31,476 nt of DNA from a virus. Below, in pieces: positions 1-31,476 of the stretch (the stretch's first letter is position 1; each line of letters starts with the position of its first letter). The notes beneath the pieces were generated by a model. The model was not told where the DNA came from and made no database searches. It was given only the letters and a program-made list of their open reading frames with translations. The translations under genes and the position numbers were made by a program. The DNA is taken from IMG/VR virus record IMGVR_UViG_3300045885_000636, positions 1 to 31,476 of that record; one strand, written 5' to 3'.

Positions 1-852
1 TCACCGTTCTCCCTTCCCGAGAGCCGTGGCCGCCTTGATGCTCTGGCCCGTCCACCACCATCCCGCGGCCTCCCACTCATCCGCAATCGCCCAGGTGCGG
101 TTGCGCCGGTCCTCTAGCGGATCCGGCGGCGGGATGGGCTCAAAAGGGTCGGGGGGCACCCAACTGTGCAGCACGTCCTCGACCGCGGTGCCGAAGCCAT
201 CCACGCTCGTGGGTAACGTCGCCGACTGGTCCCAATACGGGGCGAAGTAGTTCACGGCCTCGACCTCGGCGATCGCCGACACCTCGTCGAGGAAGCGGCC
301 GAGCTCGTCGCGCGCCCACGCGTCGATGTCGGCGACGTTGCCCGCCCCGAAGTTGGCCTCGCTGATCCACAGCGGCCGGCCCGGGCAGATGTCCGCCACC
401 GAGCGCACCACCTCGAGCATCTGCTGGGAGGAGCCGTAGCAGTGCACGCTCAGCCCGGTCGCGCGCCCGATCGCCCGCTGGCAGGCGGGGTCGGTGTACC
501 AGTTCTCCCACCCGCTCAGCCCCGGGCTCGGCGGCGTCCAGTAGAGCCGGGCGTCCGGCGGGCAGGCGTCGACCACCTCCTCGAACCACGCCGCGAAGTC
601 GGCCGGCCCCGAGAAGCCGCCCTCGATGTTCGGTTCGTTCATCACCTGCACGCGGCGCCCCTCGACGAACCAGCGGCTCGCCGCCTCGGCGAAGAACACC
701 GGATCCGGCCGCCCGGTGTGGTACGGCCGGACCAGGACCTCGGGGCTGCGCAGCCCCTGGTCCGGGTCGAGGTCGAGGACGGTCGCGGTCGGCAGCGGCC
801 CGCGCTGGTCTTGCGGACCACCCTGCGTCCAGCTCCACCCCGGTCCGATCAT
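1..852 (-). CDS. TIM-barrel glycoside hydrolase-like protein (tail or lysis associated)
   Basis: A 283-residue protein. It has an NEP motif (N72-E73-P74), the usual site of the acid/base glutamate of clan GH-A glycosidases, and WISEANF with E165 in the position expected for the nucleophile at the end of a later barrel strand. These suggest hydrolysis of a glycan, either host cell wall or capsule; the substrate cannot be read. A proline-rich linker (about 233-246) leads to a short Trp-rich C-terminal segment (about 251-283) that may bind the cell surface. The start is the ATG at 852, preceded by GGGAGG with a 5-nt spacer. The stop is at the window edge, and the bases TCAC there fit a GTGA overlap with a next gene outside the window. 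It follows the tail fibre genes, so it could be a virion-associated depolymerase or a lysis enzyme. Fold call moderate, role uncertain. Confidence 0.7.
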   Translation of the reverse strand: MIGPGWSWTQGGPQDQRGPLPTATVLDLDPDQGLRSPEVLVRPYHTGRPDPVFFAEAASRWFVEGRRVQVMNEPNIEGGFSGPADFAAWFEEVVDACPPDARLYWTPPSPGLSGWENWYTDPACQRAIGRATGLSVHCYGSSQQMLEVVRSVADICPGRPLWISEANFGAGNVADIDAWARDELGRFLDEVSAIAEVEAVNYFAPYWDQSATLPTSVDGFGTAVEDVLHSWVPPDPFEPIPPPDPLEDRRNRTWAIADEWEAAGWWWTGQSIKAATALGKGER

Positions 853-865
853 CGACGCCTCCCGC

Positions 866-1174
866 TCACCTGCCCGGGACGAACCCGGTGCCGTACAGCA
901 GCTTCGCGAACCCACGGAAGTCCTTCGCCGCGGCGAGCGCCTCGAGCCCCTGGTAGATCCGGCGCAGCTGGTCGAGGTCCCCGAAGGCCGACTTGATCTG
1001 GTTCACCTCCTCCTGGGTGTAGCCCAGCGCGACCATGGCGTCGTCCTCGTACGAGAGCAGCCAGGCCTGGGTCGAGGCGACGTCCTCGAGGGCGATGTTG
1101 ATCGCCTGGGACACGTCCCCGACCGTCTGGTCGACGCTCTGCTTGGTCAGGTTGGCGTTCAGTCCGGCGGGCAC
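866..1174 (-). CDS. Small helical phage protein of unknown function
   Basis: A 102-residue acidic, mostly helical protein with no recognised catalytic motif or membrane segment. The start chosen is the GTG at 1174 because GAGGAGG lies 5 nt upstream; an in-frame extension further upstream runs into the preceding gene and has no support. It lies between a carbohydrate-binding-like tail protein and the glycosidase and is probably co-transcribed with both, 13 nt from the next start. The many hydrophobic and acidic heptads in the second half suggest a helical bundle. I do not recognise the family. A virion tail accessory or assembly role is only inferred from position. Confidence 0.75.
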   Translation of the reverse strand: MPAGLNANLTKQSVDQTVGDVSQAINIALEDVASTQAWLLSYEDDAMVALGYTQEEVNQIKSAFGDLDQLRRIYQGLEALAAAKDFRGFAKLLYGTGFVPGR

Positions 1175-1185
1175 AGGAACCTCCT

Positions 1186-2100
1186 CTAAGCCACGTTGGC
1201 CTCGAACGTCATCCGCGCCGCGAGCGACCCCGCCGCGAGCACCGAGGCGCTGCCGCCCAGACCCGGCGTGCCGCAGGTCAGGTCGAGCCGGCAGGAGCGC
1301 CGGGTGACCTCGCTCGCCGCGATCGAGAGGCACGGCGTCGGCTGACCGCCGGCCCGGTACAGGATCCAGTCCCCCGGTGCGCTCACGGTCAGCGTCGGCG
1401 GCACGGCCATCGCGACCGGGTAGCGCAGCACGCCGAACGCGGTCGTGGCCGAGGTCACGAACACCTGGGCGACCACCTCGTTGGGGGACAGGCCGCCCAG
1501 CATGAAGCGGTAGCGGAGCACGCGGGCCGTGTCCTCCTGCGGGTGCAAGGGCACGTAGACCTGCGGTATCTCCCCCACCACCAGGACGGTGTTGTCGACG
1601 TAGGCGGTGCAGGAGGCGTCGAAGACCAGGACCACCCGCGCCACGGTCGCGAGCGTGCTCACCGTGGCGACGACCGTCAGGGTCTCGTAGCCGCCGCCGC
1701 CGCCGTGGTAGGCGCCGTGGTGGTACGCCCCGTCGTAAACGCCGAGGCGCACCGCGTTGGGACGATCGCACTTGACCTGGACCGAGAACGCCACGGTCCG
1801 CCCGCGCAGCTGCACGGCCTGCTCGAGGATCTGCCGGAGGTAGCTCCGTGCGCCGTGGGTGTAGGTGCAGGCCGCGCAGTAGAGGGAGTCGGTGGCGGCG
1901 TTGGCGGTGTCGCGGCGGACCGAGAGCGCGCTGCCCGCCCCCAGCTCGATCTGCCACTGGTCGGCCGTCTGGGCCAGGTGCTGGCTGAACGGCCCGGCGC
2001 CTGCCTGCCAGGCTTCCACGCCCGGGTTGGTCAACAACGTGTAGACCCAGGGCGCGGTCTGGTCGGGGAGCTGCTCGATCGCGACCTGCTGCTGCGGCAT
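1186..2100 (-). CDS. Tail protein with carbohydrate-binding-like beta-sandwich region
   Basis: A 304-residue protein. It opens with a segment (TNPGVEAWQ..., about residues 24-60) followed by SALSVRRDTAN and a beta-rich region ending in YVDNTVLVV. This layout resembles CBM_4_9/galactose-binding-like domains often seen in actinophage tail proteins: a leading NPG motif, a long jelly roll, then a short strand. The second half is beta-rich with several cysteine residues (the CAAC pair near residue 75, and others near 255-280). It starts at the ATG at 2100; GGGACGGG upstream is a modest ribosome site. It lies in the fibre cluster behind the tail hub, so a receptor-binding or fibre accessory role is inferred. 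Domain assignment is by pattern only. Confidence 0.72.
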   Translation of the reverse strand: MPQQQVAIEQLPDQTAPWVYTLLTNPGVEAWQAGAGPFSQHLAQTADQWQIELGAGSALSVRRDTANAATDSLYCAACTYTHGARSYLRQILEQAVQLRGRTVAFSVQVKCDRPNAVRLGVYDGAYHHGAYHGGGGGYETLTVVATVSTLATVARVVLVFDASCTAYVDNTVLVVGEIPQVYVPLHPQEDTARVLRYRFMLGGLSPNEVVAQVFVTSATTAFGVLRYPVAMAVPPTLTVSAPGDWILYRAGGQPTPCLSIAASEVTRRSCRLDLTCGTPGLGGSASVLAAGSLAARMTFEANVA

Positions 2101-2137
2101 CTACCCGTCCCGGATTGCACGCATGGCGTCTACTCCG

Positions 2138-2494
2138 TCATGTCTCGTAGGTCACGACGACCCGCTCCGTGCCGTCGAAGGCGGTCGTGAACGTGATCGT
2201 CGCCCCGGCCAGGCTGTAGTGCCCGGCGGCGCTCGACTGCACCACGCCGTTGCGCGAGACGGTCAGCAGCGTGTCCGGCGCGGCGGCGAGGGTGACCGTC
2301 GTCGCCTCGTCGGCCGGCAGGAACTCCTCGTGGTGGCCGACCGGCCCGACCTTGCGGACGCTCCCGTCCTCCTTGCGGATCTTCAGCTCGCCGTCGGTGT
2401 CGATGAACAGGCTCCACTTCCCCGCCAGCGGGACCGGCGGGGAGGAGGCCTGACCCCGCAGGAGCGCCCAGTCGCGCACCCCGAAGTCGCTCAT
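2138..2494 (-). CDS. Small tail fibre-like protein
   Basis: A 118-residue protein. It has the segment SLFIDTDGELKIRKEDGSVR, a beta-hairpin style often seen in siphophage fibre and appendage proteins, then a beta-rich C-terminus (residues about 60-118) with alternating Val/Thr strands. The start is the ATG at 2494, which overlaps the stop of the upstream gene in an ATGA arrangement, so translation is probably coupled. No signal peptide or TM segment. Function as a tail appendage or adaptor is inferred from sequence style and position among fibre genes. Confidence 0.75.
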   Translation of the reverse strand: MSDFGVRDWALLRGQASSPPVPLAGKWSLFIDTDGELKIRKEDGSVRKVGPVGHHEEFLPADEATTVTLAAAPDTLLTVSRNGVVQSSAAGHYSLAGATITFTTAFDGTERVVVTYET

Positions 2495-3363
2495 GCGAGC
2501 ACCAGCGGCGGTGGCCGCCGGCCACCGCCGGCCGGGGCCGGCGCGGTGAAGGCGATCTCGGCGCCGACGAAGGAGAGCGCCGCGTGCGTCGCGGCGTAGG
2601 CCACCTCGGCCGCGACGAACGACACCGCCCGCCCGGCCGCCTGCACCGAGGCCACCTCGGCGCCGACGAACGACACGAACGGGTCGGAGAGGTCCGAGGC
2701 CTTGAACGCGTACTGGGCCGCGAGCCAGGCGCGCGTGGAGGAGCCGCCGCCGGAGACCGTGCCGTTCAGGTCGTAGCTCCCGGTCGCGGCCACGGCCCGG
2801 TAGGCCGGGTGCAGGGAGACGCCGCCGATGCGCCCCAGGGCGAGCGTGCTCCAGCCGGTCGCGGCGAGCGCGTCGGCGGCGAGGTTCACGTTCGTGGCCA
2901 CGTAGCCCAGGAGCAGGTCGGCCGCGTTCGCCGTTGCGAGGTTCCCGCTCGCGACCGCCTGGCTCGTCCCGGCGGACCCGGCCCCCGACCCCGACTGGAT
3001 CGTCCCGTCCCGCGGCGTGCCGGATTGCTTGACGCCGAACAATTCGACCAGGACGGCGACCTTGGCCACCGAACCCGAGAGCGTGACCGTCAGCGTGTCG
3101 CCGGCCCGGAGCGGCGTCGTGGGCACGAGGCAGGTCGCCAGGGCGCCGCGCACGGCCGTCCCCGTCCCGGTCGGCTCGAGCGCCCACGTGTTCGACCGGC
3201 TGTCCGTGACCGAGGAGAGGGTGACCGTCGTCGAGGCCCAGGCCACGAACAGCGCGCACGGCACGCCGGCGCGGCTCATCGCGGACGAGAGCGTGAGCAC
3301 GAGCGTCGTGCCGGTGCCGTTGCCCGAGGCGAGCGTGGCGGCGTAGGTCGGGGTGGCGGGCAT
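2491..3363 (-). CDS. Tail appendage protein with C-terminal SFV-AE repeats
   Basis: A 290-residue, Ser/Thr/Ala/Gly-rich, beta-type protein. The main part (about 1-225) has regular hydrophobic strands as in fibre shaft or jelly-roll tail proteins. The C-terminus has three short repeats, SFVGAEVA, SFVAAEVA and SFVGAEIA, spaced 17 and 16 residues apart, then a Pro/Gly/Arg-rich tail. The ATG at 3363 directly follows the stop of the previous gene. No enzymatic motif is visible. The repeats resemble docking or trimerisation segments, but this is inference. Real coding is supported by strong GC3 bias and position in the continuous minus-strand array. Confidence 0.75.
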   Translation of the reverse strand: MPATPTYAATLASGNGTGTTLVLTLSSAMSRAGVPCALFVAWASTTVTLSSVTDSRSNTWALEPTGTGTAVRGALATCLVPTTPLRAGDTLTVTLSGSVAKVAVLVELFGVKQSGTPRDGTIQSGSGAGSAGTSQAVASGNLATANAADLLLGYVATNVNLAADALAATGWSTLALGRIGGVSLHPAYRAVAATGSYDLNGTVSGGGSSTRAWLAAQYAFKASDLSDPFVSFVGAEVASVQAAGRAVSFVAAEVAYAATHAALSFVGAEIAFTAPAPAGGGRRPPPLVLA

Positions 3364-4485
3364 CTAGGAGGCGATCTTGCAGCCGATTTGCAGCGCGGCG
3401 AGCTTGGCGCTCGACCAGGCGGCCGCGTCGGCGGGGTCGGCCTCGAGGAGGCGGCTCTGGTACGTCCAGGCCGGCGTGAGCGCGTACGCCGACCCGTCGG
3501 ATTGGCCGGCGCCCGTCTTGGTCGGCAGGTAGACGGTGCCGCCGGCGCCGTCGGAGTTGGCGACCTGGGCGAGCACGCTGATGGCCGAGATCGCGGCGAC
3601 CGGGAAGTCGGTCGTGGCGTACAGGTCGGTGTGGCCCACCGTGCCGGAGTGGACGTAATCGGTCCCGCCCCCGGGCGGCACCTCGTCGACCTGGCTCCAG
3701 TTCGCGCCCGAGTCCGTCCCGCCCCGGCTGAGATCGGCGCTGTCCCCGGCGGCGGTGGGCACGAGGAGGCGGATCGCCTCGTCGCCGGGCCGGCCGTTGT
3801 TGACCGACCCGGCCGTGTCCTGGTAGCGCACGTCGTCGAAGGCGTGCCAGGTGTTGGCGCCCATCAGCGCGATCGATTGCAGGCCGCCGGTCGTGAGCGC
3901 GAAGGACGCCAGGTTGGCGGACGTCTGGGCGGTCCGCTGGCTCGACGCGCTGATGACCGAGGAGCCGTCGAGGTACAGCTCGAAGTTCCCGGTGGCCCCC
4001 GTCGCGGCGACGATGCGCACCTCGAGCAGGTGCCAGGCGTCCATCGACATCGCGGACGAGGCGGCGCCGATCAGCGTGCACTGGCCGAAGGAGGGCGTCG
4101 CGCCGCCGGCGGTGGCGTAGTAGGCGCGCAGGGTGCCCGCGTCGAGCGTGATCAGCACGTTGGCGTTCCCGGCCGCGTCGTGGAAGACGAGCAGCAGGCA
4201 GGAGCCCGCGGCCGCGGCCTCGGTCGGGTGGTGGGCCTGGACGCCGAGCGCGTACCACATCTCGGTCTTGGAGGCGTGGAGGAACACCTTCTTGGCGTGG
4301 AACTCGGTCCACGTCGTGGTGTTGGTCGGGTCGCCGATCAGGCACCGGCAGCAGTAGGTCCCGGAGCGCGGCGCCGGGGAGGCGGTGACCAACGCGACCG
4401 CGTTGGTCGCGTTCGACCCGACCGCGTCCGCCCCGTAGGCCGACGAGTCGCCGACCTCGAAGCCGGCCTGCCCCAACCGCGTCAT
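3364..4485 (-). CDS. Concanavalin/LamG-like tail protein
   Basis: A 373-residue protein. The first about 225 residues have the strand pattern of a concanavalin A-like (LamG) jelly roll: FHAKKVFLH, MWYALGVQ, NVLITLDAGTLRAYY, WHLLEVRIV, GNFELYLDG and WHAFDDVRYQD. That order (surface display, ligand strand, then a terminal DDV strand) is typical of phage tail proteins with a LamG-type domain. The second half is a separate beta-rich module. The ATG at 4485 is preceded by GGGAGGGGG. It lies between two fibre-type genes, consistent with glycan binding at the tail tip. Fold by pattern, ligand unknown. Confidence 0.78.
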   Translation of the reverse strand: MTRLGQAGFEVGDSSAYGADAVGSNATNAVALVTASPAPRSGTYCCRCLIGDPTNTTTWTEFHAKKVFLHASKTEMWYALGVQAHHPTEAAAAGSCLLLVFHDAAGNANVLITLDAGTLRAYYATAGGATPSFGQCTLIGAASSAMSMDAWHLLEVRIVAATGATGNFELYLDGSSVISASSQRTAQTSANLASFALTTGGLQSIALMGANTWHAFDDVRYQDTAGSVNNGRPGDEAIRLLVPTAAGDSADLSRGGTDSGANWSQVDEVPPGGGTDYVHSGTVGHTDLYATTDFPVAAISAISVLAQVANSDGAGGTVYLPTKTGAGQSDGSAYALTPAWTYQSRLLEADPADAAAWSSAKLAALQIGCKIAS

Positions 4486-4495
4486 GGCCCCCTCC

Positions 4496-5377
4496 CTACG
4501 TCTTCCGGAGCCCCAAGGACAAGACCACTCTCTTCACCGTCGCGGCGCTGTCGACGTGCACTCTGAGCCAATCCCCGCGCGCCAGGGTCGTCGTCCAGCC
4601 CGTCAAGGTCGTGTCCTCGCTCTTGATCGCCGAGGAGAGCGTTGGTTTCGCGCTGGCCGTGATCGTGTCCGCGACCGTCGACGGGGCGCCCGCGTAGGTG
4701 TCCTTCCAGAGGTCGAGCACGATCGAGCCCGAGACGTCGGCCAGGAGGCGCGCCGAGACGATCACGCAGGCGAAGGGCACTTCCACCCACTGGTCCGGCT
4801 CGGTCGTGTCGATCGCCGTCGACCCGTCCCCCAGCGTGAACGCGATCGCCGCGTAATCCGCCTCCCACCCGAAGCTCGTCGCGCCGCTCTGGCGCAGCAC
4901 GTGCCCGTCGGTGCCGCCGGCGGTGGTGTGGGTGGCCGACTCGATCGCGTGCGTCCCGCCCGCGGCCGGCGTCGCCCACCCGACGGCCCCGGCGGTCACG
5001 GTCAGCACCTGGCCGTCCGTGCCCACGCCCAGGCGCGTGGTCGCCCCGGCGGTCCCGCCCTTGATGATGTCCTCGGGCGTCGTCATCGGGTTGACGAGCG
5101 TCGGGATCGGGTCGTCCCACTTGACCCCGGCCGTCTCGACCGGGTCGACGGTCAGCACCTGGCCCAGCGTGCCCACGGGGAGGCGGACCACCGTGTCGGC
5201 CGCCGTGGCGACGAGGAGGTCGCCCTTGGCGTCGACCAGGGAGAGCTTCACGTACTGCGGATGGTCGTCGTCGCCGAGGCCCGCGAGGGATCCGTGGTCG
5301 AAGCCGGAGAGGACGACCCAGGCGTCGTCGGCGGCGTTGCGGTACTTGAGCACGGGGGACGCGCCCGCGGTGTCCAC
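4496..5377 (-). CDS. Tail fibre protein (start uncertain, coding continues upstream)
   Basis: A 293-residue product from the GTG at 5377. It contains FDHGSLAGLGDDDHPQY, a signature seen in many siphophage fibres, then KGDLLVATAADTVVRLPVG and later repeats of the kind LGVGTDGQVLTVTAG, typical of fibre shafts, and a C-terminal beta domain (about 170-293). The same frame stays open and protein-like upstream to about 5491 (YHDALTGPDAIHPAAF..., ending KWWVDT), which matches the usual N-terminus of this fibre class. That extension has no ATG, GTG or TTG. The best-placed candidate is an ATC at 5491, preceded by AGGGGG with a 6-nt spacer. The true protein is probably about 331 residues. Confidence 0.8.
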   Translation of the reverse strand: MDTAGASPVLKYRNAADDAWVVLSGFDHGSLAGLGDDDHPQYVKLSLVDAKGDLLVATAADTVVRLPVGTLGQVLTVDPVETAGVKWDDPIPTLVNPMTTPEDIIKGGTAGATTRLGVGTDGQVLTVTAGAVGWATPAAGGTHAIESATHTTAGGTDGHVLRQSGATSFGWEADYAAIAFTLGDGSTAIDTTEPDQWVEVPFACVIVSARLLADVSGSIVLDLWKDTYAGAPSTVADTITASAKPTLSSAIKSEDTTLTGWTTTLARGDWLRVHVDSAATVKRVVLSLGLRKT

Positions 5378-5501
5378 CCACCACTTGTACGGGCCGACCT
5401 GGTTGGTCGCGTCCAGCGCGGGGTCGGTCGCGGAGACGAACGCGGCCGGGTGGATCGCGTCGGGGCCGGTCAGCGCGTCGTGGTAAGCGATCTCACACCC
5501 C

Positions 5502-5882
5502 CTACGCGAGCCGCGTGTAGACGTCCTCGCCGCCGGTCCGGCCGACGACGACCTCCCCGGTCGCGCGCGCGAAGACGGGGTCCGGCGCGGTCCCGCCGGA
5601 AGCGAGCGAGACGTTCACCCGGTCGGCTGACGCCTCGTACACCACGACCCAGGACGGCCCGGCGAAGTTGAGCGTCGGCACGGTCCCGACGTCGACCCCG
5701 TCGTGCTGCACGGTCAGCCGGCTCACCCCCGGCGGCGGCACGCCGACGAGGTGCGCGGCGTCGATCGCCGTCCCGCCGACCACGCCGATCCGCTGCAGCC
5801 GGGCCGCGATCTCCTCGAGGATCGCGTTGTAGATCGCCCGGCCGAAACCGGATGCGCCGCGCCCGTGCCCGTGCGGCCTCAC
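5502..5882 (-). CDS. Tail fibre/appendage protein
   Basis: A 126-residue protein with an N-terminal helix (GRAIYNAILEEIAARLQRIG), then VQHDGVDVGTVPTLNFAGPS followed by a strand and a VNVSL end. The pattern of a G-V-x-VG turn, LNF-G and a VNV-type strand is common in siphophage fibre or trimeric appendage proteins. The GTG at 5882 overlaps the stop of the large tail hub gene in a GTGA arrangement, so translation of the two is likely coupled. It probably attaches to the tail tip or forms the first fibre segment. Role inferred from motif and position. Confidence 0.78.
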   Translation of the reverse strand: MRPHGHGRGASGFGRAIYNAILEEIAARLQRIGVVGGTAIDAAHLVGVPPPGVSRLTVQHDGVDVGTVPTLNFAGPSWVVVYEASADRVNVSLASGGTAPDPVFARATGEVVVGRTGGEDVYTRLA

Positions 5883-8800
5883 GGGACGATCCGCACGAGG
5901 TAGCTGACCCAGGGCGTCCACGCGGCCGTGGCCTGCATCAGGAAGCAGAGCACGTTCCACCCACCGGGGATCAGCAGCGTCGGGTCCAGGTCGTGCGTGC
6001 CGGCCGCCGCGACGGGCAGCGCCTGGCCGTTGAGCCACGCACCCGCGAGCGTCTCCTGGCCGCCGCCGGGCAGCGTCAGGACGAGCTGGGCCTCCCGGTA
6101 CGGCCCGCCCGAGGAGGAGGCCGGCAGCAGCACCGGGTGGCGCCAGGTGGCCCGGTCGACCGCCGAGAGGCTCGCGCCCGTGTAGTAGCCCGGTTGGCCG
6201 GCGTAGCCGAAGGCGGCGTGCTCGACGCCGACGGGGGCGGACGGGTCGAGGAAATTGAAGCAGCGGTAGCGGCTCGCCGTCGGGAGCTCGCCGGCCGACG
6301 CCGGGCCGTTCCAGCCCGGGGTGAGCACGTCCTCGGGCGCGAGCAGCGTGAACGCGCACTCGCCGGTCGGGCGCCAGTACAGCGCGCCGTCGTTGCCGGT
6401 CGAGAGCGAGACGACCTCGTCGTGGTTGGCCAGCGTGAGCTTCCAGGCGGCCCGGTGGCCCGGCAGCCCCCCGGCGCACGCGCCGGCGCGGACCGCGATG
6501 CAGTTCTCCGTCGTCCCGTCGGCGACCAGCAGGTCCGGGTCGAGGTAGCGGAACATCGACGTGCCCGAACAGGGCAGCGCCGTGCCGTTGACGTAGGCCT
6601 CGATCGGCGCGTCGTGCTGGTTGGCGCCCCCGCCGACCGGGCGCAGGTTGTAGAGCTCGAGCGTCGCGCGCGCCCAGGAGGTGCCCGACGGCGCCGCCGG
6701 CAGGGTGAAGACGTGGCGGAAGAGGGCTTGTTCGTGGGTGTGGGTGTGGTTGGCGCCCTGCGGCCAGTGGTCGTGGGCGCGGAAATGGCGCTGGGACGAC
6801 CCGAAGGGGATGGCCGTCGTCGGCTCGGCCCACGGGTGCGACGACCCCGGCGCGGTCGACCAGGGCACGGAGTCGTCGAAGGCGGCGAGCTGCCAGCCCG
6901 TCGGCGGCGGATCCTGGATCAGCGGGGACGAGGGATTGGTGCAGATCGAGGCCACGATCGTCCCGTTGTCGGGGATGCCGTGCACCGACTCCTCGGGGAA
7001 GTCGGTGTTCGAGGCCCGCTCGACGAAGGCCAGGCGCACGGGCGGCACCATCGGGGCGGCGGCGTAGCCGATCTGGTATCCGTACAACGGGACGGTGGCG
7101 TAGTCCCGGAGCAGCACCCACGTCTCGGCCGCGTCGTAGGTCTTGACCACGCCGCCTTCCCCGGCGGCGTAGAACACCTTCGTCTGCTCGCCGTCGCGCA
7201 CGACGTGCCCGGCCGGCCCGATCCCGGTGTCGGCCGCGGCCCGGAAGGATGAGGCGCCGGGGTCTTTCACCCAGGCGTGGCCGTCCTCGTCGAGCGCGAG
7301 CAGGGCGTCCTCGGCCGCGAAGGCGGTGATGCGGACGTCGGCCGGCACCGCGCCCGGGAAGCCGACCGCGGAGGAGTCTTCGTGGACGACCGGGCTTGCG
7401 GCCTCGCCGCTGGCGTAGTTGCCGAAGAACGACAAGGCGACGCGCTTCGCTTCGCCGCCGGCGAGCGTGGTGAGCACGCCGTAGGTGCCGAAGCCGTCGT
7501 AGGTGACGTAGACGTTCTCGCCGGCGCACGCGCGGACCTGGCCGTCGGCGGCGTAGCTCTCGACCACCCAGTTGACCCGGCTGGGGAAGTCCACCGCCTC
7601 GAGCCAGACGGCCTCGGCGAGCAGGTCAGCCTGGACGGTGTACCAGACCTCGCCGTTGGCCAGGCCGACCCAGACCCGCACCGCGTTGGCTTCGTTGACC
7701 CAGATGCACTCGACGGAGCTGGGGAAGGTGTGCACCAGCGTCGGCTCCGACACGAGCGCGTCGTCGCTGCGGTAGAGCTTGCCGTCGCTGAGGCCGAAAT
7801 ACGTGTGGGTCAAAGGCGCCACTTCCGGCGTCGAGCGCACGGTCACGGCCGCGCCCGGCTCCCACGTCTGCCACGTCATCCCGCCGTCGCCGGTCGCGTC
7901 GGCCTGCGCCCCGGCGGCGACGTAGAGCGTCCGGGTGCCGACCGCGGTGACGTCCCCGCTGATCGTCTCGGTGTGGCTGTTCGTGTGCGGCCCGGTGGGA
8001 TCCGTGTCGCCGTCGGTCACCGTCAGCGTCACCGTCGGGGAGGCGTTCCACTCGGCCTCCGTGAAGCCGACCGACCAGGTCGCGCCCGTGCCGGTCGCCC
8101 CGGTGGAGGCGGACCAGGCGTAGGAGACGATCGCCCCGTCGGGGTCGAAGGAGGGCGAGCCGTCCAGGGCGACGGAGTAGACGCGGGTCGGCACGCCGCC
8201 GACGAGGTAGGCCTCCGAGGTGACGGTGAACGTGAACGCCGCGACCGGGTCCAGGCCGATCAGGTAGCCGGTGTCCCCGGCCCCGCCGACCAGCTCCACC
8301 CGCGAGAACGCGCCGGAGGCGCCGTACTCGTGGCCGACCTGCATGATCCAGTAGTTGCGCTCGGTGCTCAGCCCGATCTTCTCGGCGGTCAATCCGATCG
8401 TGTGGCCGGGCATCAAGTACGGGTTGAGCGGGACGCGCAGCTCGAGCTCCTCGCGCCGCCGGTTCTGTTCGGACATGTACCGCTGCGCCAGGAGATCGCA
8501 GTGATCGCGGTTCTCGATGATGTCGCTGGAGAACGTGAACACGCTGTCCCGGAAGTAGCCGTCGGGATCCTGCGGCACGTACGGCGAATCGGCACGCCGG
8601 TCGGCGTAGACGCGCGTGCCATCCGCCTCCTGCAGTCCCTCGACGATGACGCGGTTGTTGAGGTCGGCGACCGTGTCCCGGCGCCGCACCTCGAGGAGGC
8701 GCAGCACCGGGTAGACGGCCGCGCCCTGGGCGTAGCGGAAGCTGGCGTTGGCGGCCGGGATCGGCGCGACCCGGGTCCGCATCACGATGCCCTGCACCTC

Positions 8801-9364
8801 GAAGGTCTTGAAGCCGCCCGGGCTGCTCGCGTCGAGCTTGTCGACCAGCTCCCGCGGCGTCCCCTGCTGGGCGACCTCGACCGGCCGGCGACCCCCGTAG
8901 GTGATCCCCTCGTCGACCGCCGGCCCGGTCTGGTAGCGCGGGATCAGCGACTTGCGCATCAACTCGGTCCAGATGAAGCCGTCGGTGACGGAGCTGTACG
9001 CGAAGCCCTCCTCCTCGTAGGTCGGGTCGAGCCTTCTCAGGTAACCCTGCGCCTCCACCTGCACCCGGTGCGGGAAGTACGACAGGTCGACCGTGACGAC
9101 CTCGCCGCCGAAGACGGGCTGGAAGCCGCCGCCGAGGCCGGCGAAGCCGAGCGCGATCGTCACCGGATTGCCCGGCGCCCAGGTCGGCAGCGTCGGACCG
9201 ACGACGGTGAACGTCGCCCGGCTCGACTGCGTGCCGAAGCCCAGGTCGACCTGCACGCCGGTGACGCGCAGCGCGGTCTGCCCGCCGATCAGCACGCGCG
9301 CGATCGGGGTCTGGTAGGGGCTGCCGACCCACATGCCCATGTCGGTCGGGACGAAGAGCGTCAC
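5879..9364 (-). CDS. Large tail hub protein with PKD, beta-propeller-like and adhesin modules
   Basis: A 1161-residue protein directly downstream of the small tail gene, in the position of Tal/tip genes. Residues about 1-370 look like a gp27/gp44-type baseplate hub (small beta domains, FGGEVVTVDLSYFPH, DTVADLNNRVIVEG, PLNPYLMPGHTIGL). Residues about 371-470 look like a PKD domain (GSPSFDPDGAIVSYAWS). From about 475 to 800 are blades resembling a sialidase/sortilin-type propeller (SDGKLYRSDD, a YVTYDGFG segment, GHAWVKDPG). The C-terminal part holds two similar beta-sandwich modules, each with an NG-x-ALP motif and LDP-x-LL. The GTG at 9364 overlaps the upstream stop in GTGA. It probably anchors the tail tip and recognises surface glycans. 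Hub and PKD calls are fairly firm; propeller and adhesin calls are pattern-based. Confidence 0.85.
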   Translation of the reverse strand: MTLFVPTDMGMWVGSPYQTPIARVLIGGQTALRVTGVQVDLGFGTQSSRATFTVVGPTLPTWAPGNPVTIALGFAGLGGGFQPVFGGEVVTVDLSYFPHRVQVEAQGYLRRLDPTYEEEGFAYSSVTDGFIWTELMRKSLIPRYQTGPAVDEGITYGGRRPVEVAQQGTPRELVDKLDASSPGGFKTFEVQGIVMRTRVAPIPAANASFRYAQGAAVYPVLRLLEVRRRDTVADLNNRVIVEGLQEADGTRVYADRRADSPYVPQDPDGYFRDSVFTFSSDIIENRDHCDLLAQRYMSEQNRRREELELRVPLNPYLMPGHTIGLTAEKIGLSTERNYWIMQVGHEYGASGAFSRVELVGGAGDTGYLIGLDPVAAFTFTVTSEAYLVGGVPTRVYSVALDGSPSFDPDGAIVSYAWSASTGATGTGATWSVGFTEAEWNASPTVTLTVTDGDTDPTGPHTNSHTETISGDVTAVGTRTLYVAAGAQADATGDGGMTWQTWEPGAAVTVRSTPEVAPLTHTYFGLSDGKLYRSDDALVSEPTLVHTFPSSVECIWVNEANAVRVWVGLANGEVWYTVQADLLAEAVWLEAVDFPSRVNWVVESYAADGQVRACAGENVYVTYDGFGTYGVLTTLAGGEAKRVALSFFGNYASGEAASPVVHEDSSAVGFPGAVPADVRITAFAAEDALLALDEDGHAWVKDPGASSFRAAADTGIGPAGHVVRDGEQTKVFYAAGEGGVVKTYDAAETWVLLRDYATVPLYGYQIGYAAAPMVPPVRLAFVERASNTDFPEESVHGIPDNGTIVASICTNPSSPLIQDPPPTGWQLAAFDDSVPWSTAPGSSHPWAEPTTAIPFGSSQRHFRAHDHWPQGANHTHTHEQALFRHVFTLPAAPSGTSWARATLELYNLRPVGGGANQHDAPIEAYVNGTALPCSGTSMFRYLDPDLLVADGTTENCIAVRAGACAGGLPGHRAAWKLTLANHDEVVSLSTGNDGALYWRPTGECAFTLLAPEDVLTPGWNGPASAGELPTASRYRCFNFLDPSAPVGVEHAAFGYAGQPGYYTGASLSAVDRATWRHPVLLPASSSGGPYREAQLVLTLPGGGQETLAGAWLNGQALPVAAAGTHDLDPTLLIPGGWNVLCFLMQATAAWTPWVSYLVRIVP

Positions 9365-9720
9365 GACGAGGCGACCTGGATGAACGTCGCCTCGGCCTCC
9401 CAGTCGGCCATCCAGGCGAGGCGCCGGCCGCGCAGCTCGGCGAGCACCATCCCCGGCAGGTTCGTGCCCAGACCGTTCCAGTCGCCGAGCGTCTTGGGCA
9501 CGCCGTCGCCGAGGTACGACGACAGCGCGTCCCACTCCCAGTCGCTCTCGACGCTGATCTGCAAGCGCAGGCGCGGCGAGCCGGGCTTGCGGAACTGGAC
9601 GTGGTCGGCGCCGGCGTAGGGGACCGGGGTGATCGTCACGCCGCCGTCGCGCTCGAGCGCGGGGAGACGGCCGTCGCCCGCCAACAGAACCCCGAAGCTG
9701 GCCGTCCCGAACGTCGCCAT
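9361..9720 (-). CDS. Small tail protein (distal tail-like)
   Basis: A 119-residue protein lying between the tape measure and the tail hub, the place of distal-tail or tip-adaptor genes. It is short for a full Dit (usually about 200-300 residues). The sequence is a compact alpha/beta protein (LRLQISVESDWEWDALSSYL, then MVLAELRGRRLAWMADWEAE). The ATG at 9720 directly follows the tape measure stop, and its own stop overlaps the hub start (GTGA). Position strongly supports a tail-tip structural role, but I cannot name the family. Confidence 0.78.
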   Translation of the reverse strand: MATFGTASFGVLLAGDGRLPALERDGGVTITPVPYAGADHVQFRKPGSPRLRLQISVESDWEWDALSSYLGDGVPKTLGDWNGLGTNLPGMVLAELRGRRLAWMADWEAEATFIQVASS

Positions 9721-12174
9721 CTACGCCCCGGCCGGGCCGCGCACCCCGAGCGGGAAGCGCGTGCCGCTGGTGCGCGCGGCGCGCAAGCCGTCGGTGAAGA
9801 ACGACTCGAGCTCGTCGCGCATCCGGGCGACGAACCGCTCCTCGTCGCCCTGGCCCGAGACGCTGACGCCGCCCATGTTGATCGTGACGCTGACCGCGCC
9901 GTAGCCGCCGGGCTCGCTGCGCCCGTGGCCGACCGCGACGACTTCGCCGGGCGTGGCACGGAAGGCGACGAGCTGGCTGTCCGGCCCGCCGCGCCCGCCG
10001 ACGCGGAAGACGCCGCCGCGCTGGAAGCCGGGGATCGTCTCGCCCGTCCCGCCGAGCGGCGGCGGGGTCGGCTGGAAGGGCGTGCGGACGACCACCGGCT
10101 CGATGCTGACCCCGGAGAGCGAGAGCGTGACCGGGCCAGCCTTGATCGGGAAGATCGCCCTGATCGCCCCGAGGACCTTGTTCTTCAGGTCGGTCGTGAA
10201 CTGGGCGAGGTTGAGCTGCTCGACCCCTTCCGCGAGGCCTTGCTTCACCGCTTCCATGAACTCGCGCCGGACCCAGCCCAGTACGAAGAACGGGAACATC
10301 GCGACCTCGCGGAGCCAGGCCGCCACCATCAGCAGGCCCGCGCCGTCGAAGCCGCCGCCGGGGCCGGTCGCCGCCTCGACGGCGAACTTCATCGTGCCGA
10401 CGAGCGCGCGGGCCAGCGCCCGCCCGATCGGGCCGCCGACCTCGATCTTGTTGATCTCGCCCTCGAGCGAGCGGGTCATCTCGGCCGCCGTCCCGGCCGC
10501 GGCGAAGACCTCGTCCCACCTGATCGCGGCCCATTGGGCGACGAGCCACGTCTGCACGTCCTCGGTGATCGGCGCCAGGGACTTGACCAGCGCCTCGCCG
10601 TGCCCCTGGACCGCCTTCCAGACCTCGTCCCACTTGACCGAGCCGAACTGGACGCCGAGCCAGGTCGTGACCTCCGTGGCGACGGCGACGAGCCCGGTCA
10701 CGAGCGTCTCGCCGACGCCCTTGACGCTGTTCCAGACCGAGCCCCAGTCGATGTTCTGCCACTGGGTGCTGACCCAGCTCGTGACGCTCTGCGCGATCGA
10801 GACGGCGCCGCTGACCAACCCCGAGCCGATCCCGGTTACGGCCGCCCACACCTGCGGCCACTGGATCGCCTTCCACTGCGTGACGAGCCAGGCCGTCACG
10901 TCGGAGACGACCGAGCCGAGCGCGCCGACCAGGCCCGAGGCGATGTTCGTGACCGCGCCCCAGACCGCCGTCCAGTTGATCGACCGCCACTGGGCGACGA
11001 GCCAGGAGGTCACGTCGGAGACGATGGACCCGAGCCCGGCGAGCAGCCCCGCCGCGACGCCGCGGACCGTCGACCAGACCCGCCCCCAGTCGATGCGGGC
11101 GATCTGCTCGCCGAGCCAGCCGCCGACCCGACCGGCCAGGTCGCGCGCGGCCCGGAAGCCCTCCACGAGCGCCGTGACGGCGCCCTGGCCGAGGTCGCGC
11201 AGCGCCCCGAACAGGCGGCCCGACGAGATGTCGTCGACGGCCTGCTCGATGATGCCGCCGATGCCGCCCTCGCCGAAGGCGTAGGCCCACACCTGGAGCT
11301 CGTCGCCGACCCGGTCCAGGATCGGCGCGATGGCCTCCATCGCCCGCGGCAGCGCCTGGGCGAAGGAGGAGACGAGCGGCGCGACCACCGGCAGCAGCCG
11401 CTCGCCGATCTGCGTCTGCAGGTCGGCCAGGCTCGCCGTGATGATGCGCTGGGCGTTGGCCATGCCGGTCGAGGTGCGGGCGAAGTCGCCCTGGGCGGTC
11501 TTCGTCTGCTTGAGGATCAGGCTGTAGCGCGCCTGGATCTTCGCCGCGTCGGTGATCTCGTCCTTCGTCTTGGCGAGCCCGAGGCGCAGCGCCTCGTCCT
11601 CGACCGCGGCGGCGTTGATGTTCACCCCGAGCGCGCGCAGCGGCTCGGCCTCGCCGACCAGGCCGGCGCGCAGCTTCTCGAGCGCCTCCTCGGGCTTGAT
11701 GTTGTTGAACGAGGCCAGGTCGGAGCCGAGCTCCACGATGCGCTTGGACAGGTCGGCGGCCGGCTTCTGTCCTAAACCCATCGAGACGAACAGGTTGCCG
11801 AAGCCGCCGGCGGCGCCGAGCGCCTCGGCCCGCGATTGCCCCATCGAGGCCGCGGCGGTCTTCGCCCACGCCTGGATCGAGGCCGCGCTGTCGCCGAAGA
11901 CGACGTCGGCCTTGTTGATCGACTCGGAGAGGTCGGAGGCGGCCTGGATCGGCGAGACGAGCGCGCCGCCGAGCGCCTTGACGGTGCCGGCGACGGCGCT
12001 GATGCCCATGCCGGCCAGGCCGACCTTGCCGAGGATGTCGCCGAGCCCGCCGATCGCGCGGGTCGGCGCCGCGGCGGCGCTCTCGAGCCCCTTGAGCGCG
12101 ACGGAGACGTGCCCGATCGGGCCGGAGGCGCGGTCCTCGCCGACCAGCGCCACCGCCACGGTCATGTCCGCCAT
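9721..12174 (-). CDS. Tape measure protein
   Basis: An 817-residue protein, the longest helical protein in the tail module. It has an N-terminal region of TMP type (about 20-260: short Ala/Gly-rich helices, SDLSESINKADVVFGDSA, LKQTKTAQGDFARTSTGMAN), typical of the PhageMin_Tail family. Residues 361-550 are five tandem 38-residue repeats with a Trp-rich pattern (I-x-W-x-x-VW ... T-x-WL-x-x-QW), then a partial sixth. A hydrophobic segment follows near 610-640, then a globular C-terminus (about 700-817). The TMP sets tail length and crosses the cell envelope during DNA entry. The ATG at 12174 is nearly fused to GTAGGG; the ATG at 12165 has better spacing and may be the true start. It follows the tail chaperones, as expected. 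Confidence 0.93.
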   Translation of the reverse strand: MADMTVAVALVGEDRASGPIGHVSVALKGLESAAAAPTRAIGGLGDILGKVGLAGMGISAVAGTVKALGGALVSPIQAASDLSESINKADVVFGDSAASIQAWAKTAAASMGQSRAEALGAAGGFGNLFVSMGLGQKPAADLSKRIVELGSDLASFNNIKPEEALEKLRAGLVGEAEPLRALGVNINAAAVEDEALRLGLAKTKDEITDAAKIQARYSLILKQTKTAQGDFARTSTGMANAQRIITASLADLQTQIGERLLPVVAPLVSSFAQALPRAMEAIAPILDRVGDELQVWAYAFGEGGIGGIIEQAVDDISSGRLFGALRDLGQGAVTALVEGFRAARDLAGRVGGWLGEQIARIDWGRVWSTVRGVAAGLLAGLGSIVSDVTSWLVAQWRSINWTAVWGAVTNIASGLVGALGSVVSDVTAWLVTQWKAIQWPQVWAAVTGIGSGLVSGAVSIAQSVTSWVSTQWQNIDWGSVWNSVKGVGETLVTGLVAVATEVTTWLGVQFGSVKWDEVWKAVQGHGEALVKSLAPITEDVQTWLVAQWAAIRWDEVFAAAGTAAEMTRSLEGEINKIEVGGPIGRALARALVGTMKFAVEAATGPGGGFDGAGLLMVAAWLREVAMFPFFVLGWVRREFMEAVKQGLAEGVEQLNLAQFTTDLKNKVLGAIRAIFPIKAGPVTLSLSGVSIEPVVVRTPFQPTPPPLGGTGETIPGFQRGGVFRVGGRGGPDSQLVAFRATPGEVVAVGHGRSEPGGYGAVSVTINMGGVSVSGQGDEERFVARMRDELESFFTDGLRAARTSGTRFPLGVRGPAGA
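10525..11094 (-). repeat. Tandem 114-bp repeat units inside the tape measure gene
   Basis: Five in-frame units of 38 codons encode residues 361-550 of the tape measure protein. Each unit begins with the pattern I-x-W-x-x-VW and ends with T-x-W-x-x-x-QW/F; a partial sixth unit follows. The first two units are the most alike (both contain SDVTxWL), so the array probably grew by unequal recombination. A change in unit number would change tail length in discrete steps. Confidence 0.85.
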
Positions 12175-12190
12175 CCCTACACCCCGCCGC

Positions 12191-12263
12191 TACCGTCTCT
12201 GGACGCGGCGGCGCCAGAGTGCCCGAAGGGAAGCGGGGCTCCGCCCCGCTGGACCGCCGGAGG
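12191..12263 (+). promoter_or_regulatory. Leader with hairpin upstream of the plus-strand membrane protein
   Basis: A perfect 8-bp stem AGCGGGGC/GCCCCGCT with a 3-nt loop (12232-12250) lies 8 nt upstream of a GGAGG ribosome site (12259-12263). A weaker 6-bp inverted repeat CTCTGG/CCAGAG lies just upstream. TACCGT at 12191-12196 fits a loose TAnnnT -10 box, but no -35 is recognisable. The region supports independent plus-strand expression of the next gene. Promoter call is weak; hairpin and ribosome site are direct observations. Confidence 0.45.
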
Positions 12264-12271
12264 TGCTCCCC

Positions 12272-12541
12272 ATGCCCAGCCCACGCCAGGCGGCGCTCGG
12301 CGCCGCGATCGTCGTCGTCTTCCTCGCCCTCGTCGGGTTCGTCCCGGCGGTCGCCGACGGCATGCGCGCCACGCTGGCGCTGCGCCCGGCGCTCGAGTCG
12401 GTGCACGTCGGCGGGAGCATCGGCCGGTTCGCCGCCCGCAACCCGCTGCTCATCCTGGCCGTCCTGGCCGCCCTCGGCGGCGCGTTCTGGCTGCGCTCAC
12501 GAGACGCGCGGCGCGAGCAGGATCTCGCCGGTCACGAATAG
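12272..12541 (+). CDS. Two-transmembrane-segment small membrane protein on the opposite strand
   Basis: An 89-residue protein read in the plus direction, against all neighbours. The start is an ATG with GGAGG 8 nt upstream. Two hydrophobic helices are evident: residues about 8-27 (GAAIVVVFLALVGFVPAV) and about 57-74 (NPLLILAVLAALGGAFWL). A charged, Arg-rich C-terminus follows. Codons end almost entirely in G or C, as in real genes of this genome. It lies between the tail chaperones and the tape measure, and its end overlaps the 3' end of the minus-strand second chaperone by 45 nt in convergent orientation. Size and topology would suit a holin, superinfection-exclusion or other moron membrane protein, but no family is recognised. 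Not a tail gene by sequence. Confidence 0.72.
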   Translation: MPSPRQAALGAAIVVVFLALVGFVPAVADGMRATLALRPALESVHVGGSIGRFAARNPLLILAVLAALGGAFWLRSRDARREQDLAGHE

Positions 12542-12717
12542 CAGCTCTTGGGCGAGCGCGACCTCGGACCAGGGCGCCTCGTCCACCTCCCAGGGCGGGA
12601 CGCCCCAGGCGGCGGCGATCTTCGCCCGCACGTAGAGCCACGGCACCGGCAGGCGGGACCGCCGCTCGGAGCGCAGCCACCGGCTCAACGCCCGCCGGTC
12701 GGGCTCAGTGATTGGGG
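12497..12717 (-). CDS. Tail assembly chaperone, downstream frame (made by -1 frameshift)
   Basis: This is the second reading frame of the tail-chaperone pair. It encodes about 73 residues in the -1 frame of the upstream chaperone, from the C-run near 12714-12718 to the stop at 12497. The sequence LYVRAKIAAAWGVPPWEVDE, followed by an Ala/Glu-rich helix, matches the usual style of lambda gpT-type downstream frames (WGCPPWEVE in related phages). No good ribosome site and start exist in this frame, so a frameshift from the upstream frame is the likely route. It precedes the tape measure, as in most siphophages. The exact slip position is inferred. Confidence 0.7.
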
Positions 12718-13209
12718 GTAGACGGCTGGCACCTGGGCGACGCACCGCGCGATCAGGACGGCGAGCTCGAGCGGGATCGCGGTGTAGAACGCCGGGTCGT
12801 CGGCCGCCGGGTACGGCTCGCCCCCGGCGTCGCACCAGCCGTTGTGCTCGACCAGGATCACGCGCATCGCGGCCGCGATGCGCGGCTCGTCGTTGCTGTT
12901 GAGCTCGTCGAGCAGGCGCCGCGGGTAGTTCGCCCACAGCCAGCAGCGGAAGCCGTCGTAGCCAGGAATCTCGACCTCGACCTCGCGCCGCGGCGCCCGC
13001 GGACGCCCGTCCGGTCCCGGCGCCGCCGGCTGGAGGCGGGTCCGCAACGCGGGGGCAGGCGCCACCTGCTCCCGCGCATGCCGCTCCGCGGGAGCCCTGG
13101 CCGGGCGGGCGTCCACGAGCACCCGGTGCGGTTCGGCGACGCCGTCGGGGTGCGGATCGGCGCCGTTCGCCGGCGCCGGGGCCGGCCGCGCCTGTGCTGC
13201 CCGGCTCAT
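12685..13209 (-). CDS. Tail assembly chaperone, upstream frame
   Basis: A 174-residue protein. The first about 75 residues are Pro/Arg/Ala-rich and low complexity; the remainder (about 78-174, starting VEVEIPGYDGFRCWLWANYP) is an alpha-helical domain like that of gpG-type tail chaperones. The ATG at 13209 overlaps the stop of the tail tube gene (ATGA). Near the end, the frame reads TAC CCC CAA before its own stop; slipping one base back at the C-run yields the fused longer product. The pair coats and folds the tape measure during tail assembly. Family support comes from the gene order and the paired frame rather than from strong sequence identity. Confidence 0.75.
   Translation of the reverse strand: MSRAAQARPAPAPANGADPHPDGVAEPHRVLVDARPARAPAERHAREQVAPAPALRTRLQPAAPGPDGRPRAPRREVEVEIPGYDGFRCWLWANYPRRLLDELNSNDEPRIAAAMRVILVEHNGWCDAGGEPYPAADDPAFYTAIPLELAVLIARCVAQVPAVYPQSLSPTGGR
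12712..12720 (-). promoter_or_regulatory. Candidate -1 ribosomal frameshift site
   Basis: On the minus strand the chaperone reads TAC CCC CAA; five consecutive C residues let the P-site CCC codon re-pair one base back. The -1 frame then continues as P-P-I-T-E-P-D-R-R to the tail-chaperone T-like domain. This is not one of the classic heptamers (GGGAAAG type), and the A-site CAA pairs poorly after slippage, so it is a candidate only. Confidence 0.45.
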
Positions 13210-14207
13210 GCGGCCCACGCGGCGGCGCGGGCGTTCTGGGCCCGGACCTGGGCCATATACGCGTTCGTGCTGTCGTAGCGCGTCTCGAGCGTGAAGCGGT
13301 ACTCCCGCGTCCCCTCACCCTCGTTGGCGAGCTCCGGCGCCGACCAGTGGCCGGGTAGGTCGATCGTGACGAAGCGGCGCTGGCCCGCCTCGATCCCGTT
13401 GCTGGGGCCGAGGAACTCAAGCCGCACCAGCCGCGGCGTGTCGGTGTCCCAGTGCCCGTACTCGGTGAGCGCGGCCGCCTCGCTCGCCTCGAAGCTGAGC
13501 TGGGCCGTCGCCTCGAGCACGCCGATCGGTATCTTGTTGAGCGCTTTGTTGTTGTCGGCGTAATACTTCCGCGTTAAGTTGTTCGCTATGCGGATGTTCC
13601 AGTCCAATAGCGCAACGACGGCGGTTGTTCCCGCCGTTCCGCCGAAGTTATCGATGTAACAGTTCGCTTGCCAGCCCTCCAAGTATTCGGGTGTGCGGTC
13701 CGCCAATCCGCCGGTCAAAGCGCCGGGGGCGAGGCTCTTCCCGAAGAGCTCGACGGTGACGGTGTTCTCGGCGTCGGCGCTGCCCTCGATCGTGAGAGAC
13801 TGGCCGTAGACGCCGGCGACGATGAACGGGTTCGCTCCGTCGTGGTAGCGGAAGGTCGCGCTGTCCAACGTCTCGCCGCCGGGCGTGAAGGTCCAGAGAC
13901 GGGCGAGCGTACCGCCGGACGGGGTCGTCGGGGTGACGCCGCCCTGCAGCGTGATCAGCAGCCACTCGATCAACTCGTCGGAGGAGACGTCGATGCGGCA
14001 GGAGCCGCCGACCACATCCGGCCCCGAGGTGAAGCCGCGCACGTTCGCCCTGCTGTTGACGGCCATGCGCTTGGGCCGCCCCTCACGCTCGTTGGTGAGC
14101 GAGAAGCCGTCGAGCAAGGGGTAGAGCTTGCGGGTGCCGGCGACGGGGGTGCCCCAGGTCGTCTCGACGCCCGCCTCGACGATTTGCCTCCAGGTCTCTC
14201 CCGGCAT
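13206..14207 (-). CDS. Major tail tube protein
   Basis: A 333-residue protein opening with WRQIVEAGVETTWGTPVAGTR, the typical N-terminus of siphophage tail tube proteins (an aromatic start, then a W-G-T-P-V loop), followed by alternating beta strands and a C-terminal beta domain. It polymerises into the tail tube. The ATG at 14207 has GGAGG 8 nt upstream. It is placed between the tail terminator and the tail chaperones, as expected. Codons within about 13540-13700 (residues about 170-222) are unusually AT-rich (TTA, ATA, GAT, GGA, TGT) while the reading frame is intact, unlike the rest of the gene. Confidence 0.85.
   Translation of the reverse strand: MPGETWRQIVEAGVETTWGTPVAGTRKLYPLLDGFSLTNEREGRPKRMAVNSRANVRGFTSGPDVVGGSCRIDVSSDELIEWLLITLQGGVTPTTPSGGTLARLWTFTPGGETLDSATFRYHDGANPFIVAGVYGQSLTIEGSADAENTVTVELFGKSLAPGALTGGLADRTPEYLEGWQANCYIDNFGGTAGTTAVVALLDWNIRIANNLTRKYYADNNKALNKIPIGVLEATAQLSFEASEAAALTEYGHWDTDTPRLVRLEFLGPSNGIEAGQRRFVTIDLPGHWSAPELANEGEGTREYRFTLETRYDSTNAYMAQVRAQNARAAAWAA
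13540..13700. other. AT-rich tract inside the tail tube gene
   Basis: By direct count, 13561-13620 is 29/60 G+C, against a window where most rows exceed 65 percent. The tract covers one continuous stretch of synonymous-type changes (TTG, TTA, ATA, CTA, GGA, AAA codons) with sharp edges near 13540 and 13700. The protein stays in frame. It suggests gene conversion from a lower-GC relative, or selection on the nucleotide sequence. Confidence 0.6.
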
Positions 14208-14224
14208 CGCTGCTGCCTCCTACG

Positions 14225-14677
14225 TCACTGGCTGGTCGTCGCGCTGTACGGCGTCACCTGGTCGGCGCTGACGATGACGGGGTAGAACCGCTCCTCGAGC
14301 CCGGCCCGCGTCTGGTACTCCGGCGCGTCGGCCTGGCTCAGGTCGATGTCGACCGCGCTGTTGCAGGCGCCGCCGAGCGTCAGGTCGGCGTAGAGGCGGA
14401 TCAGGAAGTCGTCCAGCGCCGCCGCGACGCCGCGCTCGGCCTCCTCCTCCTGCCCGGCGACGCGGTAGCCGAACTCGACGCGGTAGCGCAGCCGCCGCAG
14501 GATCGTCCCGACCGTCTTGGGCCGCAGCAGCGTCGCGCCGGCCAGGCTGACCGTGGCGGTGAGCTGGTCTTGCGGCGCCTCGGGCACGCCGACGAAGACG
14601 GCGCCCACGCCCGTCGTGGCTTCCAACTTCGTCTTGAGCGCGTCCAGCACCGCCGCGGCGTCGAACGGCGCGCTCAT
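14225..14677 (-). CDS. Tail terminator / minor tail protein
   Basis: A 150-residue alpha/beta protein. It begins with a helix (DAAAVLDALKTKLEATTGV), then strands (AVFVGVPEAPQDQLTATVSL and RRLRYRVEFGYRVAG), and closes with FYPVIVSADQVTPYS. The size and the location between the HK97 gp10-like protein and the tube protein fit a gpU/tail-terminator-type protein that caps the tail tube and docks it to the neck. The ATG at 14677 overlaps the upstream stop (ATGA). Assignment rests mainly on order and length. Confidence 0.75.
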   Translation of the reverse strand: MSAPFDAAAVLDALKTKLEATTGVGAVFVGVPEAPQDQLTATVSLAGATLLRPKTVGTILRRLRYRVEFGYRVAGQEEEAERGVAAALDDFLIRLYADLTLGGACNSAVDIDLSQADAPEYQTRAGLEERFYPVIVSADQVTPYSATTSQ

Positions 14678-15057
14678 CGACCGCGCTCCCACACCCGCAG
14701 AGAGCGGCGCAGCGTGCCGGTCACCACCGGGGTAAGCGCCATCGCCCGGCCCAGCACCTTGTAGGCGAGGGCGAGCAGGAGCTCGCGGCCGGGCAGCTCG
14801 CCGCCGCGGCCGGCCCGGCGCACGGCGTCGCCGATCTCGCCGCGCGTCTGCTCGAGCCCCCGCGCGAGCATGCGCGCCCCGCCGACGCGCCGGGCGAGGC
14901 GCCCCGTGCGCGTGCGCCCCGTCTCGATGCCGTACGCGTAGACGAGCGAGGAGCCGATGAGCACGCGGGCGCGGCGCATGTCCTCGGCCCGGCGCCGCTC
15001 CCGCTCGAGGCGGGCGATGGCCTGGCGGGCGCCGCGCAGCTCGACGCGCACCGGCAT
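14674..15057 (-). CDS. HK97 gp10-like neck/tail completion protein
   Basis: A 127-residue basic protein. It begins PVRVELRGARQAIARLERER and ends LALAYKVLGRAMALTPVVTGTLRRSLRV. The C-terminal pattern ALTPVVTGTLRRSLRV is characteristic of HK97 gp10-type minor proteins (a P-V-x-TG-x-LR-x-S motif). These complete the tail-head junction. The ATG at 15057 overlaps the previous stop in a TGATG arrangement. A longer in-frame extension upstream is unnecessary. Confidence 0.85.
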   Translation of the reverse strand: MPVRVELRGARQAIARLERERRRAEDMRRARVLIGSSLVYAYGIETGRTRTGRLARRVGGARMLARGLEQTRGEIGDAVRRAGRGGELPGRELLLALAYKVLGRAMALTPVVTGTLRRSLRVWERGR

Positions 15058-15374
15058 CAGGCCGCCCTCTTCACGACCAGGGCCACCCGGTACGTCGGCC
15101 ATTCCTCGACGAACTTGCCGAAGGTGCCACCGATCGGGCGCCAGCGATCGCCGCCGACCTCGACCTCGGCGTAGTCGGGCATGACGTAGTCGGGCGGCCA
15201 GATCAGGCGGCGCGACTGCATCAGCTCGGCCCGCTCCGGCAGCGGGGCGCCGGTCCCGGTCGGGTTGTGCGCCAGGCGGCAGGGGAGGCCGCTGGTCTGC
15301 TGCACGGTGTACCGCTTGGTCGTCGGGTCGGGCGTGTAGACGGCGCAGGTGGTGTTGAACAGCAGCGCCTGCAT
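15057..15374 (-). CDS. Head closure / head-tail adaptor protein
   Basis: A 105-residue beta-rich protein (LLFNTTCAVYTPD..., RYTVQQTSGLPCRLAH, ...YAEVEVGGDRWRPIGGT, YRVALVVKRAA). Short beta-barrel proteins of this size just after the gp6-like connector are typically the head closure protein (gp16/SPP1 or HK97 gp7 type). It starts at the ATG at 15374, 7 nt after the connector stop. The ligand is the connector ring. Family by order and beta pattern, not by a specific motif. Confidence 0.78.
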   Translation of the reverse strand: MQALLFNTTCAVYTPDPTTKRYTVQQTSGLPCRLAHNPTGTGAPLPERAELMQSRRLIWPPDYVMPDYAEVEVGGDRWRPIGGTFGKFVEEWPTYRVALVVKRAA

Positions 15375-15381
15375 CGACGGC

Positions 15382-16041
15382 TCAAGCCCACGCCAGGGAG
15401 GGCCGCCAGCGGCCGAGCGCGGCCACGGCCGCGGGCGGCAGTCCGGTGGCGGCCAGCGCGGCGGTCGTCGTCGTCGCGTCGTCGGCGAACTCGACCGTCA
15501 GCTCCTGGCCGACCGTGTAGCGTTTGACCCCCGAGGCGAGTGCGGCGGCGGTCGCCTGGTCCGCCGAGCGCCGGTAGCCGACCGCGGCGGTCTCGATCGC
15601 GGCGCGGGTCACCTCGGGCGGGACCACCGCGCCGGTCGTGTACGAGACGCGCAGCCAGAGCGGGCCGCCCGACCAGGCGGGGTAGCCGCCCCACGGCGCC
15701 CAGGTCGGGCCGAGCCAGAGCGCACCCGTCGCGCCCTCCAGCAGCGCGTAGGCGGTCGGGTCCAGCGGCGTCGGCGTCTGCGTGGTCGGCCCGTCGGGTA
15801 ACCAGACGACCTCGTCGACGGTCAGGACAGGCAGGTTGATCAGGTTCAGGTGGGGCCGGCTGATCAGGTACGGCTCGTCGGTCACGGGCGTGGGCTCGAA
15901 CCAGGCGTGCTCGGTGTAGGCGTCGACGTCCGCCTCGGCCGCGGCGATGAACGGGTCGAGCTGGGCCTCGAGTTCGGGCGTCAGCGGCACGCCGAGCGCG
16001 GCCGCGAGCTGCTCGGGGGTGCAGTACCCTTTGGCCGCCAC
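15382..16041 (-). CDS. Head-tail connector protein (gp6/gp15-like)
   Basis: A 219-residue protein. The N-terminal helical part (YCTPEQLAAALGVPLTPELEAQLDPFIAAAEADVDAYTEHAWF) is the standard opening of connector adaptors in the HK97 gp6 class. A strand region follows (LINLPVLTVDEVVW, WLRVSYTTGAVVPPEVTRAAIETAAVGYRR), then a C-terminal strand and helix. It docks on the portal ring. The GTG at 16041 has GGGAG 8 nt upstream. It is placed between the small head genes and the head closure gene, as expected. Confidence 0.85.
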   Translation of the reverse strand: MAAKGYCTPEQLAAALGVPLTPELEAQLDPFIAAAEADVDAYTEHAWFEPTPVTDEPYLISRPHLNLINLPVLTVDEVVWLPDGPTTQTPTPLDPTAYALLEGATGALWLGPTWAPWGGYPAWSGGPLWLRVSYTTGAVVPPEVTRAAIETAAVGYRRSADQATAAALASGVKRYTVGQELTVEFADDATTTTAALAATGLPPAAVAALGRWRPSLAWA

Positions 16042-16053
16042 CCCGCGCGCTCC

Positions 16054-16386
16054 CTACGCGCTCTTGTCGGCCGGCGGGCTGCGCCGGGCGGTCGTCTGCG
16101 GCGGCGCCGCCTGGGCCTTTTCCTCGGCGGGGGCGGCCGCCCCGGGCGGCGTCCAGGGCTTGAGGCCGCGCCGCTCGGCGGCGGCCTTGGTCGTGCGGAA
16201 GATGTTCCCCTTGTCGTCGACGTAGCGGGCCAGCTCCGCCATCGCGCCACCTCCTACGCGGGTCACGAGGATCTCGCCGACGCCGGCGCGCGCGGTCGGC
16301 CCGCCGCAGGCCGCGTCCGGCGCGCCGCAGACCGGGCAGCGCCGCACGCCGGGCCGGCCGAAGACGTCGGCGGTCACGAGCGTCAC
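16054..16386 (-). CDS. Small protein with Cys motif and a likely second internal start
   Basis: One 110-codon frame that may really hold two proteins. The first about 48 residues carry CPVCGAPDAAC, a Cys-rich knuckle that may bind zinc. Residue 49 onwards (MAELARYVDDKGNIFRTTKA) looks like an independent small protein. It has its own ATG at 16242 with a strong ribosome site AGGAGGTG 7 nt upstream. The first start is the GTG at 16386, overlapping the stop of the decoration gene (GTGA). No stop separates the two parts. Either a fusion or two overlapping start sites in one frame; function unknown. Confidence 0.65.
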   Translation of the reverse strand: MTLVTADVFGRPGVRRCPVCGAPDAACGGPTARAGVGEILVTRVGGGAMAELARYVDDKGNIFRTTKAAAERRGLKPWTPPGAAAPAEEKAQAAPPQTTARRSPPADKSA

Positions 16387-16886
16387 GTCTGCGAGCCGAC
16401 GCTCACGAACGTCGGGGCGAGGTCCGTGCCCGTGTTTATCAGGAGGACGCCCGTGTCGGCGCGCGTCAGTGTGCTGCCCTTCGGCGCGCCGCGGCCGGTG
16501 GCCGTCACGCCCGGGGTCGTGGTCGCGGTCGTCACCCCCGGGGTGGTGCCGCCGGTGAGCGCCACGTCGGCGGCCTGGACCTGGGGCACGTCGAGCTTGG
16601 CGAGGGAGCCGCCGAACGTGAGAACGTAGTTCGGCGGCGTGCCGGTGACGGTCACGCCGGTCGCCCCGATCGCGGGCAGGGCCCGCAGGGCGGTCTGCAT
16701 CGCCGCGGTCGTGCCGTCGTGGGCGAGCGGGTCGGTCCGCTGCCCGTCGAACGACAGGCGGAAGGTGCCGCCGGTCGGCGTGCCCGACACGGCCACGCTC
16801 TGCACCTCGTCGGTGCCGGCGCCCGGCGCCCCCGCGGAGGTCAGCCCCTGGCGGGCGAAGCCGGCGGCCGGGTTCAGGTAGGCCAT
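16383..16886 (-). CDS. Putative head decoration / beta-sandwich protein
   Basis: A 167-residue protein just downstream of the capsid gene and HNH gene. The core (about 27-112) fits the Ig-like beta module common in actinophage structural proteins: DEVQSVAVSGTPTGGTFRLSF, a helix TTAAMQTALRALPAIG, then VTVTGTPPNYVLTFGG. The C-terminus is Gly/Thr-rich with GVTATGRGAPKGSTLTRAD. Placement fits a capsid decoration or head stabilising protein. The ATG at 16886 has GGGAG 5 nt upstream; a small hairpin lies immediately 5' of that ribosome site. Role inferred. Confidence 0.8.
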   Translation of the reverse strand: MAYLNPAAGFARQGLTSAGAPGAGTDEVQSVAVSGTPTGGTFRLSFDGQRTDPLAHDGTTAAMQTALRALPAIGATGVTVTGTPPNYVLTFGGSLAKLDVPQVQAADVALTGGTTPGVTTATTTPGVTATGRGAPKGSTLTRADTGVLLINTGTDLAPTFVSVGSQT

Positions 16887-16891
16887 CTAGA

Positions 16892-16918
16892 CTCCCTTCC
16901 GGGAGGCGACGGCCTCCC
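16892..16918 (-). promoter_or_regulatory. Competing hairpins at the ribosome site of the putative decoration gene
   Basis: On the minus strand GGGAGGC-CGTC-GCCTCCC (16901-16918) forms a perfect 7-bp hairpin. The same CTCCC can pair instead with the downstream GGGAG, via loop GGAA, and that GGGAG is the ribosome site. The two structures exclude each other. The first could also serve as an HNH-gene terminator, but no T-run follows it. Confidence 0.45.
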
Positions 16919-16924
16919 CGCGCA

Positions 16925-17524
16925 TCAGGGTAGCGGGGGCACGAACGGCCAGCGGTTGCGTTTGCGCGAATTGCACGACGTGCAGATGGGGCGCAGGTTG
17001 GCGAGCACGTGCGCGCCGCCCTTCGTCAGCGGCTTGACGTGGTCGATGGCCTGCGCCGGCCCACGGCAGACCCAGCAGCGGTTGCCCCAGTAGAGCACCT
17101 TGGCCCGCAGGTCGGCCTCGCCGACGGGCAGAACCGTCGCGCCGCGCTTGCGTGCGGTGTAGCGCCGGATGTACTCGCGGTTCTTGCCGGACTGCTTCAG
17201 CCAGCGCCGGTTGTAGGCCTTGACCCAGTCGAGGTTCTCCCGACGCCAGCCGAGGACCCGCGCGATCTCCCGGACGCGGTTGCGTCGGTAGTGCCCGCGG
17301 CTCGCCGCGCGTGAGCTGCCCGGGTGCTCGGCCCGCCAGGCGCGGTGGTACGCGCGCTGCGCCGGGCGGCCCTTCGCCGCCCACCAGGCCGTCGTCGCGG
17401 CCCGCGCGCACGCCTTGCAGTTCGACTGCAGGCCCGTGCGCGCCCGCCTGCAGGTGTGGAACGCCGCGGCCGGCAACTCCCGCCGGCACGCCGCGCAGCG
17501 TTTGGACGCGGGTACACTGTCCAC
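16925..17524 (-). CDS. HNH endonuclease (free-standing homing-type)
   Basis: A 199-residue basic protein. The N-terminus carries a CxxC pair (C10, C13) and a second CKAC pair (C36, C39) typical of zinc-binding HNH accessory regions. The HNH core is at 150-190: CWVC (C150, C153), AIDHVKPLTKGG (D161-H162), NLRPICTSCNSRK (N176, C181, C184, N185). It cuts DNA with a metal-dependent betabetaalpha-Me active site. The start is the GTG at 17524 with GGAGG 9 nt upstream. It sits between the capsid gene and the putative decoration gene, an unusual place for packaging HNH proteins, which normally lie next to terminase. A homing role is therefore likely. Confidence 0.88.
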   Translation of the reverse strand: MDSVPASKRCAACRRELPAAAFHTCRRARTGLQSNCKACARAATTAWWAAKGRPAQRAYHRAWRAEHPGSSRAASRGHYRRNRVREIARVLGWRRENLDWVKAYNRRWLKQSGKNREYIRRYTARKRGATVLPVGEADLRAKVLYWGNRCWVCRGPAQAIDHVKPLTKGGAHVLANLRPICTSCNSRKRNRWPFVPPLP

Positions 17525-17533
17525 CCGTCGGGA

Positions 17534-17610
17534 CCTCCACGAAGGTTCCGGCCACGCCCCCGGCTGTTCTCAGCAGCGCGGGGGCACTCGCCTCGATGGC
17601 TAATAGTCTA
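17534..17610 (-). promoter_or_regulatory. HNH gene leader: -10-like box, hairpin and ribosome site
   Basis: TAGACT (17605-17610, minus strand) fits a TAnnnT -10 box. Downstream is a strong hairpin (17556-17585): 7-bp GCCCCCG/CGGGGGC, one bulged C, a 4-bp GCTG/CAGC and a 7-nt loop. GGAGG (17534-17538) lies 17 nt after the stem. This suggests that the HNH gene is transcribed on its own. No clear -35. Confidence 0.45.
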
Positions 17611-17830
17611 CCCGATTCGCGGCTCATCACGCCCGTAGCCCGGCACGCATCCGACGCATTAACGACTAATCCCAACTGCTATGTCGGTCAGGCAGCCGTC
17701 AAATCCAACTTAACGAAAGCCGATGGACGAATGCATCCCATTGTCGCTCTCAATTCCGCAAGTATAGCGACTAAGTTCCTGATATAGAAGTCTGCGTGGC
17801 TATCGCTAACACTAACGTTGGCTTCTTCCC
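17600..17830. other. AT-rich tract covering the capsid gene 3' end and the downstream gap
   Basis: By direct count, 17701-17760 is 28/60 and 17761-17820 is 26/60 G+C, with a sharp change to GC-rich sequence at about 17830. The capsid C-terminus keeps its reading frame but uses GTT, AGT, TTA, ATA, AGA and CCA codons, unlike the rest of the gene. The tract continues into the gap before the HNH gene, pointing to homing-associated conversion or import of a foreign 3' end. Confidence 0.65.
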
Positions 17831-18977
17831 GGTCCCAGAGCACGATCCGGCGCCACTCGCCGACCCAGCCCGTGCCCTGGGTCTGGGCCTCGGTCTCGAC
17901 GACGGGCAGGCCCCAGAGGCGTGGGGTACCGATCACGCTCGGGCCGCCGAAGTAGTAGCGCGCTTCGTTGTCCTGCAGCAGGTCGATGGTTTCCCAGTCG
18001 AGCGGGTTCAGCACGTAGGCGGAGGGCACACTGCGGCCCGGGGTGAGGACCTTGGTGCGGCCCTTGCGGGTCGTGGTCAGGATGTTCGTGTCCCAGAGCT
18101 GCTCCTGCGTGCCGTCCACGTGGAGCAATCCGGTGAAGTTCTCGCCGGTGCCGTCGCCGTTGAGGATTTGCCAGTCGACGGCTTCGACCAGGTCGGCGCG
18201 CAGCTCGTCGTCGATGATGCCGCGCAGCTGCGCGGCGTCCGAGAGCGCCCGCTTGGTCGCCGCCACCCACTCCGCGATCGTGCGCACCAGCTCCTGCACC
18301 CGCTCGAAGGTGAAGCCGCCCTCGGGCTTGGTCCCGCTGGTGCCGGTCGTCGCGGTCGCCTCGGCGACCGGGGCCGCCGCGTTGGCGCGGCTGACCTGGC
18401 GCACGTACTCGACCGCGTCCGAGGTCGTCTGGCGCACCGAGACGATCGAGCGGAGCGTGACCGGCCGGCGGCCGAGTGGGTCGAAGATGCCCGATTGGTC
18501 GGGCACGACGAAGGCGCCCCCGGAGGTCGGAGCGAGGCCGGTGATGAGCGTCTTGAGGGTGAGGTAGTCGGCGGCGCGCAGCGGCGGCGACTGGACGTGC
18601 TGGCCGTCGGGGAAGCGCCCGCCCGGCGCGGCGGCCTTGACGTAGGCCTGCCACGTCTCCGACTCGACGAAGTGCGCGCCGAGCGACTTGGCCGTCGCCG
18701 GGCCGAGCGCGCTCTTGCCGTTCTTCCCGTTGGCGCCGGGCATCGGCAGGTGGCCGGTCGGGCGGCGCAGGTCGTCGAGGCGGCGGTCGTTGGCGATCCG
18801 CCACTCGGCGTCCTGCTTGAGGTCGAGCGCCTTCTTCTCGAGCTCCTCGAGCTCCTGGTTGAGCTTGACGACGCTGTCGCGGTCGGCGTCCTTCCCCTCG
18901 GCGTCGGCGTCGTCCCAGAGCGTCTTGACCTGGCGCGCCTTCTCCTCGATCTGGGTCAGCAGCTCGGCTAGCTTCAC
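17688..18977 (-). CDS. Major capsid protein (HK97 fold)
   Basis: A 429-residue protein. The first about 100 residues form a charged coiled-coil delta domain (MKLAELLTQIEEKARQVKTLW, LNQELEELEKKALDLK), a scaffold removed by the protease. The mature part has the usual HK97-type order: TGLAPTSGGAFVVPDQSG, TSDAVEYVRQ, then KRALSDAAQLRGIIDDELRADLVEAVDWQILNGDG, and a C-terminal domain with YFGGPSVIGTPRLWGLPVVET. The GTG at 18977 has GAGGAGG 9 nt upstream. It follows the prohead protease. The last about 45 codons are unusually AT-rich; residues there still fit a capsid C-terminus. Confidence 0.95.
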   Translation of the reverse strand: MKLAELLTQIEEKARQVKTLWDDADAEGKDADRDSVVKLNQELEELEKKALDLKQDAEWRIANDRRLDDLRRPTGHLPMPGANGKNGKSALGPATAKSLGAHFVESETWQAYVKAAAPGGRFPDGQHVQSPPLRAADYLTLKTLITGLAPTSGGAFVVPDQSGIFDPLGRRPVTLRSIVSVRQTTSDAVEYVRQVSRANAAAPVAEATATTGTSGTKPEGGFTFERVQELVRTIAEWVAATKRALSDAAQLRGIIDDELRADLVEAVDWQILNGDGTGENFTGLLHVDGTQEQLWDTNILTTTRKGRTKVLTPGRSVPSAYVLNPLDWETIDLLQDNEARYYFGGPSVIGTPRLWGLPVVETEAQTQGTGWVGEWRRIVLWDREEANVSVSDSHADFYIRNLVAILAELRATMGCIRPSAFVKLDLTAA

Positions 18978-18991
18978 GGGGGTGTCCCTCC

Positions 18992-20026
18992 TCAGATCCG
19001 GTTCCGTGCGGCGGAGCCGCACGTCAGGCGCACGCGCGCCAGCAGGCGCTCGGTGTCGAAGCGCAGCCGCGCGGCGGCGCTCTTCGGGGGCGGCTCGGTG
19101 GCCTCGAGCCAGGCGTGCAGGTCGGTGCGCGCGCCGTCGAGGCCGTCGAGGACCTCGAGCAGGGCGCGGATGCGGGCGCGGCTCGCCGCCGAGAGCTGCC
19201 GGCCTTCCTTCAGGTCGAGACCGGCGCCGACGAGCTCGTGCTCGAGGTCGTGCAGCAGCTTGCCGGCCTCGCCGACCCCCTCGACCGCGGCGTGCCGCTC
19301 GAGGTGCCGACGCGCCCGCCCGGCCGCCTCGGCCGGTAGGTCGGCCTGCGGTAGCCGGGCGAGGGCGTTGCGCAGGTGCGGGAGGTCGACCGCGCCCGAC
19401 GGCCCGTGGTGGGGCAGCTTGCGCAGGCTGCGCGGGACCGTCTTGCCATCCTCGTCCTTCTCGCCGCCCGAGAGGACCACGGCGAATGCGGAATCGGGGA
19501 GGTTGTTGACGGCCGCGGCGCTCCACTCGGCCTTGACGTCGGTGAGCCCGGCCTTCGGGTTCATCGGCAGCGGGACGAGGCTGCCCTCGAGGACGTCGAT
19601 GCGGGTGAGCACCCGGACCTGGTCGTCGCCGCGGGGGCCGCGCGCATCGTCGATCTTGCGGTAGGTCCACTCCTGCGGGTCGTAGCCGATCGACATGCCC
19701 ATCGGCTTGCCCGCGGCGAGGCGCTCGGCGGCCGTCGTGCGGGCCTCCTGCGCGAAGGGGGTCGAGTGGAAGGGGCCGGCGATGTACAGCCCGACCGCGT
19801 CCTCGCGCGCCTCGTCGATCATCCCGATCGGCAGCGCCTTGTAGTCGTGCGCCCAGGCCAGGAAGCCGCGCGCGACCAGGTTCGGCAGCGAGGCGACCGT
19901 GGCGCCCGGCTCGATCAGGTCGCCGCCGTGGTCGACGTTGCCGAAGACGGCGACGTGGCCGCCGAAGCGGCCGGCGCCCTCCCCGTCGACGGAGAAGCCG
20001 GTGACCGGGAAGGTCTTGTGCTCCAC
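18992..20026 (-). CDS. Prohead serine protease (HK97 gp4-like, family U35)
   Basis: A 344-residue protein. The catalytic His lies in FLAWAHDYKALPIG (H60) and Ser in MGMSIGYDP (S112), the U35 pattern. The N-terminal half is the protease; the C-terminal about 170 residues (from SAFAVVLSGGEKDEDG) are charged and helical, as in fused scaffold-like tails of actinophage proteases. It removes the capsid delta domain. I chose the GTG at 20026 (EHKTFPVTGF follows, the usual start of homologs); an in-frame GTG at 20053 would add nine residues. It sits between the DUF5131 gene and the capsid gene. Confidence 0.9.
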   Translation of the reverse strand: MEHKTFPVTGFSVDGEGAGRFGGHVAVFGNVDHGGDLIEPGATVASLPNLVARGFLAWAHDYKALPIGMIDEAREDAVGLYIAGPFHSTPFAQEARTTAAERLAAGKPMGMSIGYDPQEWTYRKIDDARGPRGDDQVRVLTRIDVLEGSLVPLPMNPKAGLTDVKAEWSAAAVNNLPDSAFAVVLSGGEKDEDGKTVPRSLRKLPHHGPSGAVDLPHLRNALARLPQADLPAEAAGRARRHLERHAAVEGVGEAGKLLHDLEHELVGAGLDLKEGRQLSAASRARIRALLEVLDGLDGARTDLHAWLEATEPPPKSAAARLRFDTERLLARVRLTCGSAARNRI

Positions 20027-20099
20027 GCAGGCGCACCCGGCGCCTGAGCCCACAAACGGCGCGGGGCGCGATGCCTGGGCGAACGTGCCCGCTGGACGG

Positions 20100-21344
20100 C
20101 TAGACGGTTAGACGGGCACCAGCATGCACGGTCGCCTGTTCGGTGTCAAGCGGTCGTCGGGGAGTCGGGTACCGGCGCCGGTAGCGTAGGTTGGTCTTGA
20201 GGTAGACGGGGCACCCGGCCGCATCGGCCTGCTTGATGAGGTGGTCGATCCATTCGTCCGGCGGCTTGAACGCCGGCGTCTGCGAGCTCGCGGTCGCGGC
20301 GCCGATCACGATCCAATCGAAGCCTTCGAGGCTCGAGAACGTCAGGCGCTCGAGCATCGGCTCGCAGGATAGCCACCGGACGCCGGCTCTGACACGGGCG
20401 AAGACGCGTTCCGCGGTCGCGACCCGGGCCTGGCGGTCCACGCTCGTCCCGACCCAGGCGTTTTCTGGCCAGTCTTGTTGCGCCATCCGTTGCGGGAATT
20501 TGGTGAGGTAGAGGAAGTTCCACTGCGGGCACTCGCGGGCGACGGCGAGCTCGGCGTCGATCCACTCCTGCGGCACCCACTTGCCGAAGAGGTCGGCCAT
20601 CGAGTCGCAGAAGATGTTGTTGGCGCCGGGGCCGCCCGGTCGCGGCTTCACGTTCCGCGGGCTGTGCAGCCGGTCGGGGTGGAAAGCCGGCTCGAAGCCG
20701 TAGCCGGCGAACCACCGCTCGGCGATGTCGCGGGCGTAGCAGTACGGACAATCGTGCTCGCAGCCCGTGACGACGTTCCGTGACCAGAGCGCCCACTCGA
20801 TCGCCGCGTTCGATTCCCGCTCGCGGTGGTCGGTCATGCCCGCCCGGCTGGCGCGCGGCGCCTCGGCGATCAGCCGCTCTTGCTCCCCCCGCGTCATCGC
20901 GTGCCATGCCGTGAGCGTCACGACGGCGCCGGGTTGCCGTCCGGGCCGGCGCATCTGTGAGACGACACGCGCGACGTGGGTGGCCGTGACGCGGCCATTG
21001 GGCGCCGTGTCGACCGCGCGCGCCCAGGCAGCCGGTTGCTCGGCCACGGGCAGGCGGGCGAGTGGCCGCGCCTGACTCTCGGTCGCAGGCGGCGTGTCGA
21101 CAATTGTCGACACGCGGTCGACGACGCCGGCCGCGTCTATGAGCTGGTACGCCCGCGTCCGGTCGAAGTCCCAGCGTTGCCGGCAATACTCCTCGAACGT
21201 GGCGTGCGTCCCGCGGTAGAGGCGGCCGTCGCGGATGGCCACCAGCGCGCGGCCGACTTCGACGAAGGTCGACAGACCGCGCCCGATCGTCGCCTCATGA
21301 CGGGCGAGCTCGTGCGCGGCGGCGAGCGGGCCCGCGTCCGTCAC
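20100..21344 (-). CDS. DUF5131 (Gp37/Gp68) family protein fused to an N-terminal helical domain
   Basis: A 414-residue protein in two parts. Residues about 1-165 are helical (HATFEEYCRQRWDFDRTRAYQLIDAA, ESQARPLARL), a domain often fused to phage DNA-handling proteins and resembling ParB-like segments. Residues 170-400 are a DUF5131-like core: CEHDCPYCYA (C195, C199, C202, the CxxxCxxC signature of radical SAM), NNIFCDSMADLFGKWV, NFLYLTKFPQRM, NAWVGTSVD and RWLSCEPML. The family has no established reaction; a radical chemistry on nucleic acid or protein is plausible. The GTG at 21344 overlaps the tcmP stop (GTGA), so the two are co-translated. In databases DUF5131 genes often neighbour TcmP genes. 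Its base composition is somewhat lower in GC than the head genes. Confidence 0.88.
   Translation of the reverse strand: MTDAGPLAAAHELARHEATIGRGLSTFVEVGRALVAIRDGRLYRGTHATFEEYCRQRWDFDRTRAYQLIDAAGVVDRVSTIVDTPPATESQARPLARLPVAEQPAAWARAVDTAPNGRVTATHVARVVSQMRRPGRQPGAVVTLTAWHAMTRGEQERLIAEAPRASRAGMTDHRERESNAAIEWALWSRNVVTGCEHDCPYCYARDIAERWFAGYGFEPAFHPDRLHSPRNVKPRPGGPGANNIFCDSMADLFGKWVPQEWIDAELAVARECPQWNFLYLTKFPQRMAQQDWPENAWVGTSVDRQARVATAERVFARVRAGVRWLSCEPMLERLTFSSLEGFDWIVIGAATASSQTPAFKPPDEWIDHLIKQADAAGCPVYLKTNLRYRRRYPTPRRPLDTEQATVHAGARLTV
21092..21115. repeat. 24-bp perfect palindrome inside the DUF5131 gene
   Basis: The left half-site GCGTGTCGACAA is followed directly by its exact reverse complement. 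It lies in the N-terminal domain coding region (encoding RVSTIVDT) and is AT-richer at its centre than its surroundings. The two GTCGAC half-sites with a central AATT recall dimeric-protein operator design. It could bind the ParB-like part of this same protein. Confidence 0.7.
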
Positions 21345-22129
21345 CAGGCCTCCCCGAACGGCAGCCGGGGCTGGTAACGCGCCTTGCGCTCCTCTTCGGT
21401 CAGGTCGAGCAGCTCGGCGATCGCCTGACCCTCCGGCGACCCCAACGGGCGGAACCCTTGCCGGCGGAAGTGCCCCGTCAGGAAGTCCGTGTTGCTCAAC
21501 AGCACGAGCGTCCACTGGCCGTGCCCGGCCGGGCGGCGCAGAACGATGTGCTGCTTACCGATGCCCGATACGCGCTCGATCAGCCTCCCGTCGTCCCGGC
21601 CCTGCGCGGCGTGCCATTTGCGGTAGGCCGGCGCCAGCGACAGCAGGAGGTCGAGGCGTGGGCAGACCTGCGCGATCCGCCCGAGCAGGTCCCAGGGCTG
21701 CTCGACGCCGTTGAGGTCGAGGTAGACCAATCCGACCGACCAACGGGCCCGCGCGCCGAGCGCGCGCTCGACGTCGGCCCAACGGCTGGTGTGATCGCCC
21801 GCGAGGACGGTCGCCTGGAGCCCCCGTTGATCCAGGTGGGTGCGCAACTCGGCGACGGCCGCGTGGTTCTGCTCGATCAGGTACGCGTCGACGGTGATGC
21901 CCAGCCGGCGGGCCGTCTCGAGCATGATCAGCGGGCTGCCGTCGGCGCCGTTGACGACACCGCAACCGGCGGTCAAATCGACGCACACCGGATTGCGGTG
22001 CCACCGGGGGTGGCGGTCGAGGACCTTGCGGCTGATGCTGAGGTCCGCGGCGAAAATCTTGCCGACGCAGTCCTGCTTGAACTGCGTGTCTTTGCTGTAC
22101 CCGACGCCGTACTCGTTCACCGGGCTCAC
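21341..22129 (-). CDS. tcmP: TcmP-like protein (three-Cys-motif partner; methyltransferase-like)
   Basis: A 262-residue protein directly upstream of the DUF5131 gene. A Rossmann-like start is visible: VDLTAGCG (residues 50-57), a GSPLIML segment (64-70) as in TcmP (a GSPLI segment following the AGxG loop), and LIEQN (84-88) as motif II. A later strand, LVYLDLNGVEQPWDLL, fits the acidic motif. The family is known as the partner of DUF5131 proteins; its activity is not established. The GTG at 22129 is chosen because GGAG lies 8 nt upstream and it overlaps a short leader ORF (GTGA). An upstream GTG at 22156 would add nine residues. Likely a SAM-binding protein acting with the radical SAM-like partner. 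Confidence 0.82.
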   Translation of the reverse strand: MSPVNEYGVGYSKDTQFKQDCVGKIFAADLSISRKVLDRHPRWHRNPVCVDLTAGCGVVNGADGSPLIMLETARRLGITVDAYLIEQNHAAVAELRTHLDQRGLQATVLAGDHTSRWADVERALGARARWSVGLVYLDLNGVEQPWDLLGRIAQVCPRLDLLLSLAPAYRKWHAAQGRDDGRLIERVSGIGKQHIVLRRPAGHGQWTLVLLSNTDFLTGHFRRQGFRPLGSPEGQAIAELLDLTEEERKARYQPRLPFGEAW

Positions 22130-22179
22130 GGCCCGGGCTCCGAGAGCGGCGTCCACCGGCGCGTAGACTCCCGTGGCAT
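22126..22179 (-). CDS. Short leader ORF coupled to tcmP
   Basis: A 17-residue ORF (MPRESTRRWTPLSEPGP). It starts at the ATG at 22179, with GAGGAGG 10 nt upstream, the strongest ribosome site of this cassette, and its TGA overlaps the tcmP GTG (GTGA). Such an ORF would recruit ribosomes and control TcmP translation. The peptide has no recognised domain. It is too short to be certain; evidence is the ribosome site and the overlap. Confidence 0.45.
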   Translation of the reverse strand: MPRESTRRWTPLSEPGP

Positions 22180-22204
22180 CGCGAGGCGACCTCCTCGTGG
22201 TGCA

Positions 22205-22235
22205 GCCCCGCGGCCGCGCTGAACGGCCGCGGGGC
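22205..22235. terminator. Strong 12-bp hairpin before the tcmP leader
   Basis: Arms GCCCCGCGGCCG and CGGCCGCGGGGC, 7-nt loop. On the plus strand it is followed by GCCTTTGTGT (a weak T-run), so it could end rightward transcription. On the minus strand it lies 8 nt upstream of the leader GAGGAGG and could shape ribosome access there. Its role is undecided. Confidence 0.5.
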
Positions 22236-22282
22236 GCCTTTGTGTGCGGCGCAGGCTACCATAACCGCCGTGGTGGCGTGCG

Positions 22283-22465
22283 CTAGCTCACCTGCTGGCG
22301 CGGCACCGGTGTCACGACCGGCCCCCGCTTGCGCTCCTCCCGGCTCTTGTAGGTGACCTCCGCACCGCAGCCGGCGCAGACCACCCGGGCGTAATCCGCC
22401 ACCTCGGCGAGCCACCGCCCGCAAGCGGGGCACTTGAGCTGCTGGGGCGTCACGGCGGTGCCCAT
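22283..22465 (-). CDS. Com-like zinc-ribbon protein
   Basis: A 60-residue protein with two CxxC knuckles (C12, C15 and C30, C33) spaced 14 residues apart, QLKCPACGRW...YARVVCAGCGAEVTY, then a basic tail. This resembles Mu Com (a small RNA-binding translational activator of mom) and related zinc-ribbon proteins. It sits between the portal gene and tcmP and would start that cassette. In Mu, Com regulates expression of a DNA-modification gene; here the partner may be TcmP. The ATG at 22465 has no strong ribosome site; a GTG at 22452 is an alternative. Function by analogy only. Confidence 0.7.
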   Translation of the reverse strand: MGTAVTPQQLKCPACGRWLAEVADYARVVCAGCGAEVTYKSREERKRGPVVTPVPRQQVS

Positions 22466-22495
22466 CGCGCGAAGCGGGAGCCCTGGCGCTGCCGA

Positions 22496-22577
22496 CCGGA
22501 CGCGCCGGCGCGCGCAAACGACCCAGGGGCCGTCCGCACGCCCGCAGGCGCGTTTTTCGGGCTTGTGGCGCGTCCGG
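22496..22577. repeat. 11-bp inverted repeat in the portal-zinc-ribbon gap
   Basis: CCGGACGCGCC (22496-22506) and GGCGCGTCCGG (22567-22577) are exact inverted copies 60 nt apart, just after the portal stop. They may form a long stem in the transcript at the border of the accessory cassette. No T-run on the minus strand. The gap 22466-22580 holds nothing else that I see. Confidence 0.45.
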
Positions 22578-22580
22578 CGC

Positions 22581-24650
22581 TCACGCGGCCACGCCGCGGG
22601 AGACTTCGCCGGGATCGACGACCGGCGAGAACGCCCGGACGCAGTTCGGGTGGGCCAGATGCGGGATATCCGCCATCTGGTCGAGCGGGATGATCAGCCC
22701 GTCGGCTTTGGTCGGGTCGTCGTGGGACCGCAACCCGCAGCCGTCGCCGTCGAGGATGCGCACGCCGTGGACCACGCCGGAGGCCGTGTAACTCGCCAGG
22801 GCGGACGCCTGGCTGGCGATCGCGAGCTCGGTCCGCGCGATCGTGCGCGCCCGGCCGTCCGAGAAGACGCCGAGCGCGCGTACCCGCCGGGCGAGCGCCT
22901 CGACGCCCTCGCCCGCGGCCTGGCCCGCCTGCAGCGCGGCGGCGACCTCGGCGCGGGTGTGCTCGAGGATGCCGACGACGTTGGCGCCGGCCAGCTCGAG
23001 GAAGGCGCGCGTCTGCGGGTCGTCGAGCTCGAAAGACACGCCGAGGTAGTCCTCGGCCAGCGGCACGACCGCGGCGCCCATCCGCTTGTACCAGCGCGCC
23101 AGCAGCGCGTTCAGCTTCGCCTGCTCGCGCTCGAAGTCGGGCCTCTCATCGGCCTTCGGCGCCGAGATCGCCGCGGCGGTCCGGTCGCCGAGACCGCGCA
23201 GGTACGCCGAGAGAGCGCGCGCGCAGGGCGCCTGCAGCCGCACGCGCACGCGCAGCAGGCTGTCGGCGAAGTCGGCCGCCTTCGCCGCGGACGGGCGGCG
23301 CGCCACCTTCGGCGGCGGCAGCACCCGCAGCTCCGGGGGCGCCTCGAGCGCGGGCTTCTCCTCCTCCGCCTCGGGCACGAGCGCGTCGGGGGCGGTCGGG
23401 ATGTTCGTCGCCCGGACGTAGAGCACCTCGCCCTGGCCGTCGGGCAACGGCGGCAGCCCGACGCGCTCGCGCGCCTCGTCGACCATCACCCAGCCGCCCT
23501 GCACGCCCACGTCGAGCCGCTTCCAGAGCGCATCGACGTCGGGCTGCAGGATGCGCACCTGACTCAGGTCGAAGTCGACGAGCAGGCGGCCCGGGTCGCC
23601 GAAGTCCCCGAGGAGCTGGGTCTGCAGCTCGGCCGCGAACAGCCGCTGGGTCGGGATCAGGTTCGATTCGTACGCGGCGCGCCGTGACTCCTCGTAGTTT
23701 GAAAAAGTGCTACGCGAAAGTCCCGCCCCGAGGCCGACGACCATCGCCGGGATCCCGAGCGCGGCCGTGATGCGCTCCTCGGGGAGCTCGCGCAGCCGCC
23801 CGAGGTCCATCTGGTCGGGCGAGAACGAGAGGGTCGAGACCTTCATCGGCACGCCCAGGACGAGCGGCTCGCCGCGCCGGGCGCCGCCGAACTTGGCCAT
23901 GAAGTCGGCCTTGACGACCTCGACCTCCTGCGCGGTCAACGGCGGGCCGACCTGGCCGGCGGTCGGGTCCGGAGCGAGCACGACACCGGGCACCCCGACG
24001 TTGCGCAGCAGCGCGCTCGAGAAGAGCGCCGCCTCCTCGTCGGTCAGGACCTCGCGCAGCACGGAGCGGAGCGGGGAGAGGCCCTTGCGCACGTTCTCGG
24101 GGTCGAGCCCGTACCGGAAGTGCACGACGTCGGCGGGCGCGAGCTCGATCGTCTGGCCGCCGACGGTGTAGTCGTAGTGGGTGATGAACGTCTTGCCGTC
24201 GTCGTCCCAGCGCGGCTCGACGGTGCCGGTGGGGAGCCACCAGAGCTGCGTCGGGCGGCCGGCGTCGCCGCGGATCTTGCCCCAGTAGGCGTTGCCGTCG
24301 TAGACCCAGTCCGCGATCGTGGCCTGCCACAGCAGCAGGCCGGCGTAGTGGGGGTTCGGCGTCGCCACGAGCGTCGTCATCGGGAAGTCGGGCAGCGGGA
24401 CGAGGTCGCCGCCCTTCTTCTGCTGGACCCGCAGCGGCGCCTCGGGGAACGTCCTGGCCATCCATGCGACGCAGGCGAAGCACACCGAGTTGGTGCGCGC
24501 GTCGCCGCGCGCGGCGGTCGTCGTCCAGGGCGCGCCCGCCCACGTCGAGCCGGTCCAGGACCAGGCACGGGCGCCGCCCCAGCGCATGCGCAAGGCGGCC
24601 GCCTTAACGGCGTCGGCGACGAACCGTGCGGCGCGGGTGATCGGGTTCAC
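22581..24650 (-). CDS. Portal protein fused to a MuF-like head morphogenesis domain
   Basis: A 689-residue protein. Residues about 1-420 are the portal: NSVCFACVAWMARTFPEAPL, the DWVYDGNAYWGK region, LSPLRSVLREV, and the conserved LSRSTFSNYEESRR (311-324). A Pro/Ala-rich linker (about 440-470) leads to a C-terminal MuF-like domain (about 490-689) with RTIARTELAIASQASALASY and the final HPNC-VR (H667, C670, R672). Most HK97-type phages keep MuF as a separate gene; the fusion is notable. The portal forms the DNA gate; MuF is minor and internal. The GTG at 24650 has GAGGAGG upstream. Confidence 0.93.
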   Translation of the reverse strand: MNPITRAARFVADAVKAAALRMRWGGARAWSWTGSTWAGAPWTTTAARGDARTNSVCFACVAWMARTFPEAPLRVQQKKGGDLVPLPDFPMTTLVATPNPHYAGLLLWQATIADWVYDGNAYWGKIRGDAGRPTQLWWLPTGTVEPRWDDDGKTFITHYDYTVGGQTIELAPADVVHFRYGLDPENVRKGLSPLRSVLREVLTDEEAALFSSALLRNVGVPGVVLAPDPTAGQVGPPLTAQEVEVVKADFMAKFGGARRGEPLVLGVPMKVSTLSFSPDQMDLGRLRELPEERITAALGIPAMVVGLGAGLSRSTFSNYEESRRAAYESNLIPTQRLFAAELQTQLLGDFGDPGRLLVDFDLSQVRILQPDVDALWKRLDVGVQGGWVMVDEARERVGLPPLPDGQGEVLYVRATNIPTAPDALVPEAEEEKPALEAPPELRVLPPPKVARRPSAAKAADFADSLLRVRVRLQAPCARALSAYLRGLGDRTAAAISAPKADERPDFEREQAKLNALLARWYKRMGAAVVPLAEDYLGVSFELDDPQTRAFLELAGANVVGILEHTRAEVAAALQAGQAAGEGVEALARRVRALGVFSDGRARTIARTELAIASQASALASYTASGVVHGVRILDGDGCGLRSHDDPTKADGLIIPLDQMADIPHLAHPNCVRAFSPVVDPGEVSRGVAA

Positions 24651-24660
24651 GGTCTCCTCC

Positions 24661-26022
24661 TCAGGCGCTGACCCAGCGGTCCGCGGCGGCGAGCGCGTTG
24701 AAGGCGCTCGATGAAGCGTCCATCGCGTCGTCGTGGGGCCAGTCGGGCTGGTTGTGCAGCTGCGTCAGGTAGCGGTCGTTCCAGGGCGCGCGCCGCAGGA
24801 ACACGTTGCCGGCCTCGGCCTGGGCCGCGAAGGGGAGCGCGCGCTGGATCTTGTCGCCCGAGGGCGACTGCGCCCGGGCGTCGTAGCCGGCCAGGCTCGT
24901 CACGAGGTCGTGGGCGACCAGCAGCCCGCTCGCGCCGGGCTCCTGCTCGAGGCGGACCGCGCAGCCGCGCCCGTCCTGCGCCGCGGTGTTCAGGATCAGC
25001 CGCTTGACGGCGGCCGGCCCCTCCTGCGCCTCGACGACGTCCTCGACGTAGTACCGCCCGTCGCAGCGGCGCATGCGCACGCCGGTCGTCCAGTCGGGGT
25101 CGTCCCCGGCCAGCTTCCTGGCCGTCGCGGCCAGGTCCCAGGCGCGCACGACCGCGCCGCCGGCCGGGACGGCGTCGACGACCCCGAACCAGCCGCGGCT
25201 GAAGACCTTGCCCGCGGCCGGCCGGATCTTCCAGTTGCCGCCCCGCTCGCGGTCGCCCAGGAGACGCTCGCGGTCGACGAGCGGCAGCGCCATCAGGTTG
25301 GCCAGGTAGCCCGGGTCGCGCTGCATCAGGATCGGGTTGTCCCAGAGCGTCGAGAGGACGAAGGTGACCGACTTGGGCGGCACCGCGGGGAAGCGGGCGC
25401 GCAGCTCCTCCGGCGTGTCGGCCCAGACGACCTCGTCGTCGACCCGGACCATGTAGCGCAGGACGCCGCTGCGCTCGGGCAGCGCGTAGCCGTCCTCGCC
25501 GATCCACCATGCGACGAAGCGCGCGACCCATGAGTCGGCGTCGGCGTTGCAGGTCGCGCGCACGTAGGGGCGCACGCCCGAGAGGGACCGGTTGCGCGAG
25601 AGCAGGTAGAAGAACTGCGACTCGGAGAAGTGGGTCAGCTCGTCCCACTCCAGCAGCGCGACCTCGGCGCCCTGCCAGCTGAGCTTGTCGGTTTCGTGCT
25701 GCAGGTGGGCGAACTGGACGCCGGCGCCGCTCGGGAACGTCCAGTCGAGCCGGATGCTCGAGGGGGTGGCGCCCAGGCACGGGTACAGCTCGACCGACTT
25801 GTCCCAGAGGCCGCCCTCGTTGCGGATCTGCGGGTACGTGCGCCGGAAGACCACAGCGCCGAAGCGCGGGTTGTGGACGTGCCGCAGCGGCTCGAGCAGC
25901 AGGCTCCAGGTCTTCCCGCCGCCGGCCGCACCGCCGAAGATGGCGATGTCGGCCGGCGACGAAAGGAACACCGACTGCGCCCCGGGCTGGGGCGCGAGCC
26001 TATGCGGGGGCGCGGTCGCCAC
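24661..26022 (-). CDS. terL: Terminase large subunit
   Basis: A 453-residue protein. Walker A is GAAGGGKT (31-38) and Walker B is VALLEWDE (121-128, D127/E128). The C-terminal RNase H-like nuclease shows acidic residues in AWDLA (D296), EQEPG (E361) and HDDAMDA (D431/D435). It is the ATP-driven packaging motor and cuts concatemers. The GTG at 26022 starts 23 nt inside the terS 3' end, so translation is coupled. It stands directly before the portal gene. All key residues are present. Confidence 0.96.
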   Translation of the reverse strand: MATAPPHRLAPQPGAQSVFLSSPADIAIFGGAAGGGKTWSLLLEPLRHVHNPRFGAVVFRRTYPQIRNEGGLWDKSVELYPCLGATPSSIRLDWTFPSGAGVQFAHLQHETDKLSWQGAEVALLEWDELTHFSESQFFYLLSRNRSLSGVRPYVRATCNADADSWVARFVAWWIGEDGYALPERSGVLRYMVRVDDEVVWADTPEELRARFPAVPPKSVTFVLSTLWDNPILMQRDPGYLANLMALPLVDRERLLGDRERGGNWKIRPAAGKVFSRGWFGVVDAVPAGGAVVRAWDLAATARKLAGDDPDWTTGVRMRRCDGRYYVEDVVEAQEGPAAVKRLILNTAAQDGRGCAVRLEQEPGASGLLVAHDLVTSLAGYDARAQSPSGDKIQRALPFAAQAEAGNVFLRRAPWNDRYLTQLHNQPDWPHDDAMDASSSAFNALAAADRWVSA

Positions 26023-26578
26023 GGCCGTTATCCGGCATCACGATCTGGACCGGGATCGGCGCGCCGTCGCGCCCGCTGTGCTCGTGGCGCCGCACCCGCT
26101 CGCCCTTCTCCTTGGCGATGTCGTCTAGCAGGCCGCGCAGCTGCTCGACTTCGGCGGCGTTGAACCGCTCGATGTCGACCCGTTCGCCGAACTCGCCCGA
26201 CCCGATCCACTTCGCGTCCTGGACCCAGAGCCGGCCCTCCTCCTCGATCTCAGCGCGGAGGCGCTCGGCGACGCGCTTGAGCACGTCGACGCGCTCGAAG
26301 TCCAACGCCAGGCCGGCGCCGAGCACCGCGCGGCGTCGGGCGGCGATCGCGGCCTCCGCCTCGGCCGCGGCCGCGTCGGCGATCGCCCGCAGGCGCTCCT
26401 GCCAGCCGTGGACGCGCGACCACTCGTAGAGCCGCCGGGCGTGGACCGTCGGCGCTGTCGCTTCGCTGTCGGTTCCCTGTCGCTGGCGGTAGAGCTCAGC
26501 CTGCTTCTCGAGGCTGCGCCCCTCGCCCATGGCCAGGTAGTCGGCGTAGGCGCGGCGCGCGCGGACGCTCTCGCGCAT
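26000..26578 (-). CDS. terS: Terminase small subunit
   Basis: A 192-residue charged helical protein upstream of terL. N-terminal helices (ARRAYADYLAMGEGRSLEKQAELY, VHARRLYEWSRVHGWQERLRAIA) resemble the HTH DNA-binding region of TerS. A long coiled-coil centre (EAEAAIAARRRAVLGAGLALDF, VAERLRAEIEEEGRLW) and a C-terminal helix (AAEVEQLRGLLDDIAKEKGERV) follow. It recognises the packaging site. The ATG at 26578 has no clear ribosome site; a 19-bp sequence just 5' of it is inverted inside the gene. Family by position and architecture. Confidence 0.85.
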   Translation of the reverse strand: MRESVRARRAYADYLAMGEGRSLEKQAELYRQRQGTDSEATAPTVHARRLYEWSRVHGWQERLRAIADAAAAEAEAAIAARRRAVLGAGLALDFERVDVLKRVAERLRAEIEEEGRLWVQDAKWIGSGEFGERVDIERFNAAEVEQLRGLLDDIAKEKGERVRRHEHSGRDGAPIPVQIVMPDNGRGDRAPA

Positions 26579-26603
26579 CAGCGGACCGACAGCGAAGCGA
26601 CAG
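26455..26603. repeat. 19-bp perfect inverted repeat across the terS start
   Basis: CTGTCGCTTCGCTGTCGGT (26455-26473) and its exact reverse complement (26585-26603) flank the 5' end of terS. One arm lies 7 nt upstream of its ATG, where a ribosome site would be; the other encodes TDSEAT. The element could be a packaging-site component bound by TerS, or a long-range mRNA stem limiting terS translation. Confidence 0.75.
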
Positions 26604-26658
26604 GGGCCGGCGGCCTAAACGCTTCGGCCCGAAGTTGGCGTACGAGGTCGACGACCAC
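26578..26658 (-). CDS. Possible short ORF overlapping the terS start
   Basis: A 26-residue ORF starting at the GTG at 26658, with GGAAGG 4 nt upstream, and ending in TGATG overlap with the terS ATG. Its C-terminal codons lie in one arm of the 19-bp inverted repeat. It may serve translational coupling for terS, which lacks its own ribosome site. Short, and supported only by the overlap and ribosome site. Confidence 0.3.
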   Translation of the reverse strand: MVVDLVRQLRAEAFRPPAPVASLSVR

Positions 26659-26716
26659 GGACCCTTCCGCGCGCGCAGCTGCGCCGACCGCCGGGTGTCG
26701 GGTCTGGTCGCCGGGC

Positions 26717-26896
26717 CTAGCGTACCAGCGCGGCGGGCTGCCGTGCAGCCGGCAGCTTCTGCGTACGCTCGACGACGACGCGCAGCTCGTCGCCGTGGAA
26801 CGCGAAGCGCACCGCGCCGGAGGGCAGCGCCTCGACCTCGGCCCGGTGCTCCTCCAGGAAGGCGAGCATGCGGTCGACGCGGTCGGGCGCGGTCAT
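26717..26896 (-). CDS. Small hypothetical protein
   Basis: A 59-residue protein with helix-beta-beta character (VDRMLAFLEEHRAEVEALPSG, VRFAFHGDELRVVVERTQ). It starts at the ATG at 26896, overlapping the upstream stop (ATGA), so both are co-translated. No family recognised. It lies between the integrase-side region and terS. Confidence 0.65.
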   Translation of the reverse strand: MTAPDRVDRMLAFLEEHRAEVEALPSGAVRFAFHGDELRVVVERTQKLPAARQPAALVR

Positions 26897-27135
26897 GGCT
26901 GCTCGATCCGGGCGGCGCGCTTCTGGGCGTCGAGTGCGACATCGTCCAGGGCATCGATCTCCATCAGGCGCAGCTCGCACAGGCGCCGGAGGTTGTCCAG
27001 ACTGCGCAACCCGCCGAGCTGACGGAGGATCGCGTAGATGCGGGCGACCTGTTGCCGGCGTAGACGCAACTCGATCTCGCGCTCGATGCAGCCCGGGCAC
27101 ATCAGCGGGCGGGCCTCGGGATCCGGCGCGCTCAC
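26893..27135 (-). CDS. Small helical protein with CxxC motif
   Basis: An 80-residue protein with CPGC near its N-terminus followed by amphipathic helices (REIELRLRRQQVARIYAILRQ, LDNLRRLCELRLMEIDAL). The GTG at 27135 has GGGAGG 4 nt upstream. It is divergent from the integrase gene. Unrecognised; the single CxxC could pair with another protein or be redox active, but nothing more can be said. Confidence 0.68.
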   Translation of the reverse strand: MSAPDPEARPLMCPGCIEREIELRLRRQQVARIYAILRQLGGLRSLDNLRRLCELRLMEIDALDDVALDAQKRAARIEQP

Positions 27136-27152
27136 CCGCCCTCCCGCCGGCG

Positions 27153-27223
27153 TAGACTGCCGGGCGAAGGAAGCCCGGGCCGCGCCGCCTCAGCGCGCCC
27201 GGGCTGGCACCCCGTTTGGAGGA
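27153..27223 (+). promoter_or_regulatory. Integrase leader: -10-like box, hairpin and ribosome site
   Basis: TAGACT (27153-27158) fits a TAnnnT -10. A 9-bp stem AGCCCGGGC/GCCCGGGCT (27172-27205, 16-nt loop) follows, then GGAGGA (27218-27223) 4 nt before the integrase ATG. No -35 is evident. The leader resembles the one before the HNH gene. Confidence 0.5.
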
Positions 27224-27227
27224 CGAG

Positions 27228-28514
27228 ATGCCGGACCAGCCTACCACGCAGCCGGACCCGATCGCGGTCATGCTGCTCCTGCTCGCCTGGCGGGACGGGC
27301 AGCGCCATCGCCCGCGGCGCCCGCCCGGGCAGGGCACCGTGCGGCGCTACGTCGACCGCGCCCGCGGGCGGATCGTCTTCCGCGCGCGCTACGGCGGCCA
27401 CGACTACCGCTCGGCGAGCGTGCGCGTCGACCTGCCGCCCGCGGAGCGGGAGGAGGCGGAGAAGGCCGCCCGGCAGGTCGCCGAGGCGGCGCTCGTCGAG
27501 CTCAAGCGGCGGGTCGACCGGGGCGAGACGCCCTCGGCCGCGGCCGAGCGGCGCACCGTCGCGCGCGCGGTCGCCGCCTTCCTGGAGGAAACCGACGCCA
27601 GCCGCACGCCGGCCACGGCGCGGACGTACCGCCACTGGTGCAAGCGCATCGCGGACGCCCCCCTCGCCCGCGTCGCGCTCCGGGACGTGCGCCGGGGGCA
27701 CGTGGCCTCCTGGCTGGGCTGGATGCGCGCCCGCGGCGAGAGCGACGCCGACCGCGCCGGCGCCTTCGACCGGCTGCTGCAGGTACTCCGGCGCGAGCTC
27801 GCCGGCGACGCCGACCTGAACAACCTGCGGGCCGTCCTCGACGCCGGGCGCGAGCTGCGCCCGGCCCACCAGCAGGAGGAGACGCGCCCCTTCACCGAGG
27901 CCGAGGCGCGGCTCTTGCTCGAGGCGGGCCGGGAGCGGCCGGTGGTCGCGGGCGTGCCGATCGGGCCGGTCGTGGCGGTCTGCCTGTACGCGGCGTGCCG
28001 GATCGGCGAGGCGCTCGGGCTGCGCTGGCGCGACCTCGACCCGTTCTCCGAGACGCTCACCGTCGCGCAGCAGATCGGCCCGCGCGGCCCGGCCCCGGTC
28101 AAGGGCCAGCGCGCCACGACGCTGCCGGTCGACGCCGACCTGGTCGCGCTGCTGCTCGAGCACCGCCGGCGCGAGGCGGCCCGGGGCCGGCGCTGCCTGC
28201 CCGACGAGCTCGTCTTCGTCGACCAGGACCGGGGCGAGCGGGCGCTGACGTACGCCCGAGCCCGCGGCGCGCTCTTGAAGCTGACGGCCGCGGCCGGCCT
28301 GGAGCCCTCGGCCGCAACGCACCGCCTGAAGCACGCCGCGGCGATGCTCGGCGTCGCCGCCGGCACGCCGGTGCCGGTGCTCCAGCGTGCGCTCCGGCAC
28401 CGGAGCGTCGAGACGACGATGAAGTACGCCGGCCACGAGGATCCGGCGCTGTCCCGGGAGGCGGCGCGCGCGCTGGGCCGGCGGCTGCGCGGGCCGGCCG
28501 AAGCACCCGCGTAG
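27228..28514 (+). CDS. int: Tyrosine-type integrase
   Basis: A 428-residue site-specific recombinase on the plus strand, starting at the ATG at 27228 with GGAGGA 4 nt upstream. The N-terminal region (about 30-100) resembles an arm-binding domain, residues about 108-200 the SAM-like core-binding domain, and about 220-428 the catalytic domain. Active-site residues are R258 (ACRIGEALGLRW), K292 (VKGQRA), H365 and K368 (THRLKHA), H391 (LRHRSVETT) and Y400 (MKYAGH). The usual box II arginine is a lysine here (HRLK instead of H-x-x-R). It would integrate or excise the phage, presumably using the small HTH protein as directionality factor. attP is not identified. Confidence 0.94.
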   Translation: MPDQPTTQPDPIAVMLLLLAWRDGQRHRPRRPPGQGTVRRYVDRARGRIVFRARYGGHDYRSASVRVDLPPAEREEAEKAARQVAEAALVELKRRVDRGETPSAAAERRTVARAVAAFLEETDASRTPATARTYRHWCKRIADAPLARVALRDVRRGHVASWLGWMRARGESDADRAGAFDRLLQVLRRELAGDADLNNLRAVLDAGRELRPAHQQEETRPFTEAEARLLLEAGRERPVVAGVPIGPVVAVCLYAACRIGEALGLRWRDLDPFSETLTVAQQIGPRGPAPVKGQRATTLPVDADLVALLLEHRRREAARGRRCLPDELVFVDQDRGERALTYARARGALLKLTAAAGLEPSAATHRLKHAAAMLGVAAGTPVPVLQRALRHRSVETTMKYAGHEDPALSREAARALGRRLRGPAEAPA

Positions 28515-28530
28515 GGCCACCGCAGGGTGC

Positions 28531-28553
28531 CCGTGTCCGCGGAACGGACACGG
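28531..28553. terminator. Hairpin between convergent integrase and HTH genes
   Basis: A perfect 9-bp stem CCGTGTCCG/CGGACACGG with a 5-nt loop, 17 nt after the integrase stop. It lies between two converging genes, so it may act as a two-way terminator, though no T-run follows. It could instead be an operator or a recombination arm site. The remaining gap to 28705 has no other clear feature. Confidence 0.45.
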
Positions 28554-28705
28554 CCGAACGGGGAAACGGCGCGGCGGTGGGTAAGGAGCGGTTAATGGCA
28601 CCTCAACGTTCGCTCTCAGCCGCCGACCGCTCAGCGCCGCGCAGCAGAGCGCAGCCCGGCTCAGCCCCCCACCGCCCCGGGTGCATGCCAAGGTGCCCGG
28701 AACCC

Positions 28706-28930
28706 TCACCGCCGGCGCCGGCCCTCGGCCGCGGCGAAGTCGCCCTCGGCGACGCGGCGCACCCAGACCTCGAGCGAGACGTACGGGATCCGCCACTCCT
28801 TGCCGCGCTTGACGGCACCGATCTGGCCCTCGTCGAGCAGCTCGCGGACGTAGCTCTCGTGCACGCCCAGCTCGGCCGCGGCCTCGACTACTGTCAGGAG
28901 GCGCAGCGGCCGGCGCTCGTGCTCGGTCAC
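28706..28930 (-). CDS. Small HTH (excisionase-like) DNA-binding protein
   Basis: A 74-residue protein. The sequence LLTVVEAAAELGVHESYVREL, followed by LLDEGQIGAVKRGKEWRIPYVSLEVWVRR, is the winged-HTH pattern of the MerR/excisionase-type helix (helix, turn, wing with KRGKEWRIP). The GTG at 28930 is chosen because it overlaps the upstream stop (GTGA) and AAAGA lies 9 nt upstream; an ATG at 28939 would add three residues with poor spacing. Next to integrase, it is probably a recombination directionality factor or regulator. Confidence 0.82.
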   Translation of the reverse strand: MTEHERRPLRLLTVVEAAAELGVHESYVRELLDEGQIGAVKRGKEWRIPYVSLEVWVRRVAEGDFAAAEGRRRR

Positions 28931-29238
28931 GGCGAACATTCTTTCAGGACGGCGGCGATCCGGGCCTGGCCCTCGGGGGAGGCGAGGTCCTCGACCTCGA
29001 CGATCGCGTCGGCGATCCGCCGCAGCTTCGGTGGGATCGACACGCCCGGCCGGACCACGAAGATCAACGGCTTGTCGTACATCACCGCGGCGCCCAGCTC
29101 GAGGCAGAACTTCGCGTCGGGCTCGGCCGGACACAGACCGAGGTAGACCCGGCTGTCGTGGATCAGCGGGAAGAGCGTCCGCCGTGCGTGGTCGAAGTAG
29201 GCGCGCTCGGCGTCCTGGTCGCGGCGGCGCTTGCTCAC
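28927..29238 (-). CDS. Nucleoside deoxyribosyltransferase/SLOG-like small protein
   Basis: A 103-residue protein. The pattern YLGLCPAEPDAKFCLELGAAVMYDKPLIFVVRPG is typical of nucleoside 2-deoxyribosyltransferase-like Rossmann folds (a D-x-x-F-x-x-E-x-G-x-A motif, then a KPLI strand). These bind or cleave nucleotides or NAD-type ligands; the small size lacks some of a full enzyme. The GTG at 29238 has no strong ribosome site; it lies 13 nt after the previous stop. It could manage nucleotide signals or modify nucleotides during infection. Family fit moderate, activity unknown. Confidence 0.68.
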   Translation of the reverse strand: MSKRRRDQDAERAYFDHARRTLFPLIHDSRVYLGLCPAEPDAKFCLELGAAVMYDKPLIFVVRPGVSIPPKLRRIADAIVEVEDLASPEGQARIAAVLKECSP

Positions 29239-29251
29239 GTCGAGATCCCGC

Positions 29252-29545
29252 TCACCGGTCGTGCGCCGGATCCCAGCCCATCGCGCAGAGCTCGGCGAGC
29301 CCGGGCGCGCGGGCGACGATCGCGGCTTCGAGGTCGCGGGCCAGGGTGCGGGTGATCGCGCCGGCCGAGTCCGGCCGATCGTCGGGTCCCGGGCGGTTGT
29401 GCGGGTGGCGCAGCACGAGCTGCAGCTGGCTCAGCAGGATGAAGGCGACGGGGCCCGGCAGGTTCTGGACGATCGGCGGCGCCCGGGCCAGCCGGCGGAC
29501 CGCGTCGGCGAACTGCTCGGGCGTCGGCTCGCGCGGCGCGCTCAT
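29252..29545 (-). CDS. Hypothetical phage protein
   Basis: A 97-residue protein with helices (TPEQFADAVRRLARAPPIVQ, GPVAFILLSQLQLVLRHPHN) and a GITRTLARDLEAAIVAR-like amphipathic helix. The ATG at 29545 overlaps the upstream stop (ATGA). No family recognised; part of the early operon with RecT. Confidence 0.7.
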   Translation of the reverse strand: MSAPREPTPEQFADAVRRLARAPPIVQNLPGPVAFILLSQLQLVLRHPHNRPGPDDRPDSAGAITRTLARDLEAAIVARAPGLAELCAMGWDPAHDR

Positions 29546-30009
29546 GCGCCCTCCTTGCTCTTGCGCGTGCGGTAGGCGCGCAGCGCGGTCAGGATCGGGG
29601 CGACCTCCTCGAGCTTCATACCGCCCTGTCGGGTGAAGAACTCGACGATCAGGCCGTCGGTCAGCGCACCCTCGGCCGCCTCGAGCAGGTTGACCGCCAG
29701 GTCGCGCGCCTCGTGGGCGAGCAGCTGCACCGTCGGCTCGGAGCCGGGCAGCGTGATCGTCACGAACGGCTCGCGCGTGCGCACGCCGAAGCCCGACTGG
29801 ACGTTGATCTTCTGCTCCTCGCCCGTCCCGACGCGCCGGCCCATCGCGGCCTCGAAGACCGCCGCGGCGACGGCCTCGCCGATGTCCCGGCACGCCTCCC
29901 GCATCTCTTCGTCGAGTCCGTCCCACCCGTGCGACCAGCTGGGCGCCAGCGCGCGCATCCGGCCGTGCACGAGCCGCCCGAGCTGCTCGCGCTCGACGAT
30001 CGGCTTCAC
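29542..30009 (-). CDS. Hypothetical early phage protein
   Basis: A 155-residue protein in two parts: helical residues 1-60 (REQLGRLVHGRMRALAPSW, MREACRDIGEAVAAAVFEAA) and a second part with strands VRTREPFVTITLPG and a helix EARDLAVNLLEAAEGALTDGL. The GTG at 30009 overlaps the previous stop (GTGA). Not recognised. Confidence 0.72.
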   Translation of the reverse strand: MKPIVEREQLGRLVHGRMRALAPSWSHGWDGLDEEMREACRDIGEAVAAAVFEAAMGRRVGTGEEQKINVQSGFGVRTREPFVTITLPGSEPTVQLLAHEARDLAVNLLEAAEGALTDGLIVEFFTRQGGMKLEEVAPILTALRAYRTRKSKEGA

Positions 30010-30239
30010 GGTTGGACCTGGTCGGGCGGCGCGAACAGACCGTCGGTGCCCGGCCCGGCCAGGAGTTCGTACAGCCGATCGTGGGCCGTGCTCAGCGCTT
30101 GCAGATGGCGCGCCAGCTCTCCCGCCGGGCGCGTCGGCGCCTCAACGCAGGCGCGCGCCGCGGCCGCGTAGAGCTCGATCCGGCCCAGCGCGGTGCTGAG
30201 CCCGTCGCGCAGCTCCGGCGGCAGCGGCGTCGCGTTCAC
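30006..30239 (-). CDS. Small hypothetical helical protein
   Basis: A 77-residue helical protein (PPELRDGLSTALGRIELYAA, GELARHLQALSTAHDRLYEL). The GTG at 30239 overlaps the RecT stop (GTGA), and its stop overlaps the next start. Co-translated with RecT; role unknown. Confidence 0.7.
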   Translation of the reverse strand: MNATPLPPELRDGLSTALGRIELYAAAARACVEAPTRPAGELARHLQALSTAHDRLYELLAGPGTDGLFAPPDQVQP

Positions 30240-31195
30240 CGCCGGCGGCCCCCGCCCGGCGGGGCCGCAGTCCGCGCGCGCCGGACCTGCCCCTCGAGCG
30301 ACTCGAGCGCGCGGGTGAGTCCGGGCACGTTGGTCGGCGCGTCGGTCGGGACGCGGATCCCGAGCGCCTCCGCATCGAAGCGCGTGCGGTTGTAGCGCTC
30401 GGTCAGGGCGGCGAGCTCGGCGTCCTCGGACGGTGCCGCCGCGTCGGAGCCGTCGGACGGCGTGCTCGGCGAGAAGTGCTCGGCGAGCTGCTCCCCGGTC
30501 AGCGGCTCGTCGTCGTGGGCCGGCGCTTCCGGTTTCGGGACCTCGTTCGCGGCCGGCGCCAGGGTTCCCGCTTCGCGGGATGGCGGGCGCGGCAGGGCGC
30601 GGGGCGCGGTACGCGCGTCCTCGTCGGGCGCGATCGCGACGGCGCCCTCGGCGTCGACGACCGTGCGCGCGCCGAGCTCGTCGGGCGTGTACATCCCGCC
30701 GATCGAGTCGGGGAAGGCCATGCGGGCCACAGCGGAAATGCACCTGGCCCGGAGCATCGCCGCAGGGTACTTCTGCCAGGTCTGGTTGGCGAGGAGGCCG
30801 GCCCGTTTGGCGTCCTCGAGCGTGAAGGCGTAGAGGTGGCTGGAGCGCGCGTGGCGACGCCGGTAGCGAACGGCGCAGGACTCGTCGTCGGAGTGCTCGA
30901 CCGCGACGGCGCCGTCGCCGTGGTCGCGGTAGATGAGCGCGAGCATCAGCTCGGCCGTGCAAACCGGTTTGCCCTGCACGACCGCGATGTTGGACAGGCC
31001 GTAGAGCGGGGGGATCCCCAGCTCGCGGGCCTTCTGCATCATCAGGACGGCCGCGGCCGGCGTCTTGACGTGGGCGGGGAGCATGCCCGACTCGAGGAAG
31101 ACCTTGGCCATCTCGAGCATGGTGGACCAGGTGCCGGGGTCGGGCAGGTCGTGCGAGCCGATCCCGGCATGCAGGGCGAGGGCGGTCTCGGTCAC
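30236..31195 (-). CDS. RecT-family single-strand annealing protein
   Basis: A 319-residue protein. The first about 180 residues fit RecT-type annealing proteins: a hydrophobic block TPAAAVLMMQKARELGIPPLYGLSNIAVVQGKP (about 45-77), a strand block CAVRYRRR, ...FTLEDAKRAGL, then WQKYPAAMLRARCIS and FPDSIGGMYTPDELG (161-175), which match the family core. The C-terminal about 130 residues are Pro/Ala-rich and probably disordered. It anneals single strands during replication and recombination. The GTG at 31195 overlaps the upstream stop (GTGA). No exonuclease partner is visible in this window. Confidence 0.87.
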   Translation of the reverse strand: MTETALALHAGIGSHDLPDPGTWSTMLEMAKVFLESGMLPAHVKTPAAAVLMMQKARELGIPPLYGLSNIAVVQGKPVCTAELMLALIYRDHGDGAVAVEHSDDESCAVRYRRRHARSSHLYAFTLEDAKRAGLLANQTWQKYPAAMLRARCISAVARMAFPDSIGGMYTPDELGARTVVDAEGAVAIAPDEDARTAPRALPRPPSREAGTLAPAANEVPKPEAPAHDDEPLTGEQLAEHFSPSTPSDGSDAAAPSEDAELAALTERYNRTRFDAEALGIRVPTDAPTNVPGLTRALESLEGQVRRARTAAPPGGGRRR

Positions 31196-31476
31196 GGCGT
31201 CTCCTCCCGGTGCGCCCGCTCGAGCGCGCGGTCCAGCTCGTCGGCGATCTCCTGCAGCACGTCCCGGTAGAAGTCGGCCGAGACGGGCCGCCGGCGCTCG
31301 TCGGCGAAACTGAGCGCGTCCTGGGCGCGGTTCCGCGTCCAGTGGGCGGCGGTGCTCAAGACCTGCGCCGCGGCCAGGAGCCGGCGGGCGCGGGCGCCGA
31401 GCGCCTCGAGGTCGGCGGCGACGGCGTCGCGCTCCTCCCGCAGGCGCTCGGCCTCGAGGACGAGCGGGTTGACCCA
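31192..31476 (-). CDS. Partial coiled-coil protein (cut by the right edge)
   Basis: The last 94 residues of a protein whose start lies beyond the edge. Visible helices are charged and heptad-like (LVLEAERLREERDAVAADLE, LLAAAQVLSTAAHW), then a segment VSADFYRDVLQEIADELDRAL. Its TGA overlaps the RecT GTG. No family recognised. It is a member of the early operon. Confidence 0.7.
   Translation of the reverse strand, partial: WVNPLVLEAERLREERDAVAADLEALGARARRLLAAAQVLSTAAHWTRNRAQDALSFADERRRPVSADFYRDVLQEIADELDRALERAHREETP

Follow-up and report, generated by a model that had tools for sequence, protein, structure and literature searches.

A TcmP-DUF5131 gene pair probably inserted beside a resident zinc-ribbon gene in a phage head operon

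Introduction

The TcmP-DUF5131 gene pair recurs in many phages and figures on a list of defence candidates, and its reaction is absent from the literature searched. In that literature there was no paper on DUF5131, TcmP appeared in gene lists only, the reaction of neither protein was described, and no biochemical data were found for any family member. The pair is present in the window studied here, which is the whole of a 31,476-base phage contig from IMG/VR with genes mostly on the minus strand. It lies between the portal and prohead protease genes together with a zinc-ribbon gene and a short leader ORF. A preliminary description had treated all of these as a single cassette, in which a Com-like zinc ribbon would control a modification activity at the RNA level. 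The locus therefore raises two questions: which of its genes form the inserted unit, and what the inserted proteins do.

Results

Organization of the locus

The gene calls and coordinates of the preliminary description were right, and all four reading frames lie between portal and prohead protease (Table 1).

Table 1. Features of the head operon and of the genes inserted in it, with positions in the window
Feature	Position	Strand	Remarks
Terminase	24661-26022	-	Read before the portal
Portal	22581-24650	-	PF04860, E 4.5e-55; head operon, outside the insert
Zinc ribbon, 60 aa	22283-22465	-	Two CxxC pairs; backbone gene
GC hairpin, 12-bp stem	22205-22235	-	Between zinc ribbon and leader ORF
Leader ORF, 17 codons	22126-22179	-	Shine-Dalgarno GAGGAGG just 5'; stop overlaps TcmP GTG start
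TcmP-like protein	21341-22129	-	TIGR04474; class I methyltransferase fold (predicted)
DUF5131 protein	20100-21344	-	PF07505; GTGA overlap with TcmP
DUF5131 N-terminal ParB/Noc/DUF3102-like domain	20895-21344 (limits approximate)	-	Helical region of AF2 model
DUF5131 radical-SAM-like core	20100-20894	-	PF07505; CxxxCxxC (C195, C199, C202)
Promoter-like TTGACA-N17-CATGCT	20121-20149	-	Inside DUF5131 3' end
Prohead protease	18992-20026 (start approximate)	-	PF04586, E 3.7e-11; head operon, outside the insert

The capsid genes come after the protease in minus-strand order. The tight coupling described earlier was also confirmed, as GTGA overlaps join the leader stop to the TcmP start and the TcmP stop to the DUF5131 start. 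The leader peptide reads MPRESTRRWTPLSEPGP, followed by its stop codon. TcmP has an alternative start at 22156, and the true DUF5131 start lies downstream of the start in the mechanical 471-aa ORF. Integrase and RecT genes are present, and the phage is therefore taken to be temperate.

Two structures had been proposed as borders of the cassette. The hairpin is real (-27.8 kcal/mol, z -3.9); its gene strand carries no T-run, and a T-rich tail lies on the opposite strand. The long inverted repeat did not hold up: the same 2.7 kb of GC-rich DNA contains 186 inverted pairs, which is chance level, and among the longest of them there is none that flanks the cassette neatly on both sides. A search of Rfam gave no match near the locus.

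The expectation that HK97-type phages keep portal and protease adjacent held only in part. In this phage group the gap between the two genes was under 300 bp in 32 of 62 loci, but it was at least 450 bp in 25 of the 62, with varied ORFs inside. Portal homologues are followed by the protease in L019, L020 and L207, and the two genes are adjacent, with neither the zinc ribbon nor the pair, in phages StopSmel and Mwe-Yong1.

The zinc ribbon belongs to the phage backbone

Searching with the zinc ribbon picked out the sister phage L126/L207 (L127 is also the same), in which the zinc ribbon shows 87% identity over 37 aa; the terminase of this phage is 84%, its portal 56% and its protease 49-60% identical to those of the window. 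There the gene order is portal, zinc ribbon, protease, and a portal scan revealed the same order in L208 and L228. TcmP and DUF5131 are both absent from the 38-kb record of L126/L207, which may be a fragment. For L208 and L228, DUF5131 is absent from the records and TcmP from the stretches read, and these records too may be fragments.

The reciprocal comparison gave the same picture. The window's zinc ribbon was absent from all other TcmP/DUF5131 loci fetched, an outcome named beforehand as counting against a recurrent trio. Any ORF with a CxxC...CxxC pattern within 900 nt upstream was seen in only a handful of 62 TcmP/DUF5131 loci; these were of unrelated types, none like that of the window. 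Because it is present without the pair in three related lineages and absent from the other pair loci fetched, the zinc ribbon is an older resident of the head operon and not part of the mobile unit.

Its proposed likeness to Com did not survive comparison either. The Com family model PF10122 (Zn_ribbon_Com) had no match at E<=10. Many zinc-ribbon models match the protein weakly, the Com-type PHROG being one of several (E ~1e-4 to 1e-3); the match to PHROG 6417, a translational regulator, was marginal (E 4.6e-4), and generic or other zinc-ribbon families scored equally well or better. The reading of the locus is thus corrected: the zinc ribbon is a head-operon gene and not a Com-like regulator of the pair.

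Insertion site and mobility of the pair

The sequence TTGACA-N17-CATGCT has a single exact match in the window and a single one at the homologous place in L126/L127/L207, where it sits between zinc ribbon and protease. At the same place L208 and L228 carry TTGAC(G/A) with -10-like boxes, and a hairpin precedes the protease in the window, L126, L208 and L228. The shared position of the promoter-like site shows that the pair went in after the zinc ribbon and ahead of the protease promoter. It pins the 3' boundary, and DUF5131 now ends inside the old protease promoter. Among the genes whose GC3 was measured, DUF5131 ranked lowest (0.875; phage mean 0.953, sd 0.023, minimum 0.907), GC3 of its final codons falls to 0.6, and residues 397-414 are predicted to be disordered, all of which agree with a 3' insertion edge. 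The gap between zinc ribbon and TcmP aligned with L126 no better than shuffled sequence did, so that the upstream edge is not placed to the base.

We conclude with high confidence that the mobile unit consists of the leader and TcmP-DUF5131, a moron-type insertion with the zinc ribbon on one side and the protease promoter on the other. The earlier proposal of a TcmP-DUF5131 cassette inserted in the head operon is therefore supported for these genes. L123, a relative of the window phage (portal 38%, DUF5131 46% and TcmP 35% identical), carries TcmP-HNH-DUF5131 on the upstream side of its head genes, and its portal-protease gap is filled differently, by other genes. This different position indicates that the cassette is mobile relative to the phage backbone.

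Recurrence of the pair and its third partner

Of the non-redundant DUF5131 loci, 68 had upstream sequence of sufficient length, and in 49 of these TcmP was found close by and on the same strand. The survey was seeded with DUF5131 and so measures the partners of this DUF5131 subgroup. The pairing asserted in the preliminary description is borne out by these counts. Most bacterial and archaeal DUF5131 loci outside the subgroup lacked TcmP, and single-sequence TcmP searches of viral contigs, phages and plasmids gave no match. When the pair has a third partner, this is usually a small HNH-like protein, present in 21 of the 49 TcmP-paired loci and absent from the window; it shows the pattern C-x2-C...HH...N...C-x2-CH and matches HNH families.

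Predicted structures of TcmP and DUF5131

Structure prediction, suggested earlier as a check, gave two proteins that both look SAM-dependent. TcmP matched TIGR04474 with E 2.5e-10 and 40.8 bits, below the curated cut-off of 53, and its relatives scored 40.9-52.2 bits. The AF2 model (pLDDT 90) has a class I methyltransferase fold, consistent with a Rossmann-type SAM-binding domain that includes motif I. Foldseek returned 307 PDB matches at E<=0.001 with methyltransferases at the top; Trm11, PrmA, RlmJ and others were the nearest folds, at low identity, and TYW2 also matched. Among 47 sequences K19, L96 and D139 were invariant and the DxxAGxG and D(P)NG motifs were kept, the window having DLNG and most relatives DPNG. 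On this model TcmP would be expected to bind SAM.

DUF5131 matched PF07505 through its C-terminal half only (E 8e-37, 127.4 bits, cut-off 28.9). Its match to the Radical SAM family PF04055 fell below the cut-off (16 bits against 29.5, E 0.014), and the rSAM_PA0069 family gave E 0.001; sequence searches of the PDB gave no meaningful match. The cysteines of CxxxCxxC were conserved in 59-60 rows of the family alignment, from which the window protein departs at W189R, P191V and C247D. The AF2 model (pLDDT 87) is consistent with this motif in a partial TIM barrel, as in the radical SAM superfamily. Foldseek matched the core to a radical SAM methyltransferase, to spore photoproduct lyase, which acts on DNA, and to the RNA enzyme RlmN, with probabilities mostly 0.9-1.0 and E 2e-3 to 6e-2 (best 1.8e-3); the scores of RlmN and spore photoproduct lyase were about equal. 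The model thus points, more weakly than for TcmP, to a radical SAM fold like that of spore photoproduct lyase and RlmN, and the protein may bind an Fe-S cluster and SAM.

Exchange of the DUF5131 N-terminal domain

DNA-binding-type N-terminal domains were found in nearly all TcmP-linked DUF5131 proteins, and they vary in type. About 39 are ParB-like, 8 are fusions of the window type, 3 are of a third type (L006/L008/L085), and HTH types also occur. The window-type domain is found standing alone in 4 phage proteins as well (L011, L015, L016, L017). ParB-like N-termini match ParB, and one of them (L001) matches the N-terminal part of the DNA methyltransferase phrog_498 (E 2e-8).

The window's own N-terminal domain gave no Pfam match and no phage tblastn match. 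In Foldseek its predicted structure matched the ParB (Spo0J)/Noc DNA-binding domain with probability 0.93-0.99 and E 0.1-0.24; Raf1 also matched, with a better E-value than Noc/ParB, and the domain resembles viral DUF3102 proteins in BFVD. These structural matches are supportive, and not proof, of a ParB/Noc-like domain of DNA-binding type. The swapping of domains on DUF5131 and the HNH partner make the substrate of the pair directly testable.

Discussion

That DNA-binding-type domains are swapped on DUF5131, and that an HNH partner keeps recurring, both suggest that the pair acts on DNA. In the explanation that we prefer, the N-terminal ParB/Noc-like domain would bring the radical-SAM-like core of DUF5131 to DNA, TcmP would supply a second SAM-dependent or substrate-presenting step, and the product would be a modified DNA base that protects the phage or prophage. 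A precedent for the combination is phage cytosine hypermodification: there the modifying enzyme has ParBc proteins as companions, which are frequently found fused to DNA methyltransferases (PMC12783734). We infer a physical partnership of the two proteins, DNA as their substrate, and the purpose. As a whole, a moron-type two-gene insertion whose two proteins act together on DNA seems to us evenly balanced between right and wrong; DNA modification as the function of the pair falls a little short of that. As the likely purpose, protection of phage DNA is our first choice and phage-borne defence our second. More tentatively still, TcmP-DUF5131, often with the small HNH protein, might generally form a radical-SAM DNA modification or modification-and-restriction system, its target set by interchangeable ParB/Noc/HTH domains on DUF5131 and the whole carried as a mobile phage cassette.

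The locus shares some features with several known systems and departs from each in others. It shares with the TcmP/three-Cys-motif (DUF5131, Gp37/Gp68) pair, TIGR04474 plus PF07505, both families, adjacent and in the same order on a phage, as well as CxxxCxxC; unlike that pair, its TcmP is divergent and below cut-off, its DUF5131 has a ParB/Noc/DUF3102-like N-terminus, and it sits inside a head operon. CmoX/CmoY hypermodification with ParBc companions (PMC12783734) likewise joins a SAM-dependent enzyme to a ParB-type DNA-binding domain; the enzymes there are a C5-cytosine methyltransferase homologue, CmoA and a ligase, whereas the window has a radical-SAM-like core and TcmP. In the Com/mom genes of phage Mu, too, a gene for a small zinc ribbon lies upstream of one of modification type, but the zinc-ribbon gene of the window is part of the head operon and is also found where the pair is absent, and the downstream genes are TcmP and DUF5131, not mom.

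The likeness to the PADLOC systems PDC-M30 and PDC-M41, which are untested candidates, underlies the strongest alternative: that the pair is a phage-borne anti-phage defence (superinfection exclusion) and a form of these systems, with the HNH-like protein of 21 related loci as the nuclease effector. Their B component is a DUF5131 protein, to which that of the window matches at 2e-32 (PDC-M41B) and 1.4e-30 (PDC-M30B), and their A component is a TcmP relative; TcmP of a Gordonia phage (L024) matches PDC-M30A at 8e-47 and PDC-M41A at 3.6e-15. Defence would also suit a temperate phage. PDC-M30 is present in 32 of 100 P. aeruginosa strains (PMC10855318), and in S. meliloti the TcmP gene SMa2243 is listed near the Hna defence gene SMa2245 (PMC12445080). 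However, PDCs are assigned through guilt by embedding, and the majority still await validation (PMC10855318; PMC12988326 on PDCs generally). The window TcmP hardly matches the A models (E 0.026 for PDC-M41A), and with its HNH protein missing the window has no obvious effector; it differs further in being located on a phage and in the N-terminal fusion of DNA-binding type. We regard defence as the unlikelier account here, while giving it a real share of the probability. In PADLOC, relatives of the pair figure under defence candidates, not under modification systems, which was counted against DNA modification. So were the departures of the window's DUF5131 and TcmP from the conserved residues of their families, the weak E-values of the core in Foldseek, the comparable score of RlmN, and the better E-value of Raf1 for the N-terminal domain.

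Two further readings, both improbable in our estimation, take the structural matches at face value. DUF5131 might be a DNA repair enzyme like spore photoproduct lyase, with TcmP as a methyltransferase-like helper; the core has spore photoproduct lyase as one of its best structural matches, and the rSAM_PA0069 match fits as well. Simple repair nevertheless agrees poorly with a TcmP gene that recurs as partner and with an HNH protein that is often present, and no UV-related context was seen. Equally, RlmN, Trm11, TYW2 and RlmJ among the matches of the two proteins would fit a system that modifies host tRNA or rRNA, a reading opposed by the DNA-binding-type N-termini of nearly all TcmP-linked DUF5131 proteins.

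A Com/mom-like module, in which the zinc ribbon would bind mRNA and so activate TcmP translation, in the manner of Mu Com and mom, could draw on the small CxxC...CxxC protein, the strong hairpin and the leader ORF that directly precede TcmP, and the marginal PHROG 6417 match, but is very improbable given the Com-model comparisons and the separate distribution of zinc ribbon and pair described above.

Separately, the zinc ribbon might act on the protease's hairpin leader, which the zinc-ribbon phages have in common; these phages are few and related by descent.

Results

Where TcmP–DUF5131 loci have a third member, it is usually an HNH-like protein and not a zinc ribbon. A small HNH-like protein adjoined the methyltransferase-like TcmP and radical-SAM-like DUF5131 in 21 of the 49 pair loci, and in some its gene was placed 3' of DUF5131. 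The domain type of the window DUF5131 N-terminus was also present without DUF5131 in four phages. By eye, this standalone protein adjoins a ParB-like ORF in L016, and a Dam-like ORF lies close to it in L015.

In the window, an Endonuclease VII/HNH-like gene sits immediately 3' of the gene for the capsid. The compared loci L005/L124 have an HNH gene related to it ahead of portal. The window also has antisense ORFs of great length facing coding genes; these are expected from the high GC content and are not taken to be genes.

In phages with the zinc-ribbon gene, two elements directly preceded the prohead protease start: a promoter-like site, TTGAC(A/G)-N17, and a long hairpin. The apical part of the hairpin reads CCAGGATCGGGCCTCAGG, or CCAGATTTCGGGCCTCAGG in the case of L228. 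Rfam gave no match; a T-rich stretch lies 3' of the hairpin in L207 and L228. The window retains the promoter-like site, and its hairpin is present with an altered loop. Site and hairpin together may represent a regulated leader or small RNA.

In many phages of the window's group, portal and protease were separated by additional sequence and ORFs of varied kinds, 0.5-3.4 kb in extent, so that the gap acts as an accessory-gene site. The gap of L123, a relative of the window phage, includes a glycosyltransferase-like ORF (by eye).

Coordinates of features in the window and compared loci
Feature	Position	Strand	Remarks
Endonuclease VII/HNH-like gene	window 16925-17524	(-)	PF01844 3.9e-9; phrog_1035 3.5e-22
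Promoter-like site and hairpin before protease	window 20026-20149	(-)	
Promoter-like site and hairpin before protease	L207 7738-7872; L208 4021-4150; L228 8182-8303		
Standalone window-type N-terminal domain	L011 6001-6378; L015 3157-3444; L016 6001-6330; L017 6001-6474		
Antisense ORFs	window 7277-9619, 5852-7252, 17796-18971	(+)	rejected
Filled portal–protease gap	L123 9734-13021		also L214, L216, L221, L223, L243, L249, L259
Small HNH-like protein	L001 4961-5176; L006 5519-5734; L008 5300-5515; L009 5408-5620; L010 5096-5305; L123 1232-1444		beside TcmP/DUF5131; further loci too
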